DNA of 64,000 bases, from NCBI RefSeq assembly GCF_020531985.1, contig NZ_JAJAVQ010000002.1, positions 744,001-808,000 of the forward strand, read 5' to 3'. Under the pieces are notes generated by a model that ran no database searches, was not told the origin of the DNA, and saw only the letters and a program-made list of their open reading frames with translations. Shown piece after piece: positions 1 through 64,000 of the stretch. The translations under genes and the position numbers were made by a program. The first letter of the stretch is position 1. Every line of letters starts with the position of its first letter. This DNA is from Rheinheimera aquimaris (GTDB lineage: Bacteria > Pseudomonadota > Gammaproteobacteria > Enterobacterales > Alteromonadaceae).

Positions 1-359
1 CCGGCCAGACGTGAATGTTGCACCAGATCGATGACTTCCTGCACGATATCCGGCGACTTGGCATTAGTAGGGTGGATAAGTAGTTCATAGCCGTGCTTGC
101 GGCACGCATCAAGCAAGCCGCGCTGCATATCAATAACATAATACGCATTAGGGTTGTCATAGATGTAACCAATACTGAAAGAACGGCTGCTGGCAAGGTT
201 ACGGGCAGCAGCATTTGGCTGATACTGCAGCTCATTGATAGCTGCCTGTACTTTATCTACCGTATCTTTTCGAACGGAAGGCTCGTTGTTCATGACTCTG
301 GATACCGTTTTAATCGATACCCCGGCGTGACGGGCAACATCATTAATCGTGACTTTCAT
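1..359 (-). CDS. nagR: LacI-family repressor, NagR-like (partial, C-terminus outside window)
   Basis: Reading the minus strand from an ATG at 359-357 gives 119 residues running off the left edge. The protein begins MKVTINDVARHAGVSIKTVS, a typical LacI helix-turn-helix and hinge, followed by RVMNNEPSVRKDTVDKVQ and the hinge element YQPNAAARNLAS. The periplasmic-binding-protein-like sensor domain starts near residue 60 (SIGYIYDN). It lies beside a GlcNAc/chitin utilisation cluster whose promoters carry LacI-type palindromes, so a NagR role (repression relieved by a GlcNAc-derived ligand) is inferred. The HTH family is certain; the ligand is not visible. A promoter containing a degenerate operator lies upstream, suggesting autoregulation. 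Confidence 0.85.
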   Translation of the reverse strand, partial: MKVTINDVARHAGVSIKTVSRVMNNEPSVRKDTVDKVQAAINELQYQPNAAARNLASSRSFSIGYIYDNPNAYYVIDMQRGLLDACRKHGYELLIHPTNAKSPDIVQEVIDLVQHSRLA

Positions 360-420
360 ACTGTAAATCCGCCCCGGAAAATGGACACAGCGCTGAACAA
401 ACTCCCTTGTCAGCTACACC

Positions 421-448
421 TTAGTATAAAAATGACAACGCTGGTCAA
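421..448 (-). promoter_or_regulatory. nagR promoter with degenerate NagR operator
   Basis: On the minus strand TTGACC (448-443) and TACTAA (426-421) are 16 bp apart and point at nagR. The 18-bp operator window 431-448 has a perfect left half-site (AATGACAACG) and a right half shifted by one base (CTGGTCAA). The half-site lies between -35 and -10, a position suited to autorepression. The operator match is weaker than at the other four sites. Confidence 0.45.
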
Positions 449-705
449 TAATTAGATTGTTTTAAACTAATGGATACCTTTTTTTTGCTGCAACGGCAAA
501 TACTAATTTAAAAAATATCGGTTTATTTATACAACTAAAAGACTCACTCTCGTTGTTTATTTTATTAAGTTTTTGAATTTAATTGTTTTTATTTTATTTT
601 TTGTGATGTGGTAAATAGTTATCAACTTGTATGCTTTACCATCTGTAGTCAAAGTCCTGTTCAGACTTACTTACAAAATTCGTTTAAATTTTCATCGAAT
701 CTGGT

Positions 706-759
706 TTGCAAAGGGAATTTTTTTTGTGTATGTTGAAGTTTAATGACAGCGTTGTCATT
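706..759 (+). promoter_or_regulatory. TonB-receptor promoter with NagR-type operator
   Basis: TTGCAA (706-711) and TATGTT (729-734) are separated by 17 bp. They are followed 7 bp later by AATGACAGCGTTGTCATT (742-759), an 18-bp palindrome with a CpG centre of the kind LacI-family proteins bind. It covers the expected transcription start. The same palindrome recurs at four other promoters in the GlcNAc cluster. Confidence 0.7.
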
Positions 760-812
760 GAGTGTCCGGGAAGTTCGACAATAAAATCAGAGAACAGGAA
801 TGGGAGAAGCAT

Positions 813-3491
813 ATGCAGCACAATAAAATAAATAAATGTGCCTTAGCAGTGAAATTGGGTTTGTTAGTTGGCAGTGCGGTGTTAACCATGCCAGCTCTGG
901 CCCAGGAAGAAGTGGCTAAAGAAGAACAGGTAGAAGTCATTGAGATTCGTGGTATTCGCGCGTCTCAGGAAGCTAACTTAAATGCCAAGCGATTTTCAAA
1001 TGCAGTTGTCGATGTAGTAACAGCGGAAGATATTGGCAAGTTTCCGGATAAGAACGTCGCAGAGTCTCTATCTCGCATTACCGGCGTGGGTGTCAGCCGC
1101 GAGTTTGGTGAAGGCGAAAAAATTACTGTTCGTGGTGCCAGCTCTTCTACCAATAGAACTTTACTGAATGGTCAAACCGTAGCAACGGCCGATTGGTTTA
1201 TCCTGGATAACCCTGGCCGTAGTTTTAACTATACTATGCTGCCGTCTGCCTTAGTGTCAGACCTGGAAGTGTATAAGTCGCCGTTGGCGAGTATTGATGA
1301 AGGCTCTATTGGTGGTACTGTTATTCTGCGTACCCGTAAGCCTTTGTCAATGGATGCAAATTCAATAAATATTTCTCTTGAGGGCCAGTACTCCGAATCT
1401 TCTGAGAAATGGGATCCGCAAGTTTCAGGTATGTATTCCTGGAAAAACGATGCTGAAAGCTTCGGTGTTCTGGTGTCAGCTATCAAGCAAGACCGTAAAG
1501 TGGTGCGTGAGGGTATTGAAGTGCTTGGTTGGCCGACAAACCCTGCGCTTGATGAAAAAGTACCGAGCCACATAGGGGTACCACGTTTTGAGCAGGATCG
1601 TGAGCGTGAAACCTTATTCCTATCCTTGCAGGCGCGACCAAATGACAATCTGGATATGGTTCTGAATGTTTTAGACTCTAAAGTCGATGCCAACAACCAA
1701 AACCAGAACTGGCTGATTTTTGTTAATAATAATGCTGCGTCATTAACCAACACAGTGATTGAGGATGGCAGCGTCGTTGCTGGCGAAGTCGCATCCGGAG
1801 GCACCGCAGCCTACAATTTTATTAACCGCGTATCGTCGACTGAAACCCGTTCAATAGATTTTGATTTGAACTACAGTGCAGAGTCATTTGAATTACATAC
1901 TCAAGTGGGTCATACCAAAGCCAAAGGTGGTACTTACCGTGAAACATCCTGGGAATATGGTACTCCGGCTGACTTGACAGGTTATACCTTTGACTTGCGC
2001 GGTGGCACACCTTCGGCTTCAACGACCATTGATGCTTCTGACCCAACGCAGTTCCGTCCAGGCTGGATTTGGGGTGGTGAGAAACCGACGACAGATGAAG
2101 AGACATATGCTCAGTTTGATTTCAATATTCCGGTACAAAAAGGTGCTTTTACAGCGGTTAAAACCGGTGCTAAGTACCGTATGGCTGAGCGGACCCAGGA
2201 TCGCGTAGCGTACAGTTGGCATGGTCCGCAAACTATGACTGGTAATGAAGACGTTGCTGGCAGTTATTTAGATCATATTTTTGCAACTTGTTATGACTGG
2301 GCACAGTGCGGTTTGTTTAACGGTACTGTCAATATTGATGCTGTCGTAAATGGTAATATGACGCAACAATTGGCACACAACCGGGCCGCGATGGAGCAAA
2401 TTGCTTTTGTTGGTCTGGATGGCGTACCGGCCGATTTCGCAAAGTCACTGAACCTTCCGGAGATTTGGAGTGTTGAAGAAGACATTCTGGCGTTGTATGT
2501 GCAGGGTGATTTTGAGGGCGAAGGCTTTAGAGGGAATATCGGCGTTCGTTATGTTGACACCCAACAAACCTCTGGCGGATATGAGTTCTCTGGCGATTCA
2601 TGGGGATTACTGACCTATGATCGTGAGTGGCTGACACCTGAATATCTGGCATGGGTTGAAACTGATAATGATTATGCAGAAGTATTGCCAAGTCTGAATA
2701 TTGCATTTGATTTGAGTGAAGAGCAGATCCTGAGGTTCGGTGCCGCGCGCGTTATGGCCCGGCAAGATTGGAACAACATTTCCTCGTCAATTACCTATGG
2801 CTCTCTGGATGTTGCCCAGCCGACAGGCAGTGCCAGTAATCCACATCTGATGCCACAAATTGCTGACCAATTTGATTTGTCGTGGGAGTGGTACTTTGAT
2901 GCTTCTTCTTTGCTGGCTGTGACGTATTTCCACAAAGATGTAAAGAGCTATCGTAGCTTCTCGACTTTTGTTGACGAGCGTTACTGGGAAGAAGGCGAAG
3001 AGTGGGTTGACGTGACCTTTACCCGGCCGGAGAATGGCCCTGGTGGTAAAACCGATGGCTTCGAGGTGAGCTATCAGCAGGCATTTGGTGATTTTGGTGT
3101 GAGTGCTAACTACACTTACACCAACGCCGAACGTGATGAAGCTCGTGATTTGACTAAGCCTGGTTCAGGTTTGGTTGAGGGAACATCCCGTCATATGGCG
3201 AACGCCAGTGTGTACTACGAGACGGACAAAATCAGTGCCCGGTTAATGTATAACTACCGCACTGAGTGGTATAAAGGCCTTCATTACAATGGTGATGAAC
3301 TGTGGAATGACAGTTACGGCCAGCTTGACGCCAGCATTGGTTACAACCTAACGGACAATATTACGTTGTCGTTTGAAGCTGTGAATTTAACCAACGAGGA
3401 AGTGGTTGAATTTAACACCGATAAAGCCCGCCTGTTCTCTATCTATGAAAACGGCAGACGCTTTGTGGCAGGTGTTAGGATGAATTTCTAA
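813..3491 (+). CDS. TonB-dependent receptor, chitooligosaccharide/GlcNAc uptake (predicted)
   Basis: An outer-membrane beta-barrel receptor of 892 residues. An upstream GTG at 762 is open, but the ATG at 813 has a good Shine-Dalgarno (GGGAGAAG) and starts a clean signal peptide ending ...MPALAQ. A TonB-box-like stretch (EVIEIRGIRASQEAN) precedes the plug domain, which contains VVDVVTAEDIGKFPDKNVAE and ITVRGASS, typical of the Xanthomonas/Caulobacter carbohydrate-receptor subfamily. The barrel ends in an aromatic C-terminus (FVAGVRMNF). It is preceded by a NagR-type operator and sits in a GlcNAc cluster, so the likely cargo is chitin oligosaccharides. Cargo is inferred from context; the receptor family is clear. 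Confidence 0.9.
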   Translation: MQHNKINKCALAVKLGLLVGSAVLTMPALAQEEVAKEEQVEVIEIRGIRASQEANLNAKRFSNAVVDVVTAEDIGKFPDKNVAESLSRITGVGVSREFGEGEKITVRGASSSTNRTLLNGQTVATADWFILDNPGRSFNYTMLPSALVSDLEVYKSPLASIDEGSIGGTVILRTRKPLSMDANSINISLEGQYSESSEKWDPQVSGMYSWKNDAESFGVLVSAIKQDRKVVREGIEVLGWPTNPALDEKVPSHIGVPRFEQDRERETLFLSLQARPNDNLDMVLNVLDSKVDANNQNQNWLIFVNNNAASLTNTVIEDGSVVAGEVASGGTAAYNFINRVSSTETRSIDFDLNYSAESFELHTQVGHTKAKGGTYRETSWEYGTPADLTGYTFDLRGGTPSASTTIDASDPTQFRPGWIWGGEKPTTDEETYAQFDFNIPVQKGAFTAVKTGAKYRMAERTQDRVAYSWHGPQTMTGNEDVAGSYLDHIFATCYDWAQCGLFNGTVNIDAVVNGNMTQQLAHNRAAMEQIAFVGLDGVPADFAKSLNLPEIWSVEEDILALYVQGDFEGEGFRGNIGVRYVDTQQTSGGYEFSGDSWGLLTYDREWLTPEYLAWVETDNDYAEVLPSLNIAFDLSEEQILRFGAARVMARQDWNNISSSITYGSLDVAQPTGSASNPHLMPQIADQFDLSWEWYFDASSLLAVTYFHKDVKSYRSFSTFVDERYWEEGEEWVDVTFTRPENGPGGKTDGFEVSYQQAFGDFGVSANYTYTNAERDEARDLTKPGSGLVEGTSRHMANASVYYETDKISARLMYNYRTEWYKGLHYNGDELWNDSYGQLDASIGYNLTDNITLSFEAVNLTNEEVVEFNTDKARLFSIYENGRRFVAGVRMNF

Positions 3492-3515
3492 CGATCGTAG
3501 ACCGAGCTGTACTGT

Positions 3516-3553
3516 AAAGGCTGGTTTTGCATAGCATTACCAGCCTTTATGTT
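3516..3553 (+). terminator. Hairpin after TonB receptor (terminator or attenuator)
   Basis: AAAGGCTGG (3516-3524) pairs perfectly with CCAGCCTTT (3540-3548) around a 15-nt loop, followed by ATGTTTTG. The U-tract is weak, so it may only partly stop transcription before the cupin gene, whose start lies 24 nt further on. That would lower cupin expression relative to the receptor. Confidence 0.5.
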
Positions 3554-3576
3554 TTGTGTTAATCAGGGGGGAATTA

Positions 3577-4590
3577 ATGGCGGCGGTTGCAGAGTATTTT
3601 GATGTGGATAAGAGCCAGTTCTGGCAGCAAATTATACCGTCTCATCAGCCGGCGATATTGCGACAGGCTGTAAAGCACTGGCCCAGTGTGGTAGCGGCCG
3701 GTAAGTCTGACTTATTGCTGCAAGAATACTTTGCCGGGTTAGAAAGTCGGAAGGAGGTTAACACCATATTGGCTCACCCTGATACAAAAGGACGACTAAC
3801 CTATAATGATACCCTGACGGGTTTTAACTTTGAACGCCAGAAAGCTCCTGTGACAGCAGTGCTGAATGAGTTGCGCCGTATTGCCGGAAAAAAAGATGCA
3901 TTGCATATCGCGGTGCAAAGTGCCCGCACAGATGTCTGCTTACCCGAGTTTAGCAACCAGAATGTGATGCCTTTGCTGGATACTGATGTTGTACCTAGAA
4001 TTTGGGCAGGAAATAAGATTGTGGTACCCGCACATTTTGACGATGCTGATAATCTGGCTTGCGTGGTTGCAGGAAAGAGGCGATTCACGTTGTTTCCACC
4101 TGATCAGGTCTCCAATCTGTATATTGGGCCGCTGGATTTTACGCCTGCCGGTGCACCGGTTAGCCTGGTTGATATAACCGCGCCTGATATGACTAAATTT
4201 CCGAGATTCGAGCAAGCGTTAGAGCAAGCGCAAATTGCTGAGCTGGAGCCGGGAGATGTGTTATTCATTCCGGCGCTATGGTGGCACCATGTAGAATCTC
4301 TATCTGCCGTAAATGTTCTGATTAACTACTGGTGGGGTGGTTCGCTGGCCGATGACACGAACAAAGCTTCGCCGTTTGACAGCTTGTTACATACCTTGTT
4401 GACAATTAAGCAGCTACCGGAGCATCAACGCAAACACTGGCAAGCACTGTTTGGACACTTTGTGTTTCATGATGCGTCAGACCCGTGCTCTCATTTACCT
4501 AAAGGCTGCGGTAGTGTGCAGGGGGAACTGACTGAGCCACGTAAGGAAAAAATCGTCGATTGGTTGCAAAGTCAGATAAAGCATTTGTAA
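3577..4590 (+). CDS. Cupin-like (JmjC/Cupin_8) dioxygenase-family protein
   Basis: A 337-residue protein whose second half carries a JmjC-type cupin: VPAHFDDADNLACVVAGKRR gives the HxD pair, GKRRFTLFPPDQ is the usual oxoglutarate-side motif, and the distal histidine is in FIPALWWHHVESL. This is the fold of Fe(II)/2-oxoglutarate hydroxylases; no substrate can be named. The ATG at 3577 has a strong Shine-Dalgarno (AGGGGGG); an open upstream extension from 3556 lacks one. Cupin_8 proteins are recurrent partners of carbohydrate TonB receptors and SapC proteins in related bacteria, which agrees with the location here. It lies downstream of the receptor in the same direction and ends 3 bp from the convergent permease gene. 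Confidence 0.8.
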   Translation: MAAVAEYFDVDKSQFWQQIIPSHQPAILRQAVKHWPSVVAAGKSDLLLQEYFAGLESRKEVNTILAHPDTKGRLTYNDTLTGFNFERQKAPVTAVLNELRRIAGKKDALHIAVQSARTDVCLPEFSNQNVMPLLDTDVVPRIWAGNKIVVPAHFDDADNLACVVAGKRRFTLFPPDQVSNLYIGPLDFTPAGAPVSLVDITAPDMTKFPRFEQALEQAQIAELEPGDVLFIPALWWHHVESLSAVNVLINYWWGGSLADDTNKASPFDSLLHTLLTIKQLPEHQRKHWQALFGHFVFHDASDPCSHLPKGCGSVQGELTEPRKEKIVDWLQSQIKHL

Positions 4591-4593
4591 CGA

Positions 4594-5601
4594 CTAGTAA
4601 GCGGGCTGAGGACGTTCTCCTGCCAGTTTCGTTCCCCAGTGTCGAAGTCGCTCAAAACCCAGCAGGCACAGAGCTACCGCCAGCACTGACACTGCTATAC
4701 CAGTAATGCCGAGCTGTGCGCTTTCTGAATGTATTGTCCAGACAAACTGCAGTACGCATAAAAACGCTACCACGACGAGGGTAGGCTTGCGGCCAATCAG
4801 CGCGACAATATAGGCACCCAATGGTGCGCCAAGTGCTACCACCGGCGCGGCAGCCAGCCAGTTTTCAAACACTCCCGGTTGCATACCGGTTGTGAGGTTT
4901 TTTACCACCACGCCCAGTACTGAGGTAAAAGCCATTATAATGACCGAAGTTGGGATCGCGATTTTAAGGTCGGTGCGACAAAGCAATACCAGGGCGGTGT
5001 ATAGCACCATATCAATGCCAACGCCGGTAACCGATGCGACGGTAGCGCCCGAAAATAACCCAATCCAGCAGCCTACTTTGAAGTCCCATTTCTCGTTAAA
5101 TTCTGTCATGCCGCTGTGGCTGGCAATTTCATTGATACGGTACAAATGCAGAATACCGAAGCTGGCCCAAACAACGGCAAATATCAGTTTAATCCACAGC
5201 CCGGGAATGTAAGGTGCGATAAACCAGATCCCCAGCGGCGTGCCAACCAGGCTGCCCAATATTGCGCCGTTCAGCATTGCCCACGCCACAGGTTGGCGCC
5301 TCGCCAGGATGAAAATACTGGCACTTGTCATACCTATGGCTTGCACGGCAAAACTGAAATCCCGGCCCAGCGTGGCCGGTTGCTCAAACAGCAGTACCAG
5401 AACCGGAAAGCCGACTGTACCACCACCCATTGGCGTGGAACCTGCCGCATAGCTACCAATCGCCATCGCCGCGGCTATTGGCCAGTGTGCTTTAGCCTCA
5501 GGCCACAAACCTAAGCCCAGCACCAGATAAAGCCAGACGGAATAAAAGCCTGCTAGCCATAACAACCAAAGCCAAAGAAAAGTTCGCCGTTGTTGCTGCA
5601 C
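4594..5601 (-). CDS. TauE/SafE-family membrane permease in the GlcNAc regulon
   Basis: A 335-residue integral membrane protein with about eight hydrophobic segments. It has the family's glycine-rich motif near the first helices (GSYAAGSTPMGGGTVGFPVL) and a second-half repeat (GLFSGATVASVTGVGIDMVL). TauE/SafE members export sulfite, sulfoacetate or other small anions; the substrate here is unknown. The start is a GTG with an AAGGAT Shine-Dalgarno about 9 bp upstream. A NagR-type palindrome lies 24 bp upstream of the start, so the gene probably responds to GlcNAc, which is unusual for this family. Confidence 0.75.
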   Translation of the reverse strand: MQQQRRTFLWLWLLWLAGFYSVWLYLVLGLGLWPEAKAHWPIAAAMAIGSYAAGSTPMGGGTVGFPVLVLLFEQPATLGRDFSFAVQAIGMTSASIFILARRQPVAWAMLNGAILGSLVGTPLGIWFIAPYIPGLWIKLIFAVVWASFGILHLYRINEIASHSGMTEFNEKWDFKVGCWIGLFSGATVASVTGVGIDMVLYTALVLLCRTDLKIAIPTSVIIMAFTSVLGVVVKNLTTGMQPGVFENWLAAAPVVALGAPLGAYIVALIGRKPTLVVVAFLCVLQFVWTIHSESAQLGITGIAVSVLAVALCLLGFERLRHWGTKLAGERPQPAY

Positions 5602-5624
5602 TGCTTTTTATCCTTATTATTGTG

Positions 5625-5642
5625 TAAGACAGCGTTGTCACG
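5625..5642 (-). promoter_or_regulatory. NagR-type operator upstream of TauE-like gene
   Basis: TAAGACAGCGTTGTCACG keeps the GACAGCGTTGTC core of the operator at 742-759 but has changed flanks. On the minus strand it directly follows an AT-rich -10-like TAATAAT, so it should block the TauE-like promoter. It is also about 200 bp before sapC on the plus strand and could affect that gene. Confidence 0.6.
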
Positions 5643-5747
5643 GATTATTAATGCAGAAAAACCCTAACAGTTATAGTGTTTTGTCGCCGGCTAACGCATT
5701 CTGTGTTTTAACCTTGTTGATCCTGTTGTCAACTTAGCGCATGATAA

Positions 5748-5806
5748 GGCCGCACTGCTGATGGTACAAGGGGTGAGCAACTTGAACAACGGTGCGGCCA
5801 TCAGCA
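5748..5806 (+). other. Interleaved inverted repeats in the sapC leader
   Basis: GGCCGCAC (5748-5755) is complementary to GTGCGGCC (5792-5799), and TGCTGATGG (5756-5764) is complementary to CCATCAGCA (5798-5806). The order A-B-A'-B' allows either two mutually exclusive hairpins or a pseudoknot in the RNA just ahead of sapC. A 25-codon frame from ATG 5761 to TAG 5838 overlaps it and ends 3 nt before sapC. It has no clear Shine-Dalgarno and is not called as a gene. Confidence 0.35.
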
Positions 5807-5841
5807 CTTTTCAAATTCCAGAACAGAACAAAGAGTAGTTT

Positions 5842-6549
5842 ATGACTTCAACACCAAAAATTGTGCCATTAAATAAAGAACAGCACGCAGCAACAAAAAT
5901 TAATAATAACAATGCCTTTTCTCATATCGACGGTGAGCACTTAGTGCCGGTTGTAGTGCACGAGTTTGTCGTAGCAGGTGCAGAGTTTCCTATTGTATTT
6001 GTAAAGAACAACGATAATTTTCAACCGGTTGCGATGCTCGGTTTAGCTGTAAAACAAAACCTGTTCCTGCAGGACAATCAATGGCAAGCCCTTTATGTGC
6101 CGCGTGCCGTTCGCAACTATCCGTTGATGCTGGTACAGGAAAAGCAAGACAGCGAGCGTTTGCTGTTAGCTCTGGACGAGAATTCAGAGCGCGTGGGTGA
6201 AAACGAGGGCCATGCGCTGTTTAATGAAGATGGCAGTGAAAGTGAGTTTTTAGCGCATCGCAAAAAACTGATGTCTGAATATGTTGATATGGGCGTAATT
6301 ACCCGTAACTTCATTGCTAAGTTGCAAAGCCTGGATTTAATCACCGAGCAAACGTTGACCTTGAATATTAACGGTGAAGAGCGCCGGATTAACGGTATTC
6401 ACCTGATTGATGAGAAAAAGCTTAATGAGCTAAGTGATGAAGTGTTTCTAGACCTGCGTAAGAGTGGTTATTTGACTGCTATCTATGCTCAGCTGATGTC
6501 ATTGCAGCACACGCAAAAGCTGGTCAAAAAAGTAGCTGAAGCCAGTTAA
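5842..6549 (+). CDS. SapC-family protein
   Basis: A 235-residue protein without a signal peptide. It matches the SapC family in its pattern: an N-terminal block (HLVPVVVHEFVVAGAEFPIVF), a conserved core (WQALYVPRAVRNYPLML), an acidic segment with FNEDGSES, and a C-terminal LSDEVFLDLRKSGYLTAIYA. SapC was first described with Campylobacter S-layer secretion, but in proteobacteria it mostly accompanies TonB receptors for carbohydrates, usually with cupin proteins and tryptophan-halogenase-like proteins. The halogenase-like partner is not present here. The biochemical role is unknown. Confidence 0.8.
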   Translation: MTSTPKIVPLNKEQHAATKINNNNAFSHIDGEHLVPVVVHEFVVAGAEFPIVFVKNNDNFQPVAMLGLAVKQNLFLQDNQWQALYVPRAVRNYPLMLVQEKQDSERLLLALDENSERVGENEGHALFNEDGSESEFLAHRKKLMSEYVDMGVITRNFIAKLQSLDLITEQTLTLNINGEERRINGIHLIDEKKLNELSDEVFLDLRKSGYLTAIYAQLMSLQHTQKLVKKVAEAS

Positions 6550-6560
6550 TCACTGAGCAA

Positions 6561-6593
6561 CATGGTAACGGTTATCTGCCGTTACCATGTTCA
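6561..6593 (+). terminator. Hairpin after sapC
   Basis: CATGGTAACGG (6561-6571) pairs perfectly with CCGTTACCATG (6579-6589) around a 7-nt loop, 12 nt after the sapC stop. There is only a weak T-rich tail (TTCATTT), so it may protect the 3' end rather than fully terminate. Confidence 0.55.
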
Positions 6594-6629
6594 TTTCCCA
6601 TCTCCTGCCAGAAAAATTTCATAATTCAG

Positions 6630-6680
6630 TTGATTTGATTAAAAAATGTTCATAGTATAGAAAATGACAACGTTGTCATG
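6630..6680 (+). promoter_or_regulatory. Orphan promoter with near-perfect NagR operator
   Basis: TTGATT (6630-6635) and TAGTAT (6653-6658) are spaced 17 bp. They run into AATGACAACGTTGTCATG (6663-6680), whose 16-bp core 6664-6679 is a perfect palindrome and the most symmetrical of the five operators. Layout matches the TonB-receptor promoter. No protein gene starts downstream on the plus strand; the next gene is the convergent chitobiase ending at 6865. Confidence 0.6.
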
Positions 6681-6861
6681 ATGACGTTGTGCGGTTTTCA
6701 TGTGACCGCCGGGATGCAGGCTCTGGCTGATGTCTGCGGATATCTCCCTATTTCAGGCCGCAGGGTAGTTGTTGTGGCCTGAAGCAGTCGACAAGGATGT
6801 TGCTTTTATTTGCCAATCTTTAGGGTGTTTTGCCAGCTAACCCCGGTTAGCTGGCTTTTTT
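6665..6861 (+). ncRNA. Candidate NagR-controlled small RNA
   Basis: Between the orphan operator and a strong terminator lie about 195 nt with no convincing ORF. The only frames are 22 codons from ATG 6714 without a Shine-Dalgarno and 8 codons from about 6798. The RNA would fold: GCGGT (6691-6695) with ACCGC (6705-6709); an 11-bp stem TTCAGGCCGCA (6752-6762) with TGTGGCCTGAA (6773-6783), one G-U pair; and the terminal hairpin. A pyrimidine stretch TCTCCC (6743-6748) is complementary to GGGAGA in the TonB-receptor Shine-Dalgarno (802-807). Existence and function are inferred. Alternatives are a relic promoter of a lost gene or the 3' UTR of sapC. Confidence 0.45.
6832..6861 (+). terminator. Rho-independent terminator (plus strand)
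   Basis: GCCAGCTAAC (6832-6841) and GTTAGCTGGC (6846-6855) form a perfect 10-bp stem with a CCCG tetraloop, followed by TTTTTT (6856-6861). The T-run is only on the right, so it ends plus-strand transcripts (sapC read-through or the candidate small RNA), not the chitobiase on the minus strand. Confidence 0.85.
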
Positions 6862-6864
6862 GTC

Positions 6865-9444
6865 TCAAGGCGTTAACGGCAGTTTGACCGTACGGCTGAC
6901 GGTATTGCCTTGGCGGCTTCGCGCCAAAAAGCTTTGTTCTGCAAGCTTTGCAGTGTTACAGGCATGCCAGCTATTACCGTTGTCTGTTGAACATTCAATG
7001 GTCAAATGCGGCAAGGCTGTATTAAATTGCCAGCCAGCTTTGCCAAGTTGCGCACCCGGCGGTGGCAGGTAGAAGCTGCTACCTGCGTCATTTAGCCGGG
7101 CTAATTCAACATTACTTAACCGGGCAGCAAAGCTTTGCCAGTCTCTGAGTTTCCCGGCGTTATCGCCGGTATCTTCCCAGGCGGCTTTGTGCCAGGCGCG
7201 CTCCGCCAGCGCCAGCATACGCGGGTAAATCATCTGTTCCAGCTGTTGTTCGGTGCGTATGGTTTCACTCCATACCTGGCCCTGAATACCCAGGATATTT
7301 TCCGGTTGTGCTAACTCAGGCAAGGCTCTGCCAACCAAAGCGGGTAAATCGGTAATGCTGGTACCACTGCGGGTTGTGTCAGCATTGGCATACAGGTTAT
7401 CAGGCATAAAGCCAAACACTTTGTCGATGCCAGCATACCGGGTTGCCCAGTAGTAGCCACGTTCTTGCGGATGTGCCTCGTGCGGGTGGTCAAAATAGAG
7501 GTGGGTGGCTGGTGACAATACCACCTGATAGCCATTATTCGCCAGGCGGTAAGCTCTGTCTGCAACTCCCCATTCCCAGATATTGTCCCAAGCGTTGGCA
7601 ATAATCTGTTTGTTTTTCAGTTTTTTACGTTCAAATGTATTTTGCTGATCATACATCAAACCATCTTCCCAGCCCGCTAACACCAACTTATGTTGCTGCG
7701 TAAGCTCTGCCAGCCGGCTGACAAAATAAGGCTTTAAATCCGCCACTGTGCTGATATTGTTGCTGCTTTGTGTAAATAACTGCTGACAAGCGGGAGAGCC
7801 CTCCCAGGAACCCTTGGCTACCTCGTCACCGCCCATATGGAAGGTGCTTAGCTTAATGTCGGCTTGCTGATACATCTTCTGCAGCTCGGACAATACTTTT
7901 TCGATAAAGGCATAAGTTGAAGGCAGGCAAACATTGGCTGAGTTGTCGTTATAGTTCTGCACGCTGAGATAAACCGACGTATCGTCCGGGTCTGACAACA
8001 GATACTGTGTTGCTTCTTCGGCATTTCCCTCAGCCATCAGGCGGTTGTAACGGGCTTTCATGGCGATAATAGCCGCTCTAGCGTGGCCTGGCAGGTCTAT
8101 CTCGGGAATGACTTCTATATGGCGTGCAGTGGCATAACGCAGTATTTCAATAAAGTCTGCTGTAGTGTAATAGCCATTGCCGCTGCCGGTAGCATCAGGC
8201 CCGGTGCCAAGCTGCGTCAGTAAACATTTTTGTTCGGACAGATCAAAGCAACGCGTCGCACCTATGTCGGTAAGTTCGGGTAAGCCGGGGATCTGCAAAC
8301 GCCAGCCTTCATCTTCGGTTAAATGCAGATGCAATTTGTTTAGCTTGTAGCGGGCCATGTTATCAATAAGGCGCAATGTAACAGCTTTGCCATGGAAGTT
8401 ACGCGCCATATCGTAGTGCATACCACGCCAGCCAGCTCTTGGCTGGTCGGTGATTTTTCCAGCCGGCAGCGTTAGCCCTTTGCTGCTGTTTTGCAGCAAC
8501 GCGAGCAGGCTTTGAATAGCATAAAAAGTCCCGCTGCTGTCTTTGCCGTTAAGGCTTATCTGCTGCTCGCTGATGGTCAACTGGTAACCTTCTGCAGCAA
8601 GCTCAAGCTCGGGTGTTGTACTCAGCCGGATAAGCTGCTTTGCGCTGGCGTCGTGGCTGGCGAGCCTCAGCTGAATACCTTGCTGCTGCAACTGCTGTTG
8701 CAGGTAGTTAGCTTCAGGCTTTAAGGCGTCATCAAACTGTATCTGCCAGTCAGTAGTCAACAACACCCGTTGTGGAAGCAATTCAGCATGTAATGGGGCA
8801 GGAATGATACGGGCACTGCTATCACTAGTTGTATCGTCTGATAGCAGGCTGGCATTGCGCTTAAACCGGTTTGACGGCGTCACAACGGCAACCTGCTCAC
8901 CTTCGGCAAAGTTTCGCTGCAACTGCGCCGGTGAAATCAGTGGCTGCACAAAAGCGCTGAAATCCTCAGTATTGGTGTTTGCGAAAATTTCAGGCGTCAG
9001 GCCTTTAGCAGTGATAAAAGCCCGCGGCATAAAGTCACTGTAGCTTACCATCCAGGGCGCTGAGCTAAACGGCAACGATAACTGCTGTGCCGGTGTTAAA
9101 CCCGCGAAACGTTCCGTAGGGCTGATACGATGTAAATCACCCTGCACATGTTCTATTTTAACGCCATGCAGTTCAATGGTATCGATATGCCGGATCAGGT
9201 GAAAATAGACCTGCCAGTCTGACTTACCCGCAGGCAACGCAAACTTTGAACCATTGTGCAGCGTAATGGCCGCATTGAACTGCATTGGTGTTGTAGGTTG
9301 CTGCTGTGCCACGGCAAAACTCAACGTACTTTGGCTGGCAAATTGTGCTAGCTGCTGTTGGGTAAATGACGTCGCTGCCGACAGTTGTTGGCAGCTCAGT
9401 GCCAGCAATCCAAAAATGTATTGTCGCAAATCTTCTCTCCCCAT
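6865..9444 (-). CDS. hex: Beta-N-acetylhexosaminidase (chitobiase), GH20
   Basis: An exported 859-residue enzyme that releases GlcNAc from chitobiose and short chitin oligomers. The N-terminus is a signal peptide (IFGLLALSCQQLSAATS). A carbohydrate-binding chitobiase-type domain follows (about 30-200), then the GH20 N-terminal domain (about 220-340), and the catalytic barrel from about 345. The catalytic pair is D540-E541 in FHMGGDEVAKGSW. WRGMHYDMARNF and HLHLTEDEGWRL are also typical. Length matches Serratia and Vibrio chitobiases. Start is the ATG at 9444; a TTG five codons later, behind GGGGAGAGAAG, is an alternative. It is divergent from nagK, and the operator at 9613-9630 lies between them. 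Confidence 0.92.
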   Translation of the reverse strand: MGREDLRQYIFGLLALSCQQLSAATSFTQQQLAQFASQSTLSFAVAQQQPTTPMQFNAAITLHNGSKFALPAGKSDWQVYFHLIRHIDTIELHGVKIEHVQGDLHRISPTERFAGLTPAQQLSLPFSSAPWMVSYSDFMPRAFITAKGLTPEIFANTNTEDFSAFVQPLISPAQLQRNFAEGEQVAVVTPSNRFKRNASLLSDDTTSDSSARIIPAPLHAELLPQRVLLTTDWQIQFDDALKPEANYLQQQLQQQGIQLRLASHDASAKQLIRLSTTPELELAAEGYQLTISEQQISLNGKDSSGTFYAIQSLLALLQNSSKGLTLPAGKITDQPRAGWRGMHYDMARNFHGKAVTLRLIDNMARYKLNKLHLHLTEDEGWRLQIPGLPELTDIGATRCFDLSEQKCLLTQLGTGPDATGSGNGYYTTADFIEILRYATARHIEVIPEIDLPGHARAAIIAMKARYNRLMAEGNAEEATQYLLSDPDDTSVYLSVQNYNDNSANVCLPSTYAFIEKVLSELQKMYQQADIKLSTFHMGGDEVAKGSWEGSPACQQLFTQSSNNISTVADLKPYFVSRLAELTQQHKLVLAGWEDGLMYDQQNTFERKKLKNKQIIANAWDNIWEWGVADRAYRLANNGYQVVLSPATHLYFDHPHEAHPQERGYYWATRYAGIDKVFGFMPDNLYANADTTRSGTSITDLPALVGRALPELAQPENILGIQGQVWSETIRTEQQLEQMIYPRMLALAERAWHKAAWEDTGDNAGKLRDWQSFAARLSNVELARLNDAGSSFYLPPPGAQLGKAGWQFNTALPHLTIECSTDNGNSWHACNTAKLAEQSFLARSRQGNTVSRTVKLPLTP

Positions 9445-9581
9445 TTTTGCTAAGCTAGTAAGGCTTAGCGGTTATCAGCTCAGAGCTGTTATTCAAGCGG
9501 ATGATAATAAACATCTTTATAATAAGTTTTTGCTTGTGTCACTAAACTTTTAGCTCGATTTTTAAACAAGACACTTGTTAT

Positions 9582-9630
9582 TTGTCAGATTTATTATATG
9601 CTGGATTCTAAAAATGACAACGCTGTCAAT
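9582..9630 (+). promoter_or_regulatory. nag operon promoter with NagR-type operator
   Basis: TTGTCA (9582-9587) and ATTCTA (9605-9610) are 17 bp apart, followed by AATGACAACGCTGTCAAT (9613-9630), a close match to the operator at 742-759. It is 87 bp before nagK and could also influence the divergent chitobiase. The operator is well supported by recurrence; the -10 is weak. Confidence 0.7.
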
Positions 9631-9716
9631 TTGTGTCAGTCTAAACAGACTGAAGCAAATATCAGGATGTTGCAAAGTCGCTGGCGTTACGGGTTATATC
9701 GTAAAGAGGTTGAAGA

Positions 9717-10631
9717 ATGAATGGGATGCTGAAGGCCGATACGCCTTTGTATTTGGGAATTGATGGCGGTGGCAGCAAGTGTCGCGCTGTCATTGTATCG
9801 TCAGATCAGCGAATTCTGGGCGAGGGGTTATCGGGCCCTGCTAACCCGTTACGCGGTATGAAAATTGCCACGGACTCTATTCTGGCGGCAACTCAGCAGG
9901 CCCTTACCTGCGCAGGCCTGGCATTTAATGATATGTCACGACTGGTGGCAGGAGCAGGCCTGGCGGGTGTCAATGTACCACAGTATTATCAGCTGTTTTC
10001 AGACTGGCAACACCCGTTCAAACAATTGTATTTGACCAGTGATTTGCACATTGCCTGTATGGGTGCTCATCAGGGGCAGGACGGCGCTGTAATCATTGTA
10101 GGTACAGGCTCCTGTGGCCTGGCATCGGTAAATGGCCAGCTGGTTGAAGTCGGCGGCCATGGGTTTCCGTATGGTGATAATGGCAGCGGCGCCTGGTTTG
10201 GTATGCAACTGGTACATAAAGTTCTGTTAAGTCTTGACCAGTTGGCCCCTGCTACTGCTATGACTGATCTTTTGATGCAGGAGTTGGCAGCACGCGATAC
10301 GATGGCGCTGGTCTCACATTTTATGCATGCCACCCCAACCACTTATGCTAAGTATGCTCCGTTGGTGTTTACTGCCGCAGAAGCAGGGGACGCGACGGCT
10401 CAGGCATTAATTGAACAGGGCGCTGCCTTTATTACATCGATTGCGCAGCGTTTGCTCAAAGCAGGGCCGCCAAGATTATCGTTTATCGGTGGTTTGGCAC
10501 ATAAGTTATTACCTTATTTGCCGTTGAATATTCAGCAACAGGTTACACCGGCCCAACAAACGCCGGAACTCGGAGCGATTTGGTTTGCGTTACAGCGGGA
10601 CCAATCGCAATCTATCGCACTATCGTTATAG
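9717..10631 (+). CDS. nagK: N-acetylglucosamine kinase (BadF/BadG family)
   Basis: A 304-residue ASKHA-fold kinase expected to phosphorylate cytoplasmic GlcNAc to GlcNAc-6-phosphate. The phosphate-1 motif is LGIDGGGSKCRAVI near residue 14, and the adenosine-side glycine motifs are IIVGTGSCGLASV and SFIGGLAHKLLPYLP. This is the NagK-II type of the BadF/BadG/BcrA/BcrD ATPase family, distinct from the ROK kinases of enterobacteria. It is the first gene of the operon nagK-nagB-nagA-nagP-nagX behind a NagR-type operator. Start at ATG 9717 follows GAAGA; another ATG lies three codons later. Confidence 0.92.
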   Translation: MNGMLKADTPLYLGIDGGGSKCRAVIVSSDQRILGEGLSGPANPLRGMKIATDSILAATQQALTCAGLAFNDMSRLVAGAGLAGVNVPQYYQLFSDWQHPFKQLYLTSDLHIACMGAHQGQDGAVIIVGTGSCGLASVNGQLVEVGGHGFPYGDNGSGAWFGMQLVHKVLLSLDQLAPATAMTDLLMQELAARDTMALVSHFMHATPTTYAKYAPLVFTAAEAGDATAQALIEQGAAFITSIAQRLLKAGPPRLSFIGGLAHKLLPYLPLNIQQQVTPAQQTPELGAIWFALQRDQSQSIALSL

Positions 10632-10642
10632 GTAAAGAAGTA

Positions 10643-11641
10643 ATGAGCAACAGTATTATGGCTCTGGAGGCTGCAGAGGCGCCAAAACGTATTGCAGAGC
10701 AATTGGCTGCTAATGCCGCCACGGTAGAGCAGGTGGTGGCGCAAATTCGCCAGCGTGCACCTAAATTTGTCTATATGGTTGGCCGTGGTTCATCTGACCA
10801 TGCAGGTGTGTTTGCCAAATATCTGATTGAAATTGAAATAGGTCTGCCTGTGGCCGCCGCTGCTCCGTCTATTGCCAGTGTGTATAACAAATCACTGCAG
10901 CTAAAAGATGCTCTGGTGCTGGTCATTTCGCAATCCGGCCGCAGCCCGGATATTCTGGCACAGGTAGAGATGGCAAAACGCAGTGGCGCTATGGTGGTGG
11001 CACTGGTCAATGATACGACGTCACCTTTGGCTGAGCAGGCGCACTATACGCTGCCGCTGCATGTAGGGGCAGAAAAAGCCGTTGCTGCAACGAAGAGTTA
11101 TCTGGCGACGTTAAGTGCTATTTTACAGTTGGTATCTGTCTGGTCTGGCAATCAGCCACTGCAGCAGGCAGTGCAGCAATTGCCGCAAAGCCTGGAGCAA
11201 GCTATCGAATTGCCGCAGCAACTGAATGCAGCAGCGCTGGAAAAAGTTGCGCATCTGGTTGTGTTAGGCCGTGGGCTTGGTTATGCCATTTCTCGTGAAA
11301 TCGCACTGAAATTAAAAGAGGTCTGTGGTATTCATGCTGAAGCTTTTTCCAGTGCAGAATTTTTGCACGGGCCTGTGACGCTGGTAAAAAATCAGTTCGC
11401 CATTGTTGATGTAACAGTTGAGGATGAAAGCCTGGCTGCACATCGTAATCAGATCGAAGACGTTCGCGGCCGCGGTGCGGCAATAGTGCAGTTACATCAC
11501 AAAGGTGTAGAGGCGCAAGCCAGAGTTCTGCCACTGCTGATTTTGCAGCGCTTTTATCTGGATGTAGAGGTGGTTGCGCGTAGCCGCGGCATAAACCCGG
11601 ATGCGCCTCCCGGCCTGAATAAAGTGACAAAAACGGTTTAA
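10643..11641 (+). CDS. nagB: Glucosamine-6-phosphate deaminase, SIS type (NagB-II)
   Basis: A 332-residue protein with two SIS sugar-isomerase domains, resembling the isomerase half of GlmS. Motifs are MVGRGSSDHAGVFAKY (about residue 45), VISQSGRSPDILAQ, EKAVAATKSYLAT and EVCGIHAEAFSSAEFLHGP. It should convert glucosamine-6-phosphate to fructose-6-phosphate plus ammonia, replacing the classical NagB, as known in Shewanella. The ATG at 10643 follows GGTAAAGAAG, 11 bp after the nagK stop. An open extension from GTG 10580 overlaps nagK and is less likely. Confidence 0.92.
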   Translation: MSNSIMALEAAEAPKRIAEQLAANAATVEQVVAQIRQRAPKFVYMVGRGSSDHAGVFAKYLIEIEIGLPVAAAAPSIASVYNKSLQLKDALVLVISQSGRSPDILAQVEMAKRSGAMVVALVNDTTSPLAEQAHYTLPLHVGAEKAVAATKSYLATLSAILQLVSVWSGNQPLQQAVQQLPQSLEQAIELPQQLNAAALEKVAHLVVLGRGLGYAISREIALKLKEVCGIHAEAFSSAEFLHGPVTLVKNQFAIVDVTVEDESLAAHRNQIEDVRGRGAAIVQLHHKGVEAQARVLPLLILQRFYLDVEVVARSRGINPDAPPGLNKVTKTV

Positions 11642-11663
11642 TGCAATTATACGGTAATAGCAA

Positions 11664-12782
11664 ATGCAGCAGTTAAGTGTCAGCCGGTTATTTGACGGTG
11701 AACAATGGTTTGAAAATGTCAGCGTGAGCATAAACAATGGTGTTGTGCACGCCGTCGCTCCAGCCAGCGGTAAGGTGCAGCCTGGGCTGTTAGTGCCTGG
11801 TTTTATTGACGTTCAGGTAAATGGTGGCGGTGGGGCGTTATTTAACACCGCACCGAACCGGCAATCGCTACGCACTATGATGCAGGCCCACGCCCGCTTT
11901 GGTACCACCGCAATGCTGCCTACTGTGATCACTGACAGCGTCAGTGTGATGCAGCAGGCTGCCGACGCCATAGCGTCAGCCATTGCAGAGAAAGAGCCGG
12001 GCATTATTGGTGTGCATTTTGAAGGCCCTCATTTGTCTGTGCCGAAAAAAGGCGTGCATCCACAACAGCACATCCGCGGTTTGAGTGCGGCCGAAATGGC
12101 TATTTATGGCCGCGCTGATCTGGGTATTAAGCTGATTACCGTCGCGCCGGAAAATATTACGCCGGCCCAGATCCGTGAATTAACGGCACTTAATGTCATC
12201 GTTTGCCTTGGCCATTCTAATGCTGATGCCGCGACAGTGCAGGCGGCTCTGGCTGCGGGCGCCACGGGCTTTACACATTTATACAATGCGATGTCTGCGC
12301 TTACATCACGTGAGCCTGGCATGGTTGGGGTAGCACTTAGCGACCCAGACAGTTGGTGTGGCGTTATCTTTGATGGTCATCATATGCACCCGGTTGCGGC
12401 AAAAGTGGCGCTGGCAGCTAAACCACGCGGCAAACTGATGATAGTGACAGATGCGATGTCACCGGTAGGAACTGATGACACAGAATTTGATTTCTTTACC
12501 GGCAAAGTAATACGTGAAGGCAGTAAGCTGACTAACGAGGCCGGCTCCCTGGCCGGTTCGGTGTTAGATATGGCTGCTGCAGTAAAGTACGCGGTGCAGG
12601 TATTGGCCGTTAGTCCGGCTGAAGCGTTGCGGATGGCGTCTTTATATCCGGCGCAATTTCTGTCTTGTCGTAATGGTGGCCGTATTGTCGCCGGTGCGCA
12701 GGCTGACTTAGTGCTGCTAGATGATAACTGGCAGGTCCGGCAAAGCTGGATAAAGGGTGAGCCTGTCTTTAACGCAAAATAA
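11664..12782 (+). CDS. nagA: N-acetylglucosamine-6-phosphate deacetylase
   Basis: A 372-residue amidohydrolase. It removes acetate from GlcNAc-6-phosphate, the step between NagK and NagB. Visible signatures are the N-terminal PGFIDVQVNGGGG, the metal/substrate motif GVHFEGPHLS, metal ligands in CLGHSNAD and FTHLYNAM, the substrate histidine in FDGHHMHP, and the catalytic aspartate in VTDAMSPVGTDD. It starts 22 bp after nagB and ends 28 bp before nagP. Confidence 0.95.
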   Translation: MQQLSVSRLFDGEQWFENVSVSINNGVVHAVAPASGKVQPGLLVPGFIDVQVNGGGGALFNTAPNRQSLRTMMQAHARFGTTAMLPTVITDSVSVMQQAADAIASAIAEKEPGIIGVHFEGPHLSVPKKGVHPQQHIRGLSAAEMAIYGRADLGIKLITVAPENITPAQIRELTALNVIVCLGHSNADAATVQAALAAGATGFTHLYNAMSALTSREPGMVGVALSDPDSWCGVIFDGHHMHPVAAKVALAAKPRGKLMIVTDAMSPVGTDDTEFDFFTGKVIREGSKLTNEAGSLAGSVLDMAAAVKYAVQVLAVSPAEALRMASLYPAQFLSCRNGGRIVAGAQADLVLLDDNWQVRQSWIKGEPVFNAK

Positions 12783-12810
12783 CAATGATAAAAACAAACG
12801 GGGAAGGAAA

Positions 12811-14109
12811 ATGGAAATGACAGCTGAACAAGCCAAAAGTCGCAGCAGTGTGATACCTATGGCAATAGTGGCGATATTGTTTTTCGTGCTGGGTTTTGCC
12901 ACCTGGCTGAACGGTTCGCTTATGCCGTATTTAAAGCAGATGCTTATGCTGACACCTTTTCAGGCGTCGTTAGTGGTATTTTCCTTCTACATTGCCGTCA
13001 CCTTTACCGCGCTACCATCGGCATGGATTATCCGTAAAGTGGGTTATAAAAGTGGCATGGCGCTGGGTATGGCAACCATGATGCTGGCTGGTCTGTTGTA
13101 TATTCCGGCGGCACAAACGCAAACTTTTGCCCTGTTTTTACTGGCTCAACTGGTGATCGGTACCGGCCAGACATTGCTGCAAACAGCGGTTAACCCTTAT
13201 GTGGTTAAAATTGGCCCGGAAGAAACGGCAGCTGTGCGTATCAGTATCATGGGTATTTTAAACAAAACTGCAGGTGTGGTTGCACCTGTGGTATTTACGG
13301 CGCTAATGGCCAATAGCTTTGTTGCTTCGCCGGATACCGCTTTGACGGGAGCACAGATAGATGAAATGGCATCTGCTTTAGTGGTGCCTTATCTGGGGCT
13401 GGCAGCGTTTTTAGGGCTGTTGGCACTGGCGGTCAAGTTTTCGCCGTTACCAGAGCTGGAAAAAGAAAGCGCAGACAATAACAATGCAATGCAGATAAAA
13501 GCAGCACTGGCAAGACCAAGTCTGGCTTTGGGTGTACTGGCACTATTTGTTTACGTAGCAGTAGAAGTGATCGCTGGCGATACTATAGGTTTATTTGCGT
13601 TATCGCTGGGCGTTGAACGTTATACCGTTATGACCTCTTACACTATGGGCTGTATGGTGCTGGGTTATGTACTGGGCATAGTTTTAATTCCGCGGGTACT
13701 GTCGCAGCAAACTGCGCTGGCGGTATCTGCCGTGTTAGGTGTAGTGCTGGTGCTGGCAATAGTACTGGGAGATACTTCATCTTATGCTCTGGCAAACAGC
13801 CTGCTTGTGCCTTTTGGTGGCACTGCTTTGCCTGACACCTTACTGTACATCGCTGTACTTGGATTAGCTAATGCCATTGTCTGGCCTGCGGTGTGGCCTT
13901 TGGCGTTGTCCGGTTTAGGTGCATTAACCAGCACCGGTTCAGCACTGCTCATCATGGGGATTGCCGGCGGTGCTTTTGGGCCCTTGTTCTGGGGGCTGGC
14001 CAGTGGCACGGGACTGGGGCAGCAGGGCGCTTATATCGTTATGTTGCCATGTTATCTGTTTATTCTGTTTTATGCGCTTAAAGGCCATAAGATGACAAGC
14101 TGGAAATAA
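12811..14109 (+). CDS. nagP: N-acetylglucosamine MFS transporter (NagP, fucose-permease type)
   Basis: A 432-residue inner-membrane protein with about 12 hydrophobic segments. LGFATWLNGSLMPYLKQML in the first helix and the GTGQTLLQTAVNPYVVKIGP motif mark the FucP/NagP sugar:proton symporter group. It would import GlcNAc from the periplasm for NagK. The ATG at 12811 sits behind GGGGAAGGAAA; an upstream GTG at 12757 overlapping nagA is open but lacks such a site. Its stop overlaps the nagX start by one base. Confidence 0.9.
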   Translation: MEMTAEQAKSRSSVIPMAIVAILFFVLGFATWLNGSLMPYLKQMLMLTPFQASLVVFSFYIAVTFTALPSAWIIRKVGYKSGMALGMATMMLAGLLYIPAAQTQTFALFLLAQLVIGTGQTLLQTAVNPYVVKIGPEETAAVRISIMGILNKTAGVVAPVVFTALMANSFVASPDTALTGAQIDEMASALVVPYLGLAAFLGLLALAVKFSPLPELEKESADNNNAMQIKAALARPSLALGVLALFVYVAVEVIAGDTIGLFALSLGVERYTVMTSYTMGCMVLGYVLGIVLIPRVLSQQTALAVSAVLGVVLVLAIVLGDTSSYALANSLLVPFGGTALPDTLLYIAVLGLANAIVWPAVWPLALSGLGALTSTGSALLIMGIAGGAFGPLFWGLASGTGLGQQGAYIVMLPCYLFILFYALKGHKMTSWK

Positions 14110-15188
14110 TGGCAAGCAGCTCACGTTTTTATGCATTAGATGCACTGCGTGGGTTGGCTATAGCGCTGATGATCCTGGTGAATACGCCGGGATCCTGGCA
14201 GCACGTTTATAGCCCGCTGCTGCACGCTTCCTGGGATGGTTTCACCTTTGCCGATATTGTCTTTCCGGCATTTCTATTCGTCGTCGGCGCGGCGATGTTT
14301 TATGCTCTGCGCCATGCCAGCCTGACACCGGCTACCGTGCAGCGTATTGTTAAGCGCGGCCTGCTACTGGTGGCCATCGGCATTTTGCTGAACTGGTTTC
14401 CTTTTACCAAACCGCTTGCTGAACTGCGACTGCCGGGTGTACTGCAGCGTATAGGCTTGTGTTATACGCTGGCAGCGCCGCTGGTGCTGTTGATTAAGGT
14501 GCGTTATATACCGCTTCTTAGCATAGCGCTGCTTGTGCTGTACTGGATGTTATTGCTTATTTTTGGCAGCGGGCAGCCTTTTAGTCTGGCGGGTAATGCT
14601 GTGTTAAAGCTGGATATGCTGCTGTTTGGGCCGAACCATCTTTATCAGGGTTTTGGTATCTCTTTTGACCCGGAAGGGTTACTCAGCACTTTGCCAGCGG
14701 TTGTCTCAGTATTGGTGGGGTACTATGTCGCGACTAACCTTGTTCAGCACAGTGCCAAAGCTGGTGCGCTGTGGCTGGTTAAGTGTGCTACGGTGTTGTT
14801 CATTGCCGCCTGGTTATGCAGTATGTTCTGGCCGGTGAATAAAGCCTTATGGAGCGGCAGCTACGTACTGCTTTCCAGCGCTATTATGTTGCTGATACTG
14901 GCCGTACTGGTATGGGTTTCAGATGTGCTGGCAAAACGTGCGCTGGTACAGCCGCTTATTACTTACGGCACCAATCCTCTATTTATCTATATTTTGTCGT
15001 GGCTGTGGGCGGTCTGTCTGTCACTTATCCCGGCAGGCGATAGCAATTTATACCAGTACAGTTTTGAGCTACTTACTACCGTACTGGCACCAAAGCAGGC
15101 TTCGTTATTGTTTGCCGTGCTGCATGTACTGTGGTTTTGGTGGTTATCGCGTGTGCTATATCAGCGTAATATTATTATCCGCCTGTAG
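14109..15188 (+). CDS. nagX: NagX: DUF5009 / HGSNAT-like membrane acyltransferase-family protein
   Basis: A 359-residue polytopic protein beginning with FYALDALRGLAIALMILVN, the signature shared by DUF5009, heparan-alpha-glucosaminide N-acetyltransferase relatives and acyltransferase-3-like proteins. About ten membrane segments follow, including IVFPAFLFVVGAAM and the loop LRLPGVLQRIGLCY. NagX is a regular member of GlcNAc clusters in Shewanella, Alteromonas and Xanthomonas. Acetyl transfer to or from GlcNAc across the membrane is suspected from homology. The start overlaps the nagP stop (TAATG), implying translational coupling. A long inverted repeat overlaps its stop. Confidence 0.85.
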   Translation: MASSSRFYALDALRGLAIALMILVNTPGSWQHVYSPLLHASWDGFTFADIVFPAFLFVVGAAMFYALRHASLTPATVQRIVKRGLLLVAIGILLNWFPFTKPLAELRLPGVLQRIGLCYTLAAPLVLLIKVRYIPLLSIALLVLYWMLLLIFGSGQPFSLAGNAVLKLDMLLFGPNHLYQGFGISFDPEGLLSTLPAVVSVLVGYYVATNLVQHSAKAGALWLVKCATVLFIAAWLCSMFWPVNKALWSGSYVLLSSAIMLLILAVLVWVSDVLAKRALVQPLITYGTNPLFIYILSWLWAVCLSLIPAGDSNLYQYSFELLTTVLAPKQASLLFAVLHVLWFWWLSRVLYQRNIIIRL

Positions 15189-15210
15189 TCTGCAGGCAGA
15201 TAATAATATT
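15168..15210. terminator. Long inverted repeat overlapping the nagX stop
   Basis: AATATTATTATC (15168-15179) is perfectly complementary to GATAATAATATT (15199-15210), with an inner GCCTG/CAGGC stem. It covers the last codons and stop of nagX and ends 8 bp before the convergent Wzi-like stop. There is no long T-run, but it probably serves as the shared 3' end of both transcripts. Confidence 0.6.
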
Positions 15211-15217
15211 TAACGTG

Positions 15218-17157
<1,940 letters not shown>

Positions 17158-17213
17158 TCAATTTGGCGTTACTATAGCAAATTAAATTCGCTAACCATAA
17201 GCCTGTTTCGCAG

Positions 17214-17876
17214 ATGGAAAAGAAGTTAAGAACCAAAGATAAAATTCTGCAAGCCAGCATAGAATTGTTCAATCAGGTCGGTGAACGTCAGGTTACCACT
17301 AACCATATCGCTGCTCATTTAGGCATCAGTCCGGGTAATTTGTATTACCACTTTCGTAATAAAGAAGACATCGTACGGCAGATTTTTAAAGAGTACGCCA
17401 AGTTACTGGAAACTAAAATTAAGCCGCCGTCTGATAAAGCAGAGGCTTTGGATACGTTGGCAAATTATCTGGATGCCGTGTTTGAGCTGATGTGGCGGTT
17501 TCATTTCTTCTACGCCAATTTGCCGGATATTTTATCGCGGGACCCGGCATTACAGCAGGACTATCAACAGGTACAGCAAGGCGTGCTAATGCGTGTTACT
17601 GCAGTGCTTAAAGCCCTGAAACAATCTGATATTATTGATATTGATGACGAAGATATTACTGACCTGGCTCATAGCATTAAGTTGCTGGTTACGTTTTGGA
17701 TCAGTTATCTGAAAACCCAGGCACCGGATAAAGATATTGATCAGGCCAGTGTTTATAAGGGGGTTTTAAAAGTACTGCTACTGTTCAAACCATACGCCAC
17801 GGTGCAGGCAAAACCGCGTATTACCCGGCTGCAACAACATTATGAGGCGCTCGCCGGCGACGTTCAGCTGTTGTAG
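17214..17876 (+). CDS. TetR-family transcriptional regulator
   Basis: A 220-residue protein with an N-terminal TetR HTH (about residues 8-55: KILQASIELFNQVGERQVTT then ISPGNLYYHFRNKEDIV) and a helical C-terminal sensor domain with many aromatic residues (LMWRFHFFYANLPDIL). It is divergent from coaD and lies 125 bp before kbl in the same direction. A regulator of this type often precedes kbl-tdh in related genera, but what it senses is not visible. DNA binding is secure; the target is a guess. Confidence 0.85.
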   Translation: MEKKLRTKDKILQASIELFNQVGERQVTTNHIAAHLGISPGNLYYHFRNKEDIVRQIFKEYAKLLETKIKPPSDKAEALDTLANYLDAVFELMWRFHFFYANLPDILSRDPALQQDYQQVQQGVLMRVTAVLKALKQSDIIDIDDEDITDLAHSIKLLVTFWISYLKTQAPDKDIDQASVYKGVLKVLLLFKPYATVQAKPRITRLQQHYEALAGDVQLL

Positions 17877-18001
17877 GCTAAACTTGACAGCAGCAGGTCT
17901 GAGCAGCGGCGCCAATTGAGCAAAACCCCTGCACAGCACCGATATTAGCTATACAATAGCGCCGTTTTTTCTGTTCTCTCTACCCCGTAACAGGAGGCTT
18001 T

Positions 18002-19198
18002 ATGCGCAGCAGCGCTTTTCTGCAACACCTACAACAACAAATAGATGATGTTAAAGCAGAAGGTTTATACAAAGCAGAACGTATTATTACGTCGCAGCAG
18101 CAAGCCAGTGTCGATGTTGGCGGCGAGCAGGTACTGAATTTCTGCGCCAATAACTACCTGGGGTTAGCAAACCATGCTGATCTTATCGCCGCCGCGAAAC
18201 ACGGCCTGGACAGCCATGGTTTTGGTGTGGCGTCAGTGCGTTTTATCTGTGGTACTCAGGATATTCACAAGCAGCTGGAGCAGAGCATCAGCGAGTTTCT
18301 TGGCACAGAAGATACTATTTTATATTCCTCTTGTTTTGATGCGAACGGCGGCTTATTTGAAACGCTGCTTGGTGCTGAAGACGCCATTATTTCCGATGCA
18401 TTAAACCATGCGTCCATTATCGATGGCGTGCGGTTGTGCAAAGCAAAACGTTACCGCTATGCCAATAATGATATGGCCGAGCTTGAAGCTCAGCTAAAAC
18501 AGGCTGAAGCCGATGGTGCACGCTTTAAGCTGATTGCGACCGACGGTGTGTTCTCAATGGACGGTGTTATTGCTGATTTAAAAGCCGTATGCGATTTGGC
18601 TGATAAATATGGCGCCATGGTGATGGTAGATGACAGCCACGCAGTCGGCTTTGTCGGTAAACACGGCCGCGGCACACATGAATACTGTGGTGTGATGGAC
18701 AGAGTGGACATTATTACCGGTACTTTGGGTAAAGCGCTGGGTGGCGCATCAGGCGGTTATACCTCTGGTAAGAAAGAAGTGATTGAATGGCTGCGCCAAC
18801 GCTCACGGCCTTATTTGTTCTCAAACTCGCTGGCACCGTCGATAGCATCGGCGTCGATCAAAGTACTTCAGATGTTAAAGCAAGGCGACGACTTAAGAGC
18901 AAAGTTATGGCAGAACGCCGATTACTTCCGCGAGAAAATGTCAGCCGCCGGTTTTACTCTGACAGGGAAAGACCATGCCATTATCCCGGTGATGCTGGGC
19001 GACGCCAAAGTCGCTGCCGAGATGGCCAAACGTATGTTGGCAGAGGGAATTTATGTGGTCGGTTTCTCTTTCCCGGTGGTGCCTAAAGGCCAGGCCCGGA
19101 TCCGTACCCAGATTTCTGCAGCGCACAGTAAAGAGCAACTGGACAAGGCAATTGATGCCTTTATCCGTATAGGTAAAGACATGGGCGTGATCGCATAA
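18002..19198 (+). CDS. kbl: Glycine C-acetyltransferase (2-amino-3-ketobutyrate CoA ligase)
   Basis: A 398-residue PLP enzyme of the alpha-oxoamine synthase family. It cleaves 2-amino-3-ketobutyrate with CoA to glycine and acetyl-CoA, completing threonine degradation begun by Tdh. Key segments are [32 protein letters not shown], the aspartate site [12 protein letters not shown], and the PLP lysine in [16 protein letters not shown]. Length equals the E. coli enzyme. The start has AGGAGG-type complementarity (CAGGAGGCTTTATG). It is followed by tdh after 15 bp. Confidence 0.97.
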
Positions 19199-19213
19199 GG
19201 GCGGGGCGTAAAG

Positions 19214-20239
19214 ATGAAAGCATTAGCAAAATTAAAAGCAGAACCCGGCATCTGGCAAACCGAAGTCGATAAGCCGGAAGTCGGGCCAAACGATGTGCTT
19301 ATCCGCATCAGAAAAACCGCTATTTGTGGTACCGATGTGCACATTTATAAATGGGACGAATGGGCACAAAATACTATTCCTCACGGCATGGTAGTAGGCC
19401 ACGAATATGTCGGTGTGGTCGAGGGTATGGGTTCTGAGGTGCGCGGCTTTAAAGTGGGTGACCGCGTGTCAGGCGAAGGCCATATTACCTGTGGTTACTG
19501 CCGCAACTGCCGCGCAGGTCGTGTGCATTTATGCCGCAACACCACCGGGGTTGGTGTTAACCGCCCGGGCGCTTTTGCCGAATATCTGGTGATCCCGGCC
19601 TACAATGCGTTTAAATTGCCGGACAATATTCCGGACAACATCGCAGCTATTTTCGACCCCTTCGGTAACGCGGTGCATACTGCGTTGTCGTTCGATTTAG
19701 TTGGTGAAGATGTGCTGATAACCGGTGCCGGTCCTATCGGTATTATGGCAGCAGCAGTAGCGCGGCATGTTGGTGCCCGCCATGTGGTTATTACCGACGT
19801 AAACCCGTACCGCTTAGAGCTGGCGCTGAAAATGGGGGCCACCCGTGCCGTGGATGTCAGCAAGCAAAACCTTAAAGATGTCATGAAAGAGCTGGGCATG
19901 ACCGAAGGCTTTGATGTTGGCCTGGAAATGTCAGGCGTACCGGCAGCGTTTCGCAGTATGCTCGACACCATGAACCATGGCGGTAAAATTGCCATGCTCG
20001 GCATTCCACCCTCTGATATGGCAATTGACTGGAACAAGGTTATTTTCAAAGGCCTTATCATTAAAGGCATTTACGGCCGTGAAATGTTTGAAACCTGGTA
20101 CAAAATGGCCAGTTTGATTCAGTCCGGACTTGATTTGTCCCCAATGATCACGCACGAAATGCCAGTGTCACGTTTTCAGGAAGGCTTTGACATTATGTGC
20201 TCAGGGCAGTCTGGTAAAGTGGTACTAAACTGGTACTGA
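19214..20239 (+). CDS. tdh: L-threonine 3-dehydrogenase
   Basis: A 341-residue zinc-dependent medium-chain dehydrogenase oxidising threonine to 2-amino-3-ketobutyrate with NAD+. The catalytic zinc site shows [15 protein letters not shown] and VVGHEYVG. Structural zinc cysteines are in [14 protein letters not shown]. The Rossmann motif is [17 protein letters not shown]. Length and sequence pattern match E. coli Tdh. It forms an operon with kbl and ends before a terminator. Confidence 0.97.
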
Positions 20240-20270
20240 CAATTAAAACCGCACACTACACCGATGATAA

Positions 20271-20296
20271 AAAGGCGAACTGAGGTTCGCTTTTTT
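20271..20296 (+). terminator. Rho-independent terminator after tdh
   Basis: GCGAAC (20275-20280), a TGAG loop and GTTCGC (20285-20290) are followed by TTTTTT (20291-20296). A preceding AAAG can extend the stem against the T-run. It lies 32 bp after the tdh stop. Confidence 0.85.
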
Positions 20297-20464
20297 ATTG
20301 TCGGTTTTTTTTTCAATCAAGATTGGGCTCTAACACAGGACCCGAACTGAATTGGCCTAATATGCTGATATAAAGCTGAATTTTTTGTTGGATTGGTTTA
20401 TGCATTACAGATGTTGCAAGTTTTTGCAAAAACACAATCTATAACAATATTCAGAGGTATATCC

Positions 20465-20953
20465 ATGTTGAAGTCCATACTATTTGCTGTTGCGACAGTA
20501 GTGTTAAGCAGTTTTGCTTTACCTCAAACCGCACAGGCCACACCTATTATTACGCAAGATTTTCTGTTTGAAGACGGTTCACTGTTGGGCACCTTGTCGG
20601 TAGATATTAATAATATTGACGAAGAAGGGAATGTGCTTGAGTGGGAGGTTTTCCAGTTGTTTGGTGTTGATATAGCCTTCGCAGCACTCTTCGTTGCTGA
20701 GTTTGACCCGTCAGATTTATTTGCAGGCTTTAGTTTCCTGACCTTTGACGTTTCAGATGTAGGTAACATATTGGCTTTCCAAGGTTTCTGGGATACTGAC
20801 TTTGGTTATATGGATGTCTTTACTACAGCTGGTGACTTCGTTGTTGACACAAACTTTGTGCTAAGCGCTGCGTCAGTCAATGTACCAGAACCAGGCACTA
20901 TGTTTTTACTGTTAGCCAGTGTTGGTGGCTTATTACTGCGTCGCCGTGTTTAA
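20465..20953 (+). CDS. PEP-CTERM sorting-domain secreted protein
   Basis: A 162-residue exported protein. It has a signal peptide (MLKSILFAVATVVLSSFALP), an acidic, aromatic mature region of unknown function, and a C-terminal tripartite sorting signal: VPEPGT, a hydrophobic helix (MFLLLASVGGLLL) and RRR. Such proteins are processed by an exosortase (EpsH/XrtA type) that must be encoded elsewhere. The ATG at 20465 has a GAGG site; earlier open codons from 20393 lack one. It is monocistronic, followed by a hairpin. Confidence 0.85.
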   Translation: MLKSILFAVATVVLSSFALPQTAQATPIITQDFLFEDGSLLGTLSVDINNIDEEGNVLEWEVFQLFGVDIAFAALFVAEFDPSDLFAGFSFLTFDVSDVGNILAFQGFWDTDFGYMDVFTTAGDFVVDTNFVLSAASVNVPEPGTMFLLLASVGGLLLRRRV

Positions 20954-20992
20954 GCTGTTAACTCTGTTAAGCGCTAAAGTGTCAGCTTTTTT
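20952..20992 (+). terminator. Possible terminator after PEP-CTERM gene
   Basis: AAGCTG (20952-20957) pairs with CAGCTT (20983-20988), with a partial inner TTAAC/GTTAA stem, followed by a run of T ending at 20992. The loop is long, so the structure is only moderately convincing. Confidence 0.45.
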
Positions 20993-21202
20993 ATCAATAA
21001 CATTACAGCTGTAAATATTTGTTATCTGTATGCTGTGGTCGTTAAAGCTGGGCTTTGGTCTGGGATAGTTAAAAGAAGGTGTCTGATTTTTATACAGTGA
21101 CGTAAAAACATACTGCCACTCTTTAGCATTAACCCGGCTGTTATGCTGCTTTGCAGGCAAAAAATACGTGTTGCGAAAGATAAAAATAAACGGAGAACGA
21201 GC

Positions 21203-24200
21203 ATGCAACTTACCAAAATTATGACCAGAACCGCCCTTGCGGTAGCGGTCGCAGCGGGCGTAGCGCACGCCCAGCAAATGAATAACCCTTATGAAGTTCA
21301 GATAAACCCGGCATTATTAAAACAAGAAGCTGTTGATGCCGGAGTCGCCCCGTATATTGTGCAGGTAAAAGGTAAAACCGGCATCGAAAAAGCACAGGAG
21401 TTAGGCGAACTGATGCCAGCGCGTCAGTCTGTTACCCGGGCGCTGAACCGCTATAACTCATCATCGTCAAGGCTGCAAACCTATACCAAAAGCCTGAAGG
21501 CGTTACATCAGAATCTGGCGGCGCAAAGCGGTGCTGATAAACTGATCTATTCTTACACCCACACTTTTAACGGCTTTTCAGCCAAGATGACAGCTGCTCA
21601 GGCAGAAGCGTTGCGTAATCACCCGAATGTTGCGGGTGTATGGCGTGACGAAGCGCAGCAGATGACGACGTCCAATACGCCAGCGTTTTTAGGCTTAACC
21701 AGCTCACCTGATGGCCTGCACACACTGGGTGTTAAAGGTGAAGATGTGGTTATCGGTGTTGTCGATAGCGGTATCTGGCCAGAGCATCCAAGCTTTGCTG
21801 ATGATGGCTCTTACGCGCCGCTGGCCGGTTGGAACGGCACCTGTGACGTGGGTGAAGACCCGGAATTTAGCTGTAATAACAAATTGATCGGTGCGCGCTA
21901 TTTCAAGAGCACTTTTGAAAGTGTGTATGAAATTCAGCCTGGTGAATTTATTTCACCCCGTGACGCGGATAACCATGGTACTCACGTATCCTCGACTGCT
22001 GGTGGTAATGAAGGCGTTACAGCGGTATTTAATGGCACACCTGTGGCTACTGTATCCGGTATAGCTCCACGCGCGCGTATCGCTATGTATAAGGCCTGTT
22101 GGAACAGTGATTACGTAAGCCCTGAAGGCGTAAACGAGCGTGGCTGTTTCTACGGCGACACTATGGCGGCGATTGATCAGGCAGTGGCTGATGGCGTAGA
22201 CGTCATTAACTATTCGATCGGTGGTGACAGAACCAACCTGACGACTGTATCAGCTGCGGCTAAATTACGTGCTGCTCAGGCAGGTGTATTTGTGTCAGTG
22301 TCTGCAGGTAACGATGGCCCGACAGCAAGCACCATCGGTACGCCAGCACCCTGGGTAACTACGGTAGCAGCATCAACTTATGATGGTTTGAGCATCGCTA
22401 ACGGTATCGAAGTGACTGCTGGCCCACTGCAGGGAACCTATATTGCAGTAGAGGGTGTAACGTCAACTCCTCTTAACCAGACAGGTGATATCAGTGCCGA
22501 TGTTGTTGTTGCAGAACCATTGCTGGCATGTGCTGAGCTAACAAATGCTGCTGAAATTGCAGGCAAATTTGCGTTAATTCAACGCGGTACCTGTAGTTTT
22601 GATATCAAAATTGCAGCAGCAGAAGCAGCTGGCGCGGCTGGCGTGATTGTGTATAACAACTCTGCCGTTGCGCCTATTCCTATGGGCGGAACCGGTAGCT
22701 TTGGCATTCCGGCAGTGATGACAACTTTGGCAGCAGGCAGTGCCTTTAATGCTGAAATCACTGGTGGCGGTGTGGTCAATGTTAAAATGAGCCCATCAGT
22801 ATTCGTTGATGATGTGGTTGAAGTGGGTAATATTATGGCGGGCTTCTCGTCACGCGGCCCCAACCTGTCCACTTTTGACGTGATCAAGCCTGATATCACC
22901 GCACCTGGTGTGAAAATTCTGGCGGGTGCGTCTTCTCAGCCTATGTTAGCTCCGCCAGGTAATAGCTTTACCTACCTGCAGGGTACATCAATGTCTAGCC
23001 CGCATATTGCAGGTATGGCAGCGTTGGTAAAAGAAGTGCATCCAGACTGGTCTGCAGCTATGGTGAAATCAGCGCTGATGACTACAGCGCGGCAAAATGT
23101 CACCAAGGAAAACGGCGTTACGCCGGCCGATCCGTTTGATTTTGGTGCTGGTCATGCAGTGCCTAATAAGGCTACGCAACCAGGTCTGACCTACGATATT
23201 GCCAACAACGACTACTTTGCGTTCCTGTGCGGTATCGGCAACAGTAGCTTTGTCGTTAATACCACAGGCTCTACCTGTGCCCAGTTTGAAGCCGCCGGCT
23301 ACGACACTGACCCAAGCCAGCTGAACCTGCCATCTATGGCGATAGCTGAGTTAACCGGTGCCGAAACGCTGACCCGTGTGGTAACAGATGTTAGTGGCTC
23401 TGGCTCGGTATATACCGCAACTGTTGAAGCGCCTGCCGGTGTTGATGTTGAAGTTATTACCAACGACGGTGCTAATCAGATGACGGTGGCTGCCAATGCA
23501 TCAGTGGCTTATGGTGTGAAATTTACACCTAACGCTAATGCAACCATCGGCCAGTGGGTATTTGGTGCTATTACCTGGTCTAACGGTGTGCATAGTGTAC
23601 GCAGCCCTATTGCTATTAAAGTAGAATCGCCGCAACTCATAGTGGCACCTGCTGTAATTGGCGGTGAGGTTAAAGCGAAATCTGGTCGTTTAAGCTTCCA
23701 GGTTGATATGCGCTACAGTGGCACTACCAGCGCTTCGGTGGTAGGTGTCAGTGCACCGTTTGGTTCAACCCGCACTGTGACTCAAGACCCGGATCGGACC
23801 TTTAGTTTTAATGAACCTGGTTTAGGCTTCCATGCCTTCCTGGTGCCTGAAGGGACCCGGGTAGCCCGTTTCAGTTTGAATGAAGCTTTGGCTTCTGTAC
23901 CGGGTGCTGACCTTGACCTGTATGTTTACCGCTGCATAGCGCTGTCGTGTTCAGCAGTAGGTTCTTCTGCAGCGTCAGGTGGTAATGAGGTAGTGACGCT
24001 ACGCGACCCTGCTCCGGCAGCAAATGACGCAGCGGGTGACTTCTATCTGGTGTTTGTACATGCGTATGACTTGCTGGGTGCGACAGAGGCTGAATACACT
24101 ATGCCACTGTGGATTGTTGATGCTCAGGAAAGCACTACCCGCATTGTTGCCAGCCCACGGGCTATTATGGGCCGGTCAAACATTGTTACGGTGATGACGT

Positions 24201-24307
24201 CTAACCTGACAGCCAGTCCATTGCCTTACCTGGGTGTGGCATCATTTAAAGATGCGGATGGTATTGAACATTCATCAACGTTGATTGAAGTGTTTGCTAA
24301 TCAGTAA
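21203..24307 (+). CDS. Secreted S8 subtilisin-like serine peptidase with PA domain
   Basis: A 1034-residue exported protease. Signal peptide: MQLTKIMTRTALAVAVAAGVAHA. An inhibitor-I9-type propeptide covers about 50-160. Catalytic residues are D188 (VVDSGIWPEHPSF), H261 (NHGTHVSSTAGG) and S596 (GTSMSSPHIAGMAAL), with the oxyanion Asn region SAGNDGPTAS. A protease-associated (PA) domain lies between His and Ser (about 420-530). The last 330 residues form beta-sandwich modules as in cucumisin-like subtilases. The ATG at 21203 follows CGGAGAAC. It is convergent with a second, different S8 protease. Confidence 0.93.
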   Translation: MQLTKIMTRTALAVAVAAGVAHAQQMNNPYEVQINPALLKQEAVDAGVAPYIVQVKGKTGIEKAQELGELMPARQSVTRALNRYNSSSSRLQTYTKSLKALHQNLAAQSGADKLIYSYTHTFNGFSAKMTAAQAEALRNHPNVAGVWRDEAQQMTTSNTPAFLGLTSSPDGLHTLGVKGEDVVIGVVDSGIWPEHPSFADDGSYAPLAGWNGTCDVGEDPEFSCNNKLIGARYFKSTFESVYEIQPGEFISPRDADNHGTHVSSTAGGNEGVTAVFNGTPVATVSGIAPRARIAMYKACWNSDYVSPEGVNERGCFYGDTMAAIDQAVADGVDVINYSIGGDRTNLTTVSAAAKLRAAQAGVFVSVSAGNDGPTASTIGTPAPWVTTVAASTYDGLSIANGIEVTAGPLQGTYIAVEGVTSTPLNQTGDISADVVVAEPLLACAELTNAAEIAGKFALIQRGTCSFDIKIAAAEAAGAAGVIVYNNSAVAPIPMGGTGSFGIPAVMTTLAAGSAFNAEITGGGVVNVKMSPSVFVDDVVEVGNIMAGFSSRGPNLSTFDVIKPDITAPGVKILAGASSQPMLAPPGNSFTYLQGTSMSSPHIAGMAALVKEVHPDWSAAMVKSALMTTARQNVTKENGVTPADPFDFGAGHAVPNKATQPGLTYDIANNDYFAFLCGIGNSSFVVNTTGSTCAQFEAAGYDTDPSQLNLPSMAIAELTGAETLTRVVTDVSGSGSVYTATVEAPAGVDVEVITNDGANQMTVAANASVAYGVKFTPNANATIGQWVFGAITWSNGVHSVRSPIAIKVESPQLIVAPAVIGGEVKAKSGRLSFQVDMRYSGTTSASVVGVSAPFGSTRTVTQDPDRTFSFNEPGLGFHAFLVPEGTRVARFSLNEALASVPGADLDLYVYRCIALSCSAVGSSAASGGNEVVTLRDPAPAANDAAGDFYLVFVHAYDLLGATEAEYTMPLWIVDAQESTTRIVASPRAIMGRSNIVTVMTSNLTASPLPYLGVASFKDADGIEHSSTLIEVFANQ

Positions 24308-24348
24308 CTGATGATATGAAGAAAGCTGTGTGATGCTGCACAGTATGT

Positions 24349-24382
24349 AAAAAAAATCCGGTGGTTAACCACCGGATTTTTT
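24349..24382. terminator. Perfect bidirectional terminator between two S8 proteases
   Basis: TCCGGTGGTT (24357-24366) is followed directly by its complement AACCACCGGA (24367-24376), with a run of eight A on the left and six T on the right. This gives a symmetrical hairpin with a U-tract for transcripts from either side, ending both convergent protease genes. Confidence 0.92.
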
Positions 24383-24393
24383 ATTTTCTGCTA

Positions 24394-26700
24394 TCAGGGC
24401 TGATAAGTCGCCGTTAATGTTAAGCCACTTACCGCGCTGTAGCCATATACAGAGATATACCAGGTTGCGGCCTGAGGGTTGGTGAAACTGCAGCTTTCAG
24501 TATTGCCTGTATTATAAGGCCGGCAATCATAGCTGGTGGTTGTCGGCTGGCTGCCACGTTTTACATATAAGTCAGCATCACCGCTGCCGCCAGACGTATT
24601 AACGGTTAGGCTGCTCATGCCTGCCGGCACTGTAACTGTGTAGTGTTTCCAGCTGCGGCGCGCAATGCTGACGTTTGATTCTGTCATTGTTGCCCCCTGG
24701 TTAGTACCGCCACCGCTTGCAGCAGTGTAATCAGCCAGTAGTGACACACCGGAATAGGCACTGTAACCGTTTAGCATAATGTAGTAAGTGCCGGCCTGAG
24801 GCGCTGTGAAGCTGCAACTTTCATTATTGCCGCTTTTATAAGGCCGGCAATCATAGACTGAGCTGGTTGGCTGACTGCCAGACTTAATATACATGTCGGC
24901 ATCGCCGCTGCCACCGGACATGGTAATAGTCAGGTTAGAGGCACCTGAAGGAACGGTAAAGGTATAAAGCGTACTGCTACCTGCGGCACCACTGATGCCA
25001 GTAGTGGCAACGCCTTTTACCAACTCATTTCCTGCAGGTGGTTGTGGCTCGCTGCCATTGCCGTCACAACCATTCTGAGCAATATAATCGTAAGCCGCTT
25101 TAGTGCGAACCAGACCATAACCATATGAGTTGTCGCGTCCTGCCGTGCCTAAATCTTCTGCTGTTGTGGCCAGCACATTTCGGATTTGGGCGTTAGTACA
25201 CTGTGGATAATGGCTCCACAGTAAGGCAGCTACACCTGCAACGTGCGGAGAAGCCATAGAGGTGCCGCTCATCAGGCCGTAGTTACTGGCACCTGAATTC
25301 AGGCTGGCAGTTTGGTTAAGTTTAGTCATTAATGCCTGACCAACAGCCTGAGTTACAGCCAACGCCGGAATGGTGGTACCAGGGTTATCACCCAAAGTGC
25401 CGCCGAAATCGCCCGCTTCGTTGTTGTAGATAATTGCTGCCAGGCCACCGCCGGCTTCACAAGACTGTACTTTCTGCACGAAACTGACGTTACCACGCTC
25501 GATCAGGCAAATCTTATTGCTGACGCCGGAGCAGGTGCTTTCTGCTAAACCACAACTGGCCAGAGGGGCATTGGCGCTGCCATCTGACGAGTTGGTCATA
25601 GGGCTGCTGTCGTAGCTGCTACTACCTACACTTAACGTGGCTTCAAGGCCGGTTCCCTCGGGATATGTCGAGCGTATGTCTACTCCCGGGCCAGACAGCT
25701 CTACCTGACTATTACGCTGCGAGAAATCAGCCAGCTGCTTATTTTTGTCAATTGCAGCAACGGATATGACAGAGTTGTAAGATGCAGGATACGACAGAGC
25801 AGTGTTACCGTCGTTGCCTGCTGCAGCAATCAGCAATACGCCGGCATCAAAGGCTGCCTGCATCGCATTGGATTCTGTGGTGCTGGAGCCTTCGCCACCC
25901 AAACTCATGTTAATTACCGTGGCGCCATTGCTGACACAGGTATTAACAGCATTAGATAGGGTAGAGCTATAACCCCAGCCATCGTCGTTAAACACTTTGA
26001 TAATATGCAGTTTCACATTGGCGTTAGGCATAACACCGAGCATACCGGTGGCATTGTTAAGTGCCGCTATGGTGCCGGCAACATGAGTACCGTGCGGGCC
26101 ACCGTTATCATACCAATTACCTGTACCAGAGTTATTGGTACCGGTGATGTTCGCGTTCAGAAAATCTTCATGTGGTAAGTCCAGGCCGGAATCAATCACA
26201 CATACTTTTTGATTGGATGCAAAATCATCACTGACCTGATTCGCCTGTACCATGGTATAGCCGTATGGTATCTGCTGTGCCATCGGGTAGCGCTTATAGT
26301 CCTCTTCAATCAGCTCAATAGCGCTGTCGTGCGCCAAAGTGGCAAGCTCCGCTGCTGATAATTCAACGGCCAAAGCTGATTGGGCGGCAAGCACTTCTTT
26401 TACGCTGTTGCCACGTAATTCAAACTGCGCTTTGTAGTGTTGCAGGTTGTTTAATCTGCGCTGCGTCGCGCTGGTGTTAAATGTCCCCGGGCTGGCAAGC
26501 TCAAGTTGTTGTTGCTTATATTTCACGATGTAGCGCTTGGCTTCGGCTGTAGCAGCTTGCTGACTTTTAGCCGCAGTAATGACCGGGCTGGCATAACGGC
26601 TGGCCTGATCTGCAGCTTGTGCAGTTGCCGTAACAGTCAGTAAAGTCGCTGGCAGGCAAAGTAATGCCAGCTTATTAAGGGTGAACTGAGGTTTTTTCAT
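24394..26700 (-). CDS. Secreted S8 serine peptidase with PA insert and two PPC domains
   Basis: A 768-residue exported subtilase. The signal peptide ends near ...VTATAQAAD; a propeptide covers about 50-135. Catalytic triad: D170 (VCVIDSGLDLPHEDF), H206 (GPHGTHVAGT) and S481 (MSGTSMASPHVAGV). A PA domain is inserted between His and Ser (about 350-460). Two pre-peptidase C-terminal (PPC) domains follow (about 560-660 and 675-768). They are near-repeats of each other, both containing YDCRPY and ESCSFT; such domains are normally removed after secretion and may bind surfaces. It is convergent with the other protease; start ATG 26700. Confidence 0.93.
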   Translation of the reverse strand: MKKPQFTLNKLALLCLPATLLTVTATAQAADQASRYASPVITAAKSQQAATAEAKRYIVKYKQQQLELASPGTFNTSATQRRLNNLQHYKAQFELRGNSVKEVLAAQSALAVELSAAELATLAHDSAIELIEEDYKRYPMAQQIPYGYTMVQANQVSDDFASNQKVCVIDSGLDLPHEDFLNANITGTNNSGTGNWYDNGGPHGTHVAGTIAALNNATGMLGVMPNANVKLHIIKVFNDDGWGYSSTLSNAVNTCVSNGATVINMSLGGEGSSTTESNAMQAAFDAGVLLIAAAGNDGNTALSYPASYNSVISVAAIDKNKQLADFSQRNSQVELSGPGVDIRSTYPEGTGLEATLSVGSSSYDSSPMTNSSDGSANAPLASCGLAESTCSGVSNKICLIERGNVSFVQKVQSCEAGGGLAAIIYNNEAGDFGGTLGDNPGTTIPALAVTQAVGQALMTKLNQTASLNSGASNYGLMSGTSMASPHVAGVAALLWSHYPQCTNAQIRNVLATTAEDLGTAGRDNSYGYGLVRTKAAYDYIAQNGCDGNGSEPQPPAGNELVKGVATTGISGAAGSSTLYTFTVPSGASNLTITMSGGSGDADMYIKSGSQPTSSVYDCRPYKSGNNESCSFTAPQAGTYYIMLNGYSAYSGVSLLADYTAASGGGTNQGATMTESNVSIARRSWKHYTVTVPAGMSSLTVNTSGGSGDADLYVKRGSQPTTTSYDCRPYNTGNTESCSFTNPQAATWYISVYGYSAVSGLTLTATYQP

Positions 26701-27066
26701 CTGTTTCTCGAATTATTTATTGTTGTATGTTTCCTGGATGATGACGGCTTACTGCAACCTTGCGGTAACATCTATGACCCTTTTAACTAAATTGTAACTT
26801 TGTGTAAATCTGTGAAATGGTGACATTTGTTACAACTTCAGCACAGCAGTCGGTCTTGTCTGGAAAAAAGGTCTTTTTACGATTCGCCAGGACGGAGACA
26901 TGGCAGCGAAAATAAGCGTTGTCCTGAGGTTATGAAATGCGTACCTGCTTTCTGATATGTCAATTAGGTATAAATTATAATAATTGCTGCTAAGCGGTCG
27001 GCGATTGCATCCGCCTGCAGAGTCGCCGACAATAGCGAACTTTGAGTGTCAGCGGGTAGAGCCCTA
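26701..27066. other. Divergent intergenic region, protease / flavoprotein
   Basis: This 366-bp gap contains no supported gene. An inverted repeat TTGTAAC (26792-26798) / GTTACAA (26829-26835) lies about 95 bp before the protease start and may be a regulatory site. TATAAT (26976-26981) is a good -10 for the flavoprotein, although the -35 is poor. A hairpin GTCGGCGA (26997-27004) / TCGCCGAC (27023-27030) would lie in its 5' leader. Confidence 0.45.
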
Positions 27067-28248
27067 ATGCAGCAGTGGGATGTAATTGTGGTCGGCGCCG
27101 GTGCAGCCGGGCTTATGTGTGCAATAGAAGCCGGCAAACGCGGTCGGCGTGTATTGGTGTTGGATAATGGTAAGCGGGTCGGGCGCAAAATTCTGATGTC
27201 CGGTGGTGGCCGTTGCAATTTCACTAACATGTATGCCGGGCCGGAAAATTTTCTGTCGCAAAATAAGCACTTCTGTAAGTCTGCCTTGAGCCGCTATACG
27301 CAGTGGGATTTTATTGCGTTGGTGCAAAAGCACAGTATTGCGTATCACGAAAAATCACTGGGGCAGCTATTTTGTGACGATAGCGCGAAAGATATCGTCG
27401 ATATGCTGTTAAAAGAAGCGAAAGATGCCAATGTGCAACTCGCTTTGCAGCAAAATATTACCGCTGTCAGTTTTGCTGACGGCCAGTATACGGTTAGCAC
27501 ACCAGAGCTCAGCCAACAGTGCCAAAGCCTGGTGATCGCCAGTGGCGGCCTGAGTTTGCCTAATTTAGGCGCCACTGCTTTTGGTTTTCAGCTGGCCGAA
27601 CAGTTTGGCTTAAAGGTACTGCCACTGCGCGCTGCACTGGTGCCTTTAACCTGGCAGCCGGCAGACAAGGCAGTGTTTGAGGAAATAAGCGGCGTATCGC
27701 TGCCGGTAACGGCAGAGGCCAATGGCACCGTGTTCCCGGAAGATATGCTTTTTACCCACCGCGGTTTAAGCGGGCCAGCCATATTGCAAATATCCAGTTA
27801 TTGGCAGCCAGGCGAGGACGTTACAGTGAATATGTCACCGCAAACTGACATCACTGAATTCTTGGCCGCGCAACAGCAAGCTCATCCGGAGCAGGAATTA
27901 AAAACCGCGCTGGCTAAGCTGTTACCGAAGCGGTTGGTTGAAAAGCTAATCGACATCAAGGCGGTTAATAATCAACCGCTGAAAACCCTGCACAGTAAAA
28001 GTATGCGCCAGATAGCTGATACACTGCATAGCTACGTGTTTAAACCTAATGGTACCGAAGGCTACCGCACTGCGGAAGTAACCATCGGTGGGGTGGATAC
28101 TGATGGCTTATCTTCAAAAACTATGGAAGCAAAACATCAACCTGGTTTGTATTTTATCGGTGAAGTAGTCGACGTAACCGGCTGGTTAGGGGGCTACAAC
28201 TTCCAGTGGGCCTGGGCCAGTGGCTGGGTAGCTGGCCAGTATTGTTAG
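27067..28248 (+). CDS. BaiN/HI0933-family FAD-dependent oxidoreductase
   Basis: A 393-residue flavoprotein. An N-terminal FAD-binding dinucleotide fold (DVIVVGAGAAGLMCAIEAGK), the family motif KILMSGGGRCNFTN, a central LVIASGGLSLPNLGAT, and the C-terminal GLYFIGEVVDVTGWLGGYNF with QWAWASGWVAG are all present. This family (YhiN, HI0933, BaiN) has no firm physiological reaction outside gut bile-acid reductases. Start at ATG 27067 places the dinucleotide motif at residue 5, typical for the family; an in-frame GTG lies 7 codons earlier. Confidence 0.88.
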   Translation: MQQWDVIVVGAGAAGLMCAIEAGKRGRRVLVLDNGKRVGRKILMSGGGRCNFTNMYAGPENFLSQNKHFCKSALSRYTQWDFIALVQKHSIAYHEKSLGQLFCDDSAKDIVDMLLKEAKDANVQLALQQNITAVSFADGQYTVSTPELSQQCQSLVIASGGLSLPNLGATAFGFQLAEQFGLKVLPLRAALVPLTWQPADKAVFEEISGVSLPVTAEANGTVFPEDMLFTHRGLSGPAILQISSYWQPGEDVTVNMSPQTDITEFLAAQQQAHPEQELKTALAKLLPKRLVEKLIDIKAVNNQPLKTLHSKSMRQIADTLHSYVFKPNGTEGYRTAEVTIGGVDTDGLSSKTMEAKHQPGLYFIGEVVDVTGWLGGYNFQWAWASGWVAGQYC

Positions 28249-28260
28249 TGTGGGGTTGCA

Positions 28261-28569
28261 ATGAAAAAACTTTCTAAAGTACAACTAAAGCAACAAGCAG
28301 CGGTGCTGGAGGCTGTAACAGCGCTGGAGCAACAAGCGCTCGAAGCGTTGCCAGGCACTGTGCAGTGTTGGTTTAGTATGGAGTATGAGGCTTTCCCTGG
28401 CTCCTTACTGGTGCGGCTGCAGTTTAGCAGCCGGCCTTATCTGGATGACGCCCAGCCCCAACTGTTGCTGTGGCAAAAGAAGCTCAGTGCTTTGCTGCTG
28501 AAAAAGGGCGTAGTGCTAAAAGATATGCGTAAGCATCTGGTATTTACATTAAGTGGGCCGGACGACTAA
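28261..28569 (+). CDS. Small conserved hypothetical protein
   Basis: A 102-residue, probably cytoplasmic protein with no signal peptide. The first 30 residues look helical (KLSKVQLKQQAAVLEAVTAL) and the middle has WFSMEYEAFPGSLLVRLQF. I recognise a similar short protein in related Alteromonadales genomes but no named domain. It starts 12 bp after the flavoprotein stop, so it is likely cotranscribed. No function can be assigned. Confidence 0.65.
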   Translation: MKKLSKVQLKQQAAVLEAVTALEQQALEALPGTVQCWFSMEYEAFPGSLLVRLQFSSRPYLDDAQPQLLLWQKKLSALLLKKGVVLKDMRKHLVFTLSGPDD

Positions 28570-28609
28570 CTGCGTTCAGCACAGATTCTGCCACAGGATA
28601 AAACTAGCA

Positions 28610-29575
28610 ATGAAATACTATATTGGCGCCTATGCCGCCTCGCCTAATCAAACAGGTTGGAACCCGCAACTGGAAACTGCGTATTACGATGAGCTTAAGC
28701 AACTGCCTAACATTAAAGGGTTGGAACATCCATTTCTGGGCAAGTTACATGGCCATGATGACAACTGGTTCTTAGCCAATATCGCACCGCAGTGGGACTA
28801 TGTGTTTACCTGCATTCCCGGCATTATGAATGCCCTTGGGCGCAATCCGCAGTTTGGTTTGGCATCCTGTAACACAGCGGGTAGACAACAAGCACTGGAC
28901 TTTATGCAACAAGCCTGCAATGCGGTTGCCAAACTCAATAGCCATCTTGGCCGCCAGGCCGTTAAGGCCGTGATGTTGCAGACAGCGCCTGCGCGCGATC
29001 AGGCCGCTGCGTCAGCAGATGCACTTTATCAGTCACTGAGCACCATGCAGCAGTGGGACTGGCAGGGTGCGCAACTGTTAATCGAGCATTGCGATGCCTA
29101 TGTGCCAGCGCACGTGCCCTCTAAAGGGTTTCTGTCGCTGAGCGATGAGATAGCTGTGCTGAACAGACTCAATACGGTGTCAGACCAGGCGCATAAAATG
29201 GGTATTGTCATCAACTGGGGCCGTTCGGTGTTTGAAACGAGGCGGCCGGACGGGGCGCTGGAGCACATTATGGCTGTTCAGGCTGCGGGCTTGTTGAGTG
29301 GGCTGATGTTTTCTGGGGTGTCTGATCAAGATACTGAGTATGGTGCCTGGCGCGACAGCCATCAGCCACCGCAAAGCAGTGAGCTGGTACAACACGGCGA
29401 GCCTGGCAGCTGGATGACTGAGCAGGCAATACATCAATGCCTCGCTGCTGTTGAGGATCTGAGCCGGCTGTCGGTGCTCGGGGCTAAAATTGGTATCCGC
29501 CCTCATCAGGCATCAGTCGAACTGCGTATTGCTTATATTCGCGATATGCTCGCTATTTTAGACCGGTACTGTTAG
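28610..29575 (+). CDS. DUF4862-family protein (TIM-barrel-like)
   Basis: A 321-residue cytoplasmic protein beginning MKYYIGAYAASPNQTGWNP. The repeated strand/helix pattern and motifs such as LIEHCDAY and GIVINWGRSVFETR suggest a TIM barrel of the xylose-isomerase-like type; the overall pattern matches DUF4862. The reaction is unknown. The ATG at 28610 has an AGGA site; an open extension from 28553 overlaps the previous gene. The gene ends 3 bp before the convergent cupin gene. Confidence 0.7.
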   Translation: MKYYIGAYAASPNQTGWNPQLETAYYDELKQLPNIKGLEHPFLGKLHGHDDNWFLANIAPQWDYVFTCIPGIMNALGRNPQFGLASCNTAGRQQALDFMQQACNAVAKLNSHLGRQAVKAVMLQTAPARDQAAASADALYQSLSTMQQWDWQGAQLLIEHCDAYVPAHVPSKGFLSLSDEIAVLNRLNTVSDQAHKMGIVINWGRSVFETRRPDGALEHIMAVQAAGLLSGLMFSGVSDQDTEYGAWRDSHQPPQSSELVQHGEPGSWMTEQAIHQCLAAVEDLSRLSVLGAKIGIRPHQASVELRIAYIRDMLAILDRYC

Positions 29576-29578
29576 CGC

Positions 29579-30301
29579 CTACACAAAAGGCGCAAAGCCG
29601 CCTTTGGTGTCAATCTGAGAGACATCGACATACATTCTGCCGCGTAGAGCCGTATGCACCGGCACAGGCGAGCGCAGTCCGGTAATGTTGAAGCGGTACA
29701 GTACCGACTCGTCAGCCAGCCCGGTTAAAAAATGGATATTGTCTTTTTCGTCATGGTTGGTGGTATAGCCACCTGCAGCCAGGTCTTTGTCGACTGTTTT
29801 ATGGCAGATCACGCCATCTTGCTGGTATTCCGACACATCATAATGGCGGATATTGACCAGACCTTTCAGTACTAAAAAGCCTGATAGTACACCTCTGTGG
29901 GCATGCGCAGGAATGCTATCGCCTTTTTTCAGTAACAAAACATCAATTCTGATGCGGGCATGGCGTAACAGATAAAGCCTTTTTTTCCACAGCGAAAAAG
30001 GCCTGAACAATAAAGATGGTGACTGTGTCGGGATATCCAGAATATCTGTCTTATAGCCATGCTGTTTTAGTCTGGGGTAGACGTTATCAAAGTTAATCTC
30101 GTTCAGAAGCTGCGGTATATCCACATGCTGATAATACCGGTTTAGCTCAGCGTCTAAATGATAGGTGTCTGTTTTGTTGAGATACAGCTTAGACGCTTGC
30201 CCCAGCAGCACATCCGTCGGATTGCTGCTTTTACATAGCGCCGGCTGCATAAACCGGATCAGAAGCGATTTAACAAATCCTGTTGTTAACATATTGTGCA
30301 T
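29579..30301 (-). CDS. Cupin-fold protein of unknown function
   Basis: A 240-residue protein without a signal peptide. The second half forms a cupin: GDSIPAHAHRGVLSGFLVLKG supplies closely spaced histidines, and NHDEKDNIHFLTGL the distal one, as in metal-binding cupins related to cysteine/thiol dioxygenases. The N-terminal half (LLGQASKLYLNKTDTYHLD) is unrecognised. It stands alone on this strand between DUF4862 and trkH. The enzyme class is not certain. Confidence 0.6.
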   Translation of the reverse strand: MHNMLTTGFVKSLLIRFMQPALCKSSNPTDVLLGQASKLYLNKTDTYHLDAELNRYYQHVDIPQLLNEINFDNVYPRLKQHGYKTDILDIPTQSPSLLFRPFSLWKKRLYLLRHARIRIDVLLLKKGDSIPAHAHRGVLSGFLVLKGLVNIRHYDVSEYQQDGVICHKTVDKDLAAGGYTTNHDEKDNIHFLTGLADESVLYRFNITGLRSPVPVHTALRGRMYVDVSQIDTKGGFAPFV

Positions 30302-30459
30302 GATATTGACTCTTCAGGGGCCAAAAAATGACACAGCTTATCCGGTTCGTCAAATTTCTGAGCGCAATTAATTGCCAAATAGCCCGCTGCTTTTATATGG
30401 CGGAAGCGACCGTTGCCTTTTCTGCCGGTTTGACCGCTTTTCACCGTTTCGCATTACAT

Positions 30460-30508
30460 CTTTATAAAATCTTTATACGCATGGCGTAAATCTTTAGAAA
30501 AGCTTTAC
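30460..30508 (+). promoter_or_regulatory. Phased CTTTA direct repeats upstream of trkH (putative KdpE-like site)
   Basis: Four CTTTA elements begin at 30460, 30471, 30492 and 30503, giving spacings of 11, 21 and 11 bp, all on one face of the helix. Tandem 11-bp repeats are the usual binding pattern of OmpR/PhoB-family response regulators. A regulator of that family lies three genes downstream. The site is about 60 bp before trkH. Confidence 0.5.
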
Positions 30509-30567
30509 AACACAACAGCCGCGAAAGGGGTAGGCTTTGCGGCATCTGAAACAGGGTTTGTGTTGTA

Positions 30568-32052
30568 ATGTCTGATTACTCCTTTGTCCTCAATGTTAGT
30601 GTTGTCAATAACAAGCGTTTTTTTTACCGGGTGATTGGTTATTTGCTGGCGTGCCTTGCTGTAGCGCAGCTTGCTACTATGGCCGTCAGTTTTATGTTGC
30701 ACGACAAGGCATTCTGGAACTTTCTGTTGTCTGCGTTAGTGACTGCCTGTGCTGGCGTGGCATTGCTAATGCGGTCAAACGGCGCTACAGAACTGAAAAA
30801 ACGCTATTTGTTTTTACTTACCACACTATGCTGGTTGTCGGTGTGCGCTTTTGCGGCTTTGCCGCTGTATCTGAGTTTGCCGCAACTGAGTATAACGGAC
30901 GCCTGGTTTGAAGCGGTGTCCGCTATTACTACGACAGGCTCTACCGTGCTTAGCGGGCTGGATACTATGCCCAAAGCCGTGTTGCTTTGGCGTGCTATTT
31001 TGCAATGGATTGGTGGCATTGGCATTATTGTGATGGCAATCGCGATATTGCCGGCGTTGAAAATTGGTGGCATGAAGCTGTTTAAAACAGAAAGTTCGGA
31101 TATTTCGGAGAAAATACTGCCGCGCAGCAGCCATTTGTCCGGTTCTATTTTATTGGTTTATCTGGCCATAAGTGCTGGCGCCACGCTAAGTTACTATATT
31201 GGCGGCATGTCATGGTTTGATGCATTGACGCATGCCATGACATCGGCCGCGACCGGCGGTTTTGCAAACTATGATGCCTCTTTTGGCTATTTTAATGACA
31301 AACCCTGGCTATTGTGGCTAAGCAGTGTCTGGATGGCGCTGGCCGCTTTGCCATTTGTGCTGTTTGTGGGTATGGCACGTGGTGATAAATGGGCGCTGTT
31401 GCGCGACCCTCAGGTTAAAGCTTTTATTGCAATTGTGTTGGTTGCCGCCATACTGCTGGCGTTATACCAGATAGCGCATAATGGTCGGGATTGGTTTTCA
31501 GCATTAACCCACAGTGTGTTTAATGTGGTGTCCGTCATTACCACTTGTGGATACGCCTCTGAGGACTATACGAAGTGGGGGGCGTTTGCGGTTGTGCTGT
31601 TCTTTTACCTGACATTTAGTGGTGGTTGCTCTGGCTCAACCTCGGGTGGGTTGAAGATTTTCCGAACTCAGCTGGCGGGGTATTTATTGCTGAAACAGCT
31701 GAATTTACTTATTCACCCCAACGCAGTATGGACGCGCAAATACGGTAGCAAAAAGCTCGATGATAGTTTGCTGGGCGCGGTATTAGCGTTTGGCTTTATC
31801 TATTTTGCCACTGTGGCCGCTTTAGCACTGATTTTGTCGATGTATAATCTGGACTTTGTAACCGCACTGACAGGTGCTGCCACCGCGGTGGGAAATGTTG
31901 GTCCCGGGCTGGGTGACATCATCGGCCCGGCCGGTAATTTCTCAACCCTGCCCGATGGTGCCAAGTGGTGGTTAACGCTGGGTATGTTGCTTGGCCGGCT
32001 GGAGATCCTGACAATGTTGTTATTATTTACGCCAATGTACTGGCGCTACTGA
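30568..32052 (+). CDS. trkH: TrkH/KtrB-type potassium transporter
   Basis: A 494-residue membrane protein with about ten hydrophobic segments. The four pore-loop repeats of the TrkH/KtrB superfamily are visible, for example AISAITTTGSTVLSGLD (first filter), AMTSAATGGFANYD, SVITTCGYASEDY and AATAVGNVGPGLGD. It moves K+ (possibly Na+-coupled) and needs a cytoplasmic TrkA/KtrA regulator encoded elsewhere. Just downstream are a KdpD-like kinase and KdpE-like regulator, suggesting that this transporter is their target. Phased repeats lie upstream. Confidence 0.9.
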   Translation: MSDYSFVLNVSVVNNKRFFYRVIGYLLACLAVAQLATMAVSFMLHDKAFWNFLLSALVTACAGVALLMRSNGATELKKRYLFLLTTLCWLSVCAFAALPLYLSLPQLSITDAWFEAVSAITTTGSTVLSGLDTMPKAVLLWRAILQWIGGIGIIVMAIAILPALKIGGMKLFKTESSDISEKILPRSSHLSGSILLVYLAISAGATLSYYIGGMSWFDALTHAMTSAATGGFANYDASFGYFNDKPWLLWLSSVWMALAALPFVLFVGMARGDKWALLRDPQVKAFIAIVLVAAILLALYQIAHNGRDWFSALTHSVFNVVSVITTCGYASEDYTKWGAFAVVLFFYLTFSGGCSGSTSGGLKIFRTQLAGYLLLKQLNLLIHPNAVWTRKYGSKKLDDSLLGAVLAFGFIYFATVAALALILSMYNLDFVTALTGAATAVGNVGPGLGDIIGPAGNFSTLPDGAKWWLTLGMLLGRLEILTMLLLFTPMYWRY

Positions 32053-32064
32053 GGTGGCTATCAG

Positions 32065-33126
32065 ATGAAACTTACACCGGCCAGACATTATGCAGTATGG
32101 CAGCTGATGCTATTAGCCCTGCTTGTGCCGGTACTGATTGCATTGCTGCTGTTGCCGGGGCGTGATTTATTAACCACCACCGATGTTGCCATGTTACAGC
32201 TGCTATGGGTAACCTGGATGGCACAGCAAGCCGGACAGCGCTGGGCAGTTATTACCACGGTAAGCAGTGTCTTACTGCTCGACTGGTTTTTTGTTGAACC
32301 CTATAACACCTTATATGTGCACCAGATTGACTATCTGATTACCTTTATTGTGATGTTACTGCTGGGGAGCTTTATTGGCCGCTTGTCCGGGCGCTTACGC
32401 ATTGAACTGGCGCGGGCCAAAAAACATATGCGCCAGCGCCAGCTATTAGCCAATAAAACCCGCCAGGTTCGTTTTCAGGCGGAGCTGGAGCACAGCCGCG
32501 CTATGCTGCTTAGGTCTATCTCACATGATTTACGCACACCGCTGGCAACGATTATGGGTGCATCAAGCATGCTGGCTGACAAAGAGCTGACATTGAGCCG
32601 TGAAGTGATAAAGCAGCAAGCTGAGAATATTTTTCAGCAAAGCAGTTTACTCAGTCAGCACTTTGACAAAGTGATGGAATTAAGCCGGGTGCAACAGCCG
32701 CAGCAAACGCTGGCCCTCGTTGAGCTGGATGTTGCCGACATTGTCTCTGCCGCGATAAGCCGGCGGGCACAGCTGTTAAACGGCTTGCCACTACAGACAG
32801 AGCTGACGGGCTCAAGGTGTATTGCAGATAGCACTTTGTTAGAAATCGCGCTGGCTAATATGCTGGAAAATGCGGTGCGCCATGGTGCTGCGCCGGTGAT
32901 TGTCAGCTTTGCACAGAATAATGGCTACTATAGTTTGCAGGTCAGTAATGCGCTGGCGCCGCGACACCACAGTCAGCGTGATAGTGGCACCGGGCTGGGT
33001 GCCGCCATTTGCAAAGCGGTAATGCAATTACATGATGGTCAATTCATTCTACAAGTACCTTCGGGCAACGGTGTATTAGCGCAACTGCGCTGGCCTCTGC
33101 CTGCTAACGTGGCCAAGGAGTCGTAA
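32065..33126 (+). CDS. KdpD-like sensor histidine kinase lacking KdpD/Usp domains
   Basis: A 353-residue inner-membrane kinase. It begins directly with the four-helix DUF4118 region of KdpD (residues about 10-115, including LLLDWFFVEPYNTLYVHQID), then HisKA with the phospho-acceptor in LRSISHDLRTPLATIMG, and an ATPase domain with ENAVRHG and SGTGLGAAICKAVMQLHDG. The long cytoplasmic KdpD and universal-stress-protein domains of true KdpD (about 900 residues) are absent and no upstream remnant is seen. It is in an operon with trkH (12-bp gap) and its regulator (1-bp gap). Confidence 0.88.
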   Translation: MKLTPARHYAVWQLMLLALLVPVLIALLLLPGRDLLTTTDVAMLQLLWVTWMAQQAGQRWAVITTVSSVLLLDWFFVEPYNTLYVHQIDYLITFIVMLLLGSFIGRLSGRLRIELARAKKHMRQRQLLANKTRQVRFQAELEHSRAMLLRSISHDLRTPLATIMGASSMLADKELTLSREVIKQQAENIFQQSSLLSQHFDKVMELSRVQQPQQTLALVELDVADIVSAAISRRAQLLNGLPLQTELTGSRCIADSTLLEIALANMLENAVRHGAAPVIVSFAQNNGYYSLQVSNALAPRHHSQRDSGTGLGAAICKAVMQLHDGQFILQVPSGNGVLAQLRWPLPANVAKES

Positions 33127-33127
33127 T

Positions 33128-33811
33128 ATGGCTGATACGATATTGGTACTGGAAGATGATCCGGCTATGCAAAGCTTCCTGACCACTTTGCTAAATAGTC
33201 AGCAATATCAGGTGCTGAGCTTTAGCGCAGGTCTGCCGGCATTACAGAGCCTGGTCTCGCAGCCGGCAGCACTTATTTTACTGGACTTGGGACTCTCTGA
33301 TATGGATGGCCAGCTCTGGCTGCAGCAATTACGTAGCTGGTGTGATATACCTGTGATTGTGATCTCAGCCCGCCATAGTGAGCAGGATAAAGTTCAGGCG
33401 CTGGATAATGGCGCCAATGATTATGTCACTAAGCCGTTCAGTGCTGCAGAGCTAATGGCCAGGGTGCGTGCGAACCTGCGCAAAGTGGCGCCCGGCCAGC
33501 AGTTGTTTGTGTTCGGTGATGTGCAGCTGGATCCGATAAGCCGTACGGTGCAGCGCGCTGGGCAACAGGTTCATCTGACTAAAACCGAATATGACATTTT
33601 ATTACTACTGATGCGGCACTGCGACAAGGTACTGACACATAACCAGATTTTGACTCAGGTTTGGGGTAAAGCTTATGTTGACCGGCCGGAATATGTGCGG
33701 GTGCACGTGGCGCAGTTGCGGCAAAAGCTTGAGGCTAATCCGGCAGCGCCAATGTATCTTAAAACAGAACCCGGCGTTGGCTACCGCCTGGCAGCCAACA
33801 TACCGGGTTAA
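33128..33811 (+). CDS. KdpE-like OmpR-family response regulator
   Basis: A 227-residue regulator with an N-terminal REC domain (TILVLEDDPAMQSF, phospho-acceptor Asp in ALILLDLGLSDMDG, and ANDYVTKPFSAAEL) and a C-terminal winged helix (LTKTEYDILLLLMRH ... VWGKAYVDRPEYVRVHVAQL). The pattern is closest to KdpE. It follows the kinase by one base. kdpFABC is not in the window, so trkH is the probable target. Confidence 0.9.
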   Translation: MADTILVLEDDPAMQSFLTTLLNSQQYQVLSFSAGLPALQSLVSQPAALILLDLGLSDMDGQLWLQQLRSWCDIPVIVISARHSEQDKVQALDNGANDYVTKPFSAAELMARVRANLRKVAPGQQLFVFGDVQLDPISRTVQRAGQQVHLTKTEYDILLLLMRHCDKVLTHNQILTQVWGKAYVDRPEYVRVHVAQLRQKLEANPAAPMYLKTEPGVGYRLAANIPG

Positions 33812-33815
33812 ATAA

Positions 33816-35906
33816 CTAGTTGGTCTTTTCTGCTGGTGTGCGGTACTTCTCGAACCACGCCAGCATATATTCTACTTTTTCAATCATCCGGCTTGGCCGG
33901 TTAGAAATACCATGTGGCGAGCCAGGAATACGCACCATCGCCGTATCAATACGCCGAAGTTTCAGCGCCTGATAAAACTGCTCTGATTCCGAGATCGGCG
34001 TACGCCTGTCGCTTTCACCGGTGATCAGAATCGTTGGTGTCGTGACATTGCCGACCAGGCTCAGCGGTGAGCGCTGCCAGTAATGCTCAACATTTTCCCA
34101 AGGTACACCCGGAAACTGATGAAAAGTCTGGTAGGTATAAGAGTCGCCGGTCAGCACTTTGCTTAGCCAGTTGATAATAGGTTTAACAACTGCTGCCGCT
34201 TTATATCTGTTGGTCAGGCCAATGGCATAGGCGGTCGCGATACCACCGGCAGAACCACCGCCGATAAACAGATTATTTTCATCGATAAAACCGAGTTTAA
34301 GCATCGCGTTTACGCCGCTGTCGTGATCGGCATAGTCTTCCGGTGAGCTGTATTTATTATGTAGCAACATCGCAAACCGTTCGCCATAAGATGAGCTGCC
34401 GCGGTGATTGTCGTAAAACACCACATAACCTTCTTTGGCATAGCGCTGCATTTCGGCGCTCCATTGCGGGCCGTAGGCTAAATGCGGGCCGCCGTGAATT
34501 TCCAGCAGTAACGGATATTTTTTCGCCGGGTCGAAATCCGGAGGTGTCATATACCAGCCCTGGATCTCTTCGCCGTCAAATGAAGATTTATAGGTAATTT
34601 CATGCACCTGAGCCAGTTTCTTGTGGTCTAACAAATCTTCGTTAAGGGCAGTCAGCACTGTGCTTTTGCCTTTTTGCAGCACTGCAACATCACTTGGACG
34701 CTGGCTGGTGCCATGGGTGTAGGCTATTACGCCATTGTCCGACACACTGTACTGGCCGCTCAAATAAGGTTGTGGCTGGCTGACACCGCCTAAACTGGCC
34801 GTCAGGTCGGTCAGTTTGCCTTTACTGGTTAAGCTGGCCAGTTTGCGCTGACCGCGATCATCGTACTGCACGACAAAGCTGGAGTTACTCAGCCAGTTCG
34901 GGCTATCAATACTGCGGTCAAAGTCTGGTGCGATATCAGTGATAGTATTATTACCCAGCGTAAGTACTTTCAACTTGCTGTTGCTATAAGGCACCAGGTC
35001 ATTGCTTTGCCACAGGAAAGCCAGTTGCTTGCCATCAGGCGAGAACACCGGAGATGACTCATCGCCCGTGATTGTGGTTAGTGCTGTCAGTTGCTCTGTG
35101 GCTAAATCCAGTCGGTACAGGTTGCTGTCGCGTGGCTGAAACTCCCACTCAGCATCCAGATTGGCTGAGAACACCAGTGCTTTACTGTCAGGTGTGAACT
35201 GTAAATCGCTGCCATAGTGGAAATCGCCTTTGGTCAGCTGGCGCTCGGTGCCACCACTGGCTGGCAGAATAAAGATCTGCCTGAACTCGGGTTTAAGAAA
35301 CCCCTGACCATCTGCCTGATAACGCACTCTGTCCAGTACGACTGCCGAATCAGACCATTTTGCCCCTGCAGGCTTTTTCACCTTCTTAACCCGTTGTTTT
35401 ACGTTGGCCTCGCTGGCCATCACATTCATCGTAAACGCCAGCTGCTTGCCGTCCGGTGACCAGGTCAGGTTGGACGGGCTGTTTTGCAGCGTTGATAACT
35501 GTGCAGTTTTATTCTCCGCCAGCCAGTGCAGGTGAATTTGGCGCTTGCCGCTAACATCCGAGATAAACGCCAGTTGCTTACCGTCGGCAGACCAACGCGG
35601 TTGGCTATAGTTAAACTTATCAGCAAACAATGGGAGCTGTTTACCGGTTTTGACATCCAGCAGCCACAAGGTTGTGTGCGTGCTGTCTGTCATGATGTCG
35701 TTGCTGGCGCGAACATAAACGATTTTGCTGCCATCGGGGGATATTTGCACATCACTGGCATATTCCAGCGCAAATATATCTTCTGCTTCAAAGTAACGGC
35801 TGCTGGCGCTGGTTGGCGTCTGGCTTACAGTATCAGCCTGCAACACACTGCTGCCCAGGCTCAGACTGGCGGTAATAGCCAGCGCTGAGCGGGTAAAAGT
35901 AGACAT
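33816..35906 (-). CDS. Secreted S9-family prolyl oligopeptidase / acylaminoacyl peptidase
   Basis: A 696-residue exported serine peptidase. A signal peptide (ALAITASLSLGSSVLQA) is followed by a WD40-like seven-blade propeller (about 40-410) with repeated ISPDGSKIVYV, WSADGKQLAFIS and FSPDGKQLAFLW motifs, and an alpha/beta-hydrolase domain. Catalytic Ser is in IGGGSAGGIATAYA, Asp in GESDRRTPISE and His in GSPHGISNRPS. It would cleave short peptides in the periplasm. The 3' end is 4 bp from the kdpE-like stop. Confidence 0.93.
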   Translation of the reverse strand: MSTFTRSALAITASLSLGSSVLQADTVSQTPTSASSRYFEAEDIFALEYASDVQISPDGSKIVYVRASNDIMTDSTHTTLWLLDVKTGKQLPLFADKFNYSQPRWSADGKQLAFISDVSGKRQIHLHWLAENKTAQLSTLQNSPSNLTWSPDGKQLAFTMNVMASEANVKQRVKKVKKPAGAKWSDSAVVLDRVRYQADGQGFLKPEFRQIFILPASGGTERQLTKGDFHYGSDLQFTPDSKALVFSANLDAEWEFQPRDSNLYRLDLATEQLTALTTITGDESSPVFSPDGKQLAFLWQSNDLVPYSNSKLKVLTLGNNTITDIAPDFDRSIDSPNWLSNSSFVVQYDDRGQRKLASLTSKGKLTDLTASLGGVSQPQPYLSGQYSVSDNGVIAYTHGTSQRPSDVAVLQKGKSTVLTALNEDLLDHKKLAQVHEITYKSSFDGEEIQGWYMTPPDFDPAKKYPLLLEIHGGPHLAYGPQWSAEMQRYAKEGYVVFYDNHRGSSSYGERFAMLLHNKYSSPEDYADHDSGVNAMLKLGFIDENNLFIGGGSAGGIATAYAIGLTNRYKAAAVVKPIINWLSKVLTGDSYTYQTFHQFPGVPWENVEHYWQRSPLSLVGNVTTPTILITGESDRRTPISESEQFYQALKLRRIDTAMVRIPGSPHGISNRPSRMIEKVEYMLAWFEKYRTPAEKTN

Positions 35907-36125
35907 AAATCCCCCGGATATTATTAATTTTGTCGTTTGTGCCGTTAAGCTATCCTGATCTGTTTGCCGTTACAAACCTGTTAGCGGCAAATTGAAGGTT
36001 TTAAGCGGCATAGTCCTAAACCCCATTGCTCTTTCAGTATCAGGGTGTGATTAATATTTGTACAGATTTGACGCTGATTGCCTATACTTAATGCCCTGTT
36101 GTTTATCTGTGTGGAGGATGGCGAC

Positions 36126-36683
36126 ATGTTAAGGCATTACTTTATCAGCAACGACTTAACCGATTTTGTCAAAATAGAATATGAACTGCAGCGTCACGGT
36201 ATAGACGCTCCGCAAATTCATGTACTGAGCGATAATGATGCGGCGATAGAATTGCACCGCCTGCATGAAGTGGCACCTGTGCTGAAAAGCGACGTTGTGC
36301 ATGCCACAGAAGTTGGCGCCGTCATCGGCGCAATAGCGGCGTTGTTCATTCTGGCTCTGGCATACATGATGGAGTGGACCGAAACAACCGCTGGTTGGAT
36401 CCCGTTTATTTTCCTGGCTGTCGTGGTGCTGGGGTTTTGTACCTGGGAAGGCGGCTTTATTGGTATTCAACAGCCCAATACCCACTTCAAGCGCTTTCAG
36501 GCAGAACTGCAGCAGGGGCAACATGTGTTGTTTATTGACATTGAGCCAAAGCAAGAAGCGCTGCTTAATGCAGTGATAAAGCAGTATCCGAAGCTGAAAA
36601 GTGTCGGTCAGGGTGAGGCAACCCCGGCCTGGGTTGTGCGCAGTCAGCAGCTATTTCGTCGTTTTGTAAAAGTGATGCCCTAA
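36126..36683 (+). CDS. Conserved two-TM membrane protein of unknown function
   Basis: A 185-residue protein with two adjacent hydrophobic segments (VIGAIAALFILALAYMM and IPFIFLAVVVLGFC, about residues 65-115) between soluble ends. The N-terminus (LRHYFISNDLTDFVKIEYEL) and GGFIGIQQPNTHFKRF resemble a widespread proteobacterial family without a confirmed function. The ATG at 36126 has a strong GGAGG site 8 bp upstream, better than the earlier in-frame start at 36078. Confidence 0.7.
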   Translation: MLRHYFISNDLTDFVKIEYELQRHGIDAPQIHVLSDNDAAIELHRLHEVAPVLKSDVVHATEVGAVIGAIAALFILALAYMMEWTETTAGWIPFIFLAVVVLGFCTWEGGFIGIQQPNTHFKRFQAELQQGQHVLFIDIEPKQEALLNAVIKQYPKLKSVGQGEATPAWVVRSQQLFRRFVKVMP

Positions 36684-36710
36684 AAGCATCAGCTTTGAGC
36701 ATTGAATAAA

Positions 36711-36739
36711 CAGGCTGGCTACTACTGCCAGCCTGTTTT
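36711..36739. terminator. Terminator between two-TM protein and CBS protein
   Basis: CAGGCTGGC (36711-36719) pairs with GCCAGCCTG (36727-36735) around a 7-nt loop, followed by TTTT. AATAAA on the left gives only a weak U-tract for the minus-strand CBS gene, so it works mainly for the plus strand. Confidence 0.75.
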
Positions 36740-36748
36740 GTCTAACGA

Positions 36749-37309
36749 TTAGGCGCTCAGGCTGTCGAAGATATGCAGGAAAGTTGGCGTCTGCTGAATA
36801 TGCAGATTTACTTTCAGCCGACGGGCAATGTCTTGTGCGCTTATCACGCCGCGGATCTGATGGCTTTCGCGGTCGATGACGACACAGTGTTGCTCGCCAC
36901 TGGATTGCAGCGTATTAACGACATCAGCAATACTGCATTGCTTTAACTGTTGGTACGCCAGAGCTTTGATGCGTTCGCGCGGACGCATCAGGTCAGCAAC
37001 CAGAATATCATCACGGCTATCACCGAAGGCGACGCGACGCATAATAGCCTGATCTGACAGCTGTTCCAGATGCAGTAAGCCGACCATTTCACCGTCGTTA
37101 TCTACGACCAGTTTTAATTTACTCTGTTCTTGTTGCATCATTTCAAGTGCATCACTGGCAGAGCTGGTTGCACTGATCATATTCGGCAGGCTGTGCTTAA
37201 AGTCGGTGACAACCGACAGCGCCGGTGAACTCAGAGTTGTATCGTCAAAATCAGCTGGTTGCACTAAATGATCAATAGCTTCAACAGCATATAAGGCTAG
37301 TGTTTTCAT
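36749..37309 (-). CDS. CBS-domain protein
   Basis: A 186-residue cytoplasmic protein with a pair of CBS modules (about 50-110 and 110-170: NMISATSSASDALEMMQQEQ, VGLLHLEQLSD, QHCVVIDRESHQIRGVIS). CBS pairs bind adenine nucleotides and act as regulatory sensors; no catalytic domain is attached. The ATG at 37309 has GAGGAAT upstream; a longer frame to 37342 lacks a site. It may share a transcript with the small secreted protein upstream. Confidence 0.85.
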   Translation of the reverse strand: MKTLALYAVEAIDHLVQPADFDDTTLSSPALSVVTDFKHSLPNMISATSSASDALEMMQQEQSKLKLVVDNDGEMVGLLHLEQLSDQAIMRRVAFGDSRDDILVADLMRPRERIKALAYQQLKQCSIADVVNTLQSSGEQHCVVIDRESHQIRGVISAQDIARRLKVNLHIQQTPTFLHIFDSLSA

Positions 37310-37389
37310 GGTATTCCTCACAAACCGGCACGCAGAGACCATGCCGGAAAAATAATTTATTGGTAAATAAACAGCCTGGCTGTTCAGAA

Positions 37390-37713
37390 CTAAACAAATT
37401 GTGAGAAAAATACCGGTGGCGCGCGCGCCTGATGCAGTGTCAGGCTGGCTGTACGGCTGCCAGATGTCTGTTGCTCAACGGCGTGATTGTGGTTATGGGG
37501 GAGTTGCTTGTTGCCTGCAACAGGTAAAACAGGTTGTGGCTCATCTGCGCCGTCCTGAGTTATGTCAGAGGTACATTGTGGTATTTCAGGTGTAACAGCA
37601 TGAAATTGTGTATCGGCCAGTGGTGACAGCCGTGCATCGTGCACTGCAAAGGCTTGTGGTGTACACAACAAGCTCAGATACAGCATTAAGGCAAAACTAC
37701 TTAGCCAGCGCAC
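37390..37713 (-). CDS. Small secreted protein behind an FNR-type box
   Basis: A 107-residue protein with a good signal peptide (SSFALMLYLSLLCTPQAFA) and a short, low-complexity mature part with a His-Asn stretch (HNHNH), two cysteine-poor halves and a C-terminus APPVFFSQFV. The ending resembles small periplasmic proteins sometimes associated with metal transport, but I do not recognise a family. Start is GTG 37713 with an AAGG site. An FNR/Anr-like palindrome lies 26 bp upstream. The gene could be overcalled; coding support is moderate. Confidence 0.5.
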   Translation of the reverse strand: MRWLSSFALMLYLSLLCTPQAFAVHDARLSPLADTQFHAVTPEIPQCTSDITQDGADEPQPVLPVAGNKQLPHNHNHAVEQQTSGSRTASLTLHQARAPPVFFSQFV

Positions 37714-37738
37714 AACGAATAACCTTTTTCAACCCACA

Positions 37739-37752
37739 TTGATCTAAATCAA
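37739..37752 (-). promoter_or_regulatory. FNR/Anr/EtrA-type binding site
   Basis: TTGATCTAAATCAA is an exact TTGAT-N4-ATCAA match, the consensus for oxygen-sensing FNR-family regulators. It is 26 bp upstream of the GTG start of the small secreted protein. An activating position (-41.5) would place the transcript start inside the annotated first codons, so either the true start is the ATG at 37686 or the site represses. Confidence 0.6.
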
Positions 37753-37839
37753 ATATGCTGGCTGTTTACAAATTATGCAAGGCCGACAGGCAGACAATTG
37801 CGACAAAGTGCATAAATTTACTGTTAAGAGGTTAAGCTA

Positions 37840-38793
37840 TTACGTTGTCTCTTGTGAGAAGCCATTACGACCGCGCTGTTTGGTCAGGTAAAGCTGCTTA
37901 TCAGCACGCTCGGTGATACCTGCTTCATAACCCAAACGAGGATCCGCTACTGCAATGCCAATACTGACGCTGATAACGCCATATTGAGACGCCGGATGAG
38001 GAATGGCTAGCGCTGTAATGGCGGTCAGAATTTTCTCAGCCACAAAACGAGCGCCCTCGGCAGTGGTATCGGGTAATACCGCGACAAACTCTTCACCACC
38101 ATAACGGGCAATTAAATCGTTCGGGCGCAGACAGCAGGCTTTCATCGCTGCAGCAACCCGGCGCAGCGCATCATCTCCGGCCAAATGCCCAAGATGGTCG
38201 TTATAAAGTTTAAAATGATCAATATCAATCAGCAGCACTGCCAGCGGCATTTGGTGTCGCTTACAGGCAGCCAGCTGCTTTTGCAGGAATTGATCGAAGT
38301 AGCGTCGGTTATAGACATGGGTCAGACCATCGATAAACGCCAGTGAGCGTAGCAGATCTGACTGTTTTTTCAGCGTAAGATGCGCATTGACGCGGTGATG
38401 CAATGTATTGGCATTGACTGGCTTTTGAATAAAGTCGACTGCTCCTGCCTGCCAGCAGGCATCTTCTTCTTCCTGTTGTTGTGCGGCGGTGACAAAAATA
38501 ACCGGAATATCTGCTATGGTTTCCTGCGCTTTCATCTGGCGGCAGGTTTCCAGGCCATCCTGCTCGGGCATCAGTACATCCATCAACACCAAATCTGGCA
38601 AACTGTCGGTGCAGACTTTAATTGCCTGGGCACCTGAAGTTGCCATCAAAATTTTATAGCTGCCGCCAAGTATCTGGTAAATAACCTGAATATTGATTGG
38701 CTGGTCATCAACTACCAGAATAACTGCCTGCTCAGAAAAAGCCGGGAAATCTGACAGTTGAATATCTGACATAGCGTTATTCTGCTCGTTCAT
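37840..38793 (-). CDS. REC-GGDEF response regulator, diguanylate cyclase
   Basis: A 317-residue two-domain protein. The REC domain (about 20-140) has VILVVDDQPINIQVI, phospho-acceptor Asp in LPDLVLMDVLMPEQDG and AVDFIQKPVNANTL. The GGDEF domain (about 160-315) has LAFIDGLTHVYNRRYFD, LLIDIDHFKLYNDHLGH and an active-type site ARYGGEEFVAVLP. It would make c-di-GMP on phosphorylation, probably by the upstream hybrid kinase, with which it overlaps by 17 bp. Confidence 0.92.
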   Translation of the reverse strand: MNEQNNAMSDIQLSDFPAFSEQAVILVVDDQPINIQVIYQILGGSYKILMATSGAQAIKVCTDSLPDLVLMDVLMPEQDGLETCRQMKAQETIADIPVIFVTAAQQQEEEDACWQAGAVDFIQKPVNANTLHHRVNAHLTLKKQSDLLRSLAFIDGLTHVYNRRYFDQFLQKQLAACKRHQMPLAVLLIDIDHFKLYNDHLGHLAGDDALRRVAAAMKACCLRPNDLIARYGGEEFVAVLPDTTAEGARFVAEKILTAITALAIPHPASQYGVISVSIGIAVADPRLGYEAGITERADKQLYLTKQRGRNGFSQETT

Positions 38794-41700
38794 GTATCAG
38801 TGCCTGAAGTATCGCAGCTGCTTGATCAAATGCCAAGGCTGAGATGGTGTTGTCCAATTGCTCTGCAAGTTGAGGCGTCTTATGCTGTAAAGCAGGTAGC
38901 AAAGCTCTAAAGGTTGCCAATGCCTGCATATTGGCTGAAGTCAGATATTTCATTAACAGGTCCAACTGCTGTTGTAACTCAATCTCCGTTAGCTCGATGG
39001 TGTCTTGCTCTGTAGCTTTGTGTGCCTGAAGAAGCTGCAGTAACTCTGTTACCTGGCTGTGGCTTTCGTCCAGCAATTTAAGCATTAGCGGGAAGTCTGC
39101 TGACGGTTGTTTCTCTTCAGCGGTAAATCTTGCCTCTTCTACTGCCGCTTGCTGTGCCAAAGCACTGAAACCGACGGTGGCGGCTGAACCTTTAAGACTG
39201 TGGAACAAGATTCTGGCATCGGCTTTCGCTAACGTATCCTGACGTAAAGTTGTCATGGCCTGCTGCACATCTTTACTGAACTGCTTTAATACCCTCAGGT
39301 ATAAATCGGCTGAGTTACCCAACCTGGCACAGGCTTGCTCCAGTTCTATCTGATGCTGCTGACAAAATGCCAAAGCAGCGCTGTCGAAGCTGGCAGACGG
39401 GCGCTCGGGTAGCTCAGTACTTTGCTGCAAGCTGCAGTAGTGCAGGGTTTTTTGCACCACCTCAGCGACAGAAAATGGTTTTGCGATATGATCCTGCATG
39501 CCAGCAGCAAAGCAGGCTGCTTTATCGGTTGGCAGGGCGTTGGCTGTCATTGCAACTATAGGCAAAGTGGTTAGCTGTAAGTGCTGGCGGATAAGCTCGG
39601 TGGTTTGGTAGCCATCCATCTCGGGCATCTGAATATCCATCAAGACCAAATCATAACGGTCTGGCTGTTCCTGTAGCATCGTTAATGCCTGCGGGCCACT
39701 GCCTGCAATATCAATTATTGCCCCTTGCTGTCGCAGCAATTCTGTCGCTACCAGTTGGTTAGTTACGTTGTCTTCAACCAGCAGTAATGTTAGCCCCGAT
39801 AACGGTTTAGTGTTTATGTGTTCCGGATTGTCAGCCGGTAAAACAGAATCTCCGCTGAGGATTGCCTGCACCGTATTTAACATGACATCGTGGGTGACGG
39901 GTTTCATCAGAAAACCATCCAATAGTTGCTGATAACTGGCCGCGTGCTTGGTCAGCACCTCTTTACCATAAGCTGTTATCATGACAACCAGCGGCGGCGT
40001 TTGTACCTGATTATCGTGCTTAAGAAAGCGCGCAAATTCCAATCCATCCATCCCCGGCATACGCCAGTCGACAAACAAAATGGCATAGGGCTCACCGGAT
40101 GCACAGGCCTGATCCAGCAGGGGAAGCGCCTGTTGCGTGTCCTTGGCGGTATCAGCAAGCCAGCCAAATGACTCCGTCATTTCGCGTAGGATCAGCCTGG
40201 CATTGTCATTATCATCCACTATCAGTACTTTCAGGGCAGAGGGCAACGTATTCAGGGCAGGGTGCTGCGCCATTGCGCTGTCTTCAGCTTGCTGCACCAG
40301 AATGTCAAATTCAAAAGTACTGCCATGGCCTGGCTCGCTTTGCACTCTGATATTACCGCCCATCAGATTAACCAGTCGCTTACTGATAGCCAGGCCAAGG
40401 CCTGTGCCACCATAACGACGGCTTATTGATGATTCGGCCTGATGAAAGCCACTGAAAATAGCTTGCTGCTGCTCTGCCGTCATACCAATGCCAGTGTCTG
40501 AAACCGCGCAGCGCAAGGTGAGCATACCGTCCTGTTCCGCTCTGGCACTAATGCTGATAATGACTTCGCCAACTTCGGTGAATTTAATGGCATTACCCGC
40601 CAGATTAAGCAATACCTGTTTAATCCGCAGGCTGTCACCAACAATATGTTGGGGTACATCAGGAGCGATATGAAATAACACTTCCAGTTCTTTATCGCAG
40701 GAGCCTGATGACAGAATAATACCGATGTCCTGCATCAACGTCGGCAAACTGAAGGTATGTGGATCGAGCTCTAGCTTGCCAGCTTCTACTTTAGAAAAAT
40801 CCAGAATGTCGTTCAGTAGTAGCAGTAGTGACTTGGCTGCGCGCTGAGTTCTGTCTATGTAGTCACTCTGGCGTTTATCCAGATTAGTATTGGCGACCAA
40901 CTGCAGTAACCCCAGTATCGCGTTCATCGGGGTGCGGATTTCATGGCTCATGTTCGCCAGAAAATCAGATTTAGCCTTGCTGGCAATTTCGGCTTGCTCT
41001 TTAGCTGCTGCCAGCTCTGTTTCGCGTTTAAGTTGCTCAGTTAAATCAAAAGCAATGCCGAGAAAGCCGGTCAGACTGCCATTTTCGTCCATTAGTGCAC
41101 TGACGTTCAGCCTAACCTGCACTTGCTCCCCTGTTTTGGTGACATAGGTCCAGCGGTTGATGTCCTGCAGGCCAAGGCGTGCTTTTGCCACAAAGGTTTC
41201 AAAACCCTCTGGTACTACCCGTCCGAGCTCGCTGCTGAGTACAGCCGCCCGTTTTGCCACTTCGTCAGGCAGGTGAAAAATGCCCGGAGTTTGCGCATTA
41301 ACCACTTCAACCGCCTGATACCCAAGCAGACGTTCTGCAGCCGGGTTAAATGCGGTAATCACACCCTTGGTGTCCGTTGCAATAATGGCATAGCCCGCAC
41401 CTTTTAAAATGCTGCGCTGTAACGTGCTGACGCGTGAGATCTCTGCAGTACGCAGGGCAACTTGTTGTTCGAGTTCTGCATTGGCTTGCTTTAGCAGTTT
41501 TTCTTCTACCCGTGCCAGCTCCATTTTGTGTTTTGCCAGCTGGCGGCGGCGTAACAGCAGCAGCTGCGCCAGAAAAACAATCAGCATCAGCAGCACGGTC
41601 ATGGCAAGAATTTCGCGGAATAAGGCGCTGCCAGATGGCAGCCGCAGCGCATTGATAAATGCCGGCGTTGGTACTAATGCCAGTTGCCATTGCCGGCCAA

Positions 41701-42580
41701 ACAATTTCAGCTCCTGTTGCTGCTGATAAATAACCTGTTGCTCTGGTGCCTGGCCATACTGAAAGAACGTTAATTGCTGATGTTCAGTACTGTCGGTAAT
41801 TTGCAGCATTACATCATCGCGCAAACCGCTGACGGTGCTAAGCACTTCATCGATCAGAATAGGGGCGTAGCTCCAACCATAGAGCTGGCGTAAGCGCTGT
41901 TCGGGATCGGATGCCGGGGTAGCTGACAGATATACCGGCATCAGAATTAAAAACCCTTGCTGGGTTTTCTGATTAGCCTGCACTAAGGTGATGGGAGCAG
42001 TCAGGCGGATTTCATTATTTAGGGCAGCGTCAAGAGCGGCCTTACGTCGCATGGGTTCTGACCCTATATCCAGCCCCACGGCTTCGCTGTTACGTGCTTC
42101 TGGTTCTATATACTGAATTACAAACAAACTGTGTTGGTGAGGTTGTAATTGCTTAATGTTAAAGCTGTAATCCGGCCTTTCCTGCGCCATTCTCTGCAGG
42201 AAGCTCTGTTTTTGCTCGGGTGTAACATGGCGGATAAGACCAAAGCCCCTAGCTCCGGGAAACTCAAGTTTATAGTCACGGCTTCGGGTGTATGTTTGCA
42301 TATCCTGGTAGCTGAACCGTTCAGGAGAAAGGGTCATAATAGCGCCACGCGTGCCCCGTAAGCCATACTGGTACAAGGTCACTTTTTCGCGCACTCCGTC
42401 TGTTATCAGCTGTAGACGTTGCATCACCGCTTGCTGAATTCGCTGCTGCTGATCGGCTTTTTGCTGTGTGGTGTAGTGTAACGCAGCGATGTAGCCGGCA
42501 ACGAAAATAGCCAGTGGCAGCCACAGCGACAGCAGCAGGCTGCGCAGATTTAAGGTACTGCGAATGGCAGTTTGCATCAT
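38777..42580 (-). CDS. CHASE-PAS hybrid histidine kinase with two REC domains and HPt
   Basis: A 1267-residue membrane sensor. TM1 is at about 15-33. A periplasmic CHASE domain (about 70-290, with PGARGFGLIRHV) precedes TM2 at about 325-345. A PAS domain covers about 390-515, HisKA has H546 in LANMSHEIRTPMNAILG, and the ATPase domain ends with GGTGLGLAISKRLVNLMGG. REC1 (LKVLIVDDNDNARL, ILFVDWRMPGMDG), REC2 (LTLLLVEDNVTNQLV, LVLMDIQMPEMDG) and an HPt domain (FHSLKGSAATVGF) follow. The architecture is BarA/ArcB-like. Start overlaps the HPt gene stop (ATGA). Confidence 0.93.
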   Translation of the reverse strand: MMQTAIRSTLNLRSLLLSLWLPLAIFVAGYIAALHYTTQQKADQQQRIQQAVMQRLQLITDGVREKVTLYQYGLRGTRGAIMTLSPERFSYQDMQTYTRSRDYKLEFPGARGFGLIRHVTPEQKQSFLQRMAQERPDYSFNIKQLQPHQHSLFVIQYIEPEARNSEAVGLDIGSEPMRRKAALDAALNNEIRLTAPITLVQANQKTQQGFLILMPVYLSATPASDPEQRLRQLYGWSYAPILIDEVLSTVSGLRDDVMLQITDSTEHQQLTFFQYGQAPEQQVIYQQQQELKLFGRQWQLALVPTPAFINALRLPSGSALFREILAMTVLLMLIVFLAQLLLLRRRQLAKHKMELARVEEKLLKQANAELEQQVALRTAEISRVSTLQRSILKGAGYAIIATDTKGVITAFNPAAERLLGYQAVEVVNAQTPGIFHLPDEVAKRAAVLSSELGRVVPEGFETFVAKARLGLQDINRWTYVTKTGEQVQVRLNVSALMDENGSLTGFLGIAFDLTEQLKRETELAAAKEQAEIASKAKSDFLANMSHEIRTPMNAILGLLQLVANTNLDKRQSDYIDRTQRAAKSLLLLLNDILDFSKVEAGKLELDPHTFSLPTLMQDIGIILSSGSCDKELEVLFHIAPDVPQHIVGDSLRIKQVLLNLAGNAIKFTEVGEVIISISARAEQDGMLTLRCAVSDTGIGMTAEQQQAIFSGFHQAESSISRRYGGTGLGLAISKRLVNLMGGNIRVQSEPGHGSTFEFDILVQQAEDSAMAQHPALNTLPSALKVLIVDDNDNARLILREMTESFGWLADTAKDTQQALPLLDQACASGEPYAILFVDWRMPGMDGLEFARFLKHDNQVQTPPLVVMITAYGKEVLTKHAASYQQLLDGFLMKPVTHDVMLNTVQAILSGDSVLPADNPEHINTKPLSGLTLLLVEDNVTNQLVATELLRQQGAIIDIAGSGPQALTMLQEQPDRYDLVLMDIQMPEMDGYQTTELIRQHLQLTTLPIVAMTANALPTDKAACFAAGMQDHIAKPFSVAEVVQKTLHYCSLQQSTELPERPSASFDSAALAFCQQHQIELEQACARLGNSADLYLRVLKQFSKDVQQAMTTLRQDTLAKADARILFHSLKGSAATVGFSALAQQAAVEEARFTAEEKQPSADFPLMLKLLDESHSQVTELLQLLQAHKATEQDTIELTEIELQQQLDLLMKYLTSANMQALATFRALLPALQHKTPQLAEQLDNTISALAFDQAAAILQALIHERAE

Positions 42581-43161
42581 GTATTGATTGACCTTTGCTC
42601 AGGAGGCAAAAACGGCTGCAATATTTCTGCTGCCGCAGAAAAGTTTAATGCAAAAACATGTTGGCTAAAACTGTCAGCCACTGCTTTAGTGAGTAACTGT
42701 TTCAATTGTTCCTGGTTGTTTTCTACCAGGTCACAGGCCTGCATATTGTGCTGGCGCAGCAAATAATACAATTGAATTATGTCCAGTTCCGCCTGCCCTG
42801 ACCCAATATCAGCTTGAAGTTTAGCTATTTCTTGCTGTAATGCGACGCAGCTTTGGCGGTAAATAGAAATAAACTCAGCCAAATCGGTTTCAGACAACGG
42901 CAGCTGCTGTTCCAGGGACAGTTCCAGCGTTTTACTGGCGTGTGCCAAATCTTCCGCCCCCAGAGTCGCGTAACCGCCACGGATCTTATGCAGGGTTTGC
43001 TGTAACTCTTGCCGTTGCTGCGCTTTAGCATAGCTTTGTATCTGGCTGATATTTTTTTCAGCATCAGCCAGCAATGTACTGATCATGCGAATAAGCTGTG
43101 GTTGATGTTGTTGCGACATAGACAGCACAGCCTGGAGTCTGGTGTGGTTAATCAGTGCCAT
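42577..43161 (-). CDS. Stand-alone HPt phosphotransfer protein
   Basis: A 194-residue helical protein with an HPt domain (about 15-110). The phospho-accepting histidine is in LHKIRGGYATLGAEDLAH. A second helical half (DIIQLYYLLRQHNMQACDLV) has no recognised domain. It overlaps the hybrid kinase start by 4 bp, so the pair is translationally coupled. It may take phosphate from that kinase, adding to the kinase's own HPt. Confidence 0.85.
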   Translation of the reverse strand: MALINHTRLQAVLSMSQQHQPQLIRMISTLLADAEKNISQIQSYAKAQQRQELQQTLHKIRGGYATLGAEDLAHASKTLELSLEQQLPLSETDLAEFISIYRQSCVALQQEIAKLQADIGSGQAELDIIQLYYLLRQHNMQACDLVENNQEQLKQLLTKAVADSFSQHVFALNFSAAAEILQPFLPPEQRSINT

Positions 43162-43310
43162 TGTTGTAATCCTGTTACGGGCGTCATTAACAGTTAAGCC
43201 ATTATTGGCATTTTTATCATACTTCGTCAGCGATTTATTTAATTTTCGTATAGTTTTTCTGCTACGCCTGCACTATAACCAAAATCGGTAAGTATGCAGG
43301 ATGCAAATAT

Positions 43311-45422
43311 ATGGCAGTAAACGACGCTGGACGGCAAGTGATTTTGATAGTTGATGACCAAGCAGGCAATATAGCGTTGCTCAGTGACATTCTGAGTGAC
43401 CTGGGAGATATCTATTTTGTTGTAGACAGTACACAGGCATACGATAAAGCCTTGGAGTTACAGCCGGATGTCATTTTGCTGGACATCGAGATGCCACAAC
43501 TTAATGGTTTTGAGGTCTGTCAGCAGTTAAAAAACAGCCCTTTGACCTGCGATATTTCTGTTATTTTTATTTCAGCCCTGACAGAGGCTGAGTTTGAATT
43601 CAATTCACTCTCTTACGGTGCGGTAGACTTTATCGCTCGGCCATTCAACCGTGAAATATGCCGCTTACGGGTGCATAACCATTTAATACTGCAACAACAA
43701 GCCAGAGCATTAAAACTCAGCCAGCAGCAAATATATGCCGAAAAGCAGCAACTGCAGGTGACATTGAATTCTATCGGTGATGCGGTGATCGCGACAGATG
43801 TTGATGGTTGTATCACCTTTATGAACCCGATTGCTGAGCGGATGGCCGGTTGGCGGGCATCGGAAGCGGCAGGCAAACATATCACTGACGTAATGCAATT
43901 GCGGGATGCAGACAGTAAGCAGGCCAGCACCAACCCGATAATGCTGGCATTGTCAGAAAAACGCATCGTAGCAATGGCGCTGAATTGCGAGTTAGTCAAT
44001 CGCAATTCTGCTGAAGCTATACCGGTGGAAGATTCTGCCGCACCTATTTTTGATATTAATGGCGATATGCTTGGCGCCATTATCGTGTTTCATGACGTCG
44101 GGCAAGCCAGAGCCCTGGCGACCAAAATGAGCTTTCTGGCCAATCATGATCAGCTGACTGGCTTGCCAAACCGAGTTTTGCTCAATGATCGCATTCATCA
44201 GGCGTGTCGCCTTGCTGCGATGATTGATCGCCAGGTTGGTATCATTCTGCTTGATATTGATCAGTTCAAGTATCTGAATGACTCGTTAGGTCATCAGCTT
44301 GGTGATGCACTGCTGCTGATGTTGACGAAACGATTGCAGACAGTACTGGAACCCGAACTTACCCTGGCGCGCATTGGTGGCGACGAATTTGTGCTGATTT
44401 ATCCTGATATAGCGCATATAGAGCAGATCAGTATTCTGGCGCAGAACATTTTACGCGTAATGCGTCAACCTTTTGATATTGAGGGTAAAAAGTACAATAT
44501 GTCGCTCAGCATGGGTATTAGCCTGTTTCCGACCGATTCAGCAAGTGAAGAAGAGCTGATGCGCCACGCCGACGTCGCACTGTTTAAAGCTAAACAGGAA
44601 GGCCGCAACCGGTACTGTTTTTTCTCTGAAGAGCTTGGCCAACGTATGCTGCAGCGTCACCAGCAGGAACAGCATTTACGCAGCGCAATAGAGCACAATA
44701 GGCTTGAGGTTTATTTTCAGCCTAAAGTTGCGCTGGGTAGCGGGAATGTAGTTGGCGCCGAAGCATTGGTTCGTATCCGCTCTGAAGATGGCAACATCAT
44801 ATCGCCTGCTGAGTTTATTCCGTTAGCGGAGGAGACTGGCCTGATTGTACCGCTTGGTAAAGTCGTGTTGATAAAATCCTGCCAACAGGCAGCCCTTTGG
44901 AAAAATGCAGGCAGTATCTTACCCGTGTCGGTAAATATTGCTGCGGCCCAGTTCACGGACCCCGGGCTGATGGGGCTGATTGAGCAGTTACTGATGGAAT
45001 GTCAGCTATCACCGGATTTATTAGAACTGGAAGTAACAGAAACTGCGCTGATCCAGGACCCTGAGCGCACTGCGGAGATCCTGAAAAAATTCCGCGCTTT
45101 GGGCATTCGTATCGCGATAGATGATTTTGGCACCGGCTATTCCAGTTTGTCTTACTTAAAGCGTTTTAAGGTCGATGTGCTGAAAATAGACATGTCTTTT
45201 GTCAAAGACATGCTACAGGACAAAAGCGATTATGAAATTGTCAAAACGATAATCTCGCTTGGACAGTCGATGAACATAGAGTTGATTGCCGAAGGCATAG
45301 AAACCGCTGCGCATCAGGCGAGCCTGCAGGAGTTAGGCTGTCTGTACGGCCAGGGCTACTATTACAGTAAGCCCTTGCCGCCAGAACAGTTTATTCAGTA
45401 CTTACAGGTTGGGAAACACTGA
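43311..45422 (+). CDS. REC-PAS-GGDEF-EAL bifunctional c-di-GMP protein
   Basis: A 703-residue cytoplasmic protein. REC (about 8-125) has ILIVDDQAGNIALL and VILLDIEMPQLNG. A PAS domain (about 145-265) has AVIATDVDGCITFMNPIAER. GGDEF (about 275-435) has an intact ARIGGDEFVLIYP. EAL (about 450-700) has GAEALVRI, LEVTETALI, IDDFGTGYSSLSYL and KIDMSFVKDM, all needed for phosphodiesterase activity. Both halves look active. It is divergent from the HPt/hybrid kinase operon and may receive its signal. Confidence 0.93.
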   Translation: MAVNDAGRQVILIVDDQAGNIALLSDILSDLGDIYFVVDSTQAYDKALELQPDVILLDIEMPQLNGFEVCQQLKNSPLTCDISVIFISALTEAEFEFNSLSYGAVDFIARPFNREICRLRVHNHLILQQQARALKLSQQQIYAEKQQLQVTLNSIGDAVIATDVDGCITFMNPIAERMAGWRASEAAGKHITDVMQLRDADSKQASTNPIMLALSEKRIVAMALNCELVNRNSAEAIPVEDSAAPIFDINGDMLGAIIVFHDVGQARALATKMSFLANHDQLTGLPNRVLLNDRIHQACRLAAMIDRQVGIILLDIDQFKYLNDSLGHQLGDALLLMLTKRLQTVLEPELTLARIGGDEFVLIYPDIAHIEQISILAQNILRVMRQPFDIEGKKYNMSLSMGISLFPTDSASEEELMRHADVALFKAKQEGRNRYCFFSEELGQRMLQRHQQEQHLRSAIEHNRLEVYFQPKVALGSGNVVGAEALVRIRSEDGNIISPAEFIPLAEETGLIVPLGKVVLIKSCQQAALWKNAGSILPVSVNIAAAQFTDPGLMGLIEQLLMECQLSPDLLELEVTETALIQDPERTAEILKKFRALGIRIAIDDFGTGYSSLSYLKRFKVDVLKIDMSFVKDMLQDKSDYEIVKTIISLGQSMNIELIAEGIETAAHQASLQELGCLYGQGYYYSKPLPPEQFIQYLQVGKH

Positions 45423-45427
45423 CGCTG

Positions 45428-45544
45428 TTACAGCAGGCTCATGGCAGCTTTTAACATACCGGCTAAGACTGTCAGGGCCGAAATACCACCCAGATACAGA
45501 GCCACAAACCACAGCAATTGACTGGCTTTTTTAGTTTCAGCCAT
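45428..45544 (-). CDS. DUF2474-like small membrane subunit of cytochrome bd (38 aa)
   Basis: A 38-codon gene, MAETKKASQLLWFVALYLGG..., with one transmembrane helix, whose ATG overlaps the cioB stop by one base (TAATG). Single-helix proteins of 35-45 residues directly after cydAB/cioAB (CydX, DUF2474) stabilise the oxidase. The position, size and WFVALYLGGISALTVLAGM helix fit the DUF2474 type better than CydX. Confidence 0.75.
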   Translation of the reverse strand: MAETKKASQLLWFVALYLGGISALTVLAGMLKAAMSLL

Positions 45545-46587
45545 TAGTAGCCCTCCTCATAATCTTCTATCTTGCCGCGGAAGATATGATAACCCCACAG
45601 CGTATACGCCAGGATTAACGGCAGGAAAATCATAACACCGGGTAACATAAAGCCCAGGCTGCTGTCTGGTGCAGCCGCAGCATAAAAGCTAAGCTGCTGA
45701 GGCAACAAGTACGGGTATAGCCCAACCACCAGGCCAGCAAACGCCAGCAGGAATAAACTTGCTGACAGCCAGAATGGCCGGCTTTCATGGCGGTTATTGA
45801 TAGCCTGCTCGGCGCCGAATTGGCGCTGTACCCGGGCCAAATCGCGAAACAGCAAACGCGCAGCCAATACCGCCAACAGTGGTAACACCATCAATGCCAG
45901 ACTATAAACCCCACCAAACCAACGGCTGCGGATATCCGGTTGCTGATAAAGTGTCCACAGACTCACCAGCAACATTGCCAGCATGACAAAAATCAGCAGT
46001 CTCTGACCGTAACGGGCCGCTTTTTGCTGTATGGCACCGCGACTTTTCATGGTCAGATAAGTGCATGCCAGTAAGGCGTAGCCTGCCATAACCGCCAGAG
46101 CAGTGAATAGGCTAAACGGCGTCAGCCATTGCAGACTGGACTGGGTCAGGCTACTGCCATCAACACCTTGTACAATCACGCCCAGCATTAACCCCTGGCA
46201 AAAGGCTGCCAGGCTGGACCCTGCCGCGAAAGCACGGTTCCACCAGACCTTAGAGGTATGTGATTTGAAACGGTATTCAAAGGCTACGCCGCGGAAAATG
46301 AGGCCAATCAGCATCAACATAATTGGCAGGTACAACAAGCTGGCAATACTGGCATACGCCAATGGGAAGGCACCAAACAAAATTACCCCGCCAAATACCA
46401 GCCAGGTTTCATTACCATCCCAGACATGGGAGATAGATCGCATTAAATGATCATGCTCGGCATCGGTATTGAACCAGGGATACAAAATGCCCATTCCCAG
46501 ATCAAAACCGTCCAGCAATACATACATTAAGATGGCAAAGCCAAGCAGCAGAAAATAAAACAGTGGTAAACCCAGTTGCAATTCCAT
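45544..46587 (-). CDS. cioB: Cytochrome bd quinol oxidase subunit II (CioB/CydB)
   Basis: A 347-residue membrane protein with eight to nine helices. LGFAILMYVLLDGFDLGMGI is the conserved N-terminus of subunit II, followed by HVWDGNETWLVFGGVILFGA and a C-terminal YTLWGYHIFRGKI. It partners CioA, with which it overlaps by one base. The length (347) is close to cyanide-insensitive oxidase CioB and shorter than E. coli CydB. Confidence 0.93.
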   Translation of the reverse strand: MELQLGLPLFYFLLLGFAILMYVLLDGFDLGMGILYPWFNTDAEHDHLMRSISHVWDGNETWLVFGGVILFGAFPLAYASIASLLYLPIMLMLIGLIFRGVAFEYRFKSHTSKVWWNRAFAAGSSLAAFCQGLMLGVIVQGVDGSSLTQSSLQWLTPFSLFTALAVMAGYALLACTYLTMKSRGAIQQKAARYGQRLLIFVMLAMLLVSLWTLYQQPDIRSRWFGGVYSLALMVLPLLAVLAARLLFRDLARVQRQFGAEQAINNRHESRPFWLSASLFLLAFAGLVVGLYPYLLPQQLSFYAAAAPDSSLGFMLPGVMIFLPLILAYTLWGYHIFRGKIEDYEEGY

Positions 46588-47993
46588 TATTTTTGCTCCT
46601 GTGCCGGGGTAAGTTGTTTGGCCAACGCGACAGCATAACCTGATGCTTTGACGCCTATCAGTTGTTGATGCAACTGCTCTAGTGGCGGCGGCCCCTTGCG
46701 GATGAGCTTACGCATAAAATACAGATAAACACCGAACAGCAGGCTGTAAGTCAGCACGAACAATGTCAGCGAGAACAGCACGCGTTCAGCGGGCAGAGGT
46801 GTCACAACATCCACAGTGCGTAGCAAGCCATAGACAATCCAGGGCTGGCGGCCAACTTCAACCACATACCAACCGGCAAGCACAGCAATAATGCCGCTGG
46901 GGGCCAGATAGCTGCAGAACGTCAGAAACCAGCGGCTGTGATACAAGGTGCCACGCCAGCGCAGGTAGGCACCAAATAGCGCGACCAGGATCATCAACAC
47001 ACCAATACCTACCATCACACGGAACGAAAAGAACACCACCGGCACATTAGGCCTGTCTGCTGCCGGTACAGACTTTAAGCCAGCCAGCTCACCGTCGGCG
47101 TCATGGGTCAGGATCAGACTGGCCAGTTTAGGGATGGCCAGTTCAAAGTGATTTTTTTCCGCAACTTTATCCGGCACAGCAAACAACAGCAGTGGCACAC
47201 CGGCTTCGCGCTCGGGCCAGATCCCTTCCATTGCCGCCAGTTTTACCGGCTGGTGCTGTTTGACATTCAGGCCGTGCAGGTCACCGACAAAGGCTTGTAG
47301 CGGCGTCAGCAGCAACGCCAGCCATAGTGTCATTGACAACCCTTTACGTGCCATGGCTTTGTGTTCACTGTGACGCAGTTGCCAGGCACTGGTCGCCAGC
47401 ACGACAAAGGTCGCGGTGATAAATGCTGCCAGCAGCATATGGCTGAAGCGGTATGGCATTGAAGGGTTAAAAATCACCTGCCACCAGCTGTCTACCTGAA
47501 ATATGCCGTCCACAATGCGGTGTCCGGCCGGCGTTTGCATCCAGGAGTTAGCCGCAATAATCCAAAATGCAGAAATCCAGGTTCCTACTGCCACCACTAC
47601 AGTGGAGAGGAAGTGTAGCTTAGGCCCAACCCGCTGCCAGCCGAATAGCATAATGCCAAGAAAGCCGGCTTCGAGAAAAAACGCCGTCAGCACTTCATAT
47701 GCCATTAAGGGGCCGAGAACCGCCCCGGTAATACGCGAAAACTCGGAGAAATTAGTACCGAACTCGTATGACAACACTATGCCAGAGACCACCCCCATCC
47801 CAAAGGTAATGGCGAAAGGTTTAATCCAGAATTTGGCCAGTTGCAGATAAACCGGATTGGCCGTTTTTAGCCATAGCCCTTCCCATATCGCAATAAGCGT
47901 TGCTAAGCCTATGGTAATAGACGGAAAAATAATATGGAAACTGATAGTAAAAGCAAACTGTAAGCGGGATAACAGCGCAGCATCCAGTTCCAT
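46587..47993 (-). CDS. cioA: Cytochrome bd quinol oxidase subunit I, short-Q-loop (CioA type)
   Basis: A 468-residue haem-binding subunit. Haem ligands fit: His in RLQFAFTISFHIIFPS, His in MPYRFSHMLLAAF and Met in FRVMVGIGVLM. The Q-loop end motif is VEVGRQPWIVYGLLRT. The protein is about 50 residues shorter than E. coli CydA, so it belongs to the short-Q-loop, cyanide-insensitive (CIO) class. It reduces O2 with quinol electrons. The ATG at 47993 has AAGGAT; the open extension to 48023 overlaps the upstream small gene and is rejected. Confidence 0.93.
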   Translation of the reverse strand: MELDAALLSRLQFAFTISFHIIFPSITIGLATLIAIWEGLWLKTANPVYLQLAKFWIKPFAITFGMGVVSGIVLSYEFGTNFSEFSRITGAVLGPLMAYEVLTAFFLEAGFLGIMLFGWQRVGPKLHFLSTVVVAVGTWISAFWIIAANSWMQTPAGHRIVDGIFQVDSWWQVIFNPSMPYRFSHMLLAAFITATFVVLATSAWQLRHSEHKAMARKGLSMTLWLALLLTPLQAFVGDLHGLNVKQHQPVKLAAMEGIWPEREAGVPLLLFAVPDKVAEKNHFELAIPKLASLILTHDADGELAGLKSVPAADRPNVPVVFFSFRVMVGIGVLMILVALFGAYLRWRGTLYHSRWFLTFCSYLAPSGIIAVLAGWYVVEVGRQPWIVYGLLRTVDVVTPLPAERVLFSLTLFVLTYSLLFGVYLYFMRKLIRKGPPPLEQLHQQLIGVKASGYAVALAKQLTPAQEQK

Positions 47994-47994
47994 A

Positions 47995-48099
47995 TCAGTT
48001 ATCCTTACGCCGGAGAGTGGCAAACACTGCGGGTATCAGCGCAACGCTGACCATCAGTAACAGAGCTAACATTTCAGTCACCAGCAAACTACTATTCAT
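47995..48099 (-). CDS. Small single-helix membrane protein upstream of cioA (34 aa)
   Basis: A 34-codon frame, starting MNSSLLVTEMLALLLMVSVA and ending RRKDN, lies just before cioA. Its TGA ends one base before the cioA ATG, and GGGAAC precedes its own ATG. One transmembrane helix with a positively charged C-terminus. Small proteins encoded at the 5' end of cydAB operons (CydZ-type) have been proposed in other bacteria; this may be one. It is too short to identify by sequence alone. Confidence 0.6.
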   Translation of the reverse strand: MNSSLLVTEMLALLLMVSVALIPAVFATLRRKDN

Positions 48100-48139
48100 C
48101 TTGAGTTCCCGTATCAATTACTACAGACAGTTAAGCTAC

Positions 48140-48155
48140 AGCAAGATACTGACCA
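48140..48155 (-). promoter_or_regulatory. Sigma54 (-24/-12) promoter of the cio operon
   Basis: On the minus strand TGGTCAGTATCTTGCT has the invariant GG (48154-48153) and GC (48142-48141) exactly 10 bp apart and TTGCT at -12, as in TGGCACG-N4-TTGCW. Transcription would start near 48129, about 30 bp before the 34-codon gene. The -24 half is less than perfect (TGGTCAG). Confidence 0.5.
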
Positions 48156-48218
48156 CTATTTTATAAATAAGTTTTAATTATTGAATTTTATAGAGAATTT
48201 TATTTAGATTGCTCTTGT

Positions 48219-48270
48219 TGTAAACGGAGTTTACACTTTTGGTGATACGGTTCCGTAAACGAGGTTTACA
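48219..48270. promoter_or_regulatory. Tandem TGTAAAC-N3-GTTTACA palindromes
   Basis: TGTAAAC-GGA-GTTTACA (48219-48235) is a perfect palindrome, and GTAAAC-GAG-GTTTAC (48255-48269) repeats it with a centre 35 bp away. Relative to the proposed sigma54 start near 48129, centres are at about -98 and -133, normal for activator sites. The second covers the Shine-Dalgarno (GAGG) of the kinase gene and could mediate feedback. The AT-rich stretch 48155-48215 between promoter and sites would bend easily. Confidence 0.6.
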
Positions 48271-50139
48271 GTGTCTTTAACGCTTGTATTTGAAATCAGC
48301 ATGATGCTGACCAGCGGCTGCGCGGTATTGTTAGCCGGCTGGCTGTTACTGCAGGGGCAGCGCCAGCGGGCGATGCCCGCATTGGCCGGGTTCGCTGCGA
48401 TGATGGCGCTGTGGTGTGCCGGGCACATTGCTATAGTGCAACACTGGCATTCGGTGGGTGTGGTACTGGTGTTAGCAAACCCGCTGATGCCAATGTTTTT
48501 TCTGCACTTTGCACTGCAGTTTGTCTCGCCAACTGCTGAAATACGACCGCGCTGGCGTCGTCTGCTACCGGCGCTGTATGGCATCAGCCTGCTGGTAATT
48601 GTGACCAGCTGGTTTGGCGCCGGCGGTGCAATTACTGCAACGGCAGGTTTTGATGCATTCTTTATTTTTGCCGGTATCGGCTGGTTAAACCTGTTTTATA
48701 CTGTATTGCTCGGTGTAGCCGCGCATGCGGTACTTTGGCATGGCTGGCGCATTCACAGCGGCAATAAACGCCGCTCTATCGTTGCAATGTTCCTTGCCGG
48801 TGGCTGGGGCCTGTTGCTGGCAACCAGTTTTGTGTTTCCGTCTTTGGGCCTTAACTGGTATCCCTATCCGATGCTGTTGTTGCCAAGCTATCTGCTGTTT
48901 TTGGTTTATGGCGTGGTGCGCTATCAGGTACTGGCGATTAATGCGTTCGCCAATAAAGCGCTACTGTGGCTCGGCATGCTGTTACTGGTACTGGCGCTGA
49001 TGGCTTTGGTTAGCGCCTTGCTGGGTCAGCTTGGCATGCAGGCACTTGCTGCTGTGCCAGCCAGTCAGCTCTGGCTGTATTCTGCGTTATTGCTGTTATT
49101 GTCGGCTGCGTGTTACCGGCCTATAGCAGCATTAGCTCGTCGCCTGATTTATCCCGGAGGCCAGTTAAGTGAGCCTTTGCTTGCGCATTGGCGCTCACAG
49201 CTGCAGCAATGTGATAGCTGGCAGGCGCTGGCGGAGCTGGCCGCTGCTTTACTGTCTGCCCAGCTGAGACAGAAAGTTACGGTGCGCTTGCCTGAGGCCG
49301 GTCAGCAGGGCAGCGACCTGCATATTCAGTGTTTACGCACTGAGCAGGGCTGGCTTTATCAACTGACCGGCTGGGACGATGTTACACCCGGCTATCGGCT
49401 ACAGGGCGAGGTGTTTGCTGCTTTATTGCTGAGTAACTGCCGTATTCTCGAGCAATCCCTGAAACTGGCAGAGGCTGAACGTAAAAGGCTGGATCAGCAA
49501 CATCTGGTTGAACTTGGTGCTTTATCTGCAGCCATGGCGCATGAACTACGTAACCCGCTGAATATCATTTCTATGGCAGCAGCTACAACTCTGCCGGATA
49601 CGCGTCAGCATATTCAGCAGCAGCTAAAACGGGCAGACCGCCTAATCGCCGACTTGCTAAGCTACGCTGGTCAGTTGCAACTGCAGTGCAGCCTGGTGCC
49701 GGTAAAAGCCATGCTGCAAAGCGTGATGAGCCAGCAAGACTGGCAGGGAGTTGAATGCCAGCTCGATGTTCCTGATGAGCTATTGCTATGGGCCGACAGT
49801 TACCGCTTGCAGCAGGTTTTCGTCAACTTGCTCGACAACGCTCTGGCATTTTGCCGCAATCAGAGCGATGCAAAAATAAAGCTTTGTGCAAAGGTCGGGC
49901 AAAATAAGGTGCAACTGTTTGTGCATAACAACGGCCCGGCTATTCCCACCGCACAACTGCCAGGCCTGTTTCAGCCTTTTGTCAGTAAACGCGCCGGAGG
50001 CAGTGGTCTCGGGCTTGCGATAGTGCGGCGCATTATGCAGGCTCATGGTGCAAAGGTACAACACAGGTCTGATTTAGGCTGGCCTGTGAGTTTTGTACTG
50101 CAGTTTTTTAATCAACAACAGGGTACAGAAAATGAGTAA
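48271..50139 (+). CDS. Membrane sensor histidine kinase (7TM N-terminus)
   Basis: A 622-residue kinase. The first 270 residues form seven to eight membrane helices of the HisK N-terminal 7TM type. A soluble linker (about 290-405) follows, then HisKA with the acceptor in LGALSAAMAHELRNPLNI (about 415), and the ATPase with FVNLLDNALAF and GGSGLGLAIVRRIMQAHG. Start is GTG 48271 with GAGG 6 bp upstream. The next gene, overlapping by 8 bp, is its likely response regulator. The signal is unknown; the divergent oxidase suggests a respiratory cue. Confidence 0.88.
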   Translation: MSLTLVFEISMMLTSGCAVLLAGWLLLQGQRQRAMPALAGFAAMMALWCAGHIAIVQHWHSVGVVLVLANPLMPMFFLHFALQFVSPTAEIRPRWRRLLPALYGISLLVIVTSWFGAGGAITATAGFDAFFIFAGIGWLNLFYTVLLGVAAHAVLWHGWRIHSGNKRRSIVAMFLAGGWGLLLATSFVFPSLGLNWYPYPMLLLPSYLLFLVYGVVRYQVLAINAFANKALLWLGMLLLVLALMALVSALLGQLGMQALAAVPASQLWLYSALLLLLSAACYRPIAALARRLIYPGGQLSEPLLAHWRSQLQQCDSWQALAELAAALLSAQLRQKVTVRLPEAGQQGSDLHIQCLRTEQGWLYQLTGWDDVTPGYRLQGEVFAALLLSNCRILEQSLKLAEAERKRLDQQHLVELGALSAAMAHELRNPLNIISMAAATTLPDTRQHIQQQLKRADRLIADLLSYAGQLQLQCSLVPVKAMLQSVMSQQDWQGVECQLDVPDELLLWADSYRLQQVFVNLLDNALAFCRNQSDAKIKLCAKVGQNKVQLFVHNNGPAIPTAQLPGLFQPFVSKRAGGSGLGLAIVRRIMQAHGAKVQHRSDLGWPVSFVLQFFNQQQGTENE

Positions 50140-51502
50140 TGGCAAGATCCTGCTGGTAGATGATGAACCGGCTTTTCGCCAGCTGGCACAAAGCTGGCTG
50201 AATCAGAGCGGGTATCAGGTAGAAACCGCAGCCGATCTGAGCAATGCCCGCAGCAAGCTTGCTAGCTTTGATGCTGATTTGATTTTGCTTGATTTGTCAT
50301 TGCCGCCCCAGTTTGACCCGCAGCACACTTTAGAGGCGTTGGCTGATTTTACCAGCCGGCCGGTAATCATTCTAACCGGCCATGCAGAGCGGCAGTTAGC
50401 GCTTGATGCGATAGCCCGTGGCGCCTGGGATTTTATTGCTAAGCCGGTCGACCCGGATTTGCTGGCGGTAGTGATTAAGCGTGCTCTGAATAAACATCAG
50501 CTTGACAATGAACTAAAACAGTTAAAGCAACGGGTCAGTGCGGGTGGCACCGGACGGCTGATTGGTGTGTCTGCGGCAATGGATGCAATGCGTACTCTGA
50601 TCCAGCGTATAGCACCAACCGATGTCAGGGTGTTGGTTACCGGACCGTCCGGCACCGGCAAAGAGGTGATATCCCGAGCGTTACATGAACTTAGTCAGCG
50701 CTCTGATAAACCTTTTGTGTCAGTGCACTGCGGCGCTATACCGGCCGACCTGCTGGAAAGTGAGTTGTTTGGCTATGTTAAAGGTGCTTTTACCGGTGCA
50801 GATAAAGACAGGCCGGGATTATTGAAACTGGCTGATAGCGGCACTTTGTTTTTGGATGAAATTGGCGAGATGCCTCTGCCGATGCAGGTCAAGTTGCTAC
50901 GGGTGTTACAGGAAGGCACCTATTTCCCGGTTGGGGGCCGTGAGCAGCATAAAATTGATATCAGACTGATTTCGGCGACTAATGCAAATTTACCTGATTT
51001 GGTTAAGAAAGGTTTGTTTCGCGAAGATTTGTATTACCGTATTAAGGGTATTACGCTTGAAACCCAGGCATTAAGTGAGCGCAGCCAGGATATTCCGTTG
51101 TTGTTACAGTTTTTTCTGGAGCAGCTGTCAAAACAACATGGTCAGGCTGTGCGGTTGGACAGTATGGCATTGAGCTGGTTTTTGCAGCGGGACTGGCCTG
51201 GCAATATCCGCGAGCTGAAAAATACGCTGGAAAGCGTGGCTGCTGTGGCGCAGGACGGCGTGATCAGTATGGCCGATATCAGTCTGTTGCATCCGGACGC
51301 GTCAGCCGCGCAACTGCAGAACCTACAGCCGCAGCAGGGAGACAGCCTGCTACTGGATGAAGCAGTACAGGCGCTTGAAATCAGATTAATTAAACAGGCT
51401 ATGCAGCAAAGCAGTGGCAATAAAAGCAAGGCGGCGCGTTTGCTGGGGTTATCGCGGCAGGGCTTACTTAAGAAAATTGACCGCTATCAGCTTGCCGTAT
51501 AA
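50132..51502 (+). CDS. NtrC-family sigma54-dependent response regulator
   Basis: A 456-residue activator. REC (about 1-125) has [14 protein letters not shown], acceptor Asp in [10 protein letters not shown] and [13 protein letters not shown]. The AAA+ domain (about 145-375) has Walker [11 protein letters not shown], the sigma54-contact loop [10 protein letters not shown], and Walker [12 protein letters not shown] Fis-type HTH ends the protein ([20 protein letters not shown]). It therefore activates sigma54 promoters; the closest candidate is the one facing cioAB. A different class from RoxR of the Pseudomonas CIO system. Confidence 0.93.
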
Positions 51503-51529
51503 GGTGGGCGAAAAATCAGGGAGACACCA

Positions 51530-52552
51530 ATGAAAGCAGTAGGTTATCAGCAGTCGTTGCCAGCAACAGATGACAAAGCATTGCAGGATATTGAGTTACC
51601 CCAGCCAGTTGCCAGTGGACGGGATATCTTAGTGCGGGTAGAGGCGGTTTCGGTCAATCCGGTAGACACTAAGGTGCGCCTGCGGGTAGAGCCTGAAGCC
51701 GGTCAGTATAAAGTATTAGGTTGGGATGCCGCGGGCGAAGTGGTGGCAGTGGGTGAAGATGTCAGCCAGTTTAAACCGGGTGATAAAGTATTTTATGCCG
51801 GTTCACTGACGCGTCCGGGCAGTAACAGCGAGTATCAGCTGGTCGACGAGCGGATTGTTGCGCTGATGCCAGAATGCCTGAGTTACGCAGAAGCGGCGGC
51901 GTTACCGCTAACCGCCATTACCGCATGGGAGTTGCTGTTTGACCGGCTGGAAATTCAGCAACCCAGTTTAAAGCATCCGCGCCCGGTATTACTCATCACC
52001 GGTGCGGCAGGTGGTGTTGGCTCAGTGTTAATTCAACTGGCCAGGCAGCTAACAACAGCAACCATTATCGCTACGGCATCAAGGCCAGAATCCAAGCAGT
52101 GGGTCACCGATCTGGGTGCCCATTATGTGTTGGATCACAGCCAGTCTTTAACCGCTCAGTTAAAAGAGCTGGATTTGGATTGCGTGAGCCATGTTGCCAG
52201 TTTAACGCACACTGATCAGCATTATGCAGAGCTGGTGCAGTTACTGGCGCCACAAGGCAAACTGGCGCTTATTGATGACCCGACAGGTGGCATTGATATT
52301 ATGCCGCTGAAGCAAAAAAGTATCTCTTTGCATTGGGAGTTTATGTTCACCCGCGCCATGTTTGCTACGCCGGATATGATTGCTCAACATCAGTTATTAA
52401 CGGATCTGAGCCGGCTGGTGCAGCAGGGGCAGGTTAAAACCACACTGAATCAGGTAGCTGGTACAATCAATGCAGCGAACCTGCGCAAAGCGCATCAGTT
52501 ACTGGAAAGCGGCAAAGCTATTGGTAAAGTTGTGCTGGCAGGCTGGAAATAA
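51530..52552 (+). CDS. Zinc-type alcohol dehydrogenase-like / quinone oxidoreductase family protein
   Basis: A 340-residue medium-chain dehydrogenase/reductase. The N-terminal GroES-like half has VEAVSVNPVDTKVRLR and GWDAAGEVVAVGEDV; the Rossmann half has LLITGAAGGVGSVLIQLARQ. The structural-zinc cysteine cluster is absent, as in the zinc-independent quinone oxidoreductase/ZADH subgroup. Substrate unknown. It follows the sigma54 regulator by 27 bp in the same direction and has its own GGGAGAC site. Confidence 0.85.
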   Translation: MKAVGYQQSLPATDDKALQDIELPQPVASGRDILVRVEAVSVNPVDTKVRLRVEPEAGQYKVLGWDAAGEVVAVGEDVSQFKPGDKVFYAGSLTRPGSNSEYQLVDERIVALMPECLSYAEAAALPLTAITAWELLFDRLEIQQPSLKHPRPVLLITGAAGGVGSVLIQLARQLTTATIIATASRPESKQWVTDLGAHYVLDHSQSLTAQLKELDLDCVSHVASLTHTDQHYAELVQLLAPQGKLALIDDPTGGIDIMPLKQKSISLHWEFMFTRAMFATPDMIAQHQLLTDLSRLVQQGQVKTTLNQVAGTINAANLRKAHQLLESGKAIGKVVLAGWK

Positions 52553-52564
52553 TAGGCTGACTAT

Positions 52565-52588
52565 CCAGCCACCTTCGACGGTGGCTGG
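52565..52588. terminator. Hairpin between oxidoreductase and YkgJ-type gene
   Basis: CCAGCCACC (52565-52573) and GGTGGCTGG (52580-52588) form a perfect 9-bp stem with a 6-nt loop in the 45-bp gap between convergent genes. No T-run is present, so termination may need other factors. Confidence 0.5.
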
Positions 52589-52597
52589 GAAGATACA

Positions 52598-53203
52598 TCA
52601 GGCGATTTGCTGATCGTCGTTAAAGCCGCTGTACCAGGCTTTAAACAATACTTTTTCTAATGCCTGTTTTAATGCTTCATTAATGGGCAGATGTTGTTTG
52701 CCCAGTTCATAGTCCAACTCATTTACCTGCTCTTTCGCCATGATCATCATCGGCGGCGGGTCAGATTGCATCGCGATCAGCGTGTCCTGATAAGGTTGTG
52801 GCCGGTCTGCTTTTATCACCTTACATACCGATAGCGACGTTTTTCCCTGTTTGTCACGATAGCCTGCCGCACCGAACAGCCGGCAGATACTTGGCCGCTG
52901 CTGGTAAACGCTGCACTGGCCCTGTTTGCCGTCAAATGACAGCTTCTGGTAAAAAAAACAGCCCTGGGGCTCTGTTAACTCTTCGAGTTGTGTCAGTGTT
53001 TGTTCCGCTTTACCTTGATCGAACAAGTGTAACGCCAGCGGGATCATTTCCAGCACCGTTGCTTCTATCGTCGGTTGCAAACAGCATTCACCGCATCCAG
53101 AACGGCAATTCAGGCCGTACTGTTGTTGGTAAGCTGAAAATGTTTCCGCTATTTCGCCATACACAGCCTCAACACGACGCGATAACTCACGCAGCCGTTG
53201 CAT
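52598..53203 (-). CDS. YkgJ-family cysteine-cluster protein
   Basis: A 201-residue cytoplasmic protein. The signature cluster is LNCRSGCGECCLQP (about residue 32), with further cysteines in PQGCFFYQ, GQCSVYQQRPSICRLFG and VCKVIKAD, the CxxC...CxxxxxRPxxCR pattern of the UPF0153/YkgJ family, thought to bind zinc or an iron-sulfur cluster. Function not established. It stands alone on its strand. Confidence 0.85.
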   Translation of the reverse strand: MQRLRELSRRVEAVYGEIAETFSAYQQQYGLNCRSGCGECCLQPTIEATVLEMIPLALHLFDQGKAEQTLTQLEELTEPQGCFFYQKLSFDGKQGQCSVYQQRPSICRLFGAAGYRDKQGKTSLSVCKVIKADRPQPYQDTLIAMQSDPPPMMIMAKEQVNELDYELGKQHLPINEALKQALEKVLFKAWYSGFNDDQQIA

Positions 53204-53323
53204 AAAGACTCCGAACGAAATAACTATTAATTTAGGTTTGCCTGTTTAGAAACGGCGAGATGCCGCTGTGGCATTTTACTGAGTTGATTAATCTGTCAGC
53301 AATAGGGCAGTGAAAATATATTT

Positions 53324-56188
53324 TTAATCCATCATATTTGCCAGCGGAGAGGGCCGGGCTATGGCATAGCCCTGGGCATAGTCGATACCGACCATCTTCA
53401 ACGCCAGCAAAATATCATTGCTCTCGGCAAACTTGGCAATAGACTGCAAGCCCATCGCCCGGGCGACTTCGTGTATCGACTTCACTATTGCTTTGTCATA
53501 GTGATCATCAAGCAGATCGCGGACAAAGTGGCCATCAATTTTAATAAAGTCGGCCGGAAACTGTTTCAGATAGCTATATGATGAAAAGCCACTGCCAAAA
53601 TCATCCAGCGCAATCAGGCAGCCCCGGCTGCGAAAATGCTCAATAAATGCCAGCGTGCTTTGCAGATTCACCAGTGCCACACTTTCACTTATCTCGAAAC
53701 AGATACGGTTAAACGGAATGGCGAAGTGTTCAAACATTTGCTGCACATCCTGCATAAATACCGGGTCAAGCAAAGAGCTGCCAGACAAATTAATATGGCA
53801 CAGTTGCAGGTTATCCAGATGAGCGCTGTGTTGTTGCAACCAGCGGAAATAATGCCGGATCACCCAGCGGTCAATTTGTGGCATCAGGCCATATCTCTCG
53901 GCAGAGGCGATAAAGCTGGCCGGAGGCGTCAGATTATCGGTATCGTCTTGCAGGCGCAGTAACAGCTCGTAATGTAAGCCCGCTGCTGGTTGCGTCAATG
54001 CCTGTATCGGTTGCTGATAAATGACAAAACGGTCTTCCTGTATTGCCTGGCGCAGTTGCGTTACCCAGCTGACTTCTGCCTGGTGTCGCTGTGTATCCTG
54101 ATCGGTGCTGTCAAATAACTGTATGCGGTTTTCGCCTTTGTCTTTGGCGATATTGCAGGCAGTTTCTGCCTTTTTCAGAATGATTTCTGCGGAGCTATCT
54201 GTTGGTTGGATCTCTGCAATACCGATACAAACACTGATGCTGTGAATACTATCCTGCCAGATAAAGCGGAATTCACGTACAGCATCCAGCAGGCGGTAAG
54301 CCAGCGAAAACGCTTCGTTAGCATTTTTACCTGCCAGTAAAATACCAAATTCATCGCTGTCGAGCCGTGCCAACGGGCCATTGTGATGAGCGGCCTGTTT
54401 CAGCACTTCGCTCAGTTGTTTTAGCAGCGCATCTGCTGCACTGTGGCTGTAATTGCTGTTAATCAGGCGGAATTTGTCTACATCGATATAGAGCACACAG
54501 CCTTTGCCAACCCCGGGCTGTTCGCACAGGCTTTGTAACTGCTGCTCAAAATAATAGCGGTTGTACAGCGCAGTCAGGGCATCATGATTTGCCAGATACG
54601 CCAGCTGTTCGTGCACCAGTTTTTGCTCGGTAATATCAATCACAGAACCGTGAATAAAGGCTTTTCTGTCCTGCTCAGACTGTGTCAGGCACACAGACAT
54701 CAGTGCCCAGAAAGGGCTGTTATCAGCGCGTAAGCCGTGTATTTCAAAGCGCTTGCGACTGCCCATTTCTAACTGTTGCAGCACGTGTTGATACTGGCCG
54801 GGGTCGGCGTAAAAGCGTGCCATACCATCGCCTGCTATGGCCTGCTTTAATTGTTCTTCGTTCTGATAGCCGAGAATATGCAGCAAGGCACTGTTTGCAC
54901 TGAGCAGGCGACCATCAATTGTCGTGATGAACATGCCTTCAACCGCATTGTGGAAAATATCGTGATAGTTCTGCAGCTCAGCCAGTGTGGCTGATGATGC
55001 CACAGGTTTTAACTGAAATTTGTGCAGGTTAAAGCTGGTCAGTGCCAGACACAGCAAGACCAGAGAGAACAGGATATATGACCAGTTAAAATCGGCGTGT
55101 AGATAACCCGCCTGGCTCAGCGTCAGCAACAGCGCACATATAATAATAAAGACGCAGGCCCAAACAAAACTTCGCGCTTGTGGATGCCCCTGTAAGCTTA
55201 AACGAAATGCCAGCAGCAGGTTGCTGCCAAGCACCCAGCATATCGCAAAAAACAGCAGATACAGCCTGAGCTGGCCGCCGGCAAACAGCGGACTAAACAA
55301 TAGCAACAGCGCAACAAAATTACTGATATGGTTGCTCAGGTGCCACCAGCTGCCAGACAGCGTCTGCACCGCATAACGTACAAAAAGGTTCAGGCACAGC
55401 AGGTTAACCCCAACCACTATATATAAAATAGCCTGATTGATCTCCGGGTAGCCGGGCCACAACAGCGCAAACGCCATGCCGTTAAGTACTGCAATTGTCA
55501 GCGCAAAGCTGACAAAAAAACCGGCGAAATACAGATAGTGCCGTGCTCCGGTTTGTGCCAGCAGTATCAGGTTGTACAGTGCAAGCAACAGCAAAAAACC
55601 TTGTAGCAAGCCATCAACCATGGCCTGGCGCTGTTTCGCTGCGCTGAAGTGGTCTGCCTGCCATAACCGGAGCTCGCTGGGTATTACTGCTGCATCCTGA
55701 ATTTTGAAGAAGATGTCTGCTTCTTCATCCGGCGCCAGTGTGATGGCGGCAGCAAAGCTGCGATAAGGCAGGGCGCGCTCACTGAACGGATAGTCATTGC
55801 CGGTACGGCTTAACAGCCTGACATCCTGATGTTCACGGTCTACCTGATAAATTTCAATTTTATCGGCCAGCGGAAACTCATACTCCAGCACAGTGTGCAA
55901 TGGTCTGTTGCCGCTGTTCTTTAATCGCGCAAATAACCATACTGCCTGATGTTCGCTGAACAACAGGCGCTGAGCAGGTGTCAATATCTGAAAGCTGTGG
56001 TGATACAGTGGGTCGGCCAGCAGGTCGTCTATCGTCTTGTCAGCGGGAATTACCTGAAAATAAACCTGATGCAGAGACTGGCGCCCGAATGGCTTATCCG
56101 CCAGATGGTTTACCTGCGCATGAAAAGCAAACACATTGCAACTGAGCAACCATAACAGCAGTAAAACTCCATGCTTGGCTACTCTCAC
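53324..56188 (-). CDS. 7TMR-DISM sensor with PAS, degenerate GGDEF and EAL domains
   Basis: A 954-residue membrane protein. A signal peptide (LLLLWLLSCNVFAFHA), a periplasmic 7TMR-DISMED2 sensor (about 25-175), seven helices (about 185-390), a PAS domain (about 405-525), GGDEF (about 540-690) and EAL (about 705-950). The GGDEF site reads RLDSDEF, so cyclase activity is unlikely. The EAL motif is YELLLRL, but FEISESVAL, ALDDFGSGFSSYSYL, FIKIDG and the final glutamate in IAKFAES remain, so phosphodiesterase activity is possible. Start is GTG 56188 with GGGAG upstream. Confidence 0.9.
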   Translation of the reverse strand: MRVAKHGVLLLLWLLSCNVFAFHAQVNHLADKPFGRQSLHQVYFQVIPADKTIDDLLADPLYHHSFQILTPAQRLLFSEHQAVWLFARLKNSGNRPLHTVLEYEFPLADKIEIYQVDREHQDVRLLSRTGNDYPFSERALPYRSFAAAITLAPDEEADIFFKIQDAAVIPSELRLWQADHFSAAKQRQAMVDGLLQGFLLLLALYNLILLAQTGARHYLYFAGFFVSFALTIAVLNGMAFALLWPGYPEINQAILYIVVGVNLLCLNLFVRYAVQTLSGSWWHLSNHISNFVALLLLFSPLFAGGQLRLYLLFFAICWVLGSNLLLAFRLSLQGHPQARSFVWACVFIIICALLLTLSQAGYLHADFNWSYILFSLVLLCLALTSFNLHKFQLKPVASSATLAELQNYHDIFHNAVEGMFITTIDGRLLSANSALLHILGYQNEEQLKQAIAGDGMARFYADPGQYQHVLQQLEMGSRKRFEIHGLRADNSPFWALMSVCLTQSEQDRKAFIHGSVIDITEQKLVHEQLAYLANHDALTALYNRYYFEQQLQSLCEQPGVGKGCVLYIDVDKFRLINSNYSHSAADALLKQLSEVLKQAAHHNGPLARLDSDEFGILLAGKNANEAFSLAYRLLDAVREFRFIWQDSIHSISVCIGIAEIQPTDSSAEIILKKAETACNIAKDKGENRIQLFDSTDQDTQRHQAEVSWVTQLRQAIQEDRFVIYQQPIQALTQPAAGLHYELLLRLQDDTDNLTPPASFIASAERYGLMPQIDRWVIRHYFRWLQQHSAHLDNLQLCHINLSGSSLLDPVFMQDVQQMFEHFAIPFNRICFEISESVALVNLQSTLAFIEHFRSRGCLIALDDFGSGFSSYSYLKQFPADFIKIDGHFVRDLLDDHYDKAIVKSIHEVARAMGLQSIAKFAESNDILLALKMVGIDYAQGYAIARPSPLANMMD

Positions 56189-56402
56189 GCGCTATACTCC
56201 CTGAAACACATTGAATTGTTAATGAATTGCTGGCTAAACAGTAACATACAGCCCGTTAAGGTGTCAGTAGAAAAAACTGCTCATTTTCACTGTCGGCTGC
56301 AAATAAGCGGTAGGGTATTTATCCTGTATGCGGGATCAGTAACTTAGGGTATAACTAGAATAAACGACATTTATAACACACTACATTTTACGGGGAGTTG
56401 AT

Positions 56403-56708
56403 ATGAAAAGTCTGATACTGGGATTAAGTGTGCTGTTGCTGTCTGGCGCAGCAACTGCTGCAGATGTAGATGCCGGCAAAGCTAAAGCCGCTGTATGCGC
56501 AGCCTGTCATGGTGCCAATGGTATTTCTGTTATTCCTGACTACCCGAATCTGGCAGGCCAGAAAGTCAAATATCTGCAAAGTGCTATTAAAGCGTACCGG
56601 GATGGTGAACGGAAGAACCCCATTATGTCGCCAATGGCCGCCGGCCTGACCGATACCGACGTGGAGAATATCGCCGCCTATTTTGCCAGCTTACCGGCTG
56701 GTGGCTGA
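56403..56708 (+). CDS. Small periplasmic cytochrome c (class I)
   Basis: A 101-residue exported monohaem cytochrome. Signal peptide [20 protein letters not shown], haem motif CAACHG near residue 36 and the axial methionine in [15 protein letters not shown]. The [12 protein letters not shown]-terminus matches cytochrome c4/c553-like electron carriers. It would pass electrons between periplasmic complexes. Start has GGGGAG. Its last 31 bp overlap the end of the convergent recQ. Confidence 0.92.
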
Positions 56709-58501
56709 TTATCCGCCGCCAGATAATCACTTATTTCTGCAATAAAATCTGCGCCGTAGCGTGCCAGCTTGGTCTGGCCGACACCGGAGATCGCCAGCAG
56801 GCTGCGGTTGTCTGTCGGTAACTGCTGACTCATCTCTATCAGGCTGGCGTCACTGAACACGACAAATGGCGGTACGTCATCGCGCTGGGCAATGTGCTTG
56901 CGCAGGGCTTTTAGCCTTGCAAACAATGCCCGGTCGTACTGTTGCTTAGTCAACCGCTCCGGTTCACGTTTGACACTCTGTAACCGTGGTACCGCGAGTG
57001 ACAGAGTATTTTCACCACGTAGTACTGCCCGGGCCGCTGGCTGCAACTTTAGTACTGAATGCGCGGTAATGTCCTGCTGCAGTAGACCGCAGTGAATAAG
57101 CTGGCGCAGTATGCTGAGCCAGTAATCGTGACTTAACTCTTTGCCAATGCCCCAGGTTGATAGTTTGTCGTGCTTAAGCTCAGTAATTTTCTGGCTCAGG
57201 CCGCCACGCAATACCTCTATTACATGGTGCATACCAAAACTCTGGCCTACCCGATAAACACAGGACAAGGCTTTTTGCGCCAGTTCTGTGCCATTAAACT
57301 GCTGTGGTGGCTGCAGGCAGGTATCACAGTTACCGCAGGGGGTTTGGCGGGGCTCACCGAAGTAATTCAGCAGCACCAGCCGCCGGCATGTCTGGGCCTC
57401 AGCAAAGGCCGCCATCGCCAGAAAGCGCTGCCAGGTTACTTCGGCCCGTTGCATATCTTCTTCTGCATCAAGCAGGCGTTTCATCCTGCCGATATCAGCC
57501 GGGTCAAACAGCAGCAACGCTTCTGCGGCAACGCCATCACGGCCGGCTCTGCCGGTTTCCTGATAGTAAGCTTCTATGGTGCGCGGTAGCTCAAAGTGCA
57601 CGACAAAGCGGATGTTGGATTTATTGACACCCATGCCAAAGGCCACGGTTGCCACGATGAACTGGTAATCATCGCGTTTAAAAGCGTCCTGTACCGCACC
57701 GCGCTCATCACTGCTCATGCCAGCGTGATAAGCTGCCGCATTAAAACCACGTTGTTTTAGCTGCTCTGTCAGCTCATCCACTTTGCGTCTTGAACCGCAG
57801 TAAATAATGCCGCTGGCACCTTCCTGCTGCTGCAGGTAGCTGACAAGTTGCTCTAGCGGGCGGAACTTTTCCTGCACGGTATAGCGGATATTGGGCCGGT
57901 CAAAGCTGCCCTGGTAAATGTAAGGTTGCTGCAAATTAAGCTGCTGTACAATGTCCTGCCGGGTTGCGCTGTCGGCTGTAGCGGTAAGCGCCATAACAGG
58001 TACATGGGGAAAACGTTGCTTCAACAGTGCCAGCGCCATGTAGTCGGGCCGGAAATCATGCCCCCACTGCGAGATACAATGGGCTTCGTCAATCGCAAAC
58101 AGACTGACGCCAACATCTTGCAGCCGTTCAAGAAACTGAGGTTGCAACAGGCGCTCTGGTGCTACATACAGTAATTTGAGCTCGCCGCGTCGTAATCTGG
58201 CAAATACCTGCAGCACCTGCTCACGGCTTTGGCTGCTATTGACAAATTCGGCGGCGATACCGTTTGCCTGCAGTGAGTCAACCTGATCTTTCATCAGCGA
58301 CATTAGCGGCGAAACTACAATGGTTACCTGAGGCAGCATCAGTGCAGGTAACTGGTAACATAATGATTTACCACCCCCTGTCGGCATTAATACAAAGCTG
58401 TCCTGTCCCTGCAGCGCAACGCGGATGATCTCAGGCTGGCCATCGCGAAACTCACTATAACCGAAGGCTTGTTTTAGCAGGGGCAGTAAATCGTCTGTCA
58501 C
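56678..58501 (-). CDS. recQ: ATP-dependent DNA helicase RecQ
   Basis: A 607-residue superfamily-2 helicase. Walker A is [16 protein letters not shown], the DEAH box [17 protein letters not shown], motif [16 protein letters not shown], the zinc-binding RQC cysteines CRRLVLL...CGNCDTC, and an HRDC domain at the C-terminus. It unwinds DNA in recombination repair. I place the start at GTG 58501 ([19 protein letters not shown]), matching E. coli RecQ length. A frame to 58654 would add 51 non-homologous residues over the thioesterase gene. Confidence 0.94.
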
Positions 58502-58648
58502 GTAAAACCAGTTGTCAGAAAAAATAAGCCGCCATTCTAAAGGGAAACGCAAGGTACAGAAACAACAAATTGGCGTAAATACTTGCCTGTGACGAAGCGT
58601 GCGGTAGACTGAAGCAGTCCGACTAAAGGTCTTACCAGTGAGAATTCC

Positions 58649-59101
58649 ATGCATAACAGCCCGTTACTACCAATGATTACCCAGGCTTTTGACCAAATGC
58701 CGTTTAACCGTCTGCTCGGATTAAAAGTGACCCGTTTCGCAGAAGAAGGGGTCGAAGTGTGCTTTGACTGGTCTGAGCAACTGATAGGTAATCCGCTGCA
58801 AAAAATTCTGCACGGCGGCGTGATTGCCTCTGTACTAGATGTTGCAGGTGGCATAATGGCAGTGTCCAGCGCGCTGGGACGCTTAGCGGATGTTGCACCG
58901 GCAGAGCTTGCCGAGCGGCTTGGTAAAATGAGTACCATAGATATCCGCACCGACTATTTACGTCCGGGGCGGGGAGAGCGGTTTATTGCTACCGCCCGTG
59001 TTATCAGGGCAGGCAACAAAGTGGCAGTATGCAGGATGGAGCTACACAACGAGCAAGGCATGCACATTGCGCTGGGCACCGGCACTTATTTAGTTGGCTG
59101 A
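58649..59101 (+). CDS. Hotdog-fold thioesterase (YigI-like)
   Basis: A 150-residue cytoplasmic hotdog protein. [19 protein letters not shown] is the active-site helix with the HGG motif, and [19 protein letters not shown] is the conserved second strand. The family hydrolyses acyl-CoA; the preferred acyl chain is unknown. It is divergent from recQ, which it clears by 147 bp when the shorter recQ start is used. Confidence 0.85.
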
Positions 59102-59180
59102 CACTTTTTTACCGTTAAGTGCGCTGCACAGTTAATAGCATCAAGCGTATAATGGCTTCTCGTTTACCGGAGCCTGCCCG

Positions 59181-60095
59181 ATGTCATTAAGCCGCGAACA
59201 AAAACTCGGTGGTATTTTTGCTGCCAGCGCCTATAGCCTGTGGGGCTTGGCCCCGTTGTATTTTAAACAGATCGATTTTATTCCGGCGACAGAAATACTG
59301 CTGCACCGTATTGTCTGGTCTTTCGTATTGCTGTTGCTCCTGATCCTGGCCTTAAAGCAGTCAGCAAAACTGATGGCGGTGGTCAGGCAGCCTAAAATGC
59401 TGGCCTGGCTGCTGCTTTGCGCTTTGCTACTCGGTGGTAACTGGGGGCTGTTTATCTGGGCGGTGAATAGTAACCATATGCTGGATGCCAGCCTGGGTTA
59501 CTACATAAACCCCCTGCTGAATGTCCTGCTTGGCATGCTGTTTTTAAATGAACGCCTGCGCAAATTGCAATGGGCTGCCGTTGCTCTTGCGCTAAGCGGT
59601 GTGCTTATCCAGCTGATCACTTTTGGCTCTTTACCCTGGATAGCGCTGACTCTGGCGGGCTCTTTTGCCATTTATGGCCTGATGCGCAAGAAGTTGGCTG
59701 TTGATGCCATCAGTGGCTTATTTCTGGAGTCTTTACTGCTACTGCCGCTGGCATTATGGTTCTGGAGTCAGCATGCTGACAGTAGCGCAGCAAATTTATT
59801 ACATAACAGCTGGCAGTTAAATGTTTATCTGGTCGCGGCTGGCCTGGTAACCACAGTACCACTATTGTGTTTTATTGCAGGCGCACGGCGATTACAGTTA
59901 TCTACCATGGGGTTCTTTCAGTACATTGGCCCAAGCTGTATGTTTGTATTTGGCGTTTGGTTATACCACGAACCTTTCGCGTCAGAGCGTTTGCTGACAT
60001 TTGCGCTGATCTGGCTGGCGCTGTTTTTCTACACGCTGGATGCCTGGCAGTTCAATCGTTTCAGCCGGCGTCAGGCGCTGGCCAGAAGCGGGTAG
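59181..60095 (+). CDS. rarD: EamA-family transporter RarD
   Basis: A 304-residue inner-membrane protein with ten hydrophobic helices. AASAYSLWGLAPLYFKQI, HRIVWSFVLLLLLIL and NWGLFIWAVNSNHMLDASLG are RarD hallmarks, and the second half repeats the first (EamA duplication). RarD is linked to chloramphenicol tolerance in pseudomonads, but its substrate is unknown. It is followed by a DUF599 gene after 28 bp. Confidence 0.92.
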   Translation: MSLSREQKLGGIFAASAYSLWGLAPLYFKQIDFIPATEILLHRIVWSFVLLLLLILALKQSAKLMAVVRQPKMLAWLLLCALLLGGNWGLFIWAVNSNHMLDASLGYYINPLLNVLLGMLFLNERLRKLQWAAVALALSGVLIQLITFGSLPWIALTLAGSFAIYGLMRKKLAVDAISGLFLESLLLLPLALWFWSQHADSSAANLLHNSWQLNVYLVAAGLVTTVPLLCFIAGARRLQLSTMGFFQYIGPSCMFVFGVWLYHEPFASERLLTFALIWLALFFYTLDAWQFNRFSRRQALARSG

Positions 60096-60123
60096 TGGGT
60101 CGCGGAAACAGAAGGAAGTGACG

Positions 60124-60798
60124 GTGAGCTTAATTGATTTAATTGCAGTGATCTGGTTTTTCAGCCTCTGGGTAGGCTATACGCTGTTTGCCAAGCAAAG
60201 GGCCAAGGTGGTCAGTTGCTTATCATTTGAACTCAGACGCAAGCGTAATGACTGGATGCAGCGCATGTTGCAGCGCGACAACAAAATGGCCGATGTCGGG
60301 CTTATTTCTACGCTTGAGCGTAATGTAACGTTTTTTGCATCCAGCACCCTGTTGATACTGGCAGGCTTACTGACCGCGATGACCTCATCCGAAAAGCTCA
60401 GCCTGATGTTATCCAATCTGGTGCCGTGGGCAACCTATACCGAAGGCCTGGTGCAGATAAAATTACTGTTGCTGGCGTTTGTGTTTGTGTTCGCCTTTTT
60501 TCAGTTCACCTGGTCGCTACGCCAGTATGGTTTTTGCGGGGTATTAATCGGCGCTGCGCCTGACGGGCGTGACATGGCCACCGAAGAGCAGCAACTGTAT
60601 GCAAACCGCGCATCCAAGGTGATAGATCAGGCCGGCCACTCGTTCAATTATGGTTTGCGTTCAATCTATTTTTCGTTATCAGCGTTGGCGTGGTTTATCG
60701 ATCCGATTTTATTTATGGTGGCCGCGGTTGTCGTGATGCTGGTAATGAAGCAGCGCGAATTTCACTCTAAAGTGCTGAAAGCCCTACAGGAGTGCTGA
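60124..60798 (+). CDS. DUF599 membrane protein
   Basis: A 224-residue membrane protein with about four helices. LIAVIWFFSLWVGYTLFAKQ, a basic loop (ELRRKRNDWMQRMLQRD) and NVTFFASSTLLILAGLLTAM match DUF599. Function unknown. The start is taken as GTG 60124, 5 bp after an AAGGAAG site; GTG 60118 is possible. An upstream open extension from 60040 overlaps rarD. Confidence 0.88.
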   Translation: MSLIDLIAVIWFFSLWVGYTLFAKQRAKVVSCLSFELRRKRNDWMQRMLQRDNKMADVGLISTLERNVTFFASSTLLILAGLLTAMTSSEKLSLMLSNLVPWATYTEGLVQIKLLLLAFVFVFAFFQFTWSLRQYGFCGVLIGAAPDGRDMATEEQQLYANRASKVIDQAGHSFNYGLRSIYFSLSALAWFIDPILFMVAAVVVMLVMKQREFHSKVLKALQEC

Positions 60799-60817
60799 TA
60801 ATAACTGCAAAGAAAAC

Positions 60818-60841
60818 CGCAGCCAGTGTTAAGCGGCTGCG
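60818..60841. terminator. Hairpin between DUF599 gene and dolP
   Basis: CGCAGCC (60818-60824) pairs with GGCTGCG (60835-60841) around a 10-nt loop, followed by TTGTTG. It lies in the 71-bp gap between convergent genes and probably marks the end of one or both transcripts. Confidence 0.55.
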
Positions 60842-60869
60842 TTGTTGTAGTCAGTAACGCCTTGCTCAG

Positions 60870-61445
60870 TTAGTTGCTGCGGATCTCAAAGGCTTTAATC
60901 ACCCGCGATACGCCTTCAACATGGCGGGTTATGTCAACTGCCTTAGCGGCTTCCTGTTCGCTGACGATGCCCATTAAAAACACTTCAGCGTTTTCTGTGA
61001 TCACTTTGATATTCAGGCCGCTAACTTGCTCATCGGCCAGCAACTGACTTTTCACTTTGGTAGATATCCAGCCGTCACGGGTGCGGGTGGTCATGGCGGT
61101 GTTGTTACCCAGCCGGATCTGGTTTTGCACATCACGCACACCATCAATACCGCTGACTAATGCCTGAGCCTGCTGGCGGATTTGCTCGCTGGCGGTCTGG
61201 CCGGTCAGCAATAGTACGCCGTTATAGCTGGTGACATTAATATTACTACCCTCTGCTGTTGCTGGATGATCAGCCAGCGCGCGTTGCGCTTTTAACACGA
61301 CGTTTTTGTCGTCAATCTGGGCACCCAGTGTGCGGCGGTCGTTCGCAGCGGTCACCGCCGTAGCGCCGCCAGCAACCACTGCTGCGGCGCAGCCTTGCAA
61401 CAGTGCCAGCAGTGTGCAGGCGCAAATAAATTTTACTGTGTTCAT
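60870..61445 (-). CDS. dolP: BON-domain outer-membrane lipoprotein DolP (YraP)
   Basis: A 191-residue lipoprotein with a lipobox LLQGC at residues 15-19 and two BON domains (about 45-115 and 120-190: NVTSYNGVLLLTGQT, NAEVFLMGIVSEQEA). DolP maintains outer-membrane integrity near division sites in E. coli. It is last in lpoA-yraN-diaA-dolP, the same order as in E. coli, and overlaps diaA by 4 bp. Confidence 0.93.
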   Translation of the reverse strand: MNTVKFICACTLLALLQGCAAAVVAGGATAVTAANDRRTLGAQIDDKNVVLKAQRALADHPATAEGSNINVTSYNGVLLLTGQTASEQIRQQAQALVSGIDGVRDVQNQIRLGNNTAMTTRTRDGWISTKVKSQLLADEQVSGLNIKVITENAEVFLMGIVSEQEAAKAVDITRHVEGVSRVIKAFEIRSN

Positions 61446-62023
61446 AAGTCTTCCTGTTGTGGAAATAATGTCATATCAATCAGTTCGCACAAACTGTGCA
61501 GTAAAAAGGTGTAGCACTCGAAAATACGTGACTGGCGGTGCGCGGGCACTTTCAGCTCAACATCCTGCTGATTCAGCAAGCCCGACAGCTCACCACTGCC
61601 ATCAACGGTCAGGGCAATAATTTTCATATCGTTGGTCAGTGCTGCTTCGACCGCTTTAATCAGCTCAGGTTCGCTGCCAGTTAATGAGATCACCAGTAAA
61701 ACGTCATTGCTTTGGCCCAGCGCCTTAATCTGCCTGGCCAGATAATCCTGTTGATGGCTGTGTTGCAGGCTGTGATTATGGCTTTGCAACGCGACTGCCG
61801 GTAAGCACGGGCGCTCTGTTTCAAACTGGTCAAGTAACAATTGTGAGAAGTGCTGCGCCAACGCGTCGGTGGCGCCATTGCCACAACAGATGACTTTGCC
61901 GCCACTGACCAGGTTATTGACAATAACAAAGGCGGCATTTTCCAGTGGCGACGCCAGACTCTCGCCTGCCGCGATCATGGTTTGGATATTTTCACTAAAA
62001 AGCTGACGGATATGCTCTTGCAT
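61442..62023 (-). CDS. diaA: SIS-domain DnaA initiator-associating protein DiaA
   Basis: A 193-residue single-SIS-domain protein related to phosphoheptose isomerase GmhA. Motifs are VICCGNGATDALAQHFSQLL and FETERPCLPAVALQ, as in DiaA rather than GmhA. In E. coli, DiaA binds DnaA and times replication initiation. Operon position and overlaps support the name. Confidence 0.9.
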   Translation of the reverse strand: MQEHIRQLFSENIQTMIAAGESLASPLENAAFVIVNNLVSGGKVICCGNGATDALAQHFSQLLLDQFETERPCLPAVALQSHNHSLQHSHQQDYLARQIKALGQSNDVLLVISLTGSEPELIKAVEAALTNDMKIIALTVDGSGELSGLLNQQDVELKVPAHRQSRIFECYTFLLHSLCELIDMTLFPQQEDL

Positions 62024-62044
62024 CAGACTGTCCTGCGGGTTGTT

Positions 62045-62392
62045 CTACTGGGTAATGGCATTTTTTATCCATTGGTACTGATAGGGTGGCTGGCCTTCAA
62101 TGGCCAGAACATCAAGCCGGCAGGCTTGTTCGGTCAGCCGGTGCTGCTGCAGATACCAGCGGCTGGTACGTAGCAGCTTCTGCTGCTTGCTAAAGGTTAC
62201 TGCGGCTGCAGCGCCACCAAATGCACTGTTGGCCCGGTATTTAACTTCGACAAACACCAAACAGGTGCCATCTTGCATCACCAGATCAATTTCACCGGCC
62301 TTGCACTGAAAGTTTTGTTGTATCAGCCGCAGCCCCTGACGCTGCAGATATTGCAGTGCCAGTTGTTCATACTGCTGCCCAAGGTTATTCAT
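62045..62392 (-). CDS. yraN: YraN/UPF0102 endonuclease-like protein
   Basis: A 115-residue protein with a PD-(D/E)XK-like core: NFQCKAGEIDLVMQDG and LVFVEVKYRANSAFGGA supply the acidic and lysine residues. UPF0102 members are Holliday-junction-resolvase-like; no reaction is proven. It lies between lpoA and diaA as in E. coli. Confidence 0.93.
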   Translation of the reverse strand: MNNLGQQYEQLALQYLQRQGLRLIQQNFQCKAGEIDLVMQDGTCLVFVEVKYRANSAFGGAAAAVTFSKQQKLLRTSRWYLQQHRLTEQACRLDVLAIEGQPPYQYQWIKNAITQ

Positions 62393-62399
62393 GCCGGCT

Positions 62400-64000
62400 T
62401 TAGGGTTCCTGAACCGGTCTCAACCGGTTGTTGCGATAGCTGGCCCAGCTTAGCTGACGCACTATGCTGCCACCCGGGGTCAGCCTTAACTGCCCGGTTA
62501 GCCCCGGAAACACGGTAGCGGGCAACTGCTGTTGCTGGCGCAGGCTGCCCACCAGCTGATAGGCATCATACCCCATTGCAAACAGACGCTGCAGCGTTTC
62601 GTCCTGATCAGCAAATAATTGCTGATACTGCTGACGTAGTTCAACGCTGCCTTGCTCTGCCAGCATCCATGGCATTTCGGTAAAGGTTAAACCGTTTAAA
62701 TCGCGCAGATCGGTGCTATCCAGGCTGGTGCTGTGGCTGCGCGAGCTGGCATAAACCGGCAGCCTGGGGGCTGTCTGGCTGACTGAAACGTCGACAAAAG
62801 GCTTAAACAGCCGGGTTTGTACCGGATCAGCAATCAGGTAAATGGCATCGATATCAAGCCGGCTGTGCGGGTCGGCTTCCAGCTTTTGCGGCAGCAGCGC
62901 ACTGATTTGCTTTACCCTGTCGCGACTGCGGTCGGTTTCCAGCAGGCTGTTAATCAGGGTTTCCAGCTCTTCCTTGCTATTGAACTGATGCATTTCCGGT
63001 GCGTCATTGCCAAGCTTGTGCCACTCGGCGGCAAAGTGCTGCTGCATGCGTACGCTGACATTGTTGGCAGAACTTATCACAACCGGGCGGCGGTAATTTT
63101 TCTGGGCAAACAGCTGAGCCATCTGACTGGCTTCGTCTTCCATGCTCAGCGCAAAGTAGAATTGCTCAGCCTTGGTAATATTGTTGTCTTTACTGTTTAA
63201 AAACAGCGTTGGCCATGGCCAGTTATCGACTTTGCTAACGCTGTCTACCTGATCTTTTAACAGTGGCCCAATAACAAACTCGGCCTGAGCCTGCTCAACC
63301 TGTTGCTGCATGGCTTCTGGTGACTGCTGGCTGTCGATAAATACCAGTGATGTTGCCTGTTTACTACTTGCCGCTGCCAGAATGCCATACTGAATGGCCT
63401 GCGCATGTGGCCGGAACTGGCCTTGCAGCGGCAGTAACACCGCAATACGTTTGGGCTGGTAAGGTGTCAGGTTGATTAACTGGCGCACAGCATCAGGCAG
63501 CTGAGATAGTGCCGGCAGCGTAGGATAGCGGCGCTGCCAGTCAGCGAAAGCTTGTTGTAAAGCCTCAGGCTGACCAATATAACGCCGGCTTAGCTGCGCC
63601 AGATTCAGCCAGCCAGCCGTGTTGTAATCTGCTCCTGTACGTAAACCTTCCAGCTGACTGTCGCTCAGCGCTGACAGGTTTTGCCATAACTGGTCCGGAT
63701 ATTGTGGAAAGTTTTGTAAAGCGCCGTCCTGCTGCTCCAACAATAACAAGTTGCGGCAGGCAGCTAAGTAGCGTTGTTGCTGGCTTTGATGCTGGCCGGC
63801 AAGCCACAGAAATTCAGCACGATCCGACTCAGCTATCTGTTCAAGTTCAATCTTGTCTAACAGCTGCATCAGACTGTGTTGTTGCTGTGTGGCAAGATAG
63901 GCTTTTAGCCTTGGCAGCATATTCTGGCGTCTGACCAGCGGATAGGGGCTTTGTTTCAGACTTTCAGTGATTGCCAACGCCAGCAGGTAATCTTCTTCTG
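62400..64000 (-). CDS. lpoA: Penicillin-binding protein activator LpoA (partial, N-terminus outside window)
   Basis: The frame runs leftwards from the right edge for at least 533 codons; the signal peptide and first part are missing. The N-terminal helical/TPR-like region (LWLAGQHQSQQQRYLAACRN) is followed by a periplasmic-binding-protein-like domain (RIAVLLPLQGQFRPHAQAIQYG to FAMGYDAYQLVGSLRQQ), the LppC/LpoA architecture. LpoA is an outer-membrane lipoprotein that activates PBP1A. It ends 7 bp before yraN. Confidence 0.92.
   Translation of the reverse strand, partial: EEDYLLALAITESLKQSPYPLVRRQNMLPRLKAYLATQQQHSLMQLLDKIELEQIAESDRAEFLWLAGQHQSQQQRYLAACRNLLLLEQQDGALQNFPQYPDQLWQNLSALSDSQLEGLRTGADYNTAGWLNLAQLSRRYIGQPEALQQAFADWQRRYPTLPALSQLPDAVRQLINLTPYQPKRIAVLLPLQGQFRPHAQAIQYGILAAASSKQATSLVFIDSQQSPEAMQQQVEQAQAEFVIGPLLKDQVDSVSKVDNWPWPTLFLNSKDNNITKAEQFYFALSMEDEASQMAQLFAQKNYRRPVVISSANNVSVRMQQHFAAEWHKLGNDAPEMHQFNSKEELETLINSLLETDRSRDRVKQISALLPQKLEADPHSRLDIDAIYLIADPVQTRLFKPFVDVSVSQTAPRLPVYASSRSHSTSLDSTDLRDLNGLTFTEMPWMLAEQGSVELRQQYQQLFADQDETLQRLFAMGYDAYQLVGSLRQQQQLPATVFPGLTGQLRLTPGGSIVRQLSWASYRNNRLRPVQEP

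What the first reader, a model, noticed from the sequence alone, without database searches (positions are those of the whole stretch)
6630..6861. Candidate NagR-controlled small RNA with no protein gene
A promoter-like sequence (TTGATT-17-TAGTAT) feeds into the most symmetrical of the five NagR-type operators, then about 195 nt without a convincing ORF, an 11-bp hairpin (6752-6783), and a textbook Rho-independent terminator (6832-6861) oriented only for the plus strand. A chitin regulon that makes its own small RNA would be new in this group. The element TCTCCC (6743-6748) can pair with GGGAGA in the TonB-receptor ribosome site at 802-807, and with flanking bases (one bulge) reaches 11 pairs, so receptor repression is a testable idea. 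The pairing is partly in competition with the hairpin.
Basis: partly seen in the sequence, partly recalled or inferred. Interest (0 to 1): 0.85.

Follow-up and report, generated by a model that had tools for sequence, protein, structure and literature searches.

The report
Sugar-controlled small RNA beside chitin genes
The stretch is very probably a real gene for a regulatory RNA, apparently switched by the same repressor that controls chitin-sugar use, and it recurs in relatives of this bacterium; what the RNA acts on is still unknown.

Summary
Window 6630-6861 carries a promoter-like sequence, a perfect 16-bp NagR-type palindrome over the expected start, about 197 nt without a convincing ORF, a hairpin (6752-6783) and a plus-strand intrinsic terminator. 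A covariance model of the 3' half alone (no operator in it) gives one strong hit in each of 25 genomes: 2 of 31 in the window's genus, 17 of 22 in a sister genus, 6 Alkalimonas-type. All 25 have the operator upstream. The hairpin covaries (91.8% of cells paired; 0 of 500 shuffles reach the covariation score) around a nearly invariant loop GGUAGUUG. Nine NAG clusters without the RNA lack this operator. No ORF is shared across members; Rfam has no accepted match. So: a new sRNA family under a NagR-type operator, expected to be induced by GlcNAc/chitin (transcription not shown). The proposed target, the TonB-receptor ribosome site, is not supported: that site is equally conserved without the RNA, the CUCCC element is predicted paired and absent in 5 of 25, and pairing does not beat shuffles. 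No conserved target was found; trans-acting antisense action is the best guess.

The parts
6630..6658 (+). promoter-like: TTGATT (6630-6635), 17-nt spacer, TAGTAT (6653-6658)
   Evidence: hexamers of at least 8 of 12 in 18 of 25 members; below the cut-off of the scan
6663..6680 (.). NagR-type operator AATGACAACGTTGTCATG over the expected transcription start; also the self-complementary 5' end of the RNA
   Evidence: operator upstream in 25 of 25 family members
6665..6861 (+). small RNA gene, about 197 nt, start inferred from the -10 hexamer
   Evidence: relatives; covariation; no ORF shared across members
6743..6748 (+). TCTCCC element; CTCCC occurs in 20 of 25 members
   Evidence: predicted to be paired internally
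6752..6783 (+). covarying hairpin with the conserved loop GGUAGUUG (6764-6771)
6791..6818 (+). conserved segment ACAAGGATGTTGCTTTTATTTGCCAATC
6832..6861 (+). intrinsic terminator, 10-bp stem, T6

Best explanation
A free-standing small RNA gene of the N-acetylglucosamine/chitin regulon. The neighbouring LacI-family repressor (NagR by context) binds the palindrome over the start site and keeps the promoter shut; GlcNAc catabolism would release it, giving a ~197-nt structured RNA that ends at its own terminator. The RNA most likely acts in trans by base-pairing through its conserved segments (the GGUAGUUG loop; the GGAUGUUG...UUUGCCAAUC stretch; in most members CUCCC), adjusting other genes while chitin sugars are used. 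Shown by sequence: operator, terminator, conservation, covariation, no ORF shared across members. Inferred: transcription, induction by GlcNAc, action by base-pairing. Unknown: targets.
For: 25 genomes carry the 3' domain, one strong hit each, all with TGACARCGYTGTCA upstream, although the model contains no operator. Four chance hits of a sequence pattern in unrelated bacteria have no operator. Helix: 7 of 7 pairs with changes on both sides, covariation 0.901 against 0.224 shuffled, 0/500; sliding the partner by 1-3 columns gives at most 0.318. Terminator pairs change on both sides in 10 of 11, largely because two groups carry two different terminators. An operator sits at the RNA in 7 of 7 fetched clusters with it; 9 of 9 without it have only two, at the receptor and nagK. 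In 23 of the 24 other members the DNA held around the element encodes at least one of receptor, SapC, hex or nagK; the 24th (L115, 2.5 kb held) shows only the Gfo/Idh gene. NagK identified by an equivalog model.
Against: No transcript data. No conserved target found. The conserved segments are mostly predicted to be paired. Only 2 of 31 genomes of the window's own genus keep it, so it is dispensable. L117 lacks the loop hairpin and L115 has a changed loop. The regulator is called NagR from context only: the two LacI proteins scanned (R. baltica and a sister-genus genome) pass no equivalog cut-off, and the window's own copy is cut by the window edge. Motif counts are not corrected for kinship.
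Confidence: 0.7

Rival explanations
1. Feedback sRNA on its own regulon: UCUCCC covers the ribosome sites of the TonB receptor and, in this species, of hex (11 contiguous pairs UCUCCCUAUUU/AAAUGGGGAGA), damping both when GlcNAc is present.
For: With the CU stretch assumed open, hex ranks 5 and the receptor 11 of 306 leaders scored in the window plus about 380 kb of the own genome; GGGAGA lies at -25..-4 in 5 of 357 leaders. Four sister-genus hex leaders have GGGGAG before the start (L062, L066, L074, L166).
Against: With the RNA's own structure counted, hex and receptor rank 26 and 77 among 357 leaders, 7 and 11 among 45 in the window, and the receptor's best site is then the operator palindrome, not TCTCCC. 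The receptor leader is equally conserved in genomes without the RNA. The 11-bp hex match is in no other hex leader read, and one of the four GGGGAG genomes (L062 = L048) lacks CTCCC. Pairing to the receptor p 0.06-0.52 against shuffles.
Confidence: 0.12
2. A protein-binding RNA, for example one that binds CsrA at the conserved ACANGGA, or another protein at the fixed loop, rather than an antisense RNA.
For: ACANGGA in 22 of 25 members, 0.58 expected in mononucleotide shuffles; a nearly invariant loop on a freely covarying stem; structured RNA. The CsrA consensus is recalled.
Against: Only one such site is conserved, unlike the many sites of CsrB-type RNAs (recalled); the GGA is mostly predicted paired; ACANGGA is absent from L060, L076 and L117.
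Confidence: 0.15
3. A regulated leader (attenuator) of the downstream gene, the Gfo/Idh oxidoreductase in the sister genus.
For: In many sister-genus genomes a Gfo/Idh gene follows on the same strand (one confirmed by Pfam).
Against: In the window, R. baltica and the Alkalimonas clusters L063, L167 and L168 the next gene is the convergent hex; in L060/L170 an unidentified 236-aa frame follows. Four sister-genus clusters without the RNA (L155-L158) keep Gfo/Idh without an operator in front of it. The terminator sequence is not conserved between groups.
Confidence: 0.05
4. A relic of a deleted gene, or a small peptide gene.
For: A 34-codon ORF exists at 6678. A 27-28-codon frame over the conserved core is shared inside one subgroup (L051, L052, L067, L075, similar in L048), as its DNA similarity would give anyway.
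Against: No frame is shared across the 25 members; longest ORFs are 17-60 aa with different sequences between groups; stems covary; the 3' half is 84% identical to R. baltica.
Confidence: 0.02

Closest known systems
GibS (Bacteroides thetaiotaomicron; PMC7366714, abstract and passages seen)
   Same: intergenic sRNA of similar size (145 nt), most induced with GlcNAc among the sugars tested, own terminator, conserved in its genus
   Different: other phylum and promoter type; largely unstructured 5' part; no sequence link tested
ChiX (E. coli, Salmonella; PMC4098024, passages seen)
   Same: sRNA tied to chitin-sugar uptake
   Different: ChiX represses the chitoporin when chitosugars are absent and is titrated by chb mRNA; here the RNA is itself predicted to be induced with the regulon. 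No Rfam family matched at its cut-off
TfoR (Vibrio cholerae; PMC11856585, passages seen)
   Same: chitin-induced sRNA
   Different: activated by the membrane regulators TfoS and ChiS, acts on tfoX; here a LacI-type operator inside the GlcNAc cluster
ChvR (Caulobacter; PMC6237742, passages seen)
   Same: sRNA that pairs through stem-loops; its target is a TonB-dependent receptor
   Different: controlled by another system (recalled); receptor target shown there and not supported here

Membership tests
intrinsically terminated bacterial small RNA gene | own promoter and Rho-independent terminator | tested here: met
   terminator; a T-run tail behind a hairpin (by eye) in 25 of 25 members (the script required the T-run); promoter-like only
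intrinsically terminated bacterial small RNA gene | no reading frame shared across members, conserved RNA structure | tested here: met
intrinsically terminated bacterial small RNA gene | a transcript of the expected size | not testable with these tools
   no expression data held
trans-acting base-pairing sRNA | pairing to target mRNAs conserved across species | tested here: inconclusive
   receptor not supported; partial background only; other seeds
NagR (LacI-family) regulon member | operator at the promoter, conserved | tested here: met
   25 of 25; at the RNA in 7 of 7 clusters, absent in 9 of 9 without it
NagR (LacI-family) regulon member | regulator is NagR and responds to GlcNAc | not testable with these tools
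   LacI family, no equivalog passes; NagR is LacI-family in PMC5343134 (passages)
Rfam families incl. RybB | score at or above the gathering cut-off | tested here: not met
   none at gathering; RybB 19.7 bits against 40, E 0.084; nothing at E up to 1 for L067
CsrB/RsmZ-type CsrA sponge | many GGA sites in hairpin loops | tested here: not met
   one conserved ACANGGA, mostly predicted paired

The most novel reading that the evidence does not exclude
A chitin-sugar-induced RNA whose fixed GGUAGUUG loop, carried on a freely changing stem, is a recognition module for a protein or a kissing partner outside the NagR regulon, so that one local sugar repressor commands a genome-wide response; its operator is at once DNA binding site and 5' RNA hairpin.
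Probability: 0.2. Interest if true: 0.75.

Novelty: new member of a known kind. Interest (0 to 1): 0.6.

Why it matters
NagR-type regulons of aquatic chitin degraders have been described through protein genes (PMC5343134, passages). A conserved RNA arm under the same operator, in two genomes one of only three exact operator sites (G138, G215), would add post-transcriptional control to chitin use and gives a ready covariance model and a clear experiment. Nine related clusters that lack it offer a natural comparison.

Tried and rejected
Receptor repression through TCTCCC: tested by leader conservation, accessibility, rank and shuffles, not supported. hex repression: a striking 11-bp match, but only in this species among the hex leaders read. 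Full-loop complement CCAACTACCAA in 14 genomes (3 without the RNA): 33 places, 11 of them the RNA genes themselves, not more than the reversed control; 29 of 33 were read. GGATTGGCAAA in 6 genomes: 47 places against 11 for the reversed control, 4 of them RNA genes; 30 of 47 were read, many inside reading frames. No conserved leader site was seen. One lead: a site at the start codon of a membrane-protein-like gene of the own genome (L213, L248:4875), rank 5 of 357, without a counterpart in the loci read. Pseudoknot between the GGUAG loop and UUGCC: RNAalifold pairs them, but 5 of those 8 pairs never vary and the other three show no change on both sides; L117 keeps UUGCCAAUCC without the loop; undecided. 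RNAduplex of the whole RNA without accessibility gave meaningless long duplexes. Wider spread: among 394 genomes of the order the only hit outside the family is weak, E 0.001. Tryptophan-halogenase presence goes with the RNA in 7 of 9 clusters against 0 of 9 without it (motif; three proteins checked by Pfam); kinship confounds it. Rows dropped: weak model hits (E 0.001 and above) were treated as chance after I read six of them (L095, L097-L101); the others were not read or only pattern-scanned. One search scored 11 of 16 genomes; 5 leaders were not located by the script. One search leaves out the window (loop one base longer) and L050 of the 24 sequences that one search counts; L117 has no such hairpin and is in neither.

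Full report
Setting. The window lies in a 4.23-Mb genome (G000). Its cluster reads: LacI gene (minus, cut by the window edge), TonB-dependent receptor (TIGR01782), cupin_8, TauE, SapC, the element, convergent GH20 hexosaminidase, then nagK (equivalog NagK_SO3507, 444 bits), a SIS-type gene (nagB by context), nagA (by context) and an MFS transporter.

Observation. The window's RNA folds more stably than all 200 shuffles; of four relatives, three do the same and L067 is matched or beaten by 5 of 200.

Relatives. DNA similarity found the element in R. baltica at the same place, 84% over the 3' half (no other strong match in 31 genomes), and then in other genera. A pattern scan of the held species genomes gave 21 stretches: 17 labelled Rheinheimera, Alkalimonas or gammaproteobacterial MAGs, and 4 chance hits elsewhere. 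Of the 17, 16 had the operator and one (L078) was cut before it; the 4 chance hits had none. A covariance model of the 3' domain (operator excluded) gave 15 strong hits (E below 1e-11) in 246 genomes of the family, 2 in the 31 of the window's genus and 17 (E below 1e-8) in the 22 of a sister genus: together 25 genomes, six of them in a genus matched to Alkalimonas by identical sequences (how many of that genus were searched is not known). All 25 have TGACARCGYTGTCA upstream. In 394 genomes of the order nothing strong lies outside the family. The first relatives were found with a query that included the operator, but all 25 are also hits of the model that does not.

Structure. Anchored on the loop, the stem pairs in 92% of cells against 53% with arms exchanged (largest of 2000: 68%) among 22 distinct sequences including the window. 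On alignment A4 (22 rows, 21 distinct) it is 91.8% against 55.3%, covariation 0.901 against 0.224, 0 of 500 shuffles; one pair occurs as GC, UA, CG and UG. GGTAGTTG is present in 23 of 25 members, ACANGGA in 22, TTGCCAATC in 21, CTCCC in 20; mononucleotide-shuffle means are 0.26, 0.58, 0.02 and 2.7. These counts do not correct for kinship. Two different terminators end the RNA in two groups.

Context. In the nine fetched NAG clusters without the RNA only the receptor and nagK operators are found; in the seven with it, one sits at the RNA as well (L168 has a fourth; in L169 the nagK side is beyond the contig end). tblastn with cluster proteins finds receptor, SapC, hex or nagK beside 23 of the 24 other members; L115 (2.5 kb held) shows only Gfo/Idh. 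Eight genomes have 3 to 7 exact operator sites (each place is listed on both strands). In G215 the three are receptor, RNA and nagK (L166); in G138 the RNA and nagK sites were read (L062), the third was not. Six genomes of the window's genus without the RNA still have a similar terminator hairpin between sapC and hex, consistent with loss, though gain elsewhere is not excluded.

Mechanism. The operator covers the inferred start, so repression by blocking is the simple reading. Because of that overlap the RNA would begin with the palindrome, a possible 5' hairpin (seen in the folds; the same arm pairs with the sequence just downstream). What the RNA does is inferred. I tested the receptor idea: leaders are the same with and without the RNA; CUCCC is predicted paired; the pairing does not beat shuffles. 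With the element assumed open, hex and the receptor are both high in a background of 306 scored leaders (ranks 5 and 11), but 26 and 77 once structure counts. The 11-bp hex match is not found in other hex leaders read; four sister-genus leaders have the shorter GGGGAG. No other conserved target emerged.

Literature. Listings only: a small RNA in Rheinheimera (5 papers, none on this by title or abstract start), chitin sRNA with TonB receptor (1), NagR with chitin and small RNA (7; 10 of 59 listed), Rheinheimera transcriptomes and chitin (8 of 26 listed). None of the listed items reports this RNA by title or abstract start. The library is open-licence PubMed Central only. GibS, ChiX, TfoR and ChvR are the nearest kinds (passages only). 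A search for the CsrA consensus returned nothing, so it rests on recall.

Verdict.

Noticed in passing
5625-5642: A degraded operator (3 mismatches) upstream of sapC; R. baltica has an exact one at the corresponding place (L021:10668), so this operator may be decaying in the window.
   Followed up: partly
431-449: AATGACAACGCTGGTCAAT beside the LacI gene: operator-like with one extra base, perhaps the regulator's own site (by eye).
   Followed up: no
L123:1501-2508 (G000:C9:134220) and L124: Exact NagR-type operator just upstream of a lipoprotein-like gene with a GH16 match (23.8 bits, cut-off 22) in the own genome and of a similar gene in R. baltica: a likely regulon member outside the cluster.
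   Followed up: partly
L131 (G000:C9:323272), L132, L130: Operators near a glutathionylspermidine-synthase-like gene (Pfam checked in L131 only) in three genomes; distance and orientation leave open what they control.
   Followed up: partly
9417-9446 (minus strand): hex probably starts at TTG 9429 behind GGGGAGA, not at ATG 9444; its ribosome site has 11 contiguous pairs with the RNA, not found in the other hex leaders read.
   Followed up: yes
L117, L115, L076: Atypical members: L117 has the hairpin replaced, L115 a changed loop and core, L076 lost CTCCC and GGA.
   Followed up: partly
L021, L165-L170: Tryptophan-halogenase genes sit in these clusters with the RNA (not in the window or L164) and were seen in none of the nine fetched clusters without it.
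   Followed up: partly
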